Origin: a virus
Direction: 5' to 3' (one strand)
IMG/VR virus record: IMGVR_UViG_3300030107_002046
Coordinates: 1 to 56,545 of that record
DNA: 56,545 nucleotides
The position numbers and the translations under genes are program-made. The notes under the pieces were generated by a model. The model was not told the origin of the DNA. It was given only the letters and a program-made list of their open reading frames with translations, and did not search any database. Each line of letters begins with the position of its first letter. The stretch's first letter is position 1. Below, piece after piece: positions 1 to 56,545 of this stretch.

Positions 1-291
1 ATTAATCATGGTTTTGTAGCTCAAGAAGTTAAAGCTGTAATTGATAAATATGAAGATGTTATAGCAGATGGTCATAATATTTGGAGTGAAGACCCAGATG
101 GCACACAACAAGTAGCCTTTGGTAATTTAATGCCAATGATGGTTAAAGCTGTACAAGAATTATCTACACAAGTTGAGGAGTTGAAATCAAATTCTCATAC
201 TCCTAAAGACTTACCAGATTTGAAAGGTTATAATGAATTGATCGCAAGAATAGAACTTTTAGAAAAGGAGGAAAGTGAAAATGGCAGTTAG
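1..291 (+). CDS. Tail fibre, C-terminal fragment with S74-type chaperone domain (5' partial)
   Basis: Frame 1 is open from the first base to TAG at 289. The visible residues (HGFVAQEV near the start, then FGNLMPMMVKAVQEL and a short coiled coil) match the C-terminal half of the intramolecular chaperone, peptidase S74, that trimerises and self-cleaves from phage fibres and endosialidases. The N-terminal part of that domain with the Ser/Asp catalytic dyad is not in the window. It is most likely the end of the fibre gene that starts at 54130; the join is missing, since placing base 56545 before base 1 gives an early stop. The next gene starts inside its last codons. Confidence 0.85.
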   Translation: MNHGFVAQEVKAVIDKYEDVIADGHNIWSEDPDGTQQVAFGNLMPMMVKAVQELSTQVEELKSNSHTPKDLPDLKGYNELIARIELLEKEESENGS

Positions 292-613
292 TAAAGCAAT
301 TGTAAAGTGCGTTCCGTATGTAAACTCATCTAGTAAAGTAGATAAGTGGGATATAGAAATGAAGTATGAAAATGATAGTGAAGGTGATTCTACTTATTAC
401 ACTACTACTTTCAGTATTGCTGTTCCACAATTAGATGTAGATGGTAACGCAAACTTTACACTTAAAGCTAAAGGTAGTTGGAGTAATGCTAATCTAGTAG
501 CACTATGTCCTGTATCTCAATGGGATGCAGTATTTGCTAGTCAAGTAGATAGTGTTATTACTAATCCACCAGCAGTAAGCTCACCAGATAACGATTTTAG
601 CGTACCTAGTTAA
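281..613 (+). CDS. Small hypothetical protein following the tail fibre
   Basis: This is a 110-residue protein of unknown function. ATG 281 is preferred over the upstream GTG 275 because an AGGAGG at 266-271 is well spaced for it. The sequence is rich in Ser, Thr, Asn and Val with short alternating hydrophobic stretches, as in a small beta-sandwich, and has no signal peptide or membrane segment. It overlaps the fibre end by 11 bases, so it is translationally coupled to it; a fibre accessory or capping role is possible from position alone. Confidence 0.7.
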   Translation: MAVSKAIVKCVPYVNSSSKVDKWDIEMKYENDSEGDSTYYTTTFSIAVPQLDVDGNANFTLKAKGSWSNANLVALCPVSQWDAVFASQVDSVITNPPAVSSPDNDFSVPS

Positions 614-615
614 GA

Positions 616-1323
616 GTGACTGAACAGCAGATTCAGATGCACGTGATGCCATCTGTGTTCGTGCTAGAAACAACTATGCCTCAAAGCATGATTGATTCTG
701 TAAACGATTACATGGATGAGTATAAAAAAAAGAAAGATAAACAATCTTTAAAACATTCATTGGTTGGTCAAATACATAAGGGTGAGCAATTGTTATTAGA
801 CCACGAAGATGAGAGAATGATTGAGTATAATCATTTTATTTGTAATTTAGGAGCTGAGTATATTAACCACTTCGCTAGTTCAGGAGCTGGTACAAAACTT
901 AAAAATCCTAAACAAGTAATGATAGACGAAACTTGGTCAGTGCACAGTTATGATGGAGATTATAATCCTATACATGATCATGGCACTAAAACAGTAATGG
1001 GAATATCTACTACTGCTTGGACTAAAGTTCCTAAACAAATAGGAGCTAAAGCAGAAGCCAACACACCCACATATTCGTTGTATAACGAATCTGGACACAG
1101 TGATGGCTGTATATCATTTCAATATGGAATGAACTCGGTGCTTGATACAGAAAGATTAAGACCACCACAATCCTTTGTAATGACACCAGAAGTAGGTAAA
1201 CTATTAGTATTTCCTTCTTGGTTACAGCATATGGTGTATCCGTTTAAAGGGAAGGGTGAACGAAGAACTATTGCTTCTAACTTAAACTGTTGGGATGTGA
1301 TAGAAAAAGAAAAGGAGCTTTAA
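616..1323 (+). CDS. 2OG-Fe(II) oxygenase family protein
   Basis: The 235-residue protein resembles the 2-oxoglutarate and Fe(II)-dependent oxygenases frequent in marine phage genomes. An iron-binding motif is visible at His120-Asp121-His122 (PIHDHG), with the distal His at 205 (WLQHMVYPF) and the 2OG-binding Arg at 216-217 (ERRTIASN), in the expected order on a jelly-roll-like pattern. The substrate cannot be told; its place next to the fibre suggests modification of a fibre or a host surface molecule, which is inference. The start is GTG 616 with a weak ribosome site; ATG 637 or ATG 646 are alternatives. It overlaps the next gene by one base (TAATG). Confidence 0.85.
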   Translation: MTEQQIQMHVMPSVFVLETTMPQSMIDSVNDYMDEYKKKKDKQSLKHSLVGQIHKGEQLLLDHEDERMIEYNHFICNLGAEYINHFASSGAGTKLKNPKQVMIDETWSVHSYDGDYNPIHDHGTKTVMGISTTAWTKVPKQIGAKAEANTPTYSLYNESGHSDGCISFQYGMNSVLDTERLRPPQSFVMTPEVGKLLVFPSWLQHMVYPFKGKGERRTIASNLNCWDVIEKEKEL

Positions 1324-1541
1324 TGGAAGATCGAAATTTATTTGTAAACGTATTACAACTTATAGACATTTCAAGCAAAAGAGGTGCTTGGGGTGGACCT
1401 GAATTAGGAGCAGTTGCCGATATAAGAGGTGCTGTTGTTGAGAAGCTGAAAGGCTTGAATGAAGATGTTATAGAAAACGCAGACGAATTATCTGAAGATG
1501 TAGAAGAATCTGAAGGTAAAGAAGCTGATAAGGAGGCATAA
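1323..1541 (+). CDS. Small acidic hypothetical protein
   Basis: This 72-residue protein is not recognised. ATG 1323 is chosen because an AAGGAG lies just upstream and the start overlaps the previous stop as TAATG; a longer reading from 1290 would lie within the oxygenase gene. The N-terminal half is mixed (NLFVNVLQLIDISS, then a Gly/Trp turn), and the last 25 residues are almost all Glu, Asp, Ser and Lys, so it is probably disordered. It is the first of a run of short genes joined by one-base overlaps. Confidence 0.65.
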   Translation: MEDRNLFVNVLQLIDISSKRGAWGGPELGAVADIRGAVVEKLKGLNEDVIENADELSEDVEESEGKEADKEA

Positions 1542-1672
1542 TGGAAATTTTTATAGGAATAGTATTAGTATCAATAGTAGGTATTGGTTTTATTTGGAAG
1601 TTCAAACCAGAATGGATTGAATTTGTTAAAGCAATGATAGTTGTAAAATCAAAATCTAAGAAAGATAAGTAA
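1541..1672 (+). CDS. 43-residue single-pass membrane protein
   Basis: A very short gene with a strong AAGGAGG upstream and one-base TAATG overlaps on both sides. Residues 2-19 (EIFIGIVLVSIVGIGFIW) form a membrane segment, followed by a basic C-terminus (KSKSKKDK) that should stay in the cytoplasm. Size and topology fit a small lysis-related membrane protein (holin, antiholin or pinholin), but there is no family signature. Neighbouring coiled-coil and membrane proteins support a lysis role. Confidence 0.7.
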   Translation: MEIFIGIVLVSIVGIGFIWKFKPEWIEFVKAMIVVKSKSKKDK

Positions 1673-1854
1673 TGGCAACAGCAAAGGAATCTATAGAAAA
1701 AATATCAGCACATGAAAGAGAATGTGCTATACGATATGAGAATATAGAAAAAAGACTGGAGGATGGTTCTAGACGATTTGATCGTTTAGAAGCCATGCTT
1801 TGGGCTGTATATCCTTTTATTATAGGAGCTTTAATAGTAAGCGAATATATATGA
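1672..1854 (+). CDS. Small coiled-coil protein with C-terminal membrane anchor, XhlA-like
   Basis: The 60-residue protein has a charged heptad-like helix (residues 5-40, including NIEKRLEDGSRRFDRLEAM) and one hydrophobic C-terminal segment (LWAVYPFIIGALIVSEYI). That is the layout of XhlA/haemolysin-type lysis accessory proteins of phages, where the helix lies in the cytoplasm and the tail is in the inner membrane. The assignment rests on topology, not on a close match. It starts in the stop codon of the preceding membrane-protein gene. Confidence 0.65.
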   Translation: MATAKESIEKISAHERECAIRYENIEKRLEDGSRRFDRLEAMLWAVYPFIIGALIVSEYI

Positions 1855-1869
1855 GACGAGCAAAAAGAT

Positions 1870-2286
1870 ATGTTTGAATATAAATGTGAAGTAATTAAAG
1901 TAGTCGATGGGGATACTGTCGATGTAAATATAGATGTAGGATTTTCTATCTTTCATAAAGCTAGAGTTCGTATGTATGGCATGGATACTCCTGAATCTAG
2001 AACAAGAGATTTAGATGAAAAAGCTAGAGGGCTTATATCTAAACAGTTTATTGTAGATAAAGTTGCAAATGCAAAAGAAATAATTATTAAAACTCAGAAA
2101 GATGGTAAAGGTAAATTTGGTAGAGTTTTAGGAAAAATATTTATTGATGGAGAAAATATTAACCAGTCAATGATTGATCAAAGTTTAGCTGTTGAATACT
2201 ATGGTCAAAGTAAACAAGATATAGAAAAGAAACACCTAGAGAACAGACAAGTCTTAATAGATAACGGCACATTTATTCCATCTTAA
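1870..2286 (+). CDS. Thermonuclease-like (SNase domain) protein
   Basis: A 138-residue protein covering one staphylococcal nuclease domain, an OB-fold enzyme that cuts DNA and RNA with Ca2+. The active-site pattern is intact: DGDT at 13-16, Arg34 and Asp39/Glu42 in VRMYGMDTPESR, and Arg85 in FGRVLGKI. There is no signal peptide, so it should act in the cytoplasm, for example in host DNA breakdown, unless released on lysis. SNase-like genes are common in marine phages. The gene is followed two bases later by the next start. Confidence 0.85.
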   Translation: MFEYKCEVIKVVDGDTVDVNIDVGFSIFHKARVRMYGMDTPESRTRDLDEKARGLISKQFIVDKVANAKEIIIKTQKDGKGKFGRVLGKIFIDGENINQSMIDQSLAVEYYGQSKQDIEKKHLENRQVLIDNGTFIPS

Positions 2287-2287
2287 T

Positions 2288-2638
2288 ATGAATGAAGTCG
2301 TTACTATAATTCAACAAGTAGGATTCCCTATTGCAGCAGCTTTAGGACTTGGTTGGTTTATATATAAACTTATCATGCGTATTGTTGATGGCATGGAAAA
2401 CAAGTTAGATGTAGTTGATGACAAAGTAGCAGAACAAATAACAGCTATGGAACAAAGACTAGGCACAAAGCTTGATTCACAACACGGCATATTAGTAGCA
2501 CTAATAGATAGAATAAGAAGTCTTGATAATGAGATTATTAGGCAAGATACTTTAATTAAAACAATTTTAGGAGTGCCACAACTTATTGATAGCAATAAGA
2601 TAGCTAAAGCAGATAGGGATGATCAAAGAAAAGATTAA
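2288..2638 (+). CDS. Membrane protein with coiled coil, BhlA/UviB-like holin candidate
   Basis: The 116-residue protein begins with a membrane helix (residues 9-30, VGFPIAAALGLGWFIYKLIM) and continues as a long charged helix (about 35-95) rich in heptads. This resembles the BhlA/UviB group of holin-like proteins, where one N-terminal helix is followed by a cytoplasmic coiled coil. It is one of several holin-like candidates in the window, together with 1541-1854 and 7644-8123, so its exact role is unclear. It overlaps the next small gene by one base. Confidence 0.65.
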   Translation: MNEVVTIIQQVGFPIAAALGLGWFIYKLIMRIVDGMENKLDVVDDKVAEQITAMEQRLGTKLDSQHGILVALIDRIRSLDNEIIRQDTLIKTILGVPQLIDSNKIAKADRDDQRKD

Positions 2639-2805
2639 TGGCAAATAGAAAGTTAAGAGAATTAAATAAAAGACAAAAAGATACATTAAAAAAACATAGT
2701 GTGCATCACACACAAAAACATATGAATTTAATGAAAGACCTTATGAAAAAAGGCAAAAGCTTTACACAAGCTCATAATGTAGCTATGAAAGAAGTGGGTA
2801 AGTAA
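2638..2805 (+). CDS. Small basic protein conserved in marine phages
   Basis: A 55-residue, Lys/His-rich protein read from ATG 2638 (overlapping the previous stop) to TAA 2803-2805. The pattern LNKRQKDTLKKHSVHHT, then MKDLMKKGKSFTQAH and MKEVGK, is a type I recognise as recurring in marine phage genomes next to lysis or tail genes, with no known function. It is likely helical and could bind nucleic acid. The CsgF-like gene starts in its stop codon, so the curli cassette is translationally linked to this gene. Confidence 0.75.
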   Translation: MANRKLRELNKRQKDTLKKHSVHHTQKHMNLMKDLMKKGKSFTQAHNVAMKEVGK

Positions 2806-3251
2806 TGAACAAACTATATATAATATTATTATTTTTAACTGCACCTTTATTTGCAGATGAATTAACTTTTAAGTTTAAGTCTCCTTCATTCAGTGGAATT
2901 GGTACTTCAGCTCACTATTTAACTATAGAGAATCAAGAGTACACTAGAAGAGAAGCTTTAGAAGCAGAGATACAAGCTTTAAAAGAAGCTGCAGAAAGAG
3001 ATGCAGCGAATACAACCCTTGCAAGATTTATTAAAAATTTTGAATCACGTATTTTTGCACAGTTGTCTAGACAGTTAGTTGAACAATTATTTGGTGATGA
3101 TCCTGCAAGCTCAGGTTCATTTACATTGTTCGATAATCTTATATCTTGGACATCTGATGGCACGTACATAACTTTAACTATTTATAACACATTAACAGAT
3201 GAGACTACTGAGATTACTATTCCAATTGGCGATTTTGGCTTCATTAACTAG
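2805..3251 (+). CDS. csgF: CsgF-like curli assembly factor
   Basis: A 148-residue secreted protein. The signal peptide (MNKLYIILLFLTAPLFA) ends before Asp18. The mature N-terminus reads ELTFKFKSPSFSG, which parallels the E. coli CsgF pattern TFQFRNPNFGG; in CsgF that segment inserts into the CsgG pore as a second constriction. The middle is a helical, charged stretch, and the C-terminal part (LISWTSDGTYITLTIYN, TTEITIP) matches the beta-rich CsgF tail. It should lie at the cell surface bound to CsgG and help anchor or nucleate fibres. The last 53 bases also encode the signal peptide of CsgG in another frame. Confidence 0.88.
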   Translation: MNKLYIILLFLTAPLFADELTFKFKSPSFSGIGTSAHYLTIENQEYTRREALEAEIQALKEAAERDAANTTLARFIKNFESRIFAQLSRQLVEQLFGDDPASSGSFTLFDNLISWTSDGTYITLTIYNTLTDETTEITIPIGDFGFIN

Positions 3252-4035
3252 CTGTGCTAGTAACTGGAAGTATTTGTCACCATGTATAGATAATCCAGAT
3301 TATGATTACAAAGATTTAGTTACTATTGTAAGCAAAGCTCAATGTTTTTCTAAAGAAGCATTTATCAATGAGCCAATAACAAAGGCTATAAAAAATGTAA
3401 AGAATGCAGAAAAAAAACCTGTAGTAGCTATATATAAATTTGAAGATGCTACAGGACAAAGAAAAAGTGTGCCTGGTTATGCAGACTTTAGTACAGCACT
3501 TACACAAGCACCTTTAGACTATGTTATAAGAGCTATCAAACAATCTGGTTTTTTTAGAGTAGTTGAAAGAGAAGGTTTAGACCATCTAGTAAGAGAAAGA
3601 CAAATAATTAAATCATCTAGAAAAGATTTTGATGATGAGACAAAACAATTACCACTATTGTTTGCAGGTCTTATTGTTGAAGGGAGTGTTGTTGATTACA
3701 ACACAAATTTAAAAAGTGGAGGTATCGGTGCTCGTTATTTAGGCATAGGTGCTTCAAAACAATATACAGAAGATACAGTGGTAGTTTCTTTAAGAATTGT
3801 ATCAGTAAGTACGGGAGAGATTCTTCTAGAAACTTTATCTTCTAAAACTGTGCTATCAGTAATGATGTCTGGAGATGTCTTTAGATATATAGCTGAAAGC
3901 ACTGAGTTGGTTGAATTTGAAACAGGTAATGCTATGAATGAAAGTAAAGCAATAGCTTTGCAAGCTGCAATAGAGTTAGCTGTAGTAGATTTAATTAAAC
4001 AAGGTATAGAAAAAGGATACTGGAAATATGAATAA
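3199..4035 (+). CDS. csgG: CsgG-like outer-membrane curli secretion channel (lipoprotein)
   Basis: A 278-residue lipoprotein with a lipobox Leu16-Thr-Ser-Cys19. From residue 74 it follows CsgG closely: AIYKFEDATGQ, then the FSTALTQ loop, IKSSRKDF, IVEGSVVDYNTNLKSGGIGARYLGIGA (read in two parts) and VVSLRIVSVSTGEIL. CsgG forms a nine-subunit outer-membrane channel that exports unfolded curlin. The constriction Phe56 of E. coli has a counterpart at Phe97, Asn55 is Asp96, and Tyr51 is shifted (Tyr94). ATG 3199 lies inside csgF; it is chosen because only this start gives the full signal peptide. Length is typical of the family. Confidence 0.92.
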   Translation: MRLLRLLFQLAILASLTSCASNWKYLSPCIDNPDYDYKDLVTIVSKAQCFSKEAFINEPITKAIKNVKNAEKKPVVAIYKFEDATGQRKSVPGYADFSTALTQAPLDYVIRAIKQSGFFRVVEREGLDHLVRERQIIKSSRKDFDDETKQLPLLFAGLIVEGSVVDYNTNLKSGGIGARYLGIGASKQYTEDTVVVSLRIVSVSTGEILLETLSSKTVLSVMMSGDVFRYIAESTELVEFETGNAMNESKAIALQAAIELAVVDLIKQGIEKGYWKYE

Positions 4036-4759
4036 TAAAATTTTAATAAATATATTTTTAATGACATTTTCGTTCTGCTCTTTTGCAGACAATGAAATAT
4101 TTGTAGATCAGACAGGCAGTAATGCCTTAATAGACTTAGAACAACTTGGTAGTAGTAATATTATCGGTGGTACTGATTCTACAGCAGGTAATTTAAGCGA
4201 AGCTGTTTTGAATGGTTCTACTATGACTATTGATATTAATCAAATAGGATCATCAAACGAGTTCTTAACTGGCGGTATATATGGAGATAACTTTACAGGT
4301 TTTTTTGAATTTGATGGCGATTCTAATATATTTGATATAGATATAGATACAGATGGCACAAATGGTGCTGACTTTGCAGATTTTAATATAGACGTTACAG
4401 GCTCAAGCAATGAGTTTGATTTAGACTTTGCTGAAACTGCTGGTGTAAATTATCTTGATTTAGATTGGATAATAGATGGAGATTCTAATATATTCGAGTT
4501 TGATGTTGATTATGAATATGCTACAAACTATATGGATATACTTGGAGATAGTAATGAAATTACTTTCTCAGGAAGTGGATATGGAGCTAGCTCAAGTGAT
4601 GCTGGTTACTTTTATCTAGATTTAGATGGAAGTAGTAATACTATAGATATCACACAATCTTCTACATTAGCTAGAGATTGGTTAAAACTAGAAACAAATG
4701 CGTCTAATTCAAATATTTGTATTGTTCAAAGTGATGGCTCTTCAGCCACTTCATGCTGA
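4028..4759 (+). CDS. Acidic curlin-like repeat protein, candidate secreted fibre subunit
   Basis: 243 residues with a signal peptide (to FCSFA20) and then about eight repeats of 22-33 residues, each marked by a turn GSSN or GDSN (41, 74, 97, 125, 151, 173, 201; a first GSN at 30). The first two repeats keep the curlin pattern Gln-x-Gly-x-x-Asn (LEQLGSSN, INQIGSSN); later ones replace Gln. Flanking strands alternate Ile/Phe with Asp, as expected of a beta-solenoid or amyloid. It is far more acidic than E. coli CsgA. It overlaps the CsgG gene by 8 bases and is most likely its substrate. It is CsgA/CsgB-like by pattern only. Confidence 0.78.
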   Translation: MNNKILINIFLMTFSFCSFADNEIFVDQTGSNALIDLEQLGSSNIIGGTDSTAGNLSEAVLNGSTMTIDINQIGSSNEFLTGGIYGDNFTGFFEFDGDSNIFDIDIDTDGTNGADFADFNIDVTGSSNEFDLDFAETAGVNYLDLDWIIDGDSNIFEFDVDYEYATNYMDILGDSNEITFSGSGYGASSSDAGYFYLDLDGSSNTIDITQSSTLARDWLKLETNASNSNICIVQSDGSSATSC

Positions 4760-5798
4760 TGCAATAGGCGATATAACAGAATTAAAAGGGTATGGTCAAG
4801 TTCTTAGAGATGAACCATATCCAGCTATTTTAGATTTTGATATAAATTCTTATGATAATGTAGAAACTGCTGATGGCAGAATAGGAATTACATTTTTAGA
4901 TGATAGCCAAGTTAGGCTAACAGAACACTCTGAATTAACTATTGACGAGTATATATTCGATCCTAATCCAGATAAATCTAAAATGTCATTAAGTTTTAAC
5001 AGTGGCACAATAAGATTTTTATCAGGCAGCGTTAATAAATTAAATAAGAAAAATATTTCTTTATCTACGCCAAGTAGTGAGATTGCAGTTTTAGGAACAG
5101 ATTTTACTTGTACAGTAGATGAATGGGGTAGAGCTTTAATAATTTTACTGCCAGGATTAGATGGATTAGCTAGTGGTGAAATTGTAGTTTCTACTGCTAC
5201 AGGTCAGGTAAGATTAAATAAACCTTATCAAGCAACTACTACAAGTGTGTACGAACAAAATCCTACAACTCCTATAACATTAGATATTAGTCTTGAGCTT
5301 ATAGATAATATGTTAATTGTTTCGCCACCTAAAGAAAAAGAAAGCATAGAACAAGAAAGACAAACAACACAAAAAGCTAACATATTAGATTTTAATGAAT
5401 TAGATATAGATTACTTACAAGAAGATTTGTTTAGTTTAGAAGAAGATTTAGATTTTACTGAATTAGATATTGATTATCTTGACGTTAACTTTTTAGAAGA
5501 CTTGCTAGATTCTATTGATGAACTAAGTATAGAAGATGACGAAGATGAGTTAAATCAATTTATAAGTGCAATACCAGTTTCAGGCACTAGGATTGGACAA
5601 GATGCTGAAACACAAATAACTACTATATTAGAGGGTGACAAAGTTAGGCTTATTAGAAATGTAAATCAAAATGTAAGCTTAGTTTTAAATAGTGATGAAA
5701 CATATTCAGTGTTAATAATACAAGATGGAGTTTCTAATATAATTACTATTAATAATGGATCATCATCTGTAATAAGAATAAGACAGGAATCAGGATGA
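4698..5798 (+). CDS. FecR-domain periplasmic protein
   Basis: 366 residues. Signal peptide (MRLIQIFVLFKVMALQPLHA) followed from about residue 22 by a FecR-type domain: AIGDITELKGYGQVLRD, then GRIGITFLDDSQVRL and SEIAVLGTDF, the usual sequence of surface beta-strands. Residues 225-275 are very rich in Asp, Glu and Leu, and the end is a beta-rich stretch with Asn-Gly turns. FecR-domain proteins with cyclase partners are usually periplasmic. The start is inside the curlin-like gene and its signal peptide is overprinted on that gene's last 62 bases. Its last four bases overlap the cyclase gene (ATGA), so the two are probably made together. Confidence 0.85.
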   Translation: MRLIQIFVLFKVMALQPLHADAIGDITELKGYGQVLRDEPYPAILDFDINSYDNVETADGRIGITFLDDSQVRLTEHSELTIDEYIFDPNPDKSKMSLSFNSGTIRFLSGSVNKLNKKNISLSTPSSEIAVLGTDFTCTVDEWGRALIILLPGLDGLASGEIVVSTATGQVRLNKPYQATTTSVYEQNPTTPITLDISLELIDNMLIVSPPKEKESIEQERQTTQKANILDFNELDIDYLQEDLFSLEEDLDFTELDIDYLDVNFLEDLLDSIDELSIEDDEDELNQFISAIPVSGTRIGQDAETQITTILEGDKVRLIRNVNQNVSLVLNSDETYSVLIIQDGVSNIITINNGSSSVIRIRQESG

Positions 5799-7609
5799 AG
5801 AAACATATTTTTTATTTATTATTAATTATAACTTTTGTTTATGGATTGATTTCAAACCTTAGCTTTGTTGAGACACTTAAATTAAAAACTTTTGATGTTT
5901 TAGTAAAAGAACATAAACCATCTGAATATTTTACTATTTTAAATATAACTGATAGTGATGTTAGAGAAAGAGGAGGGTATCCTTTTCCAAGACAAGATTT
6001 AGCAGAAATACAAACAGAGCTTTTTAATAATGGAGCTATCGGAGTTGGTTGGGTAATATCATTTATAGATGAAGACAGGTTTGGTGGCGATGAGATATTT
6101 GCAGAATCAATTTCAAACCTTCCTGTAGTTATTGCTACTTTTGAAACAGATAATAATATCAATCCACCTACTGCTGGTACTGTAATTTTAGGAGAAGACG
6201 CTGAAGGTATAAGAGCTAGAGGTTATATGCCTAATGTAGAGATCATTAGGAATCTTGCACAAGAAGGATTGGTTTCTGCACCTGTAGATGTAGACAATTT
6301 AGTAAGAAGAATACCTTTGTTATATCAAACAGATGAAGGTTGGACACCATCTTATGCTATTCAAGTATTAAAAGTATTAGCTGATTCAGGCACATATATT
6401 ATAAAAACTAATCCTAATGGCATTGAAGAAATAAGAGTAAGAGGAATACCACCCACACCATTAGATGTAACAGGAAGAAAGTGGATAAGCTGGGTAGACA
6501 CTCCACAAACTACTTTACAAGAAATGAATGTAGAGAATAAGTTTGTTTTTGTAGGAGTTACAGCCAAAGGAGTTATGCCTCAAGTTGCTACACCAGTAGG
6601 ATTGCTTGAGCCACATAAAGTACAAGCAGCATTAGCTGAATCAATACTTATACAAGATAGTCCATATATACCACACTATTCTTTATTAGCTGAATTAAGC
6701 ATATTGATAGCATCAACTCTTTTAGTTTGGATAGCTTTAAATCTTTTAAATTTAAGCTTTGGACTTATTGGAGCTTTGTTAGTTACAGGTGGAACAGCTT
6801 ATTTAGGGTTACATTTTATTAGACAAGGATTACTAATAGATGTTACATGGACACTGATAGCTAATGTTTTTACAGGAGCTACCGCTTTTTATCTTAATTA
6901 CAGAGAACAATACAAGCTGAGACAACAGATTAAAAAACAATTTGGAACTTATCTATCTCCAGACATGGTAGCTATGCTACAAAAGAATCCAGAGCTTCTT
7001 AAGCTAGGTGGTGAAAGAAAAGAGATGACGTTCTTGTTTACTGACATTATGGGCTTTACTCCTGTTTCAGAAGTATTTAAGAACAAAGATGATCCTGAAG
7101 GTCTAGTAGAACTTATCAATACCTACTTAGATAAGATGACAAAAATTATACTAGCTAATGGTGGAACTATAGATAAGTATATGGGTGACTGTATTATGGC
7201 TTTTTGGAATGCACCTTTGCCATGCGAGAATCATGCAGAACTAGCAATTAAATCTGCATTAGAAATAGAACAAGCAACAATAGAACTAAACAAACAATTT
7301 AAGGAAGAAGGGCTAGACTTACCACCAATCAATGTAGGCACTGGAGTAAACTCTGGTACTTGCATTGTAGGTAACATGGGAAGTGAAACTAGGTTTGATT
7401 ATTCAGTAGTAGGTGATGCAGTTAATTTATCAGCTAGACTTGAAGCAACTGCTGGTAGAAATGATTACAAAGAATGGAAGATTATTATTTCTGAGTACAC
7501 TAAAGAACTAGCGGGTAATGCTTTTAAATATGAGAAGATAGGAAATATTTTAGTGAAAGGAAAATCAGAACCGATTACAATTTACTCACCAAAAATATAT
7601 ACTAATTAA
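5795..7609 (+). CDS. CHASE2-domain class III adenylate cyclase
   Basis: 604 residues: an N-terminal membrane helix (4-22), a periplasmic CHASE2 sensor domain (about 25-290), three membrane helices (about 295-365) and a cytoplasmic class III nucleotide cyclase domain (about 390-600). Metal-binding Asp417 (FTDIMGFT) and Asp465 (KYMGDCIMAF) are present, as are the adenine-specifying Lys461 and the transition-state residues Asn544 and Arg548. The second adenine-specifying position is Ser537, as in class IIIb enzymes with Thr/Ser rather than Asp. All catalytic residues are present, so the enzyme should make cAMP in response to a periplasmic signal. It overlaps the FecR gene by 4 bases. Confidence 0.92.
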   Translation: MKKHIFYLLLIITFVYGLISNLSFVETLKLKTFDVLVKEHKPSEYFTILNITDSDVRERGGYPFPRQDLAEIQTELFNNGAIGVGWVISFIDEDRFGGDEIFAESISNLPVVIATFETDNNINPPTAGTVILGEDAEGIRARGYMPNVEIIRNLAQEGLVSAPVDVDNLVRRIPLLYQTDEGWTPSYAIQVLKVLADSGTYIIKTNPNGIEEIRVRGIPPTPLDVTGRKWISWVDTPQTTLQEMNVENKFVFVGVTAKGVMPQVATPVGLLEPHKVQAALAESILIQDSPYIPHYSLLAELSILIASTLLVWIALNLLNLSFGLIGALLVTGGTAYLGLHFIRQGLLIDVTWTLIANVFTGATAFYLNYREQYKLRQQIKKQFGTYLSPDMVAMLQKNPELLKLGGERKEMTFLFTDIMGFTPVSEVFKNKDDPEGLVELINTYLDKMTKIILANGGTIDKYMGDCIMAFWNAPLPCENHAELAIKSALEIEQATIELNKQFKEEGLDLPPINVGTGVNSGTCIVGNMGSETRFDYSVVGDAVNLSARLEATAGRNDYKEWKIIISEYTKELAGNAFKYEKIGNILVKGKSEPITIYSPKIYTN

Positions 7610-7643
7610 AGAATATAAACGGGTTAATAGTTAAGGAGACTAT

Positions 7644-8123
7644 ATGAAAAATATATTTAAAAATCTTTTAGGAGCAGTGGCTCCAACATTAGGTACAGCA
7701 TTGGGTGGTCCTATGGGTGGCATGGCTGCTAATATGATTTCAGAAGTTTTGGGTGTTCCGAATAATCCTAAAGCTATAGAAAAAGGTATAGCAGATGCTA
7801 CACCAGAACAACTTGCTGAGATAAAGAAAGCTGAATTATCTTTTGAAGCAGAAATGAAGAAGCTTGAAGTTGATGTCTTTGCTCTTGAAGCACAAGAAAA
7901 ACAAGATGCTAGAAGACATTTTTCTAAAGATTGGACAGCAAGAATAATAGGTATAGCTACTATAGGCGGATTTTTAGGCTATATATTTTTAGTAACATTA
8001 CAACCACCAGAGCAAAACTCTGAAGCATTAATTAATTTAGTCTTAGGTTATTTAGGAGGTTTAGCTAGTGCTATCATATCTTTTTACTTTGGTGCGTCAA
8101 ATTCTACAAAAGACGGAGACTAA
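7644..8123 (+). CDS. Holin, three-TM type found in gene transfer agents and phages
   Basis: 159 residues. The Gly/Ala-rich N-terminus (LGTALGGPMGGMAANMISEVLG), a helical middle beginning ATPEQLAEIKKAEL, and two clear C-terminal membrane helices (about 98-118 and 128-150) match the GTA_holin_3TM pattern. Such proteins make inner-membrane holes that let endolysin reach the cell wall. A good ribosome site (AAGGAG) precedes ATG 7644. The lysozyme gene follows by two bases, giving a standard holin-endolysin pair directly after the cyclase gene. Confidence 0.82.
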   Translation: MKNIFKNLLGAVAPTLGTALGGPMGGMAANMISEVLGVPNNPKAIEKGIADATPEQLAEIKKAELSFEAEMKKLEVDVFALEAQEKQDARRHFSKDWTARIIGIATIGGFLGYIFLVTLQPPEQNSEALINLVLGYLGGLASAIISFYFGASNSTKDGD

Positions 8124-8124
8124 T

Positions 8125-8568
8125 ATGGAAGCTTCAAAAGAAGGTATAGCTTTAATTAAAAAGTTTGAAGGATGTAAACTAGAAGCATATAAATGTCCAG
8201 CTGGAGTGTGGACTTGTGGATATGGCTCTACAAAGGGTGTAGAAGAAGGAGATATATGGTCACAGGATAAAGCAGATCATATGTTAGAAGTTGAGTTAAA
8301 AGAGTTTGGAGATTATGTAAATAACTTAGTCGATGTACCCTTAAGTCAAAATCAATTTGATGCTTTGGTTGCATGGACATTTAATTTAGGTCCATCAAAT
8401 TTAAGTTCATCAACTCTTTTAAAAGTTTTAAATAAAGGAGAATACGAAGAAGTTCCTGCTCAGATTAAAAGATGGAACAAGGTAAAAGGAGAAGTGTCAA
8501 GAGGCTTGATAAGAAGAAGAGAAGCAGAAGCTCTACTATTTGAAGGCAAAGAATGGCATGAAATATAA
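8125..8568 (+). CDS. Endolysin, GH24 phage-type lysozyme
   Basis: 147 residues from ATG 8125 (a longer reading from 8068 would run into the holin gene). The T4-lysozyme-type catalytic triad is visible with the right spacing: Glu15 (KKFEG), Cys24 in place of the usual Asp, and Thr30, followed by CGYGST. The rest covers the family's helical lobe (QFDALVAWTFNLG, RGLIRRREAEALLF). It cleaves the MurNAc-GlcNAc bond of peptidoglycan. There is no signal peptide or SAR segment, so it depends on the holin for access. Confidence 0.93.
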   Translation: MEASKEGIALIKKFEGCKLEAYKCPAGVWTCGYGSTKGVEEGDIWSQDKADHMLEVELKEFGDYVNNLVDVPLSQNQFDALVAWTFNLGPSNLSSSTLLKVLNKGEYEEVPAQIKRWNKVKGEVSRGLIRRREAEALLFEGKEWHEI

Positions 8569-8570
8569 AA

Positions 8571-10439
8571 GTGGCATTACAAAAATTTGTATTTAAACCA
8601 GGAATTAATAAAGAAGGAACAAACTACTCTAATGAGGGTGGTTGGTTTGATGCAGATAAAGTAAGGTTTAGAAAAGGTAGACCTGAAAGAATAGGTGGTT
8701 GGGAAAAAAACAGTGTTAATTCTTTTATAGGCACATCAAGAAAGATTCATGTTTATAAAACAGCAGATCAAGATAACTATATTATTAATGGAACACATAA
8801 AAAGTTATATGCTTTAAATGGTAATGTGTTTAATGACATAACTCCTATAAGACTTACAACAAGTGCAGGTGATGCTACCTTTGCTGCAACAAATGGTTCT
8901 TCTACAATAACTGTTACTGAAGCTGGTCATGGTGCAGTACAAGGAGACTTTGTTACTTTTTCTGATGCAGCAACATTAGGTGGTAATATAACTGCTGCTG
9001 TATTAAATCAAGAATATGAAATAGATTTAGTGCCAAGTGTTAATACTTTTACTATAACTGCTAAAGATACAAGTGGTGATACAGTCACAGCAAACGCAAG
9101 TGATTCAGGTAATGGTGGTTCAAGTACAGTTGCTGTATATCAAATTAATAGTGGTTTAGATGAATATGTAAGCTCAACAGGTTGGAGTGCAGGTACGTGG
9201 GGATCAAGTACATGGGGTGCAGCTACAGCATTATCTTTAACAAATCAGCTTAGAATCTGGAGTATAGATAATTTTGGAGATGATACTATTGCAGCTCCTA
9301 GAGGAGGACCACTATATTATTGGGATGAATCTTCTGGAGTAACATCAAGAGCAGTTGCTGCTAGTTCACTATCAGGTGCAAGTGATGTACCTACAGCAGC
9401 ATTACAAATAATGATGTCTGATGTAGATAGGCACGTTATAGCTTTTGGTTCTAATCCTATAGGTTCATCAACTATTGACCCGTTATTAGTTAGATTTTCA
9501 ACTGCAGAAAGTGCAGTAGATTGGACACCAACTGCAACTAACTCTGCTGGAGGGGTACAGCTATCTTCTGGTAGTACGATTATTGGTGCGATCAAAACAA
9601 GACAAGAAACACTTATATGGACTGATGCAGGTATAGTCTCAATGAGATTTGTTGGAGCACCATTCATATTTAGTTTTAATGAAGTAGCTACAGGTATGTC
9701 TTTAATAGGTCCATCAGCAGCGACAACTGCAGGTGGTACAGTATTCTTTATGGATAACGGAGCTTTTTATCAATACTCAGGTTCTGCTCAAAGATTGCCA
9801 TGTTCTGTTTTAGATCATGTATTTAGTGACTTTAATCATTCACAGGCATTTAAAGTATTTGCAGCACCTATTCCTGACCACAATGAAATTATTTGGTTTT
9901 ATCCAAGTTCTAATTCAACTGAAGTTAATAGATATGTTATCTACAATTACTTAGAACAAACTTGGAGTATAGGAACAACTAACGATAACTTTGCTAGAAC
10001 TGCATGGAATCCTGCTCATATGTTAGACAAACCAATAGCAGCTAGTAAGTATGACAGTACAGACAGAAACTATTTATTTAATCATGAGGTAGGTCATAGT
10101 GCAGATGGTTCAGCTTTTACAGCTTATATAGAATCATCTGATTTTGACTTAGACCCTAATAGTGAAAAATATATGTTTATATCTAAGTTAATTCCAGACT
10201 TACAGTATAGAGGTTCAAGTGATACTGCTAATACAATAAGCATAACTTTAAAAGGCAGAGACTATCCTTTACAAGACTTATCAACTTTACAGACTTTATC
10301 TGTTACACCTAGTTCAACTTTTTTAAGTACAAGAGCAAGAAGCAGACAAGGTGCTATTAGAGTAGAGAATAATGCTGATAACTTTGGTTGGCGACTGGGT
10401 GACTTAAGATTAGAAATTAGACCAGACGGAGAAAGATAA
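8571..10439 (+). CDS. Tail hub / DNA stabilisation structural protein of marine podovirus type
   Basis: 622 residues starting at GTG 8571. The opening (WFDADKVRFRKGRPERIGGW) is a hallmark I recognise from a large virion protein shared by many marine podoviruses. The body has repeated beta-strand and Trp/Tyr-containing motifs that suggest a beta-propeller, with a short Ig-like insertion around residues 95-170. Placed between lysozyme and the internal virion proteins, it probably forms part of the short tail, in the position of P22 gp10 or T7 gp12; the exact homology is inferred. Confidence 0.72.
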   Translation: MALQKFVFKPGINKEGTNYSNEGGWFDADKVRFRKGRPERIGGWEKNSVNSFIGTSRKIHVYKTADQDNYIINGTHKKLYALNGNVFNDITPIRLTTSAGDATFAATNGSSTITVTEAGHGAVQGDFVTFSDAATLGGNITAAVLNQEYEIDLVPSVNTFTITAKDTSGDTVTANASDSGNGGSSTVAVYQINSGLDEYVSSTGWSAGTWGSSTWGAATALSLTNQLRIWSIDNFGDDTIAAPRGGPLYYWDESSGVTSRAVAASSLSGASDVPTAALQIMMSDVDRHVIAFGSNPIGSSTIDPLLVRFSTAESAVDWTPTATNSAGGVQLSSGSTIIGAIKTRQETLIWTDAGIVSMRFVGAPFIFSFNEVATGMSLIGPSAATTAGGTVFFMDNGAFYQYSGSAQRLPCSVLDHVFSDFNHSQAFKVFAAPIPDHNEIIWFYPSSNSTEVNRYVIYNYLEQTWSIGTTNDNFARTAWNPAHMLDKPIAASKYDSTDRNYLFNHEVGHSADGSAFTAYIESSDFDLDPNSEKYMFISKLIPDLQYRGSSDTANTISITLKGRDYPLQDLSTLQTLSVTPSSTFLSTRARSRQGAIRVENNADNFGWRLGDLRLEIRPDGER

Positions 10440-10642
10440 TGGCATTAAGAAGCTCTATACCGATTCCAGTAGCATCAACAGAATATGATGAAATAAATGA
10501 ATCAATTACTAGAAGAACAATAGAACAAGCTTTACAAGATATACACGCTGACATAGGAGAGCTAAGAAGAATGCAAGAATCTATAGTAAGTAAAGCTACA
10601 AGAAGACACCAATTTTTATTAATGGGAGTAAAACATGGCTGA
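10439..10642 (+). CDS. Small conserved virion-cluster protein
   Basis: 67 residues starting in the last base of the preceding tail gene and overlapping the next gene by 8 bases. It has a Ser/Pro-containing start (SSIPIPVASTEYDEINES) followed by an amphipathic helix with Arg and Glu (ITRRTIEQALQDIHADIGELRRM). No known family is recognised. Its fixed place inside the tail cluster suggests an assembly or structural role. Confidence 0.65.
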   Translation: MALRSSIPIPVASTEYDEINESITRRTIEQALQDIHADIGELRRMQESIVSKATRRHQFLLMGVKHG

Positions 10643-10973
10643 TAGTTTAAAAGTTTTAGGACAACTTGATCCAGCCGCAACAACAACTACAACTCTATAC
10701 ACAGTGCCTGATAAAACACAGACTACTGTAAGTTCTATCGTAGCAGCAAATAGAACAGGTTCAGCAATAACTTTTAGGCTGAGTGTTCATGTTGCAGGAG
10801 CAGGAGCTGATGATAAACAGTATTTATACTATGACAAATCAGTAGCAGCTAACGATTCTTTGACAATAGTGTTGGGCATAACACTTAATCAAACAGATGT
10901 TGTCAAAGTTTATACCAGTGCAGTAGATATGAGTTTTAATATGTTTGGTTGTGAAACCACAGAGGAAAGATAA
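10635..10973 (+). CDS. Small beta-rich virion protein
   Basis: 112 residues with Thr/Val-rich alternating strands (TTTTTLYTVPDKTQTTVSSI, ITFRLSVHVAG, DSLTIVLGITL) and a central acidic turn, as in an Ig-like or jelly-roll fold. It is of a kind seen in marine podovirus tail clusters. It has no signal peptide or cysteine cluster. A decoration or small tail component is the best guess from fold and position. Confidence 0.65.
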   Translation: MADSLKVLGQLDPAATTTTTLYTVPDKTQTTVSSIVAANRTGSAITFRLSVHVAGAGADDKQYLYYDKSVAANDSLTIVLGITLNQTDVVKVYTSAVDMSFNMFGCETTEER

Positions 10974-10975
10974 TT

Positions 10976-13783
10976 ATGAATAATATGATGAATCAAGTAA
11001 ATAATGTAGCAGCACAAGGTCGTTATGGCGACAGTATGTTGATGCACGTTAACCCAAATGAGGTTAAGGGATTAGCACAACTAGGTGCTTTATCTTTAAA
11101 CCCTAGCACAGGATTGCCTGAAGCTTTTAAGCTAAAAGACTTATTGCCAATTGTTGCTAGTATAGTAGGTGGTGCTTTTGGTGGACCAATGGGAGCAGCA
11201 TTAGGCTCTGGTCTTACTACAGCTGCAGTTGAAGGTGATCTTAAAAAAGGATTATTTGCTGGTTTATCTTCTTATGCATTAGGTAGTTTACTTAGAGGAG
11301 CAACAGCAGCAGGTAAAGCTGGTCAAGCAGGAATGCAAGAAATATCAGGTGATGCAGTTGGAGCATTAGCAGATGCAAGTCCAGCAGTAGATGCAAGTTC
11401 ATTAGTAGATGTAACATCAGCAACAGATATAGCACCAGTTGTATCAGATATAGCACCAGTTGTACCAGATTTAGGTGGTCCAATGAGTGGATCATTCCCT
11501 GATGTTTCAAATGCATCAACAACCTTTTTAGGTGCACCACCAGCAGAAACTGGAGTAAACTTCATGCCTGGAGCAAAAGATTTCTATAACACTGATGCAC
11601 TTATAAATACTGATATAACACCATTTGGAGCTGGTATTGATAGTATTGCTGGAACAGGAACAACTGCAGCAGCAGGAGCTGGTATTCCTGGTGCAAATGT
11701 TGTATCAGGTATTAATGCAGGTGCTGCAGAAAGTGCAGTAGCAGATACTGTTGCAGGACTAACTGAAGAAGAAAGCAGAAAAGTAGTTGCAAATGCAGTG
11801 CAACAGAGTATGCAAGAACAAGCAGAAAGACAAGCATTAAACTTACCTTTAACTTCTGATGCAGTAACTTCTACTGATCCAAATATATTCTCAGACTTAT
11901 CATCTGTATACGAATCACCAGGAACAATTAATCCTCTTACTGGTGAATTAGAAAATGTAGGTGGTTTTGATTTTGGAACAACAATGAGCAATGTTAGCAC
12001 AGCTGCAATGAACCCATCTTTTTATGTTCCAGGAGCAGTAGGTTTTGGTGGTTTAGGTGTAATGAAGTCACAAGAAGAATATGAAGCTATGCTTAAACAA
12101 TTAGAATTAGACGAAGAGAACAAAAGAAGACAAATGTATCTAGACTATCCTGAAGCTATACCAGGAACATATATAACACCTTTGCCATCAGCTAGTGGTG
12201 GACAACTTAAATATCAAGAAGGTGGAATCACATATGACCCTATAGACCCAGACTTGAGTGGTGGTTTTGGTTATTATGGTCAAGCAATAAGTAATTTAAA
12301 CTTAAATGATCCAAGTAATTTTTATGGAGCAGGTATGCAATATGTACCAAAAAGAGAAGCTAACCCAATACCTATGGGTTATATGCCAGGATTTATGCCA
12401 GAGTTTGATTACTTTAGCAACACTAATCCAGCTGCAAGTGATTTACAATCAGGAGTAAGTGCAGGAATATCAGACTTAGGAGCAGCAGATGTGCCTAGTG
12501 CACCTGTATTTAGCCCTACACAGTCTCCAAGCTATCAACAATTCTATGGTTCGGCAGCACAAGGAGTACCACAAATACTTGACCCTACACAAAAAATGAA
12601 TCCATTCCAAGTAGGTCCATTTGTTCCACCGCCACCACCACCAGCTCCACCAATAATTCCACCAGATGATGGTACACCTACACCTACACCAGCACCTACA
12701 CCAGCACCCACACCACCACCTCCACCAGATGATGATGAGAGATATGGAGATTATAGGCTTGGACCAATTTCACCAGTAGATAAAGACCCTAGAGGATTTG
12801 GTGAACCTAGTCCAGGTCCATCAGGTTTGTTTAGCAAACTTGGTTCTATTGCAAAAGGTCCAGGATCAGAACCTAGTTCAGGTCTACCAGGCATGATTAG
12901 CGAACTTGCTGCTGCCAAAGAACCTTTTGCTCCATCAGGAATAGAAGGTCCAGAATCAATGCCAATAGCACCGCCTATGAGTAGACAAGAACCTGAGCCA
13001 GTACAATTACCTGATCCTATAGCTATGCCTATTCTTGAGCCAGAAGCAATGCCTATGCCAATAGCACAGCCAATGCCAATAGCTGCACCTGTACCACCAA
13101 TGCCAGTACAAAAACCAATGCCTATGCCAGTAGCTGCACCAGTTCCATCAGGAATAGAAGATAATATTATGTCAAATCAAATAGCTATAGCTGGTATGGA
13201 AGATAGTGAGTTTCCTGTATTTAAACCAGAAAGTTTAGAAGAGCAAATAGCTAGAAACAAAATGATTGTGGATATGTTGGAAAAAGATGAAAGAAGAATG
13301 AGCCCTAGACGTATGAAAAAAGGTGGCGATACTTTTCAAGAAGGAGGAGCTACTTTTACTGACCAACAGATATTAGAAGACCCTATAACAAAAAGTCTTA
13401 TAGCTTTTCTTTTAGGAGAAATTAGTGATGATTCTGCTTTAAATATGTTTATTGATAAATATGGAACAGAAACATTTCAAAGACTTAGAGAATCTGTTTT
13501 GAAAACTGTAGTTCCTAATGCACAAGTTGAAGGACAAATACAAGGCACCAATCAAGGCGGTATGGCTGATGATATAGATGGTATGATAGGTAACAAACAA
13601 CCAGTAGCTGTATCACAGGATGAGTTTATTGTGCCAGCTGATGTTGTTTCTAGTTTAGGAGATGGCAGTTCAGATGCAGGTGCAGATAAGTTATATCGTA
13701 TGATGGACAGAGTAAGGCAAGCAAAAAATGGTGGCACAACTCAACCACCTGAAATAAAAGATAGTGAGGTATTACCAGTATGA
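10976..13783 (+). CDS. Large internal virion / ejection protein with Pro-rich linker
   Basis: 935 residues. The N-terminal 120 residues contain glycine-zipper hydrophobic segments (GGAFGGPMGAALGSG), followed by Ala/Asp-rich disordered sequence, a Pro/Thr linker around 550-585 (12640-12735, short CCAGCACC-type repeats) and Met-Pro repeats around 670-725. The C-terminal end carries a block common to marine phage internal proteins (QDEFIVPADVVSSLGDGSSD, then KLYRMMDRVR). It probably enters the cell with the DNA and helps to form a channel. The next gene starts four bases before its end. Confidence 0.72.
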   Translation: MNNMMNQVNNVAAQGRYGDSMLMHVNPNEVKGLAQLGALSLNPSTGLPEAFKLKDLLPIVASIVGGAFGGPMGAALGSGLTTAAVEGDLKKGLFAGLSSYALGSLLRGATAAGKAGQAGMQEISGDAVGALADASPAVDASSLVDVTSATDIAPVVSDIAPVVPDLGGPMSGSFPDVSNASTTFLGAPPAETGVNFMPGAKDFYNTDALINTDITPFGAGIDSIAGTGTTAAAGAGIPGANVVSGINAGAAESAVADTVAGLTEEESRKVVANAVQQSMQEQAERQALNLPLTSDAVTSTDPNIFSDLSSVYESPGTINPLTGELENVGGFDFGTTMSNVSTAAMNPSFYVPGAVGFGGLGVMKSQEEYEAMLKQLELDEENKRRQMYLDYPEAIPGTYITPLPSASGGQLKYQEGGITYDPIDPDLSGGFGYYGQAISNLNLNDPSNFYGAGMQYVPKREANPIPMGYMPGFMPEFDYFSNTNPAASDLQSGVSAGISDLGAADVPSAPVFSPTQSPSYQQFYGSAAQGVPQILDPTQKMNPFQVGPFVPPPPPPAPPIIPPDDGTPTPTPAPTPAPTPPPPPDDDERYGDYRLGPISPVDKDPRGFGEPSPGPSGLFSKLGSIAKGPGSEPSSGLPGMISELAAAKEPFAPSGIEGPESMPIAPPMSRQEPEPVQLPDPIAMPILEPEAMPMPIAQPMPIAAPVPPMPVQKPMPMPVAAPVPSGIEDNIMSNQIAIAGMEDSEFPVFKPESLEEQIARNKMIVDMLEKDERRMSPRRMKKGGDTFQEGGATFTDQQILEDPITKSLIAFLLGEISDDSALNMFIDKYGTETFQRLRESVLKTVVPNAQVEGQIQGTNQGGMADDIDGMIGNKQPVAVSQDEFIVPADVVSSLGDGSSDAGADKLYRMMDRVRQAKNGGTTQPPEIKDSEVLPV

Positions 13784-14262
13784 TGGAACAACAAGCAGTA
13801 GAACATACAGAAACAGAATATAAAACAACTATATCTGCAGTAATGCCAGAACATATAGATATCGTTTGGGATGATGTCAAAATGTTTCTTCTTAGAGCTT
13901 GCAAAAGGTCTAATGGTAGACACACTTTAGATACAGTTTATAGTCAACTTAAAAACGGAGTTCAACATCTTTGGATAGTTATAAATGTAGATAACGAAAA
14001 AATTATAGCTTGTGCTACAACATCAATATCTACTTATCCAACAGGTTTAAAAATGTTAGAAGTAATATTATTAGGTGGAAGCCATAAAGATAACTGGCTT
14101 ACAAGTGGTTGGAAAGTTTTAGAAAGTTGGGCAAGAAAAAACAATTGCAAAGGTATGCAAGCTTTAGGTAGAAAAGGTTTAAAGTTTTTAACAGTTAAAG
14201 AAGATAGCCAATGGAAAGAACAAGCGGTTATGTTCGAGAAAATATTTAAGGAGAAAGAATAA
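13780..14262 (+). CDS. GNAT-fold protein, T7 gp13-like
   Basis: 160 residues. The order of segments, ending in LKMLEVILLGGSHKD, a helix with WKVLESWARKNNC and then MQALGRKGLKFL, fits a GNAT acetyltransferase fold and resembles the family of T7 internal protein A (gp13). In T7 that protein is needed for assembly of the internal core rather than for known acetylation. Its position between large internal virion proteins supports that role. It starts at ATG 13780 or 13783, overlapping the preceding gene. Confidence 0.65.
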   Translation: MMEQQAVEHTETEYKTTISAVMPEHIDIVWDDVKMFLLRACKRSNGRHTLDTVYSQLKNGVQHLWIVINVDNEKIIACATTSISTYPTGLKMLEVILLGGSHKDNWLTSGWKVLESWARKNNCKGMQALGRKGLKFLTVKEDSQWKEQAVMFEKIFKEKE

Positions 14263-15530
14263 TGTCAAGTGGAGGCGGAGGTGGTGGTCAAGCAGCACCA
14301 ACAGATCAAACAGTAACTCAAACAAATCTTCCAGCATATGCACAACCATATTTTGAAAGATTAATGCGTAGAGCTGAAGCGGAATCGCTTCAACCTACTG
14401 AAACATATGGAGGACAAAGACTAGCGTATTTTTCTCCAGATGAATTGCAAAGCCAAGCTATGACTAGAGGTTATGCTTTATCAGGTACACCTAGTCAATA
14501 TGGTCAAGCACAAGACATGGTTGGAGGTATGAACTTTGGCTATCAGTCAGGGTATCAAGCTCCAAGAATGACTAACGATAGCGATAGGTTTAGAAGGGCA
14601 GCTGAAGGATTAAAATTTGCTGGAGGTCAACAAGGTGCTGTGCCATTACCAGGACAAGGTATGGTTACTACTGGTGAAGATCATAATAGACGTGCCGCTG
14701 AAGAAGTATCTAGATTAGGACAAGTTTCTCCAACAGCTGGACCACCTCCAATAGGCGATCCTATAGGAGCACCTGTTCCTCCAGGTTCGGTATCACCATA
14801 TCCAACTTATAACAAACTTGGATTTGAGCAAGGTGTATCTAGATTTATGTCACCTTATCAACAAGCTGTTACAGATGTTGCAAAACGAGAAGCTGTAAGA
14901 CAGTCTGATATATTGGGAGGACAAATAGGAGAACGAGCTGCTCAATCTGGCGGATTAGGCGGTTATCGTGAAGCTATATTACAAGCTGAAAGACAAAGAA
15001 ATCTTGGACAACAGTTAGGTGATATACAAACTAAAGGAGATCAAGCAGCTTTTGAATCAGCAGTACGACAAGTAGGAGCTGAACGAGCAGCAGACTTAGC
15101 AGGTTCTCAGTTTGATCTTAGATCAATGGCTCAACAAGAAGCAGACAGACAAGCAGAAGAAAGATTTAGGCAGTCAGGCTTTGACCTATCTTCAAGATAT
15201 GGATTAGCTGGAGCTGACTTTATGAGAGGTTTAGGTGGCGATATACAAAGAGATACTCTTGGTAGAATAGGAGCTTTACAAGGTATAGGTGCACAGCAGA
15301 GAGCATTACAACAAGCTGGTTATGACACAGGATATCAAGACTTCTTGAGACAACAAGATGCAGGACAGCAGAATCTAGGCTTCTTAAGCAATATACTTAG
15401 AGGTGTGCCAGTAACACCACAACAACAAGTAAGCACGTATCAACAACAACCTGGATTATTCCAGTCTCTAGCAGGTTTAGGTCTTAGCGGACTAGGACTA
15501 TATAGAGGCATGGGAGGGGGTCAAGGATAA
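14262..15530 (+). CDS. Internal virion protein, Gln/Gly-rich
   Basis: 422 residues, opening with a run of glycines and then NLPAYAQPYFERLMRRAEAE, a start I recognise from a family of marine podovirus internal virion proteins. Helical Gln/Ala/Arg-rich segments dominate residues 190-350 (AERQRNLGQQLGDIQ, AAFESAVRQVGAERA) and the end is Gly-rich. No catalytic motif is seen. It lies in a run of ejection-type proteins and starts in the stop codon of the GNAT-like gene. Confidence 0.68.
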   Translation: MSSGGGGGGQAAPTDQTVTQTNLPAYAQPYFERLMRRAEAESLQPTETYGGQRLAYFSPDELQSQAMTRGYALSGTPSQYGQAQDMVGGMNFGYQSGYQAPRMTNDSDRFRRAAEGLKFAGGQQGAVPLPGQGMVTTGEDHNRRAAEEVSRLGQVSPTAGPPPIGDPIGAPVPPGSVSPYPTYNKLGFEQGVSRFMSPYQQAVTDVAKREAVRQSDILGGQIGERAAQSGGLGGYREAILQAERQRNLGQQLGDIQTKGDQAAFESAVRQVGAERAADLAGSQFDLRSMAQQEADRQAEERFRQSGFDLSSRYGLAGADFMRGLGGDIQRDTLGRIGALQGIGAQQRALQQAGYDTGYQDFLRQQDAGQQNLGFLSNILRGVPVTPQQQVSTYQQQPGLFQSLAGLGLSGLGLYRGMGGGQG

Positions 15531-15531
15531 T

Positions 15532-16914
15532 ATGAGCTTGATAGACATAGCAGCAGAATTAGAATACGTACCACAAGATCAACTTGTGCAATTAGCAAAT
15601 GATCCTAATTCAAGGTATCCAACATATTTAGTTTTGTCAGAAGTACAAAGACGTAACCAAATGAAACAAATGTACGATAACCAAATGGTAAGACAGAATC
15701 AACCTTCCACTACTGTAGCTGAGGAAGCAGTAATGGAATTAAGTCAAGGTGCTATGCCAAGTTCTGCTGAAGTCTCCTCACCCTTAGACGCTGGTATTAC
15801 GAGTATGGCACCGCCTTCCCCTCAAATGGGTATGGCTAGTGGTGGCTTAACTGCGTTTGCTAATGGTGGCAGTACCAGTACACAAAGAAGTTTCTTAATA
15901 AGCTTAGGAGTTAATCCTGACATAATAAGCAAAATGTCTGATGAAGAAATTAATCAAGGTATAGAAAAAATAAGATCAGGAAGCGATAAATCATTCCTTG
16001 AAAGAGGTTTTGATTATGTTAAAGAAAATCCATTTTCGACAGCACTTGCGGTAGCTTCAATACATCCAGCAGTAAGATTTGGTAAATGGGCTGGAACGGG
16101 AGCTTATAATTTAGGTAAAGCAGGATTATCATACCTATCTAATACAGGATTAGGACAATTTGCTAGAAATGTTATTAGTTCTCGGGGTAGAAATCTTTTC
16201 CGCAGTCCTGGATATCCAACTTCTTTTGCAAATTTATCTGATGATGCAGCATATCAAGCTATAAAAATGATGCCAGGTTTAGGTCGTTTTAGTCTGGGTA
16301 GAACAAGTGGTACTCTAGGAACTCTTGCAGTACCTGGAGCAGTTTCCGAATTTTTAAGTGATGATGCACCAGCACCAACACCACCACCAACACCACAACC
16401 AGATGATCAAACACCTCCTCCACCACCACCAGATAATACTGGCGATGTTAATCCTTATGACAAAGCAAATGCTTTAGAAGCAGAAAGATTAAGAGAAGAA
16501 CAAGGATTAATGCTTGCACAACTAGGTGGAATTATTGGTAGTTCTAAAACTCTTGGAGAAATAGCTTCAGGTATTGGTGGTTTAGCTACAAACATTTCAG
16601 AACGAAGAAGGGCAGATAGAATACGTGAAGAAGATATACTTAGAGCTCAACCAAAATCAGAAGCTGAGTTAGGTTATATACAGCAACAAACTGAGGTATT
16701 ACAAGCTCAGATAGAAAATATGCCTAGAAAAGATATAGAAACTAGCATAAGTTTAGTAACTGAAGCTCTACAAGAAGGTGCAGGTGATCCTGAAGCATTA
16801 CGACTTTATTTAGGGCAATTAATATTACGATTACAAAAATTAGATGGTTACGATCCAGCTAATGCTGCTTTAGGTGGTAATGCTCATTTAACAGGCACTT
16901 TAAATAAACCTTAA
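15532..16914 (+). CDS. Internal virion protein with hydrophobic centre and Pro linker
   Basis: 460 residues. An N-terminal helical region (LIDIAAELEYVPQDQLVQLA) is followed by Met/Pro/Gly-rich sequence (MASGGLTAFANGG), a moderately hydrophobic middle (about 160-280), a Pro/Asp linker near 285-305 and a charged helical C-terminus. The same design is shared with the 935-residue protein, which suggests both are ejected proteins. No enzymatic motif is visible. Confidence 0.65.
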   Translation: MSLIDIAAELEYVPQDQLVQLANDPNSRYPTYLVLSEVQRRNQMKQMYDNQMVRQNQPSTTVAEEAVMELSQGAMPSSAEVSSPLDAGITSMAPPSPQMGMASGGLTAFANGGSTSTQRSFLISLGVNPDIISKMSDEEINQGIEKIRSGSDKSFLERGFDYVKENPFSTALAVASIHPAVRFGKWAGTGAYNLGKAGLSYLSNTGLGQFARNVISSRGRNLFRSPGYPTSFANLSDDAAYQAIKMMPGLGRFSLGRTSGTLGTLAVPGAVSEFLSDDAPAPTPPPTPQPDDQTPPPPPPDNTGDVNPYDKANALEAERLREEQGLMLAQLGGIIGSSKTLGEIASGIGGLATNISERRRADRIREEDILRAQPKSEAELGYIQQQTEVLQAQIENMPRKDIETSISLVTEALQEGAGDPEALRLYLGQLILRLQKLDGYDPANAALGGNAHLTGTLNKP

Positions 16915-16928
16915 TGTAATAAAAAAAT

Positions 16929-19900
16929 ATGGAAAAAATAGATTTAGGTAATGGTCTAACATTAAACATACCTGATGATATCAGTATTGAAGATAGAAGA
17001 CTTTTAGCTTCACAAATTCAAAGCAGATATGGTGTTGATATAAATCAAACCACTGTATTAGGTCAACTAGCAGAAATACCTAAAGGATTTGTAAGAGGAA
17101 TTAGTAACATCGCAATTGATATGCCTCTTGGCATATCTTCTTTATTAGATGTTGGCAATGATGGTAAAGTTACTAAAGGACTACAAGAACTAAAAGAGTA
17201 TATAAGAGAAGATAGTATTCTTGCTCCTGAAGCAGGATATGAAGATACATTTGTAACTAAACTATCTGAAGGCTTTGGTTCTTTTGTTCCTTTTCTTGGT
17301 GCTGGTGTAGCAGGTAGAGCTTTAGCATCTAGAGGTGCAGTCTCTCCTCTAACAGGAGCATATGGTTTACCAGCCTCATTAGCTGTGCCAACTGGAGTAT
17401 CACAACAAGCAGACAGAATAGGAATGGCAAGACAGCTTGGTGAAGATGTAAGTCCATTTGCAGAAACTACTGCAGAGTTATTTGGTGGTGCAATAGGAAT
17501 AACAGAAATATTACCTGTTGCAAATATACTTCGTAAGATAGACAAGACAGCTCTTAAAGATGATGTGTTACGAGCTAGAATTATGTCTGCTTTACAGTCT
17601 GGTGCTGTTGAAGGTGGACAAGAAGTTCTTGCTTCATTATTACAAGATGTAACAGCTAGAGGTCTCTATAGTGATGAGTTGCCTATAGGAGAAAGTATAT
17701 TAGATGAATTTACTATAGGTGGTATTGTTGGTGCTACTGCTGATTTTGTTTTAAATAGCATGACTGGCAAAAGAGGTATAGGTAATACACATCACTATCA
17801 AAAAGAAAAGAAACTTAGAGAACAAAGTTCAGCATTACAAGAATCATACAAACTAGATAAAGCAAGAGAGCAAGGTGAAGTAACAGAATTTCAAGAGCCA
17901 ACAGCTAATGTTGTACCACCACAAGTTCCTGTACCTTTTGCTGAAGTCCAAGAACAACAAATGGAAGTTATGCAGACTTCTAAAGATTTAGAGCAAGGTA
18001 CATATTCTATTGTTAATCCAGTGAATGGTTCAGTCTTATCAGAAGGCTACCCATCTAGAGCAGATGCACTTGCATATATTGAGATGAACAAAGATCAGAT
18101 ATCTTTACAACAAACAAAAGCTCAGATAGAAAATATTCTTTACTTGCAAGGATTGATTAATAGTTCAACAGGATTTGAGTTGGGCAACATAACACTTAAT
18201 CCAAATTCTACTACGATTGAGATGATGACTGCTCTAAACTACGATTCATCTTTTTTAAAGCTTGAACAAAAACTTGCTGATCCTGCTTTAAGTAAAAAGC
18301 AAAAAGATAAAATACTTAAAAAATTTAATGAAACTAAAGATAATAAGTATACGGAACTTAACTATAGTTTTGCAGAATTAAAAAACATATTACCAAAAAA
18401 AGATTTCAATCTTTTGTTAGATGATTTGTCTAACGTTGTTTTTAAAGAATCTGAAGCAAAAGGAATAAACTCTATTCGTAATGATAAAAGTAAAGTAAAT
18501 GCTTCATTAGATTATATTAAAGAATTTGCAGCTTCAAAAAATATTGATTTAGATTTTAGTGATCCAGCAGTAAAATATTTTGCTAAACAAGTAACAGGGT
18601 ATGAAACTATTAATTCACGTACACCTGTATCAGCTAGAAAACTCTTTCTAGCTAGACTACATTCTCTTCCTTCCTTTAATTTCAAAACAAGATTCCCTGA
18701 TTTTAGACCAAGAACTTACAGTGCTTTAGATATGGCAAACTTTGTTGCCAATGCTAAAGACGTTGAATTTACAATTCAAGATTTAGAAAACAGCAACCTT
18801 GGTAGAGGTGCAGACGCAGAAGCTGTTGTAGATTCAAATATTGCTAATCAGTTTTTAAATGATTTATTAGTCAGTGGTCGTGCTGAAAAGGTATCAGGTA
18901 CAAATAAATATAAACTGGTTAATAACTTTGAGTTTGAGATAGCTAGAAAAGCAGAAGGTTTTGTAGAAACTCCTGCTGAGTTTGAAGCTCGATTGCGTGC
19001 TGAAGGTCAATTGCCTGAAGAAACAATAATTAAATTAGTAGAAGCAGAGAATCTAAGACAAGAAGGTTATTTACCACCAGCTGAAGTTGTTCCTAAAATG
19101 ATTAACTTTAGACAAGCTATAGAAGAAGGCAAGACTAACAAGTTTGCAAAAGAAGCAAAAAAAATGTTAGATGCTGCAGGTCTTAATGAAACAGGAGTTG
19201 TTATAAGTGATGAGCTTTTATCTGCTTCTAGTTTAGTAGAGTTGTCTGATGGCACTATTATTCGTGATCCAAGAGAAGTTGAAGGTAGAGTTTCTGAGTA
19301 CGACAAAGATTCAGACATAATATTTATATCTCTTAATGCAATTAATCCAGAAGGTACAGCTAGTGATTTAGAAATACAACAAAGTATTAAAAGAATTATA
19401 GATGGTGATCTAATAAAATCTATACGAAATAAAGATTTATTTACAGAAGATGAATACCAGTTTTTAAGAAAGTATGTAAAGAGAACTAAATATCCTAATA
19501 GTAATGCAACTTTTTATAATCAAACAATTGCTGAAAATCAACAAAAAATTTCAGACTTAAGAGAAGCTGGAATAAAAGAAGATGCTGTAGAAGAAACTAT
19601 TATAGAAGATAGTATTGCTAATCTTTATAAAAATAGACACGCTAAAGTAAAGGTAGCACCTAAAGCTGAAAGTATTTTAGGAAAAATTTCTAATATGTTT
19701 GATGCTTTAGGCAAAGCTGTACAGCGTTCAGGAATGAATAGAGCTTCTGAAATCTTTACAGCAATTGAACAAGGCAAAGTAGGAACTAGAACTAGAGATC
19801 AAATAAGAACATTGAGAGAGCTTGATAGGCTTCCTCTTGGAGCTGAAACAGCACCAGTATTTGAAATAGATGAATCAGATGAAGCAACAAGTATTGCAGA

Positions 19901-22900
19901 AGATGCTGCAGATATCTTAACTGGTGATGCTGGAATACAACCTACAAAAACTCCATATGGAGACTTAGGCACAAGAATAAGAGGAATTACTATAGCCGAT
20001 AAAGACAGAACACAACCTATTGATCCTAAAAAATTTGATAATAAAAAAGCCAGATACAACTTTAATAAATTGTCTGCTGCAGAAAAAAAAGCAGATGCAA
20101 AAATACTAATAGATAATCTTCAAGACAAGGATGTTTCAGGAGTTGCTGAATGGTTAAGTTTAAATGGTCCAGACAAAGGCTATAGAGCTATAGCAAAAAG
20201 AATTAACAAACAGCTTGAACAAATAAAAAAATTAGGTTTTTCTTTTGATTTTATTATTGCTAATTCAAAGCAAGATATTCCAGAATATGCAAGCAAGAAT
20301 ACTAGAGATATTCTTTTGCAGGGTAAGGCTACTGGTATGTTAGCTTCAAATCCAGATGCAGTAGAAAGTGATCTTGATTTTAAAAAGTTCACATTGTATA
20401 TAAACAATAGCCATTCTGGTGTTGATCCTGACCCTGCAGGACTTAACTATAGCACTATATTGCATGAGCTTGTTCATGCTGTAACAATATCTAATGTTAA
20501 TGCTATTGAATCAGGTTTAAATTCTCTTACAAGTGGCAGACTTGTTCCTGGAGAAATAAAAGCTAATATAACCGAAGGTCTATTACCAAGTTCTATTGGT
20601 CGTGGTTTAAATGCTATGGATTTCGGAAAATTTCAAGGACAATTTCTCGATCCAAAAGTAGCTGGTGCTCCTGATAATCTTATTTATGATAATGAAAGCA
20701 ACAGGTTTAGCGATAATGTTATTGCAGAGGCTAACGTACAATTAGATATTTTATTTAATGGGGATAAAGCTAAAATTTTTAGTAAGCGAAAAGATATCTT
20801 ATATGAAAAGTACGATCACTTAGAAGGAAGAAACTATCAAGAAAGAATGATTGGTCTTATAGCTATAAATAATCAAAGACAATTCAATCCTGACTATATA
20901 GATATAAAAACAAGAGAAGGTTTATCTGAACGTAATAAAAGACATTATGATAATGCTAAGTTTATAACTAAAAGACAATACGATAACTACCTTAAGCTAC
21001 AAAAAATAAGAAATGCTATGGGTAAAGATATGATGGAGAAATCAAAATTAGTTAAAGAAAGTTATGATTATAAATCGTTTTTAGCTAGTAACCCTGATCT
21101 TTCAACTAATGACAAAAGAATAAGACACGCACTATTATTGGAATTGCAACATGGTATTGGCTTTTATACAGCATATGCTACAAATATGCTTGATCGAAAT
21201 GATATTCCATTAAATCTTAATGATAATAATGCAAGCTCTATACATGAACTTTTAACTGTTGGTCTTACTGATGTTAGTGTTCAAGAATATATGAAAACTA
21301 TTCCATCTATTTTTAAAACAGATAAAAATTTATGGACTTCATTTGTTAAATCATTAAGAGAAATGATTAACATACCTAATTCAGAAAGTAGTTTGTTTAC
21401 AGATTTTATAGAAGAAGCATCAGCTTCATTAGAAGTTCCAAGATCAGACCTTCGTCTCATGGAAAACTACATGGATGATAGAACGCTTCCTGGTGCAGCA
21501 ACAGAAGAACAAGCATATGCTCAAGTAAGAGAGCCTGATAAGTCTTTAACTTTAGATGAACAAATATCTAGAGCAGAACAACAGCTATATAATGCAGAAA
21601 GAATCCTTAGTGTTGATGGCTCTACTGTTACTTCTAGAACAATTAAAAAACTATATGGAGATGTTGCTAGAGCACAAGGCATACTAGATAACTTATTGGC
21701 TAGAAAAGCAAAAGAAACAAAACTTACAACTGAAAGAAATACTTTTGATTTAAGTAAGAGATACGCTGATGAATCTACAGGCACAACAAAAACAAAACTA
21801 GAACAAGCCACTGAGAAGGCAGAGGAGCTCGCTAAATCAACTCCGAATGGTCAAATACCAACTTACAATACTAATGCCTCAGACGTTGCGTTACAGGCTG
21901 CATTTGAATTTAATGAAGATACAAGCAAGCCAAAGGGTATGCCAGAAGTTTCTGAAGTTAAAAAACGACCAGATGCTAAAGATGATCCTGCTATTCCAGA
22001 AGAATATAGAGATTCTATAAATGATTTAGGTTATGTGCCTTCTGAAGAAACTAATTTTGGTAAGAGTATAATTCGTTTCATATCAAATCCTTTTACAAGC
22101 TTTAAAAAAATGTTTACAAACTTTAGACAAGATATTATTGATAGGTATGACAAGATAGAACAAACCATAATAAATGGTTCTTTAGAAAACGAAGCCGTAA
22201 GAATAGCCAACAATATAGTAACAACATCAACTATGGCTGCTATTCGTATGGCTGATAGAGCAAAAGGTATTTTTCAAGGAATGCTTACTAGAGGTTATGT
22301 AGATAATTTAATTGAAGGTGAAGATGCTTTAACGCATACCAAACCTTTAGAACTTAAAGCAGATTATAATCCATTCTTAAAGCCTGAAGAACAAGATACA
22401 AGAGATGCAAGTGGAAACATCATAAAAGAAAAAGGCAAGACTTATGGTGGCTTAGTACAATTTTTTGCACCACTGTATGCTAACCCTGCAATTAACAGAG
22501 AAGCTATATGGTCTTTATATGCAAAGCTAAAAAGAATAAAAGAATTAAATGAAACTGGTAAAAAGATTTTAGAACAAGCCAGAAATAGCAATAAAGAACT
22601 AACAAAAGCAGAAAGAGATAAAATAGATGCTAAATATTTTAGTATTCCTTTTACTCCAAAAATGCAAGAGCAAATTAATAGCATTGAAAGTAAACATAAA
22701 TCTGTCGTAGAAGTTTATGAAAATTATCAAAACTGGAATAACAAGTTAATAACTTTTGCCGAAGAGAAAGGCTTACTAGATGCTGAACAAGCAGAGTTAT
22801 GGAGACAACAGTCTTCATACTATCCTTTCTATAGGCAAATGGCAGATGAAAGTATAGGTGGTCCTAGAGTAGCTGCAGGAGCTTTGCCTACCAACCCACT

Positions 22901-24872
22901 AAATATAGACCTTAAAGGTTCTGATGCTCCAATAGATGTAAACCCTATAGAAGCTATAGCTAAAAACTCTTTATCTATTCTTACAGCTGCAATGAAAAAT
23001 GATGGAGCAACAAAACTTGCTAGAGATTTAGTTTCATTAGGCAAGGCTAAAGAACTTACTCCAAAAGAAATAGAAGAAAGTAAGGGCAAAATAAATACTA
23101 TCTTTACATTTGAAAATGGAAATAAGAAATACTTTAAACTAGAAGACCCAGAATTATTTCTCTCAATACAAGCTATAGGTGGTCAAAATACAGAGTTCAT
23201 TCCAAAATTACTAGCTATACCTTCTAGCTTCTTAAGAGATGCAGTAACCCGTGATCCAGGCTTTGTTGTAGTAAATATTTTAAGAGATACCTTGTCTTCT
23301 GCTGTTACATCAGGTGCACCGCTTGGAGTTGGAGATGATGGCTTTACTCCGATAATAGATTCTTTCAGAAATATGGGAAGAGATATGGGTGACTTAGAAA
23401 AGTTTGGAATCATAGGTGGTTATGATTTCCAAAATGATGAGGGTAGTGTAAAAGATTTTATTAACAGAGCAATGCGAAAAGAAGGTCTTACGCCTGACAA
23501 TGGAATAAGTCCAAGTTCAGCATTTATAAAGTTATGGGATGGATTAGGAGCTTGGACAACAAAATCTGATGGTGCAACACGATTAGCAGTACATGATTCT
23601 GTTTATCAAGACCTTAAGAAGAGAGGAGCAAGTGAAGCAGTAGCTCAATCAGAAGCAGCTTTTCAAGGTTTAGAAATAATAAACTTTGGAAGAAGAGGAC
23701 TAGCAGCTCCTATGAGAATAATTACTGCAGGTATTCCATTCTTTAATGCAAGAATACAGGGTCTTGATGTTTTGTTTAGATCATTTACTGGTAAATACTC
23801 TGCAATAGAAAAGCTACAAGAAGGTCAAACAGCAGAAGAACTTAAAAGTAAAATCATGACAAACGCTATTCTTAGAGGCGGATTACTCGTAGGCATAACC
23901 ATGATGTACTACGCTTTGATGCATGACACTGATGAGTATAAAGGTTTAAGAAGAGAAGTAAGAGATGATAACTGGATTATTCCACTGCCTGGTGATATCC
24001 CTGCTCTTAAAATTCCTATACCTTTTGAAGTTGGAATGTTGTTTAAAGCTATACCAGAAAGACTATTAGATGAAGCGACTGGAGCATTAACTCAAGGAGA
24101 AAGAGGAGGAGTTGAAGGAAATTTACTTGAATCTTTAGAGAGACAAGTAACGACTTCTACAGCTATTCCTTTCTTTCAACCTGGAATGGGCTTTCAGCTA
24201 CTTAAGCCTATTGGAGAAGTTCTTGCCAACAGAAACACATACACTGGTACTGAAATAGTGCCCTACTATCAATTAAATTTAGAAAAAGAATTACAGTCTC
24301 GACCATCAACCAATGAGTTTGTCAGACTATTGTCAGAAGCTTTTAATGTATCTCCTATACAACTGGAACATATGTTAAGAGGTTATGGAGGAACACTAGG
24401 AACATATGTCTTACAGTTAGCAGATGTTACTGCAAGATCAGTTACTGGCACTCCTCTAATGCCAACTAACTTAAACAGCATTCCAGTTATAAAGAGATTG
24501 TTTATTGACTTAGATAAGTCGGGAGGAGGACTGCAACAACAGTTCTATGAGCTTAGGTCAGAAGTAGATACTGTGGTACAAACCATGAATAAACTAAGAG
24601 CAGACGAAAGGTTTGACGAGCTATCAGCTTACAGATCAAATATGCAAGGATTATTAAATATCAAAGGTCAGATTAGAAGTATGGAAAGATACATGGCTAA
24701 TTGGAGAAAACGAAGAGACAGTCTACTAAGAAGAACAGACATATCATCTGCAGTGAAAAAAGATTTATTAAATCAAATGGAATTAGATAGAGATAGAAGA
24801 TTAGCTATGATAAGTCTTCTGAGAAAACGTGCCGATATTCCTGCTGATATACCTTTTTTTGGTAGAATTTAA
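16929..24872 (+). CDS. Giant internal virion (ejection) protein with HExxH motif
   Basis: 2647 residues in one uninterrupted frame. The N-terminus has a hydrophobic region (about 30-290); a zinc-metalloprotease-like motif HELVH lies at 1179-1183 (ILHELVHAVT), with a second His-Glu pair at 1439-1440 (SIHELLTVGLTD) that could supply a ligand. The C-terminal third carries membrane-active segments and a block beginning RDPGFVVVNILRDTLSSAV, which resembles large polyvalent proteins of phages. It occupies the place of T7 gp16, the long protein that spans the envelope during DNA entry. Whether the metalloprotease is active is unknown. Confidence 0.75.
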   Translation: MEKIDLGNGLTLNIPDDISIEDRRLLASQIQSRYGVDINQTTVLGQLAEIPKGFVRGISNIAIDMPLGISSLLDVGNDGKVTKGLQELKEYIREDSILAPEAGYEDTFVTKLSEGFGSFVPFLGAGVAGRALASRGAVSPLTGAYGLPASLAVPTGVSQQADRIGMARQLGEDVSPFAETTAELFGGAIGITEILPVANILRKIDKTALKDDVLRARIMSALQSGAVEGGQEVLASLLQDVTARGLYSDELPIGESILDEFTIGGIVGATADFVLNSMTGKRGIGNTHHYQKEKKLREQSSALQESYKLDKAREQGEVTEFQEPTANVVPPQVPVPFAEVQEQQMEVMQTSKDLEQGTYSIVNPVNGSVLSEGYPSRADALAYIEMNKDQISLQQTKAQIENILYLQGLINSSTGFELGNITLNPNSTTIEMMTALNYDSSFLKLEQKLADPALSKKQKDKILKKFNETKDNKYTELNYSFAELKNILPKKDFNLLLDDLSNVVFKESEAKGINSIRNDKSKVNASLDYIKEFAASKNIDLDFSDPAVKYFAKQVTGYETINSRTPVSARKLFLARLHSLPSFNFKTRFPDFRPRTYSALDMANFVANAKDVEFTIQDLENSNLGRGADAEAVVDSNIANQFLNDLLVSGRAEKVSGTNKYKLVNNFEFEIARKAEGFVETPAEFEARLRAEGQLPEETIIKLVEAENLRQEGYLPPAEVVPKMINFRQAIEEGKTNKFAKEAKKMLDAAGLNETGVVISDELLSASSLVELSDGTIIRDPREVEGRVSEYDKDSDIIFISLNAINPEGTASDLEIQQSIKRIIDGDLIKSIRNKDLFTEDEYQFLRKYVKRTKYPNSNATFYNQTIAENQQKISDLREAGIKEDAVEETIIEDSIANLYKNRHAKVKVAPKAESILGKISNMFDALGKAVQRSGMNRASEIFTAIEQGKVGTRTRDQIRTLRELDRLPLGAETAPVFEIDESDEATSIAEDAADILTGDAGIQPTKTPYGDLGTRIRGITIADKDRTQPIDPKKFDNKKARYNFNKLSAAEKKADAKILIDNLQDKDVSGVAEWLSLNGPDKGYRAIAKRINKQLEQIKKLGFSFDFIIANSKQDIPEYASKNTRDILLQGKATGMLASNPDAVESDLDFKKFTLYINNSHSGVDPDPAGLNYSTILHELVHAVTISNVNAIESGLNSLTSGRLVPGEIKANITEGLLPSSIGRGLNAMDFGKFQGQFLDPKVAGAPDNLIYDNESNRFSDNVIAEANVQLDILFNGDKAKIFSKRKDILYEKYDHLEGRNYQERMIGLIAINNQRQFNPDYIDIKTREGLSERNKRHYDNAKFITKRQYDNYLKLQKIRNAMGKDMMEKSKLVKESYDYKSFLASNPDLSTNDKRIRHALLLELQHGIGFYTAYATNMLDRNDIPLNLNDNNASSIHELLTVGLTDVSVQEYMKTIPSIFKTDKNLWTSFVKSLREMINIPNSESSLFTDFIEEASASLEVPRSDLRLMENYMDDRTLPGAATEEQAYAQVREPDKSLTLDEQISRAEQQLYNAERILSVDGSTVTSRTIKKLYGDVARAQGILDNLLARKAKETKLTTERNTFDLSKRYADESTGTTKTKLEQATEKAEELAKSTPNGQIPTYNTNASDVALQAAFEFNEDTSKPKGMPEVSEVKKRPDAKDDPAIPEEYRDSINDLGYVPSEETNFGKSIIRFISNPFTSFKKMFTNFRQDIIDRYDKIEQTIINGSLENEAVRIANNIVTTSTMAAIRMADRAKGIFQGMLTRGYVDNLIEGEDALTHTKPLELKADYNPFLKPEEQDTRDASGNIIKEKGKTYGGLVQFFAPLYANPAINREAIWSLYAKLKRIKELNETGKKILEQARNSNKELTKAERDKIDAKYFSIPFTPKMQEQINSIESKHKSVVEVYENYQNWNNKLITFAEEKGLLDAEQAELWRQQSSYYPFYRQMADESIGGPRVAAGALPTNPLNIDLKGSDAPIDVNPIEAIAKNSLSILTAAMKNDGATKLARDLVSLGKAKELTPKEIEESKGKINTIFTFENGNKKYFKLEDPELFLSIQAIGGQNTEFIPKLLAIPSSFLRDAVTRDPGFVVVNILRDTLSSAVTSGAPLGVGDDGFTPIIDSFRNMGRDMGDLEKFGIIGGYDFQNDEGSVKDFINRAMRKEGLTPDNGISPSSAFIKLWDGLGAWTTKSDGATRLAVHDSVYQDLKKRGASEAVAQSEAAFQGLEIINFGRRGLAAPMRIITAGIPFFNARIQGLDVLFRSFTGKYSAIEKLQEGQTAEELKSKIMTNAILRGGLLVGITMMYYALMHDTDEYKGLRREVRDDNWIIPLPGDIPALKIPIPFEVGMLFKAIPERLLDEATGALTQGERGGVEGNLLESLERQVTTSTAIPFFQPGMGFQLLKPIGEVLANRNTYTGTEIVPYYQLNLEKELQSRPSTNEFVRLLSEAFNVSPIQLEHMLRGYGGTLGTYVLQLADVTARSVTGTPLMPTNLNSIPVIKRLFIDLDKSGGGLQQQFYELRSEVDTVVQTMNKLRADERFDELSAYRSNMQGLLNIKGQIRSMERYMANWRKRRDSLLRRTDISSAVKKDLLNQMELDRDRRLAMISLLRKRADIPADIPFFGRI

Positions 24873-25231
24873 TTAATAAATAAGTTTGTCTCTCTATCCA
24901 ACCCTAGATTCTCTAAGTTCTCTATCTCTTTCTCTTCTTTGAAAGGCTTGAGCCTAAAGAAGTCTTTGTACTGAGGATACTTGGCATGAAACAATCTAGC
25001 ATAGAAAGCTATATAGTTATTACTAATCTTAAACTCCCCACCCCTTGTCTCAATCTCCTCATTCCATCTTATGCGATTTATTATCGCCCACTGAGAATAA
25101 CTCTTCCTCCCGCTTTTAATTGCCTCTAAGGTATAATCCCTAAACCTTATCCACACTTTAGGATTCTGCTTATGCCATTTCCACCAATCTTCTTTTCTTT
25201 CTTTGAGCTTCTGCTCATAATAATCAATCAT
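24869..25231 (-). CDS. Conserved phage protein of unknown function
   Basis: 120 residues from ATG 25231, which overlaps the stop of the RusA-like gene and follows GAGGAG; a longer start at 25258 would lie inside that gene. It contains WWKWHKQNPKVWIRFRDYTL, then WAIINRIRWNEEIE, FKISNNYIAFYARL and FFRLK. I recognise this order of motifs from a small protein family spread over many tailed phages next to recombination genes, without an assigned function. It is the last gene of the minus operon and its end overlaps the end of the giant gene by 4 bases. Confidence 0.75.
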   Translation of the reverse strand: MIDYYEQKLKERKEDWWKWHKQNPKVWIRFRDYTLEAIKSGRKSYSQWAIINRIRWNEEIETRGGEFKISNNYIAFYARLFHAKYPQYKDFFRLKPFKEEKEIENLENLGLDRETNLFIN

Positions 25232-25608
25232 TACATCTCCTCTATTTCTAAAACACACCTTGCTTTTTCTTTATCTATCCCACCAAACTTATATATAACT
25301 TCTTTGATCTGCAAAAAACTATCATCCTCTAACACCTTAGCTTTTACTAAAGCATCACAAGCAAACTTATCTATAACAGAACAAGGATTACTGATATCTA
25401 ATCTCCTCTTAGTCTTTGCATAATATGTATAAGTAAGACGGACAGGATTCTGATAAGTTGGATAGTTGATTCTGTCAACAAGATTCTCAGAGTATATCTT
25501 CTTGGCATTAGCTAACACTCGGTAATGAGCATTACGATAGTTATTCAAGTTCAAAATAAACTTCTTGTTCTTTGAGTAGTAAACCTCTAAAGGTAAATCA
25601 ATCTTCAC
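25231..25608 (-). CDS. rusA: RusA-like Holliday junction resolvase
   Basis: 125 residues starting at GTG 25608 with AGGAG upstream. The RusA signature is present: Asp71 and Asn74 (RRLDISNP), Asp80-Lys81 and Asp85 (VIDKFACDALV), and a following Asp95-Asp96 pair, the acidic residues that bind metal in this dimeric nuclease. It resolves four-way DNA junctions made during phage recombination or replication, which fits the neighbouring annealing protein and exonuclease. Length is standard for the family. Confidence 0.88.
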   Translation of the reverse strand: MKIDLPLEVYYSKNKKFILNLNNYRNAHYRVLANAKKIYSENLVDRINYPTYQNPVRLTYTYYAKTKRRLDISNPCSVIDKFACDALVKAKVLEDDSFLQIKEVIYKFGGIDKEKARCVLEIEEM

Positions 25609-25612
25609 TCAA

Positions 25613-25786
25613 TCACTTCTCCTCACAAAATTTACAAACACTTTCATAAAACCTTATATATTGTTTCTGTCTTACTCTAAAAAGATTAAAAGGAAACTTC
25701 CTCTTACAATCTTCACAAACTTTTCCCGCACTCCTGGAAGGATCATTGACTGGTAAATATTTCTTTAGCTGCGTCTCGCTGCTCAC
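25613..25786 (-). CDS. 57-residue zinc-ribbon protein
   Basis: A short gene from GTG 25786 (overlapping the HNH gene stop as GTGA) to TGA 25613-25615. It has two CxxC pairs, Cys24-Glu-Asp-Cys27 and Cys51-Lys-Phe-Cys54, separated by a basic stretch (KRKFPFNLFRVRQKQY), which is a zinc-ribbon layout. It probably binds DNA or RNA or a protein partner. The end lies four bases before the RusA start codon, and the ribosome site of rusA is within its last codons. Confidence 0.7.
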   Translation of the reverse strand: MSSETQLKKYLPVNDPSRSAGKVCEDCKRKFPFNLFRVRQKQYIRFYESVCKFCEEK

Positions 25787-26103
25787 CACCAACTTCCCTC
25801 ATCTATTTCTAAATATTTTTCTACTAAACATAACAACTCGTCTTCAGTACCATACTCTTTCTCAAATCTTTTTTTCCAAGGATGTCTGCTGATTGGATGT
25901 TCTTTGTTCCCTTGTCTATGATGTTCATAACATAAAGGCAAGACTTGAAAGTGACAAAGGGGTTGTGTCTTACCATTGATGTGGTGTATTTCTGCGGGTG
26001 TATACCCTAGACCTAGCTTTCTACAGACGATGCATCCAATTCTAGACACATCATCCATATGCTTCTTCTCATCTTTTGTTGGAGTTCTGCCTTTTAATGC
26101 CAT
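25783..26103 (-). CDS. HNH endonuclease, P1 Ref-like
   Basis: 106 residues from ATG 26103. Zinc/active-site residues are visible: Cys24-x2-Cys27 (GCIVCRKLG), His40-His41 (EIHHING), Cys58, and His61-His62 (PLCYEHHRQG), ending with HPWKKRFEKEYGTEDELL. This set follows the RecA-dependent nuclease Ref family, which cuts DNA at RecA-formed displacement loops. A longer start at 26154 is possible but lies deep in the preceding small gene. It sits in the recombination operon beside RusA. Confidence 0.82.
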   Translation of the reverse strand: MALKGRTPTKDEKKHMDDVSRIGCIVCRKLGLGYTPAEIHHINGKTQPLCHFQVLPLCYEHHRQGNKEHPISRHPWKKRFEKEYGTEDELLCLVEKYLEIDEGSWW

Positions 26104-26209
26104 CTTTCTTACGACTTCTATTAGGTTTCCCAAAGATTTTGTCAAAGTTATCATTAAACTTATCTCTGTTATATGGTCTTTGCTTTGACCCTTTTCCTTT
26201 AAATGTCAT
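26069..26209 (-). CDS. 46-residue basic protein
   Basis: Frame from ATG 26209 with AGGAG at 26217-26221 upstream, to TGA 26069-26071. The protein is rich in Lys, Arg, Asn and Gly (MTFKGKGSKQRPYNRDKF, then RSRKKDGIKRQNSNKR), so it is probably a disordered nucleic-acid binding peptide. It starts just after the preceding stop and overlaps the HNH gene by 35 bases, which is in line with the tight packing of the operon. No family is known; the call rests on the ribosome site and spacing. Confidence 0.6.
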   Translation of the reverse strand: MTFKGKGSKQRPYNRDKFNDNFDKIFGKPNRSRKKDGIKRQNSNKR

Positions 26210-26212
26210 TCA

Positions 26213-26452
26213 TCATCTCCTAGCTCTACCCTTAGGTCTAATTACTTTATTTCCTCTTTGTATGCTTGGTACTCTAAAATTGTTATCTTTTATTTTACGA
26301 TTTATTCTGAATAAATAAGCAGACAAATCCAATCTACAGGTAATTATGTTAGGCAATTCTTCTAAAGGCACAGATTCATCAAAGCCATACTTGTCCATAG
26401 TTTTTTGCATTATTGCATCTACTTTAATTTCTATCTCTTTTGGTTTAGCCAT
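26213..26452 (-). CDS. Small hypothetical protein
   Basis: 79 residues, mixed charged and helical (IEIKVDAIMQKTMDKYGF, LDLSAYLFRINRKI) with a basic C-terminus rich in Arg. The function is not recognised. Its first six residues (MAKPKE) are the same as those of the next gene upstream, because both starts lie in an exact 25-base repeat. The start codon overlaps the preceding gene by 8 bases. Confidence 0.65.
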   Translation of the reverse strand: MAKPKEIEIKVDAIMQKTMDKYGFDESVPLEELPNIITCRLDLSAYLFRINRKIKDNNFRVPSIQRGNKVIRPKGRARR

Positions 26453-26460
26453 CGTTCACC
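26436..26460 (-). repeat. 25-base direct repeat, copy 1, over a gene junction
   Basis: These 25 bases are identical to 26626-26650. On the minus strand each copy holds the last codons of one gene (Asn-Asp-Gly-stop), the overlapping ATG of the next and its first codons (MAKPK). The copies are 190 bases apart. Confidence 0.9.
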
Positions 26461-26642
26461 TCCTCTAAATCTGTTGGCTCTAAGCCCTCAACAAACCAAT
26501 CCAATCCTTTACTAGCTTTGTAAGTTAAATTGTATTCTTTAACAGTTCCGTCTTTGTTTAAGACTGCTTCGTTACTATCTGCATCATACAAACAAAAACT
26601 TAACTCGTTTATACCTACATATAGTTCTTTTGGTTTAGCCAT
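26445..26642 (-). CDS. Small hypothetical protein
   Basis: 65 residues; begins MAKPKELYVGINELSFCLYD and has an acidic end (EPTDLEEVNDG). Alternating strands and the length suggest a small beta-rich fold. No family is recognised. It lies between two copies of the 25-base repeat, so the gene together with one repeat is one unit that may have been inserted or duplicated as a cassette. Confidence 0.65.
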   Translation of the reverse strand: MAKPKELYVGINELSFCLYDADSNEAVLNKDGTVKEYNLTYKASKGLDWFVEGLEPTDLEEVNDG

Positions 26643-26650
26643 CGTTCACC
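26626..26650 (-). repeat. 25-base direct repeat, copy 2, over a gene junction
   Basis: Exact copy of 26436-26460 in the same orientation, covering the end of the gene at 26635-26982 and the start of the gene ending at 26445. Identity stops at once on both sides. Confidence 0.9.
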
Positions 26651-26982
26651 CCATATCTTCTTCTCTCTTCTCTTTCATTAACCATCTTAGTTCGCCACTC
26701 TTCAAAGCCAATCTTAAGAGCTTCTAACTGTATCTTTGCAGACCCTAGAAAGCCCTGTGCCATGCCGACTTTAAGTCTAGCTTGATACAGACTATCTTGA
26801 GATTCTGCCCAAGTCTCTTGCGAAGCTATGGTTTTATGCCCACTTACAGAAGCTTCTGTCTTAAGTAAAGCCAATGTCTTTTGCACATCAGCTTTACTTT
26901 TAAACAATTCATACTCTGCTTTCTCGATAACAGGAGCAAGACTACGAATCCTACTCATCCAACTTTCTACTTGCTCATCCAC
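26635..26982 (-). CDS. Conserved helical phage protein next to recombination genes
   Basis: 115 residues, nearly all helical with coiled-coil character (MSRIRSLAPVIEKAEYELF, then GMAQGFLGSAKIQLEALKIG and FEEWRTKMVNEREERRRYG). I recognise the pattern ending in FEEWRTKMV..REERxRYG from small proteins in phage recombination clusters; the function is unknown. An AGGAGG lies about 11 bases before ATG 26982. It may be an accessory of the annealing protein or of replication. Confidence 0.7.
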   Translation of the reverse strand: MDEQVESWMSRIRSLAPVIEKAEYELFKSKADVQKTLALLKTEASVSGHKTIASQETWAESQDSLYQARLKVGMAQGFLGSAKIQLEALKIGFEEWRTKMVNEREERRRYGVNDG

Positions 26983-27160
26983 TGGTAGTCCTCCTTGCTA
27001 ATCTTATTTTGTCTTGAAACAAATTAAAGAAAACTTCCCAAGATTCTTTGTCAGAATAAACTTTCTCATCATAATTTCTATGCTCCTTATCGTTCATATC
27101 CTTCCATGTATTGTAGTTAGTTTCTACTGATACATTGTTATCCCAAGTAAAAACATCCAT
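26975..27160 (-). CDS. Small hypothetical protein
   Basis: 61 residues from ATG 27160 (GTG 27163 just before it is an alternative), with GGAGGA upstream. The sequence is rich in Asp, Asn, Tyr and Trp (FTWDNNVSVETNYNTWKDMN) with an amphipathic helix at the end (WEVFFNLFQDKIRLARRT). No family is recognised. It overlaps both neighbours by a few bases. Confidence 0.6.
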   Translation of the reverse strand: MDVFTWDNNVSVETNYNTWKDMNDKEHRNYDEKVYSDKESWEVFFNLFQDKIRLARRTTSG

Positions 27161-27405
27161 CACTTAGTCCTCCATATTCCAATGCCATCATCTAATGTTC
27201 TGACACTAAACTTTTTAGTAGGATACTTGTGCACATATCTAAGAACAAAATTTCTAATGATCTTCTGCTCTTGTTGTATCTTAGACTTAGGTAAGACTAT
27301 ATGAACCATTTCATCTTTGTTCATCAAGTCCAAGTCTATATCATACTTTCTCGGCTTCCCTACTTTTTTTGGCAAGGGTATTCCTTTCTTAATCTCAAAC
27401 TCCAT
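27160..27405 (-). CDS. Small protein with the phage FEIKK...R..DDG..IWR domain
   Basis: 81 residues. It starts MEFEIKKGIPLP, has a central MVHIVLPKS strand, a helix and ends FSVRTLDDGIGIWRTK. The same sequence of elements is in the gene at 29863-30417, so the two are paralogous domains; I know this layout (DUF7303-like) from small phage proteins in early gene clusters, possibly DNA-binding. AGGAG precedes the start. Confidence 0.65.
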   Translation of the reverse strand: MEFEIKKGIPLPKKVGKPRKYDIDLDLMNKDEMVHIVLPKSKIQQEQKIIRNFVLRYVHKYPTKKFSVRTLDDGIGIWRTK

Positions 27406-27651
27406 TTATACTCCTAGTCTTGCTTGATCATCTTCACTTCTCTTTTCTGCAACGGCAAAGAGTAGATAGTCCATCAAAAGATTATGAGGTGTAGTTTTGA
27501 AACCATCCTTAACATCTTTCAATTGATCAATCAGCTCTAAGTAGCTTTTCATAAACTCAAAGAATATATACTCGTCAATATTCTCTTCAATTTCTTGAAT
27601 CAACTCCTTGCCATACAAACAATTAGAACGGGATGTTTTCTTCAAAGCCAT
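27406..27651 (-). CDS. Small helical hypothetical protein
   Basis: 81 residues, mostly helical and acidic (ELIQEIEENIDEYIFFEFMK, YLELIDQLKDVKDG). The start ATG 27651, after GAGGAAAAAG, lies 29 bases inside the SSB-like gene, so the first residues are overprinted on that gene's acidic tail. No domain is recognised. Confidence 0.62.
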   Translation of the reverse strand: MALKKTSRSNCLYGKELIQEIEENIDEYIFFEFMKSYLELIDQLKDVKDGFKTTPHNLLMDYLLFAVAEKRSEDDQARLGV

Positions 27652-27922
27652 CTTTTTCCTCTACCTGTTCTTCAACTTTAGGTTCTTCCTTTTTAACTTC
27701 AGCAATATCAAGTCTTGCATACTTGTATTCCTTACCCGCTTTAGAAGTTCTATCCCATAAAGCTACTCTTAGTTCAGCAACATCTCCCGCCTTAACTCTC
27801 TCAACTAATTGCTTGAGTAAGTCTTTGCTAAGTTCTACCTTACCAGTCCAGTCGGGTTGCTTCTCGGTTTTCTTATAGTCGTTTGTGTAGATTGCTCCAT
27901 CACTTTGTAGTCTGTTGTCCAT
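27623..27922 (-). CDS. Candidate single-stranded DNA-binding protein with SSB-like acidic tip
   Basis: 99 residues with a beta-rich body (DGAIYTNDYKKTEKQPDWTG, AELRVALWDRTS, YKYARLDIAEV) and an acidic tail ending FEENIPF. The last residues parallel the Asp-Asp-Asp-Ile-Pro-Phe tip of bacterial SSB, which docks partner proteins such as exonucleases and helicases. With the annealing protein next to it, a small OB-fold ssDNA-binding role is likely, though the fold is inferred. The start follows AAAGGAGG and overlaps the annealing gene by 23 bases. Confidence 0.65.
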   Translation of the reverse strand: MDNRLQSDGAIYTNDYKKTEKQPDWTGKVELSKDLLKQLVERVKAGDVAELRVALWDRTSKAGKEYKYARLDIAEVKKEEPKVEEQVEEKDGFEENIPF

Positions 27923-28637
27923 CTTTTCCTCCTTTATTTTCTAAGCTTTCAACATATGTTTTGATATCAGCGACTAACTTGTCTCGGATATCTTTAAAGT
28001 TTTTCTCAAGGAAATTTACATCCTCTTGGTTAGCTTGGTAATAATTCGTTACAGCTTCCCTAGTATCATGTACCTTGATCATTTCTAAGAATCCCTCACT
28101 AAAAAAAATAGCTCCCTCTTTTGTCGGATTGATTTTCCAATCAACGACTGTACGAGGCAATATAGTTTTAGCTTCAGCTTCTTTAGGCTCAGTCTTCTTA
28201 GTTACTTTCTTTGGCTTGGTTTCTTCATCTGCATTTGGTAAATCTTCTCCCGCATATATGTAGTGACCAAGACCAAACATAGCTAAACACTTGACGAGAC
28301 ATCTCATCTTAGTGTCGCTAACTTGTCTTGCACTAGGATTCTCTACTGCATTGTTCTTGTAGTCCATGACTGGTAGCCACATCTCACGGAAGCAACTGCC
28401 TATAGAAATCCTACATCTAACTTCAGCAGACCCATCGGGCATAGCAACATATGGTACACCTGTGTCAGCATTCTCATAGAATTGATAAGTAGCAGTAGGA
28501 TAATTCTCCATCAGCACTTGCCAAGCCCATGCCCAAGATAGATAGGATAGATTCATTTTCTTTTCTATCTTATCTGTGCAGTCTATTTTAGATAAGGTTG
28601 CCCATATCTCTTGAAAGTTTGGTTCAGACTTGTCCAT
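27900..28637 (-). CDS. Single-strand annealing protein, Sak/DUF1071-like
   Basis: 245 residues. The diagnostic block is KKMNLSYLSWAWAWQVLMEN early on, then WLPVMDYKNNAVENPSARQV and MRCLVKCLAMFGLGHYIYAG, which fits the DUF1071 group of Rad52/Sak-like annealing recombinases. The C-terminal 100 residues are Lys/Glu-rich and less conserved. It would anneal single strands made by the exonuclease of 28965-29861 in phage recombination or repair of concatemers. The ribosome site GAGGTAAGAG lies before ATG 28637. Confidence 0.82.
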   Translation of the reverse strand: MDKSEPNFQEIWATLSKIDCTDKIEKKMNLSYLSWAWAWQVLMENYPTATYQFYENADTGVPYVAMPDGSAEVRCRISIGSCFREMWLPVMDYKNNAVENPSARQVSDTKMRCLVKCLAMFGLGHYIYAGEDLPNADEETKPKKVTKKTEPKEAEAKTILPRTVVDWKINPTKEGAIFFSEGFLEMIKVHDTREAVTNYYQANQEDVNFLEKNFKDIRDKLVADIKTYVESLENKGGKDGQQTTK

Positions 28638-28971
28638 CTCTTACCTCCCCATTTACATCTATTGCAGTATCAAAATCTATCAAGCTAAGATACTCCCCTA
28701 AAACACAAGCAGTGTCATAGCTAAGTTTCTTGATATCAGGTATTTTTACTAATCTTAATCCACCATTATTATCATAGGCATCTGCATCTGCGTTCCACTC
28801 TGCTCCTCCGAATTGCCATGATAATATGCTGTGATCAAGCACATCTATATCGACACAGTTAAGTAAGTCTGTGTCAGAAGCAATAATAAACTTGCCAGTA
28901 TATTCATGCTCTCCATCCCTACACCAATCTTCAATTAAGAAGTAGTGTAAATTTTCATCTAAGTTCAACAT
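28624..28971 (-). CDS. Acidic hypothetical protein
   Basis: 115 residues, strongly acidic, with many Asp and Leu (LNCVDIDVLDHSILSWQFG, WNADADAYDNNGGLRL). No motif is recognised. It lies between exonuclease and annealing protein and overlaps both (7 and 14 bases), so it is made with them; acidic DNA mimics or protein inhibitors are one possibility but this is only position and charge. Confidence 0.65.
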   Translation of the reverse strand: MLNLDENLHYFLIEDWCRDGEHEYTGKFIIASDTDLLNCVDIDVLDHSILSWQFGGAEWNADADAYDNNGGLRLVKIPDIKKLSYDTACVLGEYLSLIDFDTAIDVNGEVRDGQV

Positions 28972-29861
28972 CGTTTTTCCTCCTCTTGTTGATATTGATT
29001 ACAAAATTCAGCAACACCACAATAGTTTCCTGTACACTTCATGCACTCTCCAAGAGAATGCTCAATGTAGAAAGCTTTGTCGTCATTGCCCTTAAGATAC
29101 TTATCAGCTTCTTTCTGAGAAGCAAGTACCCTTACAGCAGTCTTTCTTCCCTTTTTCATAACACGATAAGTATCATCTTTTTTCCACCTCTCTTCGTCAG
29201 TACACAAAGGGAGGTCGCCACCAATCTCAAAAATTAATTCAGCATCTTGGTGTTTGGAAACTCTTTCATTAATAAATTGTTCTTGCTTTTTAAAACTCCA
29301 AACAGGAATCTTAATTGTAGTTATTGCACTGGCGGGATAGTCTCCACCTCTTCTCTGCAACTCTCGCTTATTCCAGTCTCTAGCTAATGCAATAATATTT
29401 AATTGATCTATTGTTTCTCCTGTTGTTTTCTTATGTAGCCATGCATAACAATTCAATTGTTCTTCCCACTCTTTCTTGCCACCACTCAAAGCAGAGATAA
29501 CAGTCCATACAGAAGTAACCTTGTAGTCTTTCAAGATGTTTTCATCTAAAGCCAAACTATCGGTTTGTCCACTGATAGTCCACCCATTTACTTCTGCGAA
29601 CATTCTCTGCTCTGTAATGGTATCCTCATAGTTCTCATTTGCTCTTTCTAATATTGCATGAATGCCTTGACCCAAAATCTTCCACACTTCATCTGAGTAA
29701 TCTACTGTTATCTTGTCTTGGTTTTCTATATTTAAAAGTCTTATTCTTGGAGATTGTAGTAGGCCAGTAACAGAGATATGAGATTCTCCTTTTGAATACT
29801 GATCGTTCTTTATTGCCCTAATAATTTCTATTGGTAGATTGTGTTTGTTAGTATATTTCAT
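28965..29861 (-). CDS. PD-(D/E)XK exonuclease, Cas4/RecB-like with C-terminal Cys cluster
   Basis: 298 residues from ATG 29861 (GAGG upstream; an in-frame ATG at 29873 lies in the previous gene). Nuclease motifs are seen: GIHAIL, GQTDSLALDENILKDYKVTS (Asp then Asp-x-Lys), and a Gln-containing helix in EEQLNCYAWL. The end has CMKCTGNYCGVAEFC, four Cys that could bind an iron-sulphur cluster or zinc as in Cas4/AddB-type nucleases. It would resect DNA ends for the annealing protein encoded downstream. Confidence 0.82.
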   Translation of the reverse strand: MKYTNKHNLPIEIIRAIKNDQYSKGESHISVTGLLQSPRIRLLNIENQDKITVDYSDEVWKILGQGIHAILERANENYEDTITEQRMFAEVNGWTISGQTDSLALDENILKDYKVTSVWTVISALSGGKKEWEEQLNCYAWLHKKTTGETIDQLNIIALARDWNKRELQRRGGDYPASAITTIKIPVWSFKKQEQFINERVSKHQDAELIFEIGGDLPLCTDEERWKKDDTYRVMKKGRKTAVRVLASQKEADKYLKGNDDKAFYIEHSLGECMKCTGNYCGVAEFCNQYQQEEEKRC

Positions 29862-29862
29862 C

Positions 29863-30417
29863 TTAATCCTCAAAATCTAATGGAGCAGGATTGCCCATCT
29901 TATCCCATGTCTTTGATAGTCCACCACTATATGTTGTTCCCCTGTTCCACCTATTGTGTGGGTCTCTAGTTGCCATATTTTTTTGTAATGAATAATTAAA
30001 GTTCTGTTCATCTACTTTCTTTAAAATATTGTTATCGACAGGGCATTCATCAACCGAACATTCTTCTGTTGAAACAATCTTTACAACTTGTTTTTTACTT
30101 GCAATACCAAAGTTTGAAAGCTTGTATTTTTCTCCATGGAAAAACTTTCTTCTATCTTGATCGGGATTTTTATCTTTTAATTTCCAAACTCTATATGTGC
30201 CATCTTTTTGTTTTCTTTGAACAGCTATATATCCTCTAGAGTTTTTATGACGGAGAGCATTTGTCATCAATTGAGCTTCTCTTTGATTTGGTAGGCTCAC
30301 AGAATCTCCATCTTCCATTTTTCCTGCAACATGAGCATACTTACCAACCTGTCCTATAGGTGTAACTGGTATGTCCTTTTCAATTTTTATTTCGTATGTA
30401 ATTTTATCTTTTTTCAT
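29863..30417 (-). CDS. First gene of the minus early operon, with FEIKK/DG..VWK domain
   Basis: 184 residues. The first 85 follow the layout of the protein at 27160-27405: ITYEIKIEKDIPV, then MEDGDSVSLPN, a helix and IAVQRKQKDGTYRVWKLK. The C-terminal half is polar and unknown (CSVDECP is a small Cys motif). No ribosome site is seen before ATG 30417 and the promoter start would leave a leader under 10 bases, so it may be translated without a leader. As the first early gene it could be a regulator. Confidence 0.68.
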   Translation of the reverse strand: MKKDKITYEIKIEKDIPVTPIGQVGKYAHVAGKMEDGDSVSLPNQREAQLMTNALRHKNSRGYIAVQRKQKDGTYRVWKLKDKNPDQDRRKFFHGEKYKLSNFGIASKKQVVKIVSTEECSVDECPVDNNILKKVDEQNFNYSLQKNMATRDPHNRWNRGTTYSGGLSKTWDKMGNPAPLDFED

Positions 30418-30432
30418 ATGATGTATATAAGA

Positions 30433-30460
30433 AGTATAGTTGATGTGTTGTTAATGTCAA
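30433..30460 (-). promoter_or_regulatory. Near-consensus sigma70 promoter for the minus early operon
   Basis: Read on the minus strand: TTGACA (30455-30460), 16-base spacer, TATACT (30433-30438). The start would be near 30426, leaving only some 8 bases before ATG 30417. Confidence 0.72.
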
Positions 30461-30476
30461 TATGATGTGATAGTAT
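30448..30476 (+). promoter_or_regulatory. Sigma70-like promoter for the plus primase operon
   Basis: TTGTTA (30448-30453), a 17-base spacer and TAGTAT (30471-30476). The start would fall at about 30483, directly before ATG 30484, so the transcript would be leaderless. It is back to back with the minus promoter; the two -35 boxes are one base apart. Confidence 0.6.
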
Positions 30477-30483
30477 TTTTTAA

Positions 30484-30771
30484 ATGACCAAAGTGGATAC
30501 AGATTTGACCTTACTAAAAGCTTTAGATGGTAGCATTCTAAAACAAGCTATCAGAGATGTGGCAAGTAAAGACACAAAAAAATCTGATGAAGCTTTATCT
30601 TACTTTATTTCTGAAGACTTTACCAAACTTTGTAACAGACTAGGCATTGATAGCAGAGCAGTACAAAGAAGTGTTAAAGAGTTAAAAGATTACCCAATAA
30701 TATCTAGAAAAAAATTATCGAATGATATAGCTAGAATTATTGATGCTGATCTAATAGGAAGTAGTAAGTAG
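30484..30771 (+). CDS. Small hypothetical protein, possible DNA-binding regulator
   Basis: 95 residues, helical and charged, with a possible helix-turn-helix in FTKLCNRLGIDSRAVQRSVKEL (residues about 45-66; Gly and Asp at the turn). There is no Shine-Dalgarno sequence and the predicted promoter start is at the ATG. Its last codons lie in the first of two 20-base direct repeats, so it may bind there; this is inference. Confidence 0.65.
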   Translation: MTKVDTDLTLLKALDGSILKQAIRDVASKDTKKSDEALSYFISEDFTKLCNRLGIDSRAVQRSVKELKDYPIISRKKLSNDIARIIDADLIGSSK

Positions 30772-30810
30772 GTACTTAGTAAGTTTTTAATAAGTAGATA
30801 CTTAGTAAGT
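30765..30810 (+). repeat. Two 20-base direct repeats before the primase-helicase gene
   Basis: 30765-30784 and 30791-30810 differ at one base, with a 26-base period. Each contains the inverted repeat ACTTAGTAAGT. The first holds AGTAGGTAC, the reverse complement of GTACCTACT found twice at 41278-41304. They look like operator or iteron sites; the first overlaps the stop of the upstream gene. Confidence 0.75.
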
Positions 30811-30844
30811 GTATAGAAGTATAAACAAAATATAGGAGAAGTTT

Positions 30845-32587
30845 ATGAATGTCAATGAGCAAATTGAAAATTCTACGACCCATTTAGATATGGGTCAGCA
30901 CAAAATGAAATGCCCTCTATGTCAGAGTGAGAGAACAAAGAATAGAGGAGACAAGCCTTTGTCTGTTAATGTGGATGCAGAAAAGGTAGTTTACAACTGC
31001 CACCATTGCGGAGAAAATGGAATAGTACCCAAGATAAAAACAAATGGAAGCAAGATGAACGGAGTTACCCACAAGAAAACAACACCAAAAGAGATACCTG
31101 ATAATGATTTCAATGGCAAATCTGCTGAGTGGTTAAAGGGTAGAGGTATTGATTTAGAAGTAGCGATTGCATCAGGCGTTGCGTTTGGACAAAAGAAATA
31201 TAAACCAGTCATAGGTTTTTCCTACACCACAGGCGACAAGGTAGAAGCAGTTAAGTATCGAAGTGCTAATGGAGAAAAAGTATTTTGGTGGGAGGGTAAT
31301 GCTCAAAGACTTTGGGGTAAGAACATAAGAGATGAAAAGCTAGATGACATTGATGACACTATAGTAATCACGGAGGGAGAGATGGATTGCATAGCGATCA
31401 AGACTGCATTCAAAGACTTCGCTAACATAGAAGTGTACTCAGTTCCTAATGGTGCGCCCGCTAAGATAACAGATAATAAGATAGACCCAAGTGAAGATGG
31501 TAGATTCAAGTATGTGTGGGAAGACAGAGCCAAGTTTGAAAACAAGAACAAGATAATACTAGCAACCGATTCTGATACTGCGGGAGATGTATTAGCTGAT
31601 GAGTTATCTAGAAGACTAAACAAAGCTAAGTGTTATAGAGTTAATTACAAGGGTAACAAAGATGCCAATGATTTGCTCTTAGCAGAGGGCAAAGAAGCCC
31701 TAAGAAACCAAGTGATAAACTCTGAGCCAATTCCTTTGCATGGTTTGAATGATATCAACCATTACTCTGAAGACTTCCAAAGCCTCTACGATAAGGGTAT
31801 GCCTAGTGGTGTTTCAACAGGTTTCCCTAGTGTTGATAGCTTGTTTACATTAGCAACAGGAAACCTTTATGTGTTTACTGGTCATGCGGGAGATGGGAAG
31901 TCTGCATTCATAGATCAGATAGTGGTAAATGTTGGGAAGAACAGTGGATGGAAGACTTGTTTCTGTAGCTTTGAAAAACCCCCCCAACTTCATGCCGTTC
32001 AGCTTAGTCAAATATTAACTGGTAAACCTTTCTTCAAAGGTTTGAACCCAAGAATGACACAAGAGGATAAAGATTATTCTGAATCTTGGATAAGAGAACA
32101 CATACTATTTCAAGACTATATGGATGGAGATATGCCAACAATAGAATCCATATTAGAAAAGGGAGCAAGTGCAGTGATGAGATTCGGAATAAGAATACTT
32201 GTCATAGACCCATTTAACTTTATCCAAACTGATAGCAAGTATGCTTTAGAAACAGATATGGTTTCTGATATGCTTACGAAAGTGCAATTGTTTTGTAAGC
32301 AACATGATGTCTTATGTTTCTTTGTGGCACACCCAACCAAACCAATAGACAGATCAAAGAAGACTGTAGCTACTGGTGTAGATATAGCTAAATCTTATGC
32401 TTGGTTTTCCAAAGCAGACACAGGCATAACTGTTTTTCGTGGAGATACAGGAGTAGAGATACATAACTGGAAACAGAGATGGGGATGGCATGGCAAAACA
32501 GGAAGTGTTATCATGAGTTACAATACTGTTAATGGTAGATACCAAGAGTTAGAAGAAATTGAAGATAACTACGACTGGGAGTTCTAA
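30845..32587 (+). CDS. Primase-helicase, T7 gp4/Twinkle-like
   Basis: 580 residues. Zinc finger with Cys23/Cys26 and Cys52/Cys55 (CPLC, CHHC); TOPRIM primase domain with Glu178 (ITEGEMDC) and Asp242/Asp244 (LATDSDTAGD); DnaB/RecA-type helicase with Walker A GHAGDGKS at 346-353 and Walker B ILVIDP at 451-456. It unwinds the phage fork and primes lagging-strand synthesis. AGGAGA precedes ATG 30845. It is the only clear replisome enzyme in the window; no polymerase gene accompanies it, so the host polymerase is probably used. Confidence 0.93.
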   Translation: MNVNEQIENSTTHLDMGQHKMKCPLCQSERTKNRGDKPLSVNVDAEKVVYNCHHCGENGIVPKIKTNGSKMNGVTHKKTTPKEIPDNDFNGKSAEWLKGRGIDLEVAIASGVAFGQKKYKPVIGFSYTTGDKVEAVKYRSANGEKVFWWEGNAQRLWGKNIRDEKLDDIDDTIVITEGEMDCIAIKTAFKDFANIEVYSVPNGAPAKITDNKIDPSEDGRFKYVWEDRAKFENKNKIILATDSDTAGDVLADELSRRLNKAKCYRVNYKGNKDANDLLLAEGKEALRNQVINSEPIPLHGLNDINHYSEDFQSLYDKGMPSGVSTGFPSVDSLFTLATGNLYVFTGHAGDGKSAFIDQIVVNVGKNSGWKTCFCSFEKPPQLHAVQLSQILTGKPFFKGLNPRMTQEDKDYSESWIREHILFQDYMDGDMPTIESILEKGASAVMRFGIRILVIDPFNFIQTDSKYALETDMVSDMLTKVQLFCKQHDVLCFFVAHPTKPIDRSKKTVATGVDIAKSYAWFSKADTGITVFRGDTGVEIHNWKQRWGWHGKTGSVIMSYNTVNGRYQELEEIEDNYDWEF

Positions 32588-33071
32588 GCTTCATTACAAT
32601 GAAGTAGGCAGTCCTTACTTACATAAAAGAAACAAAGTAGGAATCACAAAGATTGGCAGAAGCCAACTTGCAAGAGCAATTGTTTATGATCAACACATCA
32701 TAGATAGTCTTTATCTTGACAAAAAAATTACTGAGTATCAGCATAATGCTTGTGATAAATACTTGGGTATGATTCATGCAAGTGGCACATTCATTTCAAC
32801 TCCTCCTGCGGAAAGAATATTTACCAGTCAATATACACAACCGCTTCCACGATCAGTGATACTTATAAAAGTTCAAAGGATGTTAAAGAAAAAATGTGGT
32901 ATGGATGTAGAGAAAAGGTTTTGGAAAATCATGACAAGCCCACCCAAGAAACTTAAAGACATTGATTATCTTGTAGTTCAGTCTTGTAGTGAAGCCTTAC
33001 TTAACTATTGGTTTGTTGATCTAAATTCCCCTGTCTCTTTGTTTCAACAAGCCCTTGCAAACCCAATTTAG
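32559..33071 (+). CDS. Hypothetical protein after the primase-helicase
   Basis: 170 residues from a TTG at 32559 that overlaps the helicase gene by 29 bases; no other start upstream of Met71 fits. It is basic, with an N-terminal stretch KLHYNEVGSPYLHKRNKVG and a helical second half (VILIKVQRMLKKKCG, KDIDYLVVQSCSEALL). The pattern does not identify a family. Its last 71 bases run antisense to the ribbon-helix-helix gene. Confidence 0.65.
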   Translation: MKITTTGSSKLHYNEVGSPYLHKRNKVGITKIGRSQLARAIVYDQHIIDSLYLDKKITEYQHNACDKYLGMIHASGTFISTPPAERIFTSQYTQPLPRSVILIKVQRMLKKKCGMDVEKRFWKIMTSPPKKLKDIDYLVVQSCSEALLNYWFVDLNSPVSLFQQALANPI

Positions 33072-33246
33072 AATTATCTTCTTTGGTTTCAGAGACTTCG
33101 TTTACTTCTGCTGAGACTTCCTTGTCCTTGGCTTCCTTGTGTATCATGTGAATGATTTGTTTGTTCAGTGATCTGCTTTCTTCTTTAGCGAGAGCATGAG
33201 CCAAGTTATAGGTTTCTTCAGAGCATCTAATGAATAGACTTTTCAT
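33001..33246 (-). CDS. Arc-like ribbon-helix-helix regulator
   Basis: 81 residues from ATG 33246 (an ATG six bases upstream is too close to AGGAG). The N-terminus MKSLFIRCSEETYNLAHALA, then SRSLNKQIIHMI fits the ribbon-helix-helix fold: a short DNA-reading strand followed by two helices. The C-terminal 40 residues are acidic and disordered. It is probably a dimeric DNA-binding regulator of early or late transcription. It converges on, and overlaps, the gene at 32559-33071. Confidence 0.7.
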   Translation of the reverse strand: MKSLFIRCSEETYNLAHALAKEESRSLNKQIIHMIHKEAKDKEVSAEVNEVSETKEDNSKLGLQGLVETKRQGNLDQQTNS

Positions 33247-33544
33247 CGTCATCTTCTCCTGTTATTTCTTCATCATCGGCAATTACTTCTAGTCTTTCTA
33301 AGACCTTAGCTACTGCTACACTTTCTCTGCCGACTTGGAAAAATTTCCCTGTTCTAAGTGATTCAATTGCATAAGCTAGTGAATGTTCGTTAGCTATAAG
33401 TAAAGGATGATCTAGTAAAGTTACTGCAAAGGTCATGGCTTCTTCTTCTGTGTCGAACAACCAAACATAATGCTTCCAATCTCCAAGAGAATTATATTTA
33501 TCTTCAACATCCAACTCGAATGTGTGTCTTATAACTGCGAACAT
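33227..33544 (-). CDS. Hypothetical protein upstream of the RHH regulator
   Basis: 105 residues (FAVIRHTFELDVEDKYNSLG, WLFDTEEEAMTFAVTLLD, acidic end DDEEITGEDDDE). No family is recognised; the alternation of strand and helix suggests a small alpha-beta protein. It overlaps the regulator gene by 20 bases, so they share a message. A TATAAT lies at 33553-33558 (minus reading) about 10 bases before the start, with no good -35 box. Confidence 0.65.
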   Translation of the reverse strand: MFAVIRHTFELDVEDKYNSLGDWKHYVWLFDTEEEAMTFAVTLLDHPLLIANEHSLAYAIESLRTGKFFQVGRESVAVAKVLERLEVIADDEEITGEDDDEKSIH

Positions 33545-33719
33545 ACATTAAGATTATATGCATATTGCTATCAAAAAGAAAGCTAGGTTTTAGGAAATTA
33601 AGTTTGATACTAACTTACATACAAAATGAAAAATTTAATACAAAAAAAATACTAAAGATGATTAAGCAAACCTAGCAATACTCAATCAACACTAATAAGC
33701 ATACATCCATAATAAAAAA

Positions 33720-33743
33720 AAGGGAAGACCTAAATCTTCCCTT
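33720..33743 (-). terminator. Rho-independent terminator (minus strand)
   Basis: AAGGGAAGA / TCTTCCCTT stem with a 6-base loop, followed on the minus strand by a long T run (33713-33721). It would stop leftward transcripts coming from the 33744-34182 stretch. On the plus strand the T tract is short. Confidence 0.82.
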
Positions 33744-34182
33744 TCTATTACCAATTGTATAAACAATCTTTGGAGGTAATCTAGTTTTTTTGGTTTGGGA
33801 ATTGTAAAACTAGCAAAACACTAAACCCGCAATCTTGTGTTTTGTTATTTATCGACATTGAAACACCCACGCAATGAGAAAAAATCAGTCTAGATACTTG
33901 CACTTTTAAAGTCGTCTAACAGTCAGCATCAATACTGTTAGGGAGACTACTGACAAAGCATATCGAATTTAATTTCCTCTGTCAGTTAATGTCTGACCCT
34001 ACAGTCAGACATTAAGTAGAAATACTAAACTATGAGATAGCAGAATGCAAGAGTTTATAAGGGATTCAAGGGAAAAAATACGACAGATGGAAGGAGCTTG
34101 TGGCGTTCACCAAAAGAAATATTTACTGGTTAATTATTTTATGCGTCTCTCACAGAACATGAGAAATTTTAGACAAAAAAAA
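33744..34182. other. Structured non-coding stretch between two terminators
   Basis: No gene is seen on either strand over 33545-34217. Within it are several inverted repeats: CTAACAG/CTGTTAG (33916-33941), CTGACA/TGTCAG (33950-33985), a perfect 12-base pair (33986-34015) and TCTCA/TGAGA (near 34148-34164). GTC/GAC words recur through 33911-34010. It could be a small RNA bounded by terminators, a replication origin or an operator field. Confidence 0.5.
33986..34015. repeat. Perfect 12-base inverted repeat
   Basis: TTAATGTCTGAC and its complement separated by CCTACA, with no T run after it, so it is not a typical terminator. Confidence 0.85.
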
Positions 34183-34212
34183 AGGCGGTAACTACCTAAG
34201 TAGCTACCGCCT
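34183..34212 (-). terminator. Terminator at the end of the minus operon
   Basis: A long stem AGGCGGTA-CTAC / GTAG-TACCGCCT with loop CTAA and one mismatch; the minus strand then runs into nine T (A9 on plus at 34175-34183), while on the plus strand a T5 follows. It lies 5 bases beyond the stop of the 34218 gene and can act in both directions. Confidence 0.88.
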
Positions 34213-34217
34213 AATTT

Positions 34218-34574
34218 TTAGTATTCCTCCTCTTTCAAGTTTTCAAGTGTGTCATAGTCACAATAAGAGAATTGATGTTCGGGATTCTTGAAATCCACCC
34301 AAAAGTATTCATCCCCTTTTAGTAAGACAAGTGACCAAGCTTCGTGATAAGCATCCACTCTAGCTAATGTTAGTAAAGTTTGTGCCAATATCCTTATCGG
34401 AAATTCTTCAAACCTACCTTTACAATTTACTTTACAAGCATTTGCTGTTCCATCCACTGTTTCAATAGTATCAATATCATTTAGACTAAAAGAACAGTCA
34501 AGATTAAGTTCATCAAACTGCTTAGTAGAAATGCCATTGTGCATTCCATGAATATCAGTTATGTGCATCGCCAT
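34218..34574 (-). CDS. Hypothetical protein, last gene of the minus operon
   Basis: 118 residues from ATG 34574, which follows GGAGGATA; the longer frame to 34628 starts inside the previous gene. Starts MAMHITDIHGMHNG; middle CSFSLNDIDTIETVDGTANAC; helical RILAQTLLTLARVDAYHEAW. No family recognised. It overlaps the preceding gene by 20 bases and is followed by a strong terminator. Confidence 0.65.
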   Translation of the reverse strand: MAMHITDIHGMHNGISTKQFDELNLDCSFSLNDIDTIETVDGTANACKVNCKGRFEEFPIRILAQTLLTLARVDAYHEAWSLVLLKGDEYFWVDFKNPEHQFSYCDYDTLENLKEEEY

Positions 34575-34746
34575 TATCCTCCTCCTCAAAGACTGAAACC
34601 TTTGTCTTAATAATTTCAAAATCTTCAAGTTGATCTTGGAATCTATGGTGTCTTCTCAGATTCTGTTCTTCTAACCATCTTTTTGGATTATTAGTAACAG
34701 CTACTAAGTTTTTCTTGAGCATTACATACACTTCGACATCACTCAT
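34555..34746 (-). CDS. Small protein, paralogue of the next gene upstream
   Basis: 63 residues. Aligns with the 62-residue protein of 34743-34931 through AVTNNPKRWLEEQNLRR and LEDFEIIKTKVSVF against ATTNNLDKWLEANNERR and LDDFEIKEANAYIY. The two are a tandem duplication that has diverged strongly. No function is known; the fold is probably strand-helix-strand. Confidence 0.68.
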   Translation of the reverse strand: MSDVEVYVMLKKNLVAVTNNPKRWLEEQNLRRHHRFQDQLEDFEIIKTKVSVFEEEDNGDAHN

Positions 34747-34931
34747 CTGACACCTCCATAAATATAAGCATTAGCTTCCTTAATTTCAAAATCATCAAGG
34801 CTTTCAGGCTCACTTCCCTCTGATATTCTTCTTTCGTTGTTAGCTTCTAACCACTTATCTAAATTGTTAGTAGTAGCTACATAGTCACGATTACCAGAAC
34901 CATCATGAAAATATATGTTATACAGTATCAT
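34743..34931 (-). CDS. Small protein, paralogue of the following gene
   Basis: 62 residues starting MILYNIYFHDGSGNRDYV, with the shared core TTNNLDKWLEANNERR and LDDFEIKEANAYIY. An AGGGGG is about 10 bases before ATG 34931. It overlaps both neighbours by 4 bases (ATGA), the usual mark of translational coupling in this operon. Confidence 0.68.
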   Translation of the reverse strand: MILYNIYFHDGSGNRDYVATTNNLDKWLEANNERRISEGSEPESLDDFEIKEANAYIYGGVR

Positions 34932-35161
34932 GATACACCCCCTCTATCTTTAGCATTCTCTTCCGCTTCAATATCCTCTAACCAATTATCAAACTGTAAA
35001 GCTAAATTTTTAGGCATATCTTGCGAAAGCAATTTCATTTTAGGATTATTACTCCACTCGACCAGTATCTGAGTAGATACTATTCTTCTTTTAAGTCTAA
35101 TCCTCTTACGATTATCATCGTCTGAGATTATTTCCCATCCGATATTATTTTTTGTATTCAT
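34928..35161 (-). CDS. Hypothetical protein, first gene after hammerhead candidate A
   Basis: 77 residues from ATG 35161, because GGAGG at 35169-35173 is perfectly placed; a start at 35182 would place that site inside the gene. The protein is basic in the first half (NRKRIRLKRRIVSTQILVEW) and acidic at the end (NWLEDIEAEENAKDRGG). No family is known. The 3' end of ribozyme candidate A lies 28 bases upstream of its start. Confidence 0.65.
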   Translation of the reverse strand: MNTKNNIGWEIISDDDNRKRIRLKRRIVSTQILVEWSNNPKMKLLSQDMPKNLALQFDNWLEDIEAEENAKDRGGVS

Positions 35162-35188
35162 ATAAACCTCCAATAAATACAATTAGTT

Positions 35189-35247
35189 ATTCTGTTTCAT
35201 GGCTTTAGCCACTCATCAGTAGGAAAAACTTATTTCCTAGACAGAAT
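35189..35247 (-). ncRNA. Hammerhead ribozyme candidate A (type III)
   Basis: Read on the minus strand: ATTCTG-TC (cleavage after C, between 35240 and 35239), stem I TAGGAAA...TTTCCTA with loop TAAG(TT), core CTGATGA, stem II GTGGC-TAAA-GCCAT, core GAAA, then CAGAAT pairing with ATTCTG as stem III. All invariant core bases (CUGANGA, GAAA, GUC) are present and all three stems form. It lies between the VWA gene and the 34928-35161 gene. Confidence 0.85.
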
Positions 35248-35312
35248 TGTTAAAAGTAGTCAAAAACGACCTCCTCATTTGCTCTGTAAGCAACGAATCC
35301 ATATCGAGTAAT

Positions 35313-35342
35313 GGTAGGATACCCCCTAAAAAGTATCCTACC
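35313..35342 (-). other. Perfect 10-base-pair hairpin just after the VWA gene stop
   Basis: GGTAGGATAC and its complement, loop of 10 bases, starting 10 bases past the stop at 35352. No T run follows on the minus strand, so it looks like a 3'-end protecting hairpin, with ribozyme A 66 bases further on. Confidence 0.7.
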
Positions 35343-35351
35343 CACACGATA

Positions 35352-36698
35352 TCAACGATAAGCTTCTGAGCAATCGACCCCAATAAACTCTCCAAATGGA
35401 ATGTTATCTCTGAATCTGTCTTCAAGATTATCCAATTCGTCTGACCATCTTGAAGTCAATCCCCAAAAGACTGGGATATCGGGTTCGTGTTCACTGCTGA
35501 CAGAAGCATAGCCATCAGTGAAATATATCAAGGCTTTGATATCTTGGTCATCGTCAGTGTAATCTTTGAGTAGATTAAACACTGGCTCAAACTTAGTATA
35601 TCCTCCGCCACGAAACTTAAACTCAATCTCATCGCCCATTGAGATATCAAAATCATCCCACCACTCATCCGTATCATGATTCTTGCGGACAACATAATCA
35701 CAGTAACAAACTCTGATCTTATCTATTCCGCATTCCTCTAGCATGAGTTGTGTTTCACTTGCCATATAATCTAACTCAGCTTGTGAGACTGAGCATGATG
35801 TATCAATGGCAATAGCTATCTCGCCACCATTAGCAGACTTAGTTTTGCTTGGCAGATTGATACCTCTCCACTGGTGTCTTCTGTTAAGTCTAGACCATGA
35901 GTAGTCATTAGCCATAACAGATTCCAAACAGTCTCTCAGATGATTCTTCCAGTCAACAGAAGCAGTCCTCATCTGTTCCACTCTGCCACTAAGAGCATTG
36001 GTCTGACCCTCAGACATATTGACTAGCTTGTCTCCTAAAACAATTTGCTTTCGGATACTGTTAGCCAATTCTTCAAGGGCTTCTTTAGATAAGGGCTTAC
36101 CATCATCGTCAGTTGGCTCGATGACTTCTCCAATAGATGTTGGAATATCATCGTACTTGCTATTGCCCACACCAGATTCGTCTGGTTCAGAAGAATATTT
36201 ACCAGTCAATGATTCTTCCTGACTTCCAACGGAATCGTCTTCTCCGTCTTGCTCATCTTCTGAATCGTCATTGCCTTGCATCTGCTTCTTAGCTTTATCT
36301 AAAGCATCGTCATCAGTATCAAGGATATGATAGACCTGTTCAGCAGACATCTTATGATACTCTCTATCCCATAAACCGCCATCGGCTAACTCCATCTTTA
36401 AGTCATAAAGAAGATAGTTGTTGATGGCATAGTCACAGGCAACATTCCACAGCTTATGATTTCGATTACCCTTTCTCAAAGGATGTTCCCAAATAACATG
36501 ACAAGCTTCGTGGATAAGTACCCCCTCAATCTCTTCGTCTGTATGATCATCAACAAACTTAGGATTATAGAAAATACTTTTCCCATCCGTAGCCATAGTC
36601 TCGCAGTCAGATTCCACAAAGGGCAGAGGTAATAGCATACTTGCTATACCTACATTACCCCTCATTAATCTAGACCTACATCTTATAAGCTTATCCAT
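35352..36698 (-). CDS. VWA-like protein with N-terminal putative metallopeptidase (DUF2201-like)
   Basis: 448 residues. N-terminal zinc motif His63-Glu-x-x-His67 (IHEACHVIW), an acidic disordered linker (about 128-190), then a von Willebrand A domain with the metal-site motif Asp299-Thr-Ser-Cys-Ser303, Thr368 (GGGYTKF) and Asp395 (YFTDGYAS). This matches DUF2201-type metallopeptidase/VWA proteins that work with MoxR ATPases as a chaperone or remodelling pair. The gene order with the ATPase and a linking protein supports this. The last gene of its ribozyme-bounded unit. Confidence 0.85.
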   Translation of the reverse strand: MDKLIRCRSRLMRGNVGIASMLLPLPFVESDCETMATDGKSIFYNPKFVDDHTDEEIEGVLIHEACHVIWEHPLRKGNRNHKLWNVACDYAINNYLLYDLKMELADGGLWDREYHKMSAEQVYHILDTDDDALDKAKKQMQGNDDSEDEQDGEDDSVGSQEESLTGKYSSEPDESGVGNSKYDDIPTSIGEVIEPTDDDGKPLSKEALEELANSIRKQIVLGDKLVNMSEGQTNALSGRVEQMRTASVDWKNHLRDCLESVMANDYSWSRLNRRHQWRGINLPSKTKSANGGEIAIAIDTSCSVSQAELDYMASETQLMLEECGIDKIRVCYCDYVVRKNHDTDEWWDDFDISMGDEIEFKFRGGGYTKFEPVFNLLKDYTDDDQDIKALIYFTDGYASVSSEHEPDIPVFWGLTSRWSDELDNLEDRFRDNIPFGEFIGVDCSEAYR

Positions 36699-37659
36699 TG
36701 TTACCTCCTAGCTTACCTAAGAAATCATCTTTTAATGGGTCAATAGCTTTTTCAAGATCACTTGCTACTTGATCTCTTTTGCTCTTACCACTTGCTGACT
36801 GATCTCTCAGTGAATCCACTGAATCTATCTTGGACATAACCGCCACTAGATTAGTGTGTGCCTTAGCAATGTCATCATCACTACCGAATACACTATCGTT
36901 AAATGATGGCAATACTTGGATAGCTTGTCTCAGCTTATCGACACTAGAATCCTTGAAGAATCCACCCTTTTTAACATTTTTAGGGTCATAGCTTTTAAGC
37001 TTCTCAGCTAAGTGGCCGACTTGCTCAACAAGAGCTTCAACAATAACTCTAGTCTGAGTAGCGATATTATTTTTGATACGATTCTCCACATCGTTTTCAA
37101 TTTTATTTCGCATAGTCTCAGAGACATCTAGCCTTAAGTCACTGCCATACTGAGAGATAAGATTAGTTTCAAAATCAAATTTGAATTTATCTTCTATCTC
37201 CCAGTCATAAGGGTAATCGCTTCTGTTAAAAGCATCCCCAAGTAGAGATTTAGCTTCCTCAATTTTCTGCGGATAACTTTTTATAAAAGCATCCACTTCT
37301 TTGAAGAAATCTTTCTTGGCAGTATCCATAGCTTCACTCAGATTATCTAGCTGAGTATTAGGACAAAGTCTCCACCCACTGACTACCTTGTCATCAACAT
37401 CAGTAGAGTTGTCATCCCAAGGCAAAGTCATTGGATAGTAAAAGTCATTCCTAACCTTATTAATTATTCTTCTGAAAAACTTGTCATGGGCTTTACCCAC
37501 CAAATGTTTCTGAACATTTAATAAGTCTGAATTAGCTTTTGTATCTTCAGCTAACTTCGTTCTTAGATTTTTATCTGATTTTATACCACTCCAATGCTTC
37601 GTTGTGAAACGAACAAGAACAGCTTTTTCAGACAGTAAAGTTTTATTTTTATTAGTCAT
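36691..37659 (-). CDS. Middle protein of the MoxR-VWA trio, helical
   Basis: 322 residues, mostly helical with coiled-coil stretches (DAFIKSYPQKIEEAKSLLG, ETMRNKIENDVENRIKNN, ALVEQVGHLAEKLK). It has no membrane segment or catalytic motif. Position between MoxR and VWA genes resembles DUF3150-type partners of such modules, a tentative match. The end overlaps the VWA gene start by 8 bases. Confidence 0.68.
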   Translation of the reverse strand: MTNKNKTLLSEKAVLVRFTTKHWSGIKSDKNLRTKLAEDTKANSDLLNVQKHLVGKAHDKFFRRIINKVRNDFYYPMTLPWDDNSTDVDDKVVSGWRLCPNTQLDNLSEAMDTAKKDFFKEVDAFIKSYPQKIEEAKSLLGDAFNRSDYPYDWEIEDKFKFDFETNLISQYGSDLRLDVSETMRNKIENDVENRIKNNIATQTRVIVEALVEQVGHLAEKLKSYDPKNVKKGGFFKDSSVDKLRQAIQVLPSFNDSVFGSDDDIAKAHTNLVAVMSKIDSVDSLRDQSASGKSKRDQVASDLEKAIDPLKDDFLGKLGGNNG

Positions 37660-37675
37660 AATAAATATTTACCCG

Positions 37676-38731
37676 TTAATATTCTAAGTCTTTGTTTTCG
37701 ACTTTAAACTCTGCAAAGACTGAAGTCTCTTTCAACTCTTCCCTTTTAGTTACTGCTTGTCTTACAAAGAAGATAGCAAACTCGGGAGTATCGAATTGCT
37801 TAACATAAGCTAAAGCATTCTCGAAGAAGCTATAGACTTCTTTCTCAGATGCATTAACTATTCTGTCTAGCAGAGCAATACAAGTTGCATAACATAATCC
37901 ATGATCATCGATTACTTCGACATCCTTACCTTTCAGTATTCCTGTAAGGTTTGGAACATCATCAACAAGAGAGACAAAGTTAGCAAACTCAATCGCAGTA
38001 GTCTCTCCGACATCACACTGAGCAATGTTCTGATACATATCTTTTGACGGATTAGTCTTCAGAGTATCACTCAGTCTTGTCCATGATCTTGGACTTGGTT
38101 GTGGCTCGGCTATCTTGGCATCAAATACATTCAATGCATTAGGTTGAAAATTCAAGAAACCCATCACAAGTGTATGGACATCATTTTTCATAGCCCAGTT
38201 AGACCAGTCATCAAAATCATGCTCAAAGTTAATCATTGAACATCTGCCAATAACATGAGACGGAAGCTTATTACTACCAGCTCTGTCACTAGCTCTGTTA
38301 CCCGCACAGATAATCTTCCATCCTTTAGGCAACACATACTCGCCCAGTCTTCTTTCGTAGATCAACTGGCCTACGATAGCCTGTACTGAGGGATGAGCTT
38401 GAGCATATTCATCAAAGAATAGTAGCCCATTATTACCCACTGGCAGATTACCTAGAAAGGCTCTCTGCTGAGTATTGTTGTCATCTATGAATGGCAGTCC
38501 GCCAAGATCAACAGATTCATAAAGAGACAATCTAAAATCAATGAATCCGTATTCATCTTTCTTAGGATTAATCTCATCTAAAGCTACCTTGCAGTCTCCC
38601 GCAAGATCACTCGCTAATTGCTTCACTACTGCCGATTTCCCGACACCAGTTCCACCTAGTAAAAAAGGAACATTGTTCCCTTGCAAGACAGATAGCATTA
38701 CCTGTCTAGCTTTAGTTGGTTTTAAATTCAT
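37676..38731 (-). CDS. MoxR-like AAA+ ATPase
   Basis: 351 residues from ATG 38731 (GGAGGTAAT upstream; the frame to 38770 would run into ribozyme B). Walker A GGTGVGKS at 26-33, Walker B LLFFDE at 103-108, sensor-like CAGNRASD and an arginine-containing GRCSMINF follow in the MoxR order. It would use ATP to remodel a target together with the VWA protein, possibly in virion assembly or host takeover. Gene order MoxR - helical partner - VWA is continuous. Confidence 0.88.
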   Translation of the reverse strand: MNLKPTKARQVMLSVLQGNNVPFLLGGTGVGKSAVVKQLASDLAGDCKVALDEINPKKDEYGFIDFRLSLYESVDLGGLPFIDDNNTQQRAFLGNLPVGNNGLLFFDEYAQAHPSVQAIVGQLIYERRLGEYVLPKGWKIICAGNRASDRAGSNKLPSHVIGRCSMINFEHDFDDWSNWAMKNDVHTLVMGFLNFQPNALNVFDAKIAEPQPSPRSWTRLSDTLKTNPSKDMYQNIAQCDVGETTAIEFANFVSLVDDVPNLTGILKGKDVEVIDDHGLCYATCIALLDRIVNASEKEVYSFFENALAYVKQFDTPEFAIFFVRQAVTKREELKETSVFAEFKVENKDLEY

Positions 38732-38760
38732 ATTACCTCCAAAATTTAAAACAATTGATT

Positions 38761-38780
38761 GATAGAACACCCGTTCTATC
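38761..38780 (-). other. 8-base-pair hairpin directly 3' of ribozyme B
   Basis: GATAGAAC / GTTCTATC with loop of 4 bases. It begins five bases after the predicted cleavage site of candidate B and would sit near the 5' end of the released MoxR-VWA message. Confidence 0.65.
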
Positions 38781-38844
38781 GCCTAGACTACCCAGTCAAA
38801 GACTGGATAGTTTCGCCACCTTTCAGTGTTGCTCATCAGTAGGC
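38781..38844 (-). ncRNA. Hammerhead ribozyme candidate B (type I)
   Basis: On the minus strand: stem I strand GCCTA, core CTGATGA, stem II GC-(AA)-CACT-GAAA-GGTG-GC, core GAAA, a 10-base-pair stem III hairpin CTATCCAGTC-TTT-GACTGGGTAG, then TC (cleavage between 38786 and 38785) and TAGGC closing stem I. The TGA stop of the upstream gene (38836-38838) is inside the CTGATGA core. Stem II has a two-base bulge; all core bases are canonical. Confidence 0.83.
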
Positions 38845-39129
38845 TAACGAATAAAAGACATCCTCCTTACCCTTATCTTCAACTTTCATTTCATAGTTGA
38901 AGTAGTTACGATCATGCATATAAGACAATTCTTTATCCATCATATCCTTGGCACATTCCATAGTTTGAGCAGACATTGCTAAAGACCATCTTTCGTCTTT
39001 CTCAGCAAGTTTACCGACATACTTTTTATACACTCGATACCTCAGCACTCTCTCTTGGTAATAAACATTACCTTGAGCATCTACATAATCTCCGTCTTCA
39101 TTCTTTCTAATATTTTTGTCTAAATTCAT
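38836..39129 (-). CDS. Hypothetical protein between ribozymes B and C
   Basis: 97 residues with GGAGGTAAC before ATG 39129. Sequence is charged (MNLDKNIRKNEDGDYVDAQG, then VLRYRVYKKYVGKLAEKDER) and ends FYSLAY. It may be a small alpha-beta protein; no family is recognised. Cleavage at candidates B and C would release it as a single-gene message. Its last codons and stop form stem I and core of candidate B. Confidence 0.68.
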   Translation of the reverse strand: MNLDKNIRKNEDGDYVDAQGNVYYQERVLRYRVYKKYVGKLAEKDERWSLAMSAQTMECAKDMMDKELSYMHDRNYFNYEMKVEDKGKEDVFYSLAY

Positions 39130-39160
39130 GTTACCTCCATTGATTTAAAACAATTAATAT

Positions 39161-39213
39161 TCTGCTTTCATGCTTTCGCAATCATCAGTCAAGATACACA
39201 TCTTGATAGCAGA
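39161..39213 (-). ncRNA. Hammerhead ribozyme candidate C (type III)
   Basis: On the minus strand: stem III TCTGC with GCAGA, cleavage triplet CTA (between 39207 and 39206), stem I TCAAGAT-GTGT-ATCTTGA (7 pairs), core CTGATGA, stem II TGC-GAAA-GCA with a T-T mismatch at its base, core GAAA. Stem II is short, but all invariant core bases are kept. A GNRA loop closes it. It lies just before the ribosome site of the 38836-39129 gene. Confidence 0.78.
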
Positions 39214-39230
39214 GGGGAGCATTGCTCCCC
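39214..39230 (-). other. Perfect hairpin directly 5' of ribozyme C
   Basis: GGGGAGC..GCTCCCC, next to the ribozyme's stem III and 5 bases beyond the stop of the 39236 gene. The same stem sequence is used in the capsid-gene terminator at 49153-49172, but here no T run follows on the minus strand. Confidence 0.75.
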
Positions 39231-39235
39231 AAGCT

Positions 39236-39442
39236 TTATCTCCTCCTCCTCGCTATTTCTAATGCTCCTAGAAAATAATTTTCCCATTCTTCTGCAGTAT
39301 CAATGTACTCCTTACATTCTCGAAGTGTTTTCTTTTCAAATGTAAGACTATTACTTTCAGATTTTGCTACAAAATAATCTGCCCTGTTACTGTCTTCTTT
39401 GTAACAAGGTTCAATTACATATCCTTTATATTTGTGTCTCAT
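39236..39442 (-). CDS. Small hypothetical protein
   Basis: 68 residues, MRHKYKGYVIEPCYKEDSN, then FVAKSESNSLTFEKKTLREC and a helix ending in several Arg. The compact strand-strand-helix pattern resembles small phage proteins of the type K-G-Y-x-I-x-P; no function is known. Its ribosome site AGGAGG lies within the last codons of the 36-residue membrane-protein gene. Confidence 0.66.
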   Translation of the reverse strand: MRHKYKGYVIEPCYKEDSNRADYFVAKSESNSLTFEKKTLRECKEYIDTAEEWENYFLGALEIARRRR

Positions 39443-39444
39443 TC

Positions 39445-39555
39445 TTAACCTCCTATTACAAATATTATCGTTATGTAGATAGCCACTGGTACATTCAACA
39501 GGGCAAGATACAATTCAAGATTCTTAGCGATTTCTCGCTTGATCAAGTAAATCAT
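39445..39555 (-). CDS. 36-residue membrane protein
   Basis: From ATG 39555, with GGAGG about 6 bases before it and an ATGA overlap with the preceding gene, to TAA 39445-39447. It has a basic start (MIYLIKREIAKNLELYLAL) and a hydrophobic C-terminal segment (LNVPVAIYITIIFVIGG), so it probably spans the inner membrane. Too short for a family call. Confidence 0.65.
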   Translation of the reverse strand: MIYLIKREIAKNLELYLALLNVPVAIYITIIFVIGG

Positions 39556-39881
39556 TTCGACCTCCATTGTCTTCTCAGCTTACCTATAAAGACATACAAA
39601 GGAATGAAGATCATACCTATTACACATCCAATCGCAGTTCCAAAAGCTAACTCCCATGAGCCAGTCACTGCTCCTCCTAGAAAATCAGATACTGTATTAC
39701 CAATACTAGCTCCAAATACTGCTCCTAAACCAGTTTGATACCGCTTAGGCAAATACTTCTCTATCTCATAACCAGTCATTGCTCCTAAGATCATGATTCC
39801 GTTATCAGTTATTCCGTAATAAATATAATTGCTTGATATTTGAATCAAGAAATTAAAAAATTCAATTACATATTCAATCAT
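39552..39881 (-). CDS. Glycine-zipper membrane protein
   Basis: 109 residues with hydrophobic segments at about 28-38, 52-72 and 78-98, containing small-residue motifs (GLGAVFGASIGNTVSDFLGG, GTAIGCVIGMIFIPLYVFIG) as in glycine-zipper proteins that can pack in membranes. The C-terminus is basic. It could influence host membrane integrity or superinfection. GGAGG lies 8 bases before ATG 39881 and is part of the degenerate ribozyme-like fold D. First gene of the region-7 operon. Confidence 0.7.
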   Translation of the reverse strand: MIEYVIEFFNFLIQISSNYIYYGITDNGIMILGAMTGYEIEKYLPKRYQTGLGAVFGASIGNTVSDFLGGAVTGSWELAFGTAIGCVIGMIFIPLYVFIGKLRRQWRSK

Positions 39882-39888
39882 TTAACAC

Positions 39889-39956
39889 CTCCAAAGTGTT
39901 TCGTTTATTGGCTATCTCATTCAGCTATGGTTAGCCACTTCCATAGGACACTGGAG
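39889..39956 (-). ncRNA. Degenerate hammerhead-like element D
   Basis: On the minus strand: CTCC-AGTG-TC, stem I CTATGG...CCATAG (loop of 10), core CTGAATGA with one extra base, no proper stem II, GAAA, CACT-TT-GGAG pairing as stem III. Because of the inserted base and missing stem II, cleavage is doubtful. The GGAG strand of stem III is the ribosome site of the next gene. TAGCC in the stem II region can pair with GGCTA of loop I. Confidence 0.35.
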
Positions 39957-40390
39957 TTGTGTCGATACAGGTTATTAAGAATGGTGTTGTGATCTCAGAT
40001 GATCAGATACCCATCTTCGTCAAAAGTTGGAACACCAATTTTTCCTGTAATCTAGCGGAGCTGGTTTACCCTCATTCCGCACTAGCACTTTATTTATTTT
40101 TTATGACTAAGGGTCTTCGATTCGTTGACTGATCTGCGGTGTATCTTACACACCCCTCGAATCAGCTACTACTTCTAGTAAGACCACTCGGGATACTTCT
40201 GAATGATAAAGTGAAGTACCCAAAACTTCAGCTCCACAGGGAGCAAGTTGGTTGGTTTCTGTTCTATATATTTCCTCCATGTAGAAATAATAGCAAACTC
40301 ATCATCATTTACAACACTTTGAGACACATAATATTAGATAGCAGTATGTGAGCATTCCCAAGATACGATTAACCAGTTAATATTTGGAGT
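39957..40390. other. Structured non-coding region between divergent operons
   Basis: No gene is seen. It holds the promoter area of both the leftward operon and terS. Several stems are visible: GGTGTT/AACACC near 39992-40053, CTAGCGGA/TCCGC-CTAG near 40062-40095, the three-way fold at 40112-40185, and GGATACTTC/GAAGTACC near 40190-40220. No transfer RNA could be made out. On the plus strand a T-rich run follows the second stem. Confidence 0.5.
40112..40185. ncRNA. Possible three-way-junction RNA
   Basis: Nested pairs GGTCTT/AAGACC (40112-40117 and 40180-40185), GATTCG/CGAATC (40119-40124 and 40158-40163) and GGTGT/ACACC (40138-40154), plus a small hairpin around 40168-40180. Strand and function are unknown. 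Confidence 0.4.
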
Positions 40391-40837
40391 ATGAAAGAGA
40401 CCACCAAACTCACGATCAAACAACAAGCTTTCGTGGATGAAATCATCAAGGGCAAGTTGGGTAGTTATAAAGAAGCTTATGCACAGGTCTACGATGTCGA
40501 GTTAACTAAGACAGGTAAGATACCCAAATGGGTAGAAGTCGAAGCGAGTAAGCTTGTAGCTAACCCTAAGATAGCACTAAGCATACAAAAGGCTATGCAG
40601 AAGAAAGAGACTACAGTAATAGCTTCAAGTCTCCGAACAAAGAACTATGTTCTTGATAGGCTCTACAAAGAAAGTCAGCAGTCAGATAGCGATGCATCTA
40701 GGGTCAGAGCATTAGAGTTGTTAGGAAAGTCCGTCAGTCTATTCTCAGACGTAGTAGAAACAAAAGAGACAAGACCCAGTGAAGAGATAGAGCAAGAGCT
40801 GGAAGAAAGAATAGAGCAATTACTAACGAAACACTGA
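40391..40837 (+). CDS. terS: Terminase small subunit
   Basis: 148 residues: N-terminal helix-turn-helix region (TIKQQAFVDEIIKGKLGSYKEAYAQ), then VEASKLVANPKIALSIQKAM as in Terminase_2-type small subunits, a central oligomerisation region (SLRTKNYVLDRLYKESQQ) and an acidic coiled C-terminus. It recognises phage DNA and guides the large subunit. GGAG sits very close to ATG 40391. It is separated from the large subunit gene by 523 bases, an unusual gap. Confidence 0.85.
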   Translation: MKETTKLTIKQQAFVDEIIKGKLGSYKEAYAQVYDVELTKTGKIPKWVEVEASKLVANPKIALSIQKAMQKKETTVIASSLRTKNYVLDRLYKESQQSDSDASRVRALELLGKSVSLFSDVVETKETRPSEEIEQELEERIEQLLTKH

Positions 40838-41360
40838 AACCATTTTTGTCATTTTTGGTGTTCTAGATCGCAAAGTTAGATCGCAATCAATTTTCTCCGA
40901 GAACATCAAGGTTACAGCTGACGATAAACAATAAGACCAATTGATCATTTTTTGAACAATAGAGAAAAGGAACACCACCCTATTAATAAAGAAGAAAACA
41001 ACAACCCCCGACCCCCCTAGATCGAGCCTACTTGCACGACAATATATACATAGTGATTTACACAAACGATTATCAGTTTTAATAGACCTGGTTAAGTAAT
41101 TGCATTTTGCAAGCAGTGTATATTGTGCCCCCTACCCCCTGTTTTGAGAGAATGAGCTAAGGGACCCTAGAAGCCTCTAAATTATTTTTACATTTTATAT
41201 TGCTTTTTTATGTGAAGTAGTACAATATTGTATAATCTGTAGATAGATATACCTAGAATATACCAAACAAAAAGTATGTACCTACTATTGTTAGGTACCT
41301 ACTACAGGTACTACATAAGTTTTTAATTAGTTAATACTTATTAGGTATATACTACATATT
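40838..41360. other. Gene-free stretch between terS and terL with C runs and repeats
   Basis: No gene is seen on either strand. Features: AT-rich sequence broken by two C-rich runs (about 41005-41018 and 41126-41140), a palindrome TACAATATTGTA (41221-41232) followed by TATAAT, and the GTACCTACT repeats near its end. Position beside terS makes it a candidate packaging site; it could also hold an origin. Confidence 0.55.
41278..41358 (+). repeat. GTACCTACT repeat cluster before terL
   Basis: GTACCTACTA occurs at 41278-41287 and 41295-41304, with related GGTACTACATA (41307-41317) and GGTATATACTACATA (41344-41358). TAGGTACCTA is a perfect palindrome. A TATACT at 41348-41353 would start RNA at about the ATG of terL. 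The core 9-mer is also in the repeats at 30765-30784 (inverted). Confidence 0.7.
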
Positions 41361-42860
41361 ATGAATACACAGGTATTGAGTAAGTTACAAGGTTTATCCG
41401 CAGAAGATAAACAAGAGTTAGTTTCTTTGTTGAGAGAACTAGAAAACTCTAAGAACAGAGAAGCGTGTGAGGCTAAGTTTCTCAAGTTCGTTAACTCTAT
41501 GTGGTCTGCTTTCATTCACGGGAAACATCATGAGATTATGGCTGAGGCTTTTGAAAGGGTGGTCAATGGTGATTTGAAAAGGTTGATCATTAATATGCCT
41601 CCCAGACACACGAAGTCGGAGTTCGCTTCCTATCTTTTACCTGCATGGTTTCTAGGAAGATATCCCGACAAGAAGATTATCCAGACAGCCCATACAGCAG
41701 AACTTGCTGTCGGTTTTGGTAGAAAAGTAAGAAATTTAGTCAACAGTAAAGATTTCAAAAACTTATTCCCAAATATAAGTCTGCAGGCTGACAGTAAGGC
41801 TGCTGGGCGTTGGAACACAAACAAAGGCGGAGAATACTTCGCTATCGGTGTAGGTGGTGCAGTAACTGGTAAAGGTGCTGATCTACTTATCATCGATGAT
41901 CCACATTCTGAACAGGAAGGTGCTTCCTCAGATGTGAATGTATTTAATAAAACTTATGAGTGGTACACATCAGGACCACGACAGCGTTTACAACCTAAAG
42001 GTTCAATTGTAGTAGTTATGACAAGATGGCATCAGCGTGACCTCACTGGTCAGTTAGTTGATGCTAGTATTAAACGAGGCGGTGCCGACCAATGGGAAGT
42101 AATTGAGCTTCCAGCTATATTACCTTCAGGTAATCCTCTTTGGTCAGAATTTTGGAAGCTTGAAGAGTTAGAAGCTTTAAAAGCAGAACTACCAACTTCT
42201 AAATGGATGGCTCAGTATCAGCAAGACCCTACAGCTGAAGAAGGAGCCATTGTTAAAAGAGAGTGGTGGAAAGAATGGGAAGAACGAGAACCTCCTCAAT
42301 GTGAATTTATAATTCAATCTTGGGATACCGCATTCTTAAAAACTCAAAGAGCTGACTACTCTGCCTGTACTACTTGGGGTGTCTTTTATAGAGAAGATGA
42401 AAGCAGTGGTTTAACTACACCCCAAATTATTTTGCTCGATGCACATAAAGAAAGATTAGAGTTTCCTGAATTAAAGAAACGTGCTTTAGAGAGTTACAAG
42501 TCATATAAGCCAGATGCTTTTATTATTGAGGCAAAAGCTGCTGGTATGCCATTAATATTTGAATTGAGGCAAATGGGTATTCCCGTACAAGAGTACACTC
42601 CTAGTAGAGGTAACGATAAGATATCAAGAGTTAATGCGGTATCTGATCTTTTTTCTTCAGGAGTTGTTTGGGCACCTCAGACAAGATGGGCAGAAGAAGT
42701 TATAGAAGAGTTTGCGTCTTTTCCAAATGCGGAACATGACGATTTAGTTGATAGCAGCACGCAAGCTTTGTTAAGATTTAGACAGGGTGGATTTGTACCT
42801 TTACGTTCTGATGAAGAAGATGAACCATTAGAACATAATAAAACAGCAGATTATTACTAG
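41361..42860 (+). CDS. terL: Terminase large subunit
   Basis: 499 residues: ATPase with Walker A-type PPRHTKSE (80-87) and Walker B LLIIDD (175-180), followed by TRWHQRDLTGQL, and an RNase H-like nuclease with Asp322 (QSWDTAF), Glu390 (FIIEAKAAG) and Asp460-Asp461 (NAEHDDLVDSSTQ). It cuts concatemers and pumps DNA into the prohead. No Shine-Dalgarno sequence is seen before ATG 41361; a -10 box directly upstream suggests a leaderless start. The portal gene follows by 9 bases. Confidence 0.95.
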   Translation: MNTQVLSKLQGLSAEDKQELVSLLRELENSKNREACEAKFLKFVNSMWSAFIHGKHHEIMAEAFERVVNGDLKRLIINMPPRHTKSEFASYLLPAWFLGRYPDKKIIQTAHTAELAVGFGRKVRNLVNSKDFKNLFPNISLQADSKAAGRWNTNKGGEYFAIGVGGAVTGKGADLLIIDDPHSEQEGASSDVNVFNKTYEWYTSGPRQRLQPKGSIVVVMTRWHQRDLTGQLVDASIKRGGADQWEVIELPAILPSGNPLWSEFWKLEELEALKAELPTSKWMAQYQQDPTAEEGAIVKREWWKEWEEREPPQCEFIIQSWDTAFLKTQRADYSACTTWGVFYREDESSGLTTPQIILLDAHKERLEFPELKKRALESYKSYKPDAFIIEAKAAGMPLIFELRQMGIPVQEYTPSRGNDKISRVNAVSDLFSSGVVWAPQTRWAEEVIEEFASFPNAEHDDLVDSSTQALLRFRQGGFVPLRSDEEDEPLEHNKTADYY

Positions 42861-42869
42861 GAGATTTAA

Positions 42870-45359
42870 TTGGCAATTGAAAGAACACCAGCTACACCAG
42901 TAGATGGTTTAATAGAACAAGAACCGCAGACAGATGATATAAGTATTGCAATAGAGAATCCTGAATCAGTAGCAATTGAAACTGATGATGGTGGCATGAT
43001 TATAGACTTTGACCCACAAGAAGATAAACCAGATGCTGAATTTGACAGCAATCTGGCAGAGATTATTGATCAGCAAGATTTAGAGAAGATGGGTTCTGAT
43101 TTAATATCTGCCTACAACATGGATAAAGATTCTCGTAAAGAGTGGGAAGAAACTTATACCAAAGGATTAGATCAGCTAGGTTTAAAGATAGAAGAAAGAA
43201 CACAGCCTTGGAATGGAGCTTGTGGTGTGTTTCACCCAATGTTAAGTGAAGCAGTTATTAGATTTCAGTCGCAAGCAATATCAGAAATATTTCCAGCACA
43301 AGGACCAGTAAAGACAAAGATAGTTGGTAAGATGACCAGCGACAAAGAGAAACAATCTCAAAGAGTACAAGACTATATGAATTATCTTTTAACTCATGAG
43401 ATGTCTGAATACAGAACAGAAACAGAAAAGCTATTGTTCTCTTTGCCTTTAGCAGGTTCTGCTTTTAGAAAGGTTTACTATGACCCTAGTCTAGATAGAC
43501 CAAGCGGAATCTTTGTACCATCAGAAGATGTAGTAGTTAACTATGGTGCTAGTGACTTAGAGACTTGTGAGAGAGCCACTCATGTAATGCGTAAATCTTT
43601 TAATGAGATACGTAAGATGCAAGTAAGTGGTTTCTATAGAGACATAGAATTACAAGACGCACCTAATAGTTTTTCAGATATAAAAGAAAAGTACGATGAG
43701 CTAAGTGGTGAAAGCGAACAAGATAGATTCGATCAAAGGCATACTCTATTAGAGATGCAAGTTAATTTAGATTTGCCAGGTTTTGAAGATGTTAAAGATG
43801 GTGAGCCTACAGGGATTCAGTTACCTTATGTTGTAACCTTAGATTTTCCTAGTGGCACGATTCTAAGTATTCGCAGAAACTATTACGAAGATGATCCACA
43901 AAAGAAAAGAAGATCACACTTTGTGCACTATCAGTATTTACCAGGCATAGGATTTTATGGTTTTGGTTTGATTCATATGATAGGTGGATTAGCAAAATCA
44001 GCTACAAGTTTATTAAGACAGTTAGTAGATGCAGGTACATTATCTAATCTTCCTGGTGGGTTAAAAGCCAGAGGTCTTAGAATCAAAGGTGATGATACCC
44101 CAATCATGCCAGGAGAGTTTAGGGATGTAGATGTTCCAGGTGGTGCTATTAGAGATAATATAACCTTCCTGCCCTATAAAGAACCTTCCCCAACTCTTTA
44201 TCAGCTATTACAAAACATAGTGGAAGAGGGAAGAAGGTTTGCTAGTATTTCTGACATGAAGGTAAGTGACATGAATAGTCAGGCACCAGTTGGAACAACT
44301 CTAGCTTTATTAGAAAGAAACATGAAAGTGATGAGTGCAGTGCAAGCAAGACTACACGCATCTATGAAAAAAGAATTTGATATCTTGGTAAATATTATTC
44401 AAGACTTTGGTAATCCAAGTTATCCATATGACACAGGAGAAGAGGAACAAATTAAATCATCTGACTTTGATTCAAGGATAGATGTGATTCCAGTGTCTGA
44501 TCCTAATGCTGCAACTATGGCACAAAGGATTATGCAGTATCAAGCTGCTATGCAATTAGCACAGGCTTCACCTGAAATGTACAATATGCAAGAACTGCAT
44601 AGACAGATGTTAGAAGTATTAGGTATTCCTGATGTTGATAATATAATTCCTGATGAAGGAGAAGTGATGCCAGTTGATCCTGTCAGTGCTGTACAGAACT
44701 TAATTAATAATATTCCTGTAAAAGCATTTGAGTTCCAAGATCACGATGCACATATACAAACTATTGCAGCAGCACAAAACAATCCAGAGATTATGGGATT
44801 ACTAGAACAGTCTCCTACAGGACCAGCGATTATGGCAGCAGCATCTTCATACGTTAATGATCATTTAACAATGAAGTTTAGAGATCAAGTACAAGAAGAA
44901 CTTGGTATAGAGTTACCACCACTAGGTGAACCTTTACCAGCAGATGTAGAGAAACGTATATCTGATCTAGTTGCAGAAGCTGCAGGAAGAGTAACTGAAA
45001 AAGCTAGAATGCAAGCAGAACAGCAAAGAATAGCTGAACAACAACAAGACCCTCTTATCATGATGAAAGAAAGAGAAGTTGCAGCTAAAGAAGCTGAGGT
45101 GCAAAGAAAAGCTATGGGTGATCAAGCAAGATTTACTCTAGCTGCACAGAAGCAACAAGCTCATCAGATTCTTGAACAAGAAAAAATTGAAGTTGAAAAA
45201 GATAAGCTATCAGTTGAAACACAAATAGCTGGTATGGAACTAGGACAAAAAATTGCTAGCGATATGCAAGATGAAGAAAAAGAAAGCAAAAAGCAAGCAA
45301 AAGAAGATTTTAAATTAGGGCTTGACATGGCTAAGGATATAGTTAAAGATATCAATTAG
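42870..45359 (+). CDS. Portal protein, P22-like
   Basis: 829 residues from TTG 42870, with AGGAG overlapping the terL stop. The central part includes RTQPWNGACGVFHPMLSEAV, HFVHYQYLPGIGFYGFGLIH and GLAKSATSLLRQLVDAGTLS, typical of the large podovirus portal family. The final 150 residues are a long Gln/Glu/Lys helix (ARMQAEQQRIAEQQQDP onward), which may form a barrel extending into the capsid. It forms the dodecameric DNA gate. Confidence 0.93.
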   Translation: MAIERTPATPVDGLIEQEPQTDDISIAIENPESVAIETDDGGMIIDFDPQEDKPDAEFDSNLAEIIDQQDLEKMGSDLISAYNMDKDSRKEWEETYTKGLDQLGLKIEERTQPWNGACGVFHPMLSEAVIRFQSQAISEIFPAQGPVKTKIVGKMTSDKEKQSQRVQDYMNYLLTHEMSEYRTETEKLLFSLPLAGSAFRKVYYDPSLDRPSGIFVPSEDVVVNYGASDLETCERATHVMRKSFNEIRKMQVSGFYRDIELQDAPNSFSDIKEKYDELSGESEQDRFDQRHTLLEMQVNLDLPGFEDVKDGEPTGIQLPYVVTLDFPSGTILSIRRNYYEDDPQKKRRSHFVHYQYLPGIGFYGFGLIHMIGGLAKSATSLLRQLVDAGTLSNLPGGLKARGLRIKGDDTPIMPGEFRDVDVPGGAIRDNITFLPYKEPSPTLYQLLQNIVEEGRRFASISDMKVSDMNSQAPVGTTLALLERNMKVMSAVQARLHASMKKEFDILVNIIQDFGNPSYPYDTGEEEQIKSSDFDSRIDVIPVSDPNAATMAQRIMQYQAAMQLAQASPEMYNMQELHRQMLEVLGIPDVDNIIPDEGEVMPVDPVSAVQNLINNIPVKAFEFQDHDAHIQTIAAAQNNPEIMGLLEQSPTGPAIMAAASSYVNDHLTMKFRDQVQEELGIELPPLGEPLPADVEKRISDLVAEAAGRVTEKARMQAEQQRIAEQQQDPLIMMKEREVAAKEAEVQRKAMGDQARFTLAAQKQQAHQILEQEKIEVEKDKLSVETQIAGMELGQKIASDMQDEEKESKKQAKEDFKLGLDMAKDIVKDIN

Positions 45360-45360
45360 T

Positions 45361-45567
45361 ATGTCAAATGATATCAATGAGCAATCACTTTCTGAGTGGT
45401 TAAAGGTTAGAATCAGAGATGTCATGAACGAACACGCAGATCATGTTGCGACAGGTAGTATAAAAGATTACCCAGAGTACAAAAGAATCTGCGGCATAAT
45501 AGAGGGCTTGGCTCTCGCAGAACGTGAGATGTTGGACTGGATAGAACAACATACACGGGAAATATAG
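45361..45567 (+). CDS. Small conserved protein after the portal
   Basis: 68 residues, helical (LSEWLKVRIRDVMNEHADHV, GIIEGLALAEREMLDWIEQ). A protein of this size and pattern regularly follows the portal gene in marine podoviruses. It may be a head assembly factor; function unknown. The start lies two bases after the portal stop. Confidence 0.7.
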   Translation: MSNDINEQSLSEWLKVRIRDVMNEHADHVATGSIKDYPEYKRICGIIEGLALAEREMLDWIEQHTREI

Positions 45568-45594
45568 GAACTCAACTCCTTAAGTTGTGCAAAT

Positions 45595-45987
45595 ATGAGT
45601 AAAAAAGAAATAAAGAAACCTAAAAACTTTAAAGAGCCGAAGGTTGATGAAAAAGCTAAAAGTCAGTTACCTGACCCACAAGGCTGGAAAATTCTAGTAG
45701 CTATGCCACAAGCAGAAGAAAAAACTGATGGTGGTATTCTTAAAGCGAATCAAACAATTAAAGACGAAGAGGTAAGCAACATATGTGGATATGTTCTTAA
45801 GCTTGGTCCTGATTCTTATAAAGACGCAAATAGATTTACTAAGCCTTGGTGTAAAGTAGGTGATTGGGTAATATTTAGAGCTTATTCAGGTACTCGCATG
45901 AAAATGTATGGACAAGAGTTTCGTTTAATAAACGATGATACTGTGGAAGCAGTAGTTGAAGACCCAACAGGAGTAGTAAGAGCATGA
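45595..45987 (+). CDS. GroES/Cpn10-like co-chaperonin
   Basis: 130 residues. DPQGWKILVAMPQAEEKTDGGI matches the GroES opening strand, a mobile-loop region follows (KANQTIKDEEV), and GYVLKLGPDSY, CKVGDWVIFRAYSGTRM and FRLINDDTVEAVV complete the beta-barrel. It probably works with host GroEL to fold the capsid protein, like T4 gp31 or similar phage co-chaperonins. It is located between portal and scaffold genes and overlaps the scaffold gene by 4 bases. Confidence 0.85.
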   Translation: MSKKEIKKPKNFKEPKVDEKAKSQLPDPQGWKILVAMPQAEEKTDGGILKANQTIKDEEVSNICGYVLKLGPDSYKDANRFTKPWCKVGDWVIFRAYSGTRMKMYGQEFRLINDDTVEAVVEDPTGVVRA

Positions 45988-47042
45988 GTGATCAACAAGT
46001 AGAAACCTCTATAGAAACTTCATATGAAGCAGATGCTGAAGGTAATATAAAACCTCAGTCAATGGAAGATAAATTTTTTGGTGTAAAAACACAAATTACA
46101 AAAGAAGATAGTAAAGATTCAGATGATCTTGATGTTGAAGTAGTTAGTGATGTTCCTGAAGAAGACAGAAGAGCACCAAAACAAGAAACTAAAGATGAGC
46201 CTGTAGATAGTGATGTTATTGATAAAGAAATAGCAGACACTAGCAAAAGAGCAGGTGATCGTATTAATCAAATTAAATACGAGTATCACGAAGAACGTAG
46301 AGCAAAAGAAGCAGCTAAAAGAGAATCATCTGAAGCAGTTAATAGATTAAAAGCTGTTATGGCTGAAAACCAAAGATTATCTGAATTAGTAAATACAGGT
46401 GGTCAAGCTCTTAATCAACACGCTGTAGCTAATGCTCAGTTTGCTAAGGTAAGTGCACAAGAAAAGTTTAAGAAAGCTTACGATGATGGTGATGCAGATG
46501 CAATGGCACTGGCTCAAGAAGAGTTATCTAAAGCTACCTTAGCTGAACAACAAGCACCTGGATATGCTAGAGCAATGCAAGCACAAGCTGCACAAGCTGC
46601 ACAAGCTGCACAAGTTCAACCGCAAATTCCAGAACCAGACCCAGCAATGAAAGCATGGGCAGGTAAGAATCCTTGGTTTATGGGTAGTGAACCTGTACAC
46701 AGAGAGATGACATCTTTTGCAATGTATGTAGATCAAAAGTTGCAAGCAGAAGGTGTTGATCCAGTAGGACAAGCAGAACAATATTATGGCAAAGTAGACG
46801 AAGCCATGAAAGAACAATTTCCAAGTTTTTTTGGTGTACCTCAACAAGCGGAAGCTGGAGGAGAGGTACAGATAGAAGAAGAAAAACGACAACCATCGAA
46901 TGTCGTAGCTCCCGCAACGAGGAACAGTGGAGCTAATAAGAATCCTCGCAATGTACGTTTGACGCAGACGCAAGTAAAACTAGCACGTTCACTTGGTATA
47001 ACGCCTGCACAATACGCAAAACAATTACTTAAGGAGACATAA
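45984..47042 (+). CDS. Head scaffolding protein
   Basis: 352 residues, acidic N-terminus (IETSYEADAEGNIKPQSMED), long coiled coil (RINQIKYEYHEERRAKEAAK, VMAENQRLSELV), an Ala-Gln repeat (GCACAAGCT units at 46580-46617), then KAWAGKNPWFMGSEPVHREM and a small basic C-terminus. Helical build and place just before the capsid genes are those of podovirus scaffolds, which guide coat assembly and leave. One-base overlap with the next gene. Confidence 0.85.
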   Translation: MSDQQVETSIETSYEADAEGNIKPQSMEDKFFGVKTQITKEDSKDSDDLDVEVVSDVPEEDRRAPKQETKDEPVDSDVIDKEIADTSKRAGDRINQIKYEYHEERRAKEAAKRESSEAVNRLKAVMAENQRLSELVNTGGQALNQHAVANAQFAKVSAQEKFKKAYDDGDADAMALAQEELSKATLAEQQAPGYARAMQAQAAQAAQAAQVQPQIPEPDPAMKAWAGKNPWFMGSEPVHREMTSFAMYVDQKLQAEGVDPVGQAEQYYGKVDEAMKEQFPSFFGVPQQAEAGGEVQIEEEKRQPSNVVAPATRNSGANKNPRNVRLTQTQVKLARSLGITPAQYAKQLLKET

Positions 47043-47560
47043 TGTCAGAAGAAGTTAAAATTAATCAAGAAGCTGTAGTAGACAATGTTGAAGCAGTGGA
47101 ACCAGTGCGTACCCCTAGGGGTTCAGAAGACCGAGAGGTTCACCAACGTGTAGAAAGTTGGGAAAACCCCTCCAATTTACCAAGTCCTGATCCACAACCA
47201 GGCTGGGTTTTTAGATGGATACGAACAAGTTTATTAGGTAATACTGATAATCCTAATGTGTCTAAAAAATTTAGAGAAGGTTGGCAACCATGCAGAGCAG
47301 AAGATCATCCAGAATTACATATTCATATGATGGACTACAAATCTGAGTGGGCGGAAAAAGGAAATTTAGAAATTGGTGGGCAGTTACTATGTAAGATGCC
47401 AAAAGAGAAAGCGGAAGCTAGAGATGCCTATTTTAAAAATGTGGCAAAAAATCAGATGGAATCTGTAGATAACGTATATTTTAAGGATCAAGATTCTAGA
47501 ATGGCTACCAAACAAGTTTTTGAAAGAAAGTCTAAAACTACCTTTGGTAAAGATTCTTAG
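47042..47560 (+). CDS. Conserved head-cluster protein
   Basis: 172 residues. The pattern LPSPDPQPGWVFRWIRTSLLG, then EGWQPCRAEDHPE, GGQLLCKMPKEKAEARDAYF and a basic end is recurrent between scaffold and coat genes of marine podoviruses. A structural or assembly role is likely. Two lone Cys do not form a zinc site. Confidence 0.72.
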   Translation: MSEEVKINQEAVVDNVEAVEPVRTPRGSEDREVHQRVESWENPSNLPSPDPQPGWVFRWIRTSLLGNTDNPNVSKKFREGWQPCRAEDHPELHIHMMDYKSEWAEKGNLEIGGQLLCKMPKEKAEARDAYFKNVAKNQMESVDNVYFKDQDSRMATKQVFERKSKTTFGKDS

Positions 47561-47603
47561 TCTTGTTAGATTAACAATTTTTATTTAACAGAAGGAGGAA
47601 GCT

Positions 47604-48191
47604 ATGGCTTCATCAGCAGCTCCTATGGGAGCTAGACCTGTTGGATCATTAGTATCATGTGCATACAATGCAAAAATTAGTCATTATAAGATTAAGAATG
47701 CATACGGCACAGCCATATTTTATGGTGACTTTGTAAAGTGGGGGGATGACAATCCAAACACTACAATACAAAAAGATACTGGAACTACTGCTTGTACACC
47801 TATTGGTGTATTTTTAGGATGTTCTTATACTGACCCAACATCAGGTCAATTCGTAAATAACAATCAATTCCCAGCATCACTTGCTGCGGATGATATTGTT
47901 GCATATGTTGCTTCAGACCCATTTGTTGTAATGCAAATGCAATCAGACGAATCACTTAACCAAGATGATATTGGTAAGAATGTCGCTGTTGTGCAAACCG
48001 CAGGATCAACTTCAATAGGTGTGAGCAAAAACGCAGTAGACGGCAGTACAGCAGCTACTACCGCCACACTACCTTTAAAGATTATTGACTTTGTCGATGG
48101 TCCAGATAGTGAAATTGGTGATAGCTACACTGACGTATTAGTGATGTTCAATGTTGGACATCAATATTTAAACACAACAGGTATAGGTTAA
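47604..48191 (+). CDS. Probable head decoration / minor capsid protein
   Basis: 195 residues, beta-rich (NAYGTAIFYGDFVKWGDD, PFVVMQMQSDESLNQDDIG, VLVMFNVGHQYL). Directly upstream of the coat gene with a strong GAAGGAGGAA site. In many tailed phages a capsid-stabilising protein occupies this spot; the match is by position and fold type. Confidence 0.72.
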   Translation: MASSAAPMGARPVGSLVSCAYNAKISHYKIKNAYGTAIFYGDFVKWGDDNPNTTIQKDTGTTACTPIGVFLGCSYTDPTSGQFVNNNQFPASLAADDIVAYVASDPFVVMQMQSDESLNQDDIGKNVAVVQTAGSTSIGVSKNAVDGSTAATTATLPLKIIDFVDGPDSEIGDSYTDVLVMFNVGHQYLNTTGIG

Positions 48192-48203
48192 TAGGAGAAT
48201 ATT

Positions 48204-49145
48204 ATGGCAGCTATTTCAAGAGCTAACGAATTAAAACAACTCCTACCAGGACTTAATGCCCTGTTTGGAGATGAGTATAATAACTACGAGAATGAGCATG
48301 AAATGATTTATGAGAGTGAAAACTCAGACAGATCATTTGAAGAAGAACTAAAACTTTCAGGTTTTGGTGCTGCTCCAGTTAAAGATGAAGGTGCTTCAGT
48401 ATCTTATGATGTTGCACAAGAATCTTTTGTAGCTCGTTATACACACGAAACTATTGCTTTAGGCTTTAGTATCACAGAAGAAGCTATGGAGGATAACCTC
48501 TATGTTTCACTATCTGCTAGATACACAAAAGCTTTAGCAAGAGCTATGGCTTACACAAAGCAAGTCAAATCAGCTTATCCGTTAAACAACGGCTTCAGTA
48601 ATTCATTCCAGTCTGGAGATGGGGTAAACCTATTTACAGCAGATGGTGATGGTGTTACTGGAGGTGATGGACACCCATTGGTTAATGGCGGTAAGAACTC
48701 TAACAGACCATCCACAGGTGCTGACCTGAATGAAACATCTTTAGAAGATGGAGTAATTCAAATTGGTAAGTGGACGGATGAAAGAGGTCTTAAGATCGCA
48801 GCTAGACCAAAGAAACTTATTGTTCCATCTGATCTTCAGTTTGTTGCAACTCGCTTATTAGAGAGTGAATACAAGCCAAGTTCTGCTGATAACGATGTCA
48901 ATGCAATCAGAAACAATGGTGTTATACCAGAAGGCTATGCAGTTAATCATTATTTAACTGATACTAATGCTTTCTTCTTAACAACAGATGTGCCTGATGG
49001 CATGAAGCATTTTGTTAGAGCACCTATGGTGACTAGCATGGACGGAGACTTTGATACTGGAAACGTAAGATACAAAGCTAGAGAAAGATATTCATTTGGA
49101 GTATCTGATCCGCTAGGTATCTGGGGTTCACCAGGTTCAAGCTAA
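48204..49145 (+). CDS. Major capsid protein
   Basis: 313 residues. ELKQLLPGLNALFGDEYN, GFSITEEAMEDNLYVSLSAR, LARAMAYTKQVKSAYPLNNG and KLIVPSDLQFVATRLLESEY match the coat proteins of marine phages with an HK97-type fold of the Mu gpT-like group. AGGAGAA upstream and a strong terminator immediately downstream mark a highly expressed gene. No protease cleavage region is apparent. Confidence 0.9.
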   Translation: MAAISRANELKQLLPGLNALFGDEYNNYENEHEMIYESENSDRSFEEELKLSGFGAAPVKDEGASVSYDVAQESFVARYTHETIALGFSITEEAMEDNLYVSLSARYTKALARAMAYTKQVKSAYPLNNGFSNSFQSGDGVNLFTADGDGVTGGDGHPLVNGGKNSNRPSTGADLNETSLEDGVIQIGKWTDERGLKIAARPKKLIVPSDLQFVATRLLESEYKPSSADNDVNAIRNNGVIPEGYAVNHYLTDTNAFFLTTDVPDGMKHFVRAPMVTSMDGDFDTGNVRYKARERYSFGVSDPLGIWGSPGSS

Positions 49146-49152
49146 AATTTGT

Positions 49153-49179
49153 AGGGGAGCTTTTGCTCCCCTCTTTTTA
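49153..49179 (+). terminator. Rho-independent terminator after the capsid gene
   Basis: AGGGGAGC-TTTT-GCTCCCCT stem followed by CTTTTTAT. It lies eight bases beyond the capsid stop and would separate the head genes from the following structural genes. Confidence 0.92.
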
Positions 49180-49259
49180 TATCTAGGGATTTATTAATTT
49201 GTTTATCAACTGCCCTAGCAGACAAGCCAAGATGATAAACTTTTTCCGAAGGAGGAAAT

Positions 49260-49817
49260 ATGGCGAATACGACTTTTAATGGACCAGTGAGGTCCGAAGG
49301 AGGTTTTGAACAAATCTCCATAAACTCAAGTACAGGAGCAGTAACTACAAATTTAGATGTAGACAGCAGTGGTAATATAGTTACCTCTGGTTCTGTATTA
49401 AATTACGATAATATTGTTGACGTTACAGCAGCAACGTATAGTGTTACAGCAGCACAGTCTGGTTCTGTTTTTACTTTAAATAGAGCAGCAGGTATTGTGG
49501 TTACACTACCAACTGCAGCAGCAGGTCTACAATATACATTTATAGTAGGCACTACATTTACAGGTGCAGGACAAATAAACACACAAAATACGAGTGACTT
49601 ATATTCAGGCTTTGCCCAGATATTTGATCCAGCAACAGCAGGTGATACCAATACTTTTATTCCTGATGCTAGTGATGACGATACTATTGATTTAGGTTCA
49701 GCAGCACAAGGTTGGTTAGTCGGTGGAATTATTCGACTAAAAGCAACAACAGCTGCAGTTTGGCATTGTGAAGCGTTTCTTCATGGTGATGGAACTTTAG
49801 CTACTCCATTTGAGTAA
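49260..49817 (+). CDS. Small beta-rich virion protein
   Basis: 185 residues with many Thr, Ser, Val and Gly (SSTGAVTTNLDVDSSGNIVT, GIVVTLPTAAAGLQYTFIVG), as in trimeric decoration or fibre-base proteins of marine phages. AAGGAGGAA precedes it. Probably part of the capsid surface; no family is certain. Confidence 0.7.
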   Translation: MANTTFNGPVRSEGGFEQISINSSTGAVTTNLDVDSSGNIVTSGSVLNYDNIVDVTAATYSVTAAQSGSVFTLNRAAGIVVTLPTAAAGLQYTFIVGTTFTGAGQINTQNTSDLYSGFAQIFDPATAGDTNTFIPDASDDDTIDLGSAAQGWLVGGIIRLKATTAAVWHCEAFLHGDGTLATPFE

Positions 49818-49827
49818 GGAGTAAATT

Positions 49828-50235
49828 ATGGCTGATGCAGTAACTTCACAAACCATTATTGATGGTGAAAGAAACTGTGTTATGAAGTTTACCAATGTCA
49901 GTGATGGCACTGGCGAATCCGCAGTAGCTAAGGTAGATGTTTCTGCCTTAGCAGCTAACGCAGCAGGTGTATCCTGTTCAGAAGTTAGAGTAATGCGTGT
50001 TAGTCATGCCATTGTTGGTATGTCTGTTCAATTGTTTCTTAATGCTTCATCTAATGTTCTATTAATGGAACTAGCTGAAAGCAGTAATGGACACATGGAT
50101 TTTAAAGACTTTGGTGGACTTCCAAATAATGCAGGAAGTGGTAAAGATGGAGATATTCTTTTTACCACTAAAGGTCATTCAAGCGGAGACACTTATTCTA
50201 TTGTTTTAGAAATGGTTAAAGTGTATTCTGATTAA
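49828..50235 (+). CDS. Small virion protein
   Basis: 135 residues with alternating strands (CVMKFTNVSDGTGESAVAKV, VGMSVQLFLNASSNVLLM, GDTYSIVLEMVKVY). Paired with the preceding beta-rich gene and with its own AAGGAG site. Probably structural; exact role unknown. Confidence 0.68.
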   Translation: MADAVTSQTIIDGERNCVMKFTNVSDGTGESAVAKVDVSALAANAAGVSCSEVRVMRVSHAIVGMSVQLFLNASSNVLLMELAESSNGHMDFKDFGGLPNNAGSGKDGDILFTTKGHSSGDTYSIVLEMVKVYSD

Positions 50236-50245
50236 GGAGAGCAAT

Positions 50246-50521
50246 ATGAAATATTTTATTTCAGAAAATGGTAATTTCCCAGCACAATACTTTGTATTGG
50301 TAGAAGGAGATGATGGTATTCTAAGACCTGTTTTTGGTCCTGATCCTGATCTAGAGGATGCTCAACGTAAACACGCTGAGTTATCTGGTTCAGAGAAAAG
50401 AGCTAGAGACAGTAAAGGTCACTATAAAGCAGATGATCTATCTACTCCAGATATAAATGAAGCTTATGTTTCAGGGAAAGCTCCTGCTAAAAAGCGTGGA
50501 AGACCAAAAAAGAAAGGATAA
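50246..50521 (+). CDS. Small protein with AT-hook-like tail
   Basis: 91 residues. The body (ISENGNFPAQYFVLVEGDDG) is followed by a basic end KKRGRPKKKG, an AT-hook-like motif (RGRP) that can bind the minor groove of AT-rich DNA. It may contact the packaged or replicating genome. AAGGAG precedes the ATG. Confidence 0.7.
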   Translation: MKYFISENGNFPAQYFVLVEGDDGILRPVFGPDPDLEDAQRKHAELSGSEKRARDSKGHYKADDLSTPDINEAYVSGKAPAKKRGRPKKKG

Positions 50522-50541
50522 TAATTAACAAAGATACAGTG

Positions 50542-50575
50542 CTTAACCTTTAAGTTTTGTTATTTATAGGTTAAG
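50542..50575 (+). terminator. Possible weak terminator
   Basis: CTTAACCT / AGGTTAAG stem with an 18-base loop, followed by TTTCTGTTCTTT. The large loop makes it uncertain. Confidence 0.4.
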
Positions 50576-50609
50576 TTTCTGTTCTTTACAACAAAGATAA
50601 GGATAAATT

Positions 50610-50933
50610 ATGAAATACGGAAACAAGAAAAAGAAAATGGGAGCAGGTGGAGCATCTGGTTCTAGAAAAAAAATGCAAGGAGGCGGTGTACCTGGTAGCA
50701 GATTAGGAAAAGTTGCTAGAAGACCAATGCCAAAAAATGTACCAGGTGGCGGTGGCATGGTTCCAGGACAAATACCTCCTGGTCTTATAGGTAGACGAGT
50801 ACCACCAAAACGACCAATTGGACCTAAAGTACCTATGAAAATGGATGCTGAAGGTAGAAGAGGAATGAAAGTTGGCGGAATGACACCTGGTGTCGTTTCT
50901 TTCCAAGATGACATTAAAAAAAGATTTGGGTAA
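50610..50933 (+). CDS. Small basic Gly/Pro-rich protein
   Basis: 107 residues, low complexity, rich in Gly, Lys, Pro, Met and Arg (GAGGASGSRKKMQGGGVPGS, PGLIGRRVPPKRPIGP). No fold is visible. Proteins of this kind occur in virion clusters of marine podoviruses and might bind DNA. The ribosome site AAGGATAA lies before ATG 50610. Confidence 0.68.
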   Translation: MKYGNKKKKMGAGGASGSRKKMQGGGVPGSRLGKVARRPMPKNVPGGGGMVPGQIPPGLIGRRVPPKRPIGPKVPMKMDAEGRRGMKVGGMTPGVVSFQDDIKKRFG

Positions 50934-50963
50934 TTTAATAATTACGCATATTAGAGATATTTA

Positions 50964-51047
50964 ATGGCTAAAGGATTTCAAAGAAAGTTACGTATAAAAA
51001 AATATAGAAAAGGTGGTAAATCATCTATGAAAAAAGGTGCGTGTTAA
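50964..51047 (+). CDS. 27-residue basic peptide
   Basis: ATG 50964 to TAA 51045-51047. The peptide (MAKGFQRKLRIKKYRKGG, then a Lys-rich end with one Cys) has 11 basic residues of 27. It lies between two structural genes, 30 bases after one and 3 before the next. The ribosome site is weak, so it may be chance, but the pattern fits the basic neighbours. Confidence 0.5.
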   Translation: MAKGFQRKLRIKKYRKGGKSSMKKGAC

Positions 51048-51050
51048 ATA

Positions 51051-51743
51051 ATGGCAACAAGCGGTACAACAACATTTAATCTAGATTTATCAGACATCAT
51101 GGAAGAAGCATATGAACTATGCGGTCTTACTATGCGTTCTGGTTATGATTATAGAACTGCAAGACGTGCTTTAAATCTTATATTTTTAGAATGGCAAAAC
51201 AAAGGCTTAAACCTTTGGAAGATAGAACAAGCAACTCAAGCTTTAACTGCAGGCACTAGCAGCTATGCTGCAGAAACTTCTGCGTTAGAAATAGTTGATG
51301 CTTTTATACGAACAGATTCTGGAGATACTGATAAACAGTTTGATCAACAACTTACTAGAATATCTAGAACACAGTACAACCATCAAGCAAAGAAACTGTC
51401 TAAGTCAAAACCTACACAGTTTTATGCTGATAAAGGTACTGGTGGTATTAATATAGTTTTATGGTCAACACCTGATGATGCACAAACATATACTTTAGTT
51501 TATGACTACATAAAAAGAATTGAAGATGCAGGTAGTGTTGCAAGTAATAATGCAGATGTACCAGCAAGATATCTTCCATGCTTAACTTATGCACTAGCAT
51601 ATAATATAGCCTGTAAAGAACCTGAAGCTCAGAATAGAGTTAACATGATTAGGCAAAGATACATGGAGCTATGGGATGAAGTTTCTGATGCTGATAGAGA
51701 AAGAGCAGCAGTAAAGTTTGTACCAGGTGGAAGTGTTTATTAA
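51051..51743 (+). CDS. Head-tail adaptor (P22 gp4-like)
   Basis: 230 residues. LSDIMEEAYELCGLTMRSGY, then ARRALNLIFLEWQNKGLNLW and a helical C-terminus (YLPCLTYALAYNIACKEPEA) match the tail-accessory/adaptor proteins of marine podoviruses, akin to P22 gp4. It would bind below the portal and extend the channel. Start ATG follows the preceding stop by 3 bases. Confidence 0.8.
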   Translation: MATSGTTTFNLDLSDIMEEAYELCGLTMRSGYDYRTARRALNLIFLEWQNKGLNLWKIEQATQALTAGTSSYAAETSALEIVDAFIRTDSGDTDKQFDQQLTRISRTQYNHQAKKLSKSKPTQFYADKGTGGINIVLWSTPDDAQTYTLVYDYIKRIEDAGSVASNNADVPARYLPCLTYALAYNIACKEPEAQNRVNMIRQRYMELWDEVSDADRERAAVKFVPGGSVY

Positions 51744-51745
51744 AA

Positions 51746-52060
51746 ATGTCTTATGCAGTAGGTTCAAAAGCACTAGGTATATGTGATAGATGTGGTTTTT
51801 CATATAAGCTTAATGAGCTTAAGTATGAAGTAGAAAACGAAACTAGAAATGGATTAAGAGTTTGTAGTAATTGTTTTGACCCAGATCAACCACAATATCA
51901 AGTAGGCAAACTAAATACCTCTGATTCACAAGCATTATTTAATGCAAGACCAGATAGCGGAGAAAAAGATTCAACTGTTTACTTTGGCTTTGATCCTGTT
52001 AATAGCAGTGGCATAGTCTTAAGAGGCAATATAGGAGATGTAAAAATTACAATAGGATGA
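51746..52060 (+). CDS. Zinc-ribbon virion-cluster protein
   Basis: 104 residues. Two CxxC pairs (GICDRCGF and RVCSNCFD) form a zinc ribbon, followed by DPDQPQYQVGKL and a Gly-rich beta end. I recognise this small protein from marine podovirus connector clusters; function unknown. It ends in an ATGA overlap with the next gene. Confidence 0.75.
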   Translation: MSYAVGSKALGICDRCGFSYKLNELKYEVENETRNGLRVCSNCFDPDQPQYQVGKLNTSDSQALFNARPDSGEKDSTVYFGFDPVNSSGIVLRGNIGDVKITIG

Positions 52061-52698
52061 CATACTCAGAATTAAAAAGTTTAATACAAGATTATTTACA
52101 AAATACAGAAGCTACTTTTGTAGCAGACTTGCCTACAATAATTAAGCAAGCAGAAACAAGAATACTTAAAACAGTTAAGCTTCCTGTGTTTAGAAAAAAT
52201 GTTACAGGAAGTTTGACATCAGGTAATCAATATCTATCAACACCAACAGATTTTCTAGATAACTTTTCTTTAAGTATTACAAACTCTAGTTCACAAGAGT
52301 TTCTTTTATTTAAAGATGTTAATTTTGTAAGAGAGGCTTATCCAAATGCTTCTACTACAGGAGTACCAAAGCATTATGCTTTGTTTGATAATACATCTTT
52401 TATTGTTGGACCAACACCAGGTTCTGGTTATACAGTAGAGTTACATTATTTCTATCAACCAGATTCACTAACAGCTGGTTCTGATTCAGGAACTACATGG
52501 TTATCTACTAATGCTGAGAATGCATTGTTGTATGGATGTTTGGTAGAAGCTTATACTTATATGAAAGGAGAACCTGATCTTATGGCAACCTACGAAAAAA
52601 GATATGATCAAGCCTTAGCTAGATTAAAAACTTTAGGAGAGGGTGATAATAAAGTAGATTCATATAGAGATGATAGTCAAAGAATAGGTAGAAGCTAA
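52057..52698 (+). CDS. Second adaptor / tail connector protein
   Basis: 213 residues. TYSELKSLIQDYLQNTEATF, then IIKQAETRILKTVKLPVFRK, a beta-rich middle and a helical end (MATYEKRYDQALARLKTLGE) are typical of phage head-tail connector proteins. With the gp4-like protein it should close the portal. Overlaps its neighbours by 4 and 1 bases. Confidence 0.75.
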   Translation: MTYSELKSLIQDYLQNTEATFVADLPTIIKQAETRILKTVKLPVFRKNVTGSLTSGNQYLSTPTDFLDNFSLSITNSSSQEFLLFKDVNFVREAYPNASTTGVPKHYALFDNTSFIVGPTPGSGYTVELHYFYQPDSLTAGSDSGTTWLSTNAENALLYGCLVEAYTYMKGEPDLMATYEKRYDQALARLKTLGEGDNKVDSYRDDSQRIGRS

Positions 52699-52988
52699 TG
52701 TTAAATGCAGAAATAAAACCAGAAATAGGTACAGTTGATGTAAAGACAACACAGAATAAAGGTCTTAGTCCTGAATATTGGACTGAAAGAATAGTAGAGA
52801 GACTTATAGCAATAAGCGATAATGCTGATCCAATGGTGCAAGCACAAGCTAAAGCTTTTAAATCATCTATAGAAAATTTAATTTTACTTTATATAAAACA
52901 AGCTATATTAAGCGACAGAGCTACTGTAGCTGGTTTATTAGAGAAACAAGGTCATAAGGATATGGCTGATATTGTAAGGAGAATATAA
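52698..52988 (+). CDS. Small conserved connector-cluster protein
   Basis: 96 residues, helical (PEYWTERIVERLIAISDNAD, AKAFKSSIENLILLYIKQAI) with a final KQGHKDMADIVRRI. It recurs next to adaptor genes in marine phages and might be a chaperone or minor structural protein. One-base overlaps at both ends show tight coupling. Confidence 0.7.
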   Translation: MLNAEIKPEIGTVDVKTTQNKGLSPEYWTERIVERLIAISDNADPMVQAQAKAFKSSIENLILLYIKQAILSDRATVAGLLEKQGHKDMADIVRRI

Positions 52989-53419
52989 TGGCGATAACGC
53001 AAGCAATGTGCACATCTTTTAAACAAGAATTATTAGAAGCTGTACACAATTTTAAAAACTCAGGTGGCAGCACTTTTAATCTAGCACTTTATACAAGTTC
53101 AGCTAGTCTTGATGCTTCTACAACTGCGTACACTACTTCTAACGAAGTATCTGGTACAAACTATACTGCTAAAGGAGCATCTCTAACTAGAGTTGATCCT
53201 TCTACATCAGGAACAACTGCACTTACAGATTTTGCAGATTTGACTTTTTCAAATGCTACTGTAACTGCAAGAGGAGCTATGATCTTTAATGATTCAGCTT
53301 CTGGTGATCCAGCTGTTTGTATTTTAGATTTCGGAGGAGATAAAACATCTACTGCTGGAGATTTTACAATTCAATTTCCTACAGCTGATGCTTCAAATGC
53401 TATTATTAGAATAGCGTAA
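52988..53419 (+). CDS. Tail-associated beta-rich protein
   Basis: 143 residues. FKQELLEAVHNFKNSGGSTF, then NLALYTSSASLDASTTAYT and strands with Thr, Ala and Gly to the end. A recurrent protein in the tail/fibre cluster of marine podoviruses. Likely a fibre attachment or decoration component, by position. Confidence 0.7.
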   Translation: MAITQAMCTSFKQELLEAVHNFKNSGGSTFNLALYTSSASLDASTTAYTTSNEVSGTNYTAKGASLTRVDPSTSGTTALTDFADLTFSNATVTARGAMIFNDSASGDPAVCILDFGGDKTSTAGDFTIQFPTADASNAIIRIA

Positions 53420-53420
53420 A

Positions 53421-54116
53421 ATGGCAAACGTAACAGGTTGGGGTCGAGGTACCTGGGGTCAATTAACCTTTGGCGAACCTATACCTGTTGAAGTTACTGG
53501 AGTTGTAGGAACAACTGCACTCGGTAGCGAAACAGTTTCTGCAGCAGCAGATGTAAGTGTAACTGGTGTATCAGCTACAAGTGCATTAGGCTCAGAAACA
53601 ATAACAGCAGATGCTAATATTTCTGCGACAGGAATTGCTGGAACTTCTGCACTAGGAAGCGAAACAGTAGCAGCAGATGCTAATACATCTGCAACTGGTT
53701 TTGGTCTTACTTCTGCATTAGGTAATGCAATGACTATGGGAGCAGCTGTAACAGGAGTTACAGGCTCTGCCTCAGTAGGAACACTTGGTGATGAATCAGT
53801 TTCCGCAGCAGCTAATGTATCAGTTACAGGATTAGCAGGAACTTCTGCATTAGGAAGTATAAGTTTATCTACTAATAATGTTTTAGAAGTTACAGGATTA
53901 GATGCAACAAGTAGCTTAGGAAGTATAACTGTTGTAGCTAAAGCAGTTACTATTCCAACAGGAGTATTTGCTACTGGAGAAATAGAAGGAGTAAATGTTT
54001 GGGGATTAGTCGATGATTCACAAACACCTAGCTATTCAAGTATATCGACAACACAAACACCAAACTATAGTAATATAAATACATCTCAAGATGCTAACTA
54101 TCAAGAGGTGGCGTAA
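53421..54116 (+). CDS. Repetitive fibre-like protein
   Basis: 231 residues; starts GWGRGTWGQLTFGEP and has five or six imperfect repeats of about 25 residues with the core VTG-x(3)-TSALGSET and ADANIS, so a beta-helix or triple beta-spiral is likely. The end has three copies of a TP(S/N)YS-like motif (53421-54116 frame, residues 205-231). Located immediately before the main tail fibre and so probably part of the same spike. Confidence 0.72.
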   Translation: MANVTGWGRGTWGQLTFGEPIPVEVTGVVGTTALGSETVSAAADVSVTGVSATSALGSETITADANISATGIAGTSALGSETVAADANTSATGFGLTSALGNAMTMGAAVTGVTGSASVGTLGDESVSAAANVSVTGLAGTSALGSISLSTNNVLEVTGLDATSSLGSITVVAKAVTIPTGVFATGEIEGVNVWGLVDDSQTPSYSSISTTQTPNYSNINTSQDANYQEVA

Positions 54117-54129
54117 AAAAGGATAATTT

Positions 54130-56545
54130 ATGGCAACATATGTAAATGATTTAAGACTTAAAGAAATTGCAACAGGTGACGAAAGCGGTACCTGGGGTAC
54201 TTCTACGAATACCAATTTAGAATTAATTGCAGAAGCTTTTAGTTATGGCACAGAAGCTATAACTACAAATGCTGATACTCACACAACAACAATAGCAGAT
54301 GGATCAACTGATCCAGGTCGTTCATTGTATTTAAAATATACAGGTACACTTGATAGTGCTTGTACGATAACTATTGGACCAAACACTGTTTCTAAGGTTT
54401 GGCTAATAGAAAATGCTACATCAGGATCACAAAATATAATTATATCTCAAGGTTCAGGAGCTAATGTCACTATACCAGCAGGTCATGTAAAAGCTGTATA
54501 TTCTGACGGAGCTGGCTCTGGTGCAGCTATGACAGATGCATTTACAGATTTAAATGTAGCAGGTGATTTTTTTGTTGGTGACGATTTAACTTTATTATCT
54601 GATGCCTCAGTATTAGGTTTTGGTACAGATACAGACACCACTCTTACACACGTTGCTGATACAGGTTTACTATTAAATAGCACAAGACAATTACAATTTG
54701 GTGATTCAGGCACATACATACATCAATCAGCAGACGGAGTATTAGATCTAGTTTCTGATACTGAAATAGAAATAAACGCTACAACCATAGACATGAATGG
54801 TGCTGTTGATATATCAGGCAATGCCGCAGTAGGTGGAACATTAGCTTCAACAGGTAAAATTACAGCAGATGCAGGCATAGATATTGATAACATCAATATA
54901 GATGGAACTACTATAGCTTTATCTAGTGGTGACTTAACTCTTGATGTAGCAGGAGATATTATTCTTGATGCAGATGGTGCAGATATAATCTATAAAGATG
55001 GTGGCACAGAAAAAGCTAGATTAAATTCATCAGGTTCTTGGATTGGTGGTATTACTTCACAAGAGGGAATTGGTGGTACACCAGCAGATGCTAATTCTTT
55101 TGAATTAGGCAGAGGATATTTAAACTTATCTAGAGACGATACAGCTGATGCAAAGCACATAACTTTTGGTAAAAATGGTGCTGTTCACTCATACATAGAA
55201 ACAGGCACAGCTGGTTTAACTATTGCATCTAATGTTTCTGATGATGACATTCTTTTTAAAGGTAATGATGGTGGTTCAGCTATTACAGCTCTTACTCTTG
55301 ATATGTCAGCAGCAGGTGCAGCAACATTTAACAGTACAATAAATGGTGTCGGCATATCCTCAAACATAACTAACTTTAGTGAAAGTATGCTTATCAGTAA
55401 TGATGCAGGTACAGGAACATTATCTAGTGCTGACAATAACACAGGATTTGGATATGAAGTTTTTGATGACCTAACAACTGGTGATGCAAACACAGCTTTA
55501 GGACGTAAGGCATTAACTACATTAACCACTGGTTCTGGAAACGTAGCAGTTGGTATGAACTCGCTTTTAGTTAATACAACAGGTGCAGACAATGTAGCTA
55601 TTGGAGCAAGTGCATTAACTGCAAATACCACAGCTGATAACAACACAGCGATTGGACATGATGCAATGAAAGCAAACACTACAGGAACAAACAACGTAGC
55701 AGTAGGTTCTTTTTCTATGGATGCTAATACTACAGCTTCTAATAACACATCAATTGGTTATAACAGTTTATCTACAAACACTACTGGTTATTCAAACACA
55801 GCTCTAGGTAAAAGTGCATTAGAAGCAAACACTACAGGTATTGTAAACACAGCCGTAGGAACAGGAGCTTTAGCAGCAAATACTACAGGTGGTTCAAACA
55901 CAGCAGTAGGACAAGATGCTTTAGTCGCTAATACTACAGGAGATAACAATGTTGCTGTAGGAAGACAATCATTAGATGCCAATACCACAGGAGATAATAA
56001 TACAGCTCTTGGTAATTTAGCTTTAGGAGCAAGCACTACAGGAGATAGAAATATTGCAATAGGTTATGCTTCTTTAGATGCCAATACAACAGCTTCCGAT
56101 AATGTATCCATAGGAACAGCAGCATTAGGAGTAAATACTACAGGAGACAGAAACGTAGCAATCGGTAACTATGCTTTAGATGCGAATACAGTAGGCGATA
56201 GAAACGTAGGTATAGGGTATGGTGTATTAACTGCATATAACCCAAGTACCAACGAAGACAGCTACAACGTAGGTGTTGGTTATGCTGCTTTATATGAGAA
56301 CACTACAGGTAATTTCAACACAGCAGTTGGTGGTTTAGCAATGGATGCCAATACCACAGGTTCTGGAAATGTAGCAGTAGGAGAAGATTCTCTTGGTGGA
56401 AATACCACAGGTGATGACAATGTTGCTATAGGACAAAATGCATTAAAAGCAAACACTACAGGACAAAGACTTACAGCCGTAGGACAAGGTGCATTAGCAG
56501 CAAACACTACAGCAGACAGTAACTCAGCATTAGGCAGAAGTGCTT
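54130..56545 (+). CDS. Tail fibre, N-terminal part with adhesin-like repeats (3' partial)
   Basis: At least 805 residues, open to the window end. The N-terminus (VNDLRLKEIATGDESGTWGT) is a conserved virion-anchoring start of marine phage fibres. A beta-rich region follows, and from about residue 455 there are some 18 tandem 17-residue repeats of the form NTTGxNNxAVGxxALxA, similar to the head of trimeric adhesins (YadA-like beta-roll). The S74 chaperone end is probably the fragment at 1-291. It binds the host surface. The repeats probably broke the assembly here. Confidence 0.88.
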   Translation, partial: MATYVNDLRLKEIATGDESGTWGTSTNTNLELIAEAFSYGTEAITTNADTHTTTIADGSTDPGRSLYLKYTGTLDSACTITIGPNTVSKVWLIENATSGSQNIIISQGSGANVTIPAGHVKAVYSDGAGSGAAMTDAFTDLNVAGDFFVGDDLTLLSDASVLGFGTDTDTTLTHVADTGLLLNSTRQLQFGDSGTYIHQSADGVLDLVSDTEIEINATTIDMNGAVDISGNAAVGGTLASTGKITADAGIDIDNINIDGTTIALSSGDLTLDVAGDIILDADGADIIYKDGGTEKARLNSSGSWIGGITSQEGIGGTPADANSFELGRGYLNLSRDDTADAKHITFGKNGAVHSYIETGTAGLTIASNVSDDDILFKGNDGGSAITALTLDMSAAGAATFNSTINGVGISSNITNFSESMLISNDAGTGTLSSADNNTGFGYEVFDDLTTGDANTALGRKALTTLTTGSGNVAVGMNSLLVNTTGADNVAIGASALTANTTADNNTAIGHDAMKANTTGTNNVAVGSFSMDANTTASNNTSIGYNSLSTNTTGYSNTALGKSALEANTTGIVNTAVGTGALAANTTGGSNTAVGQDALVANTTGDNNVAVGRQSLDANTTGDNNTALGNLALGASTTGDRNIAIGYASLDANTTASDNVSIGTAALGVNTTGDRNVAIGNYALDANTVGDRNVGIGYGVLTAYNPSTNEDSYNVGVGYAALYENTTGNFNTAVGGLAMDANTTGSGNVAVGEDSLGGNTTGDDNVAIGQNALKANTTGQRLTAVGQGALAANTTADSNSALGRSA

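Follow-up and report, generated by a model that had tools for sequence, protein, structure and literature searches.

Clustered hammerhead ribozymes in prophages were described by Perreault et al. (2011), who reported cleavage both in vitro and in E. coli and suggested a role in transcript processing (PMC3088659). A 2023 paper still called it unknown what biological reason lies behind the clustering of self-cleaving ribozymes near phage-related genes (PMC10085705). The locus analysed here resembles the prophage clusters in that several hammerheads flank single genes or small gene blocks. What is added is a pair of placement rules, one for overlap with stop codons and one for hairpins; the main text of the 2011 paper contains neither 'stop codon' nor 'terminator' (PMC3088659). 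A literature search conducted largely outside subscription journals returned no report of stop-codon overlap or of a placement rule. The ribozyme at the center of this work, candidate B, is of a known kind; for its placement rule, the literature searched offered no precedent.

The window, by which we mean the whole analysed stretch of 56,545 nucleotides, is part of a 57.8-kb IMG/VR record and comes from a tailed phage with terminase, portal and primase-helicase genes. Its portal protein is nearest to those of Pelagibacter phages HTVC027P and HTVC023P and of other aquatic phages (38-48% identity for the better matches). An operon on the minus strand extends from ~39.9 kb down to a strong intrinsic terminator (34212-34183). 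Three hammerheads (A, B and C) and one degenerate copy (D) lie on the same strand between genes of this operon, and A, B and C thus form a clustered array of the kind described in phages, with several ribozymes on one strand between one operon's genes. The features are:

34183-34212, minus: intrinsic terminator closing the operon, a 13-pair stem followed by a U run.
35189-35247, minus: candidate A, type III, predicted cut after C17 at 35240; Rfam Hammerhead_3 39.7 bits (gathering 48.5, E 3.6e-5), model R2 E 9.7e-10.
35314-35341, minus: hairpin GUAGGAUAC...GUAUCCUAC, located after the VWA-peptidase stop and 5' of ribozyme A; whole spacer -34.3 kcal/mol.
37676-38731, minus: gene downstream of B, MoxR-like AAA+ ATPase; ribosome-binding site GGAGG, phrog_1297 E 1.3e-75.
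38761-38780, minus: hairpin GAUAGAAC-GGGU-GUUCUAUC directly 3' of B stem I, near the predicted 5' end of the downstream mRNA; -10.0 kcal/mol with leader, z -4.9.
38781-38844, minus: candidate B, type I hammerhead, open at stem I, with loops closing the other two stems; core and stems complete, covariation, model R1 89.1 bits (training member).
38836-39129, minus: gene upstream of B, encoding 97 aa without a Pfam match; L003 and L004 carry homologues.
39161-39213, minus: candidate C, type III, predicted cut after A17 at 39207; R2 74.2 bits (training member), helix covariation.
39214-39230, minus: GC-rich hairpin GGGGAGC-AAU-GCUCCCC between a stop codon and ribozyme C; -12.4 kcal/mol, z -2.8.
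39896-39951, minus: candidate D, degenerate type III, CUGAAUGAG core with an A6a-type insertion, weak stem II.

The intact ribozymes A, B and C each lie 5' of a ribosome-binding site, and their three leaders are similar (AATTGT-TTTA-type). Candidate C carries a U10.1-U11.1 mismatch, of a kind reported to be tolerated (PMC3088659). In D an A is inserted after A6, and a version with an intact core is present in L002; low activity has been reported for the A6a insertion (PMC3088659). Among the matches listed, each of 14 related records has 1-5 type III matches, mostly on one strand and near one another. The named relatives (Pelagibacter HTVC027P and HTVC023P, Roseobacter CRP-7 and CRP-902, Caulobacter GB2A and others) gave no R1 or R2 match, for which the narrowness of the models may be part of the reason, and blastn of the ribozymes against named phages yielded nothing useful.

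Several observations concern the genes around the array. Positions 35352-38731 (minus) encode a trio consisting of the MoxR-like AAA+ ATPase, a protein with a weak DUF3150 match and a metallopeptidase/VWA protein (DUF2201_N and DUF2201), which is likely to be a functional module. The small protein at 39552-39881 (minus) has a Pfam TMEM65 match barely over the cut-off (26 vs 25 bits). A peptide-pattern search of viral contigs for the upstream protein of B (P0002) found no relatives. In L001 the MoxR protein has 99% identity, neither the 97-aa gene nor ribozyme B is present, and ribozyme C lies directly before the MoxR gene; the two regions (L001:4900-5020 and window 38720-39230) look as if they differ by a deletion or insertion between two similar leaders.

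The first-pass annotation had placed B at exactly the coordinates given above. B contains the invariant core, C3UGANGA9 ... G12AAA15.1 ... U16.1H17, with three helices around it and the open end at stem I, as in type I hammerheads. Read 5' to 3' on the minus strand, its parts are:

38844-38840, minus: stem I 5' strand, GCCUA.
38839-38833, minus: core CUGAUGA.
38838-38836, minus: UGA stop codon of the gene 39129-38836, identical to U4-G5-A6 of the core.
38832-38815, minus: stem II, GCAACACUGAAAGGUGGC.
38814-38812, minus: GAA.
38811-38787, minus: stem III hairpin, ACUAUCCAGUC-UUU-GACUGGGUAGU, 11 pairs and a UUU loop; the helix covaries in homologues.
38786, minus: C17, in the triplet GUC.
Between 38786 and 38785, minus: predicted cleavage site, 3' of C17, as follows from hammerhead anatomy.
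38785-38781, minus: stem I 3' strand, UAGGC.

Rfam gave no family at gathering score for B or elsewhere in the window, where all matches were sub-threshold. The best Rfam match of B was the RAGATH-1 hammerhead, which scored 27.2 bits (E 0.0076), below the gathering threshold of 56.3. A strict hammerhead descriptor found two type III sites in the real window; in simulated windows with the same dinucleotide make-up it averaged 0.05 sites of type I and 0.03 of type III. The AA bulge in stem II kept its type I form from detecting B, after which the covariance model R1 was built for the B family. Compared with Hammerhead_1 (RF00163), B shares the CUGANGA / GAAA core, the three stems, the UH17 triplet and the open stem I, but the family model does not match it. 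B has a short, 5-bp stem I, a conserved AA-bulged stem II (GCAACACUGARAGGUGGC) and a 5' arm that is coding sequence. The part of RAGATH-1 (RF03152) that matches is in the same permutation as B, whereas nothing in B corresponds to model positions 1-25. The type III hammerheads (RF00008) A and C, in the same operon, differ from B in that neither overlaps a stop codon and a hairpin separates each from the stop.

An exact IMG/VR search for the stem II region of B gave 26 stretches among the matches listed. When 16 distinct phage homologues were aligned, 99.1% of the pair cells were standard pairs, and the type I alignment held 55 double-sided compensatory cells; shuffled controls gave 16.9 ± 3.2, and sliding the helices gave no more than 10. 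Stems I and III covary; stem II is invariant in the pattern-selected set and varies among R1 matches. The stem I variants in the 16-homologue alignment are GCCUA/UAGGC, ACCUA/UAGGU and ACCAA/UUGGU, and further type I sites have CACUA/UAGUG or AUACU/AGUAU. Position -6 is an invariant A, and both this and the constancy of stem II, in a set that was picked by its stem II pattern, fit a contact between stem I and the stem II loop. For type III the corresponding covariation count was 84 double-sided cells vs 23.8 ± 4.2. That B might be inactive, a hammerhead-like sequence that has decayed or arose by chance, is suggested by the lack of an Rfam match at gathering level, by other folds within a few kcal/mol, and by a homologue in L004 (3006-3070) whose GAAA box contains an additional U (GAUAA). 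The extra U, however, occupies the position of the natural U13a insertion, which likely changes the structure little (PMC3088659), and the intact core and strong covariation across many phages make this reading very improbable. Comparative sequence evidence therefore confirms B as a type I hammerhead ribozyme belonging to a real family.

Other variants were seen among the related sites. An extra unpaired U at the A9/stem II junction (CUGAUGA-U-GGAAC...GUUCC-GAAAC) occurs in type III copies in L007 (4893-4948 and 6106-6167), L048, L059, L079, L093 and L096. In hammerhead-like sequences at L007 ~8829 and L008 ~6138, several small hairpins in a row, from CUGAUGA to GAAA, apparently replace stem II. 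The 5.4-kb contig L069 holds a very dense array, with four hammerheads of type I and at least two of type III.

The sequence bears out the first-pass statement that the TGA of the gene 38836-39129 is the UGA in the CUGAUGA of B. The same annotation took the last three sense codons as the stem I strand, which is correct for the last two (GCC, and the UA of UAC, whose C is C3) but not for UUA, which falls outside the 5-bp stem. The overlap of stop and core recurs among related sites, but its exact form is not conserved. In L002, which shares the ribozyme and the downstream gene, a UAA lies 12 nt before the core; L003 and L004 have UGA at +1; and in other homologues of B the stop is at -8, -9, -10, +1 or +14, in all three frames.

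We scanned for type I sites with R1, which gave 52 distinct sites, other stem II sequences included, 50 of them with an upstream ORF by a length rule (among the matches listed). At 45 of these 50 the stop lay at -12 to +14 relative to C3, with peaks, likewise among the matches listed, at -8 (UAA, 16 sites), +1 (UGA, 11) and +14 (UGA in stem II, 7). For type III sites of the clade, by contrast, the stop was at least 22 nt upstream of the ribozyme at 134 of 140 sites among the matches listed. The intervening spacers are GC-rich hairpins of diverse sequence. Of 99 unique spacers among the matches listed, 91% had z < -2, and the median z was -4.7 vs -0.57 for equal-length coding controls.

An independent sample with different stem II sequences was collected by pattern search, classified and deduplicated. 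A stop fell within -24 to +10 nt of the 5' edge of the ribozyme at 46 of 65 type I but only 3 of 34 type III sites among the matches listed (random positions 7%; Fisher p = 2e-9), with ORFs called by length alone, some upstream stops wrong, and sites of one contig family not fully independent even after deduplication. The 40 nt upstream were more structured at type III than at type I sites (p 8e-6, among the matches listed). Type I stops were about equally divided among the frames (17/15/14), as expected if phase is incidental, and only 2 of 46 long ORFs seemed to run through a type I cleavage site. These data, from ~300 related sites, show that type I hammerheads usually abut or overlap the upstream stop, whereas type III hammerheads sit behind a stop-proximal hairpin.

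A hairpin also follows the predicted type I cut in 20 of 28 clade leaders of at least 14 nt. In B this is the hairpin at 38761-38780, whose pairing is kept in L003 and L004 through an A-U to G-U change. By eye, such a 5' hairpin seems absent from most generic type I sites and is therefore outside the general rule. An extended stem I in B (CGUU/AACG) was considered and dropped because it is absent from L002 and L003; the hairpin that is kept uses the same nucleotides.

The explanation that we consider probable is that B cuts a polycistronic mRNA between the small gene and the MoxR-like gene, with protection of the resulting ends and an economical overlap with the stop. B would cleave itself after C38786, and the purpose of each cut would be the release of mRNAs with structured ends. 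In bacteria, 3' exonucleases are usually held up by a hairpin near the 3' end. At a type III site the ribozyme body would depart with the downstream RNA, and the upstream RNA would therefore need a separate hairpin as its 3' barrier. At a type I site the body (stems II and III) would stay on the upstream mRNA and end it in the stem III hairpin, so that nothing further would be needed between stop and ribozyme and the stop could abut or enter it. A stable hairpin after the stop, near the cut and on the upstream product, as expected of an mRNA 3' end formed by a ribozyme, is indeed found in both classes, in the spacers of type III and in the stems of type I itself. It is from this placement that we infer protection of the upstream mRNA by 3' hairpins.

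The UGA inside CUGAUGA would then be an economical overlap, since the type I stems would supply the upstream barrier, and the 5' arm and core of B would double as the gene's final codons and its stop. CUGANGA would stop one frame at +1 and this stem II a second at +14, with genes in the third frame ending just before, and a gene that had lost its own stop could thus end inside the ribozyme. A ribosome finishing the gene would have to unfold the ribozyme transiently, which need not be regulatory. At the seven sites with a stop at +14 (L012, L013, L020, L023, L025, L026 and L030), the 5' arm and core of the ribozyme are translated, and differing proteins share the C-terminal tail T-[DE]-E-Q-H.

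The first-pass annotation had further argued that a ribosome terminating at the stop would cover the ribozyme. The geometry is right, and stem I and core would be covered at most type I sites. Terminating ribosomes might then hold stem I and core open, so that cleavage is delayed during translation and proceeds once translation stops, and it fits this idea that the stop is mostly near enough at type I sites and mostly out of reach at type III sites. Although the minimum-energy fold of the 72-nt B sequence is the hammerhead, in a 106-nt stretch with more upstream coding sequence it is a hairpin in which the last codons pair with the core (UUCGUUAG/CUGAUGAG), so that the position of a ribosome could change the fold. 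This pairing is lost in L002 and L003, and we dropped the hairpin as a conserved switch because relatives do not keep it. Moreover, stop position and frame differ among close relatives, and the compared sites revealed no regulatory partner, conserved spacing or conserved switch. Hairpins account for the contrast between type I and type III, and the overlap has a simpler cause, since type I brings 3' hairpins with it and phage genes are closely packed. We therefore regard a ribosome-dependent delay as unlikely. It is quite unlikely that a type I ribozyme on a stop codon is gated by ribosomes and couples processing to translation while a type III ribozyme, behind a hairpin and more than 20 nt away, is independent of translation.

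Compactness might also suffice without any role for the hairpins: intergenic elements would simply start at the stop, the overlap would be meaningless, and the contrast would reflect only that some cassettes were inherited with hairpins and others without. Indeed, 45% of same-strand neighbors in the contigs of the independent sample are at most 15 nt apart, and gene-ribozyme cassettes are seemingly gained and lost, as between L001 and the window. Nevertheless, the contrast repeats in the independent sample, which was deduplicated and has other stem II sequences, and the type III spacer hairpins have many different sequences, so shared descent alone is an unlikely cause, and we consider this reading as a whole rather unlikely. 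The closeness of stops at type I sites (46/65) exceeds that general compactness, and an additional force may therefore act. Under the explanation by end protection and economical overlap, type I stops outside the -24 to +10 window (19/65 among the matches listed, some far upstream) are allowed, though not predicted.

The placement rule makes the role of phage hammerheads testable by swap experiments. In ribozyme B the same nucleotides specify the last amino acids, the stop signal and the catalytic core in one RNA. With predicted cuts that nearly always come after an intact ORF, the rule suggests that these ribozymes act as 3'-end-forming elements.
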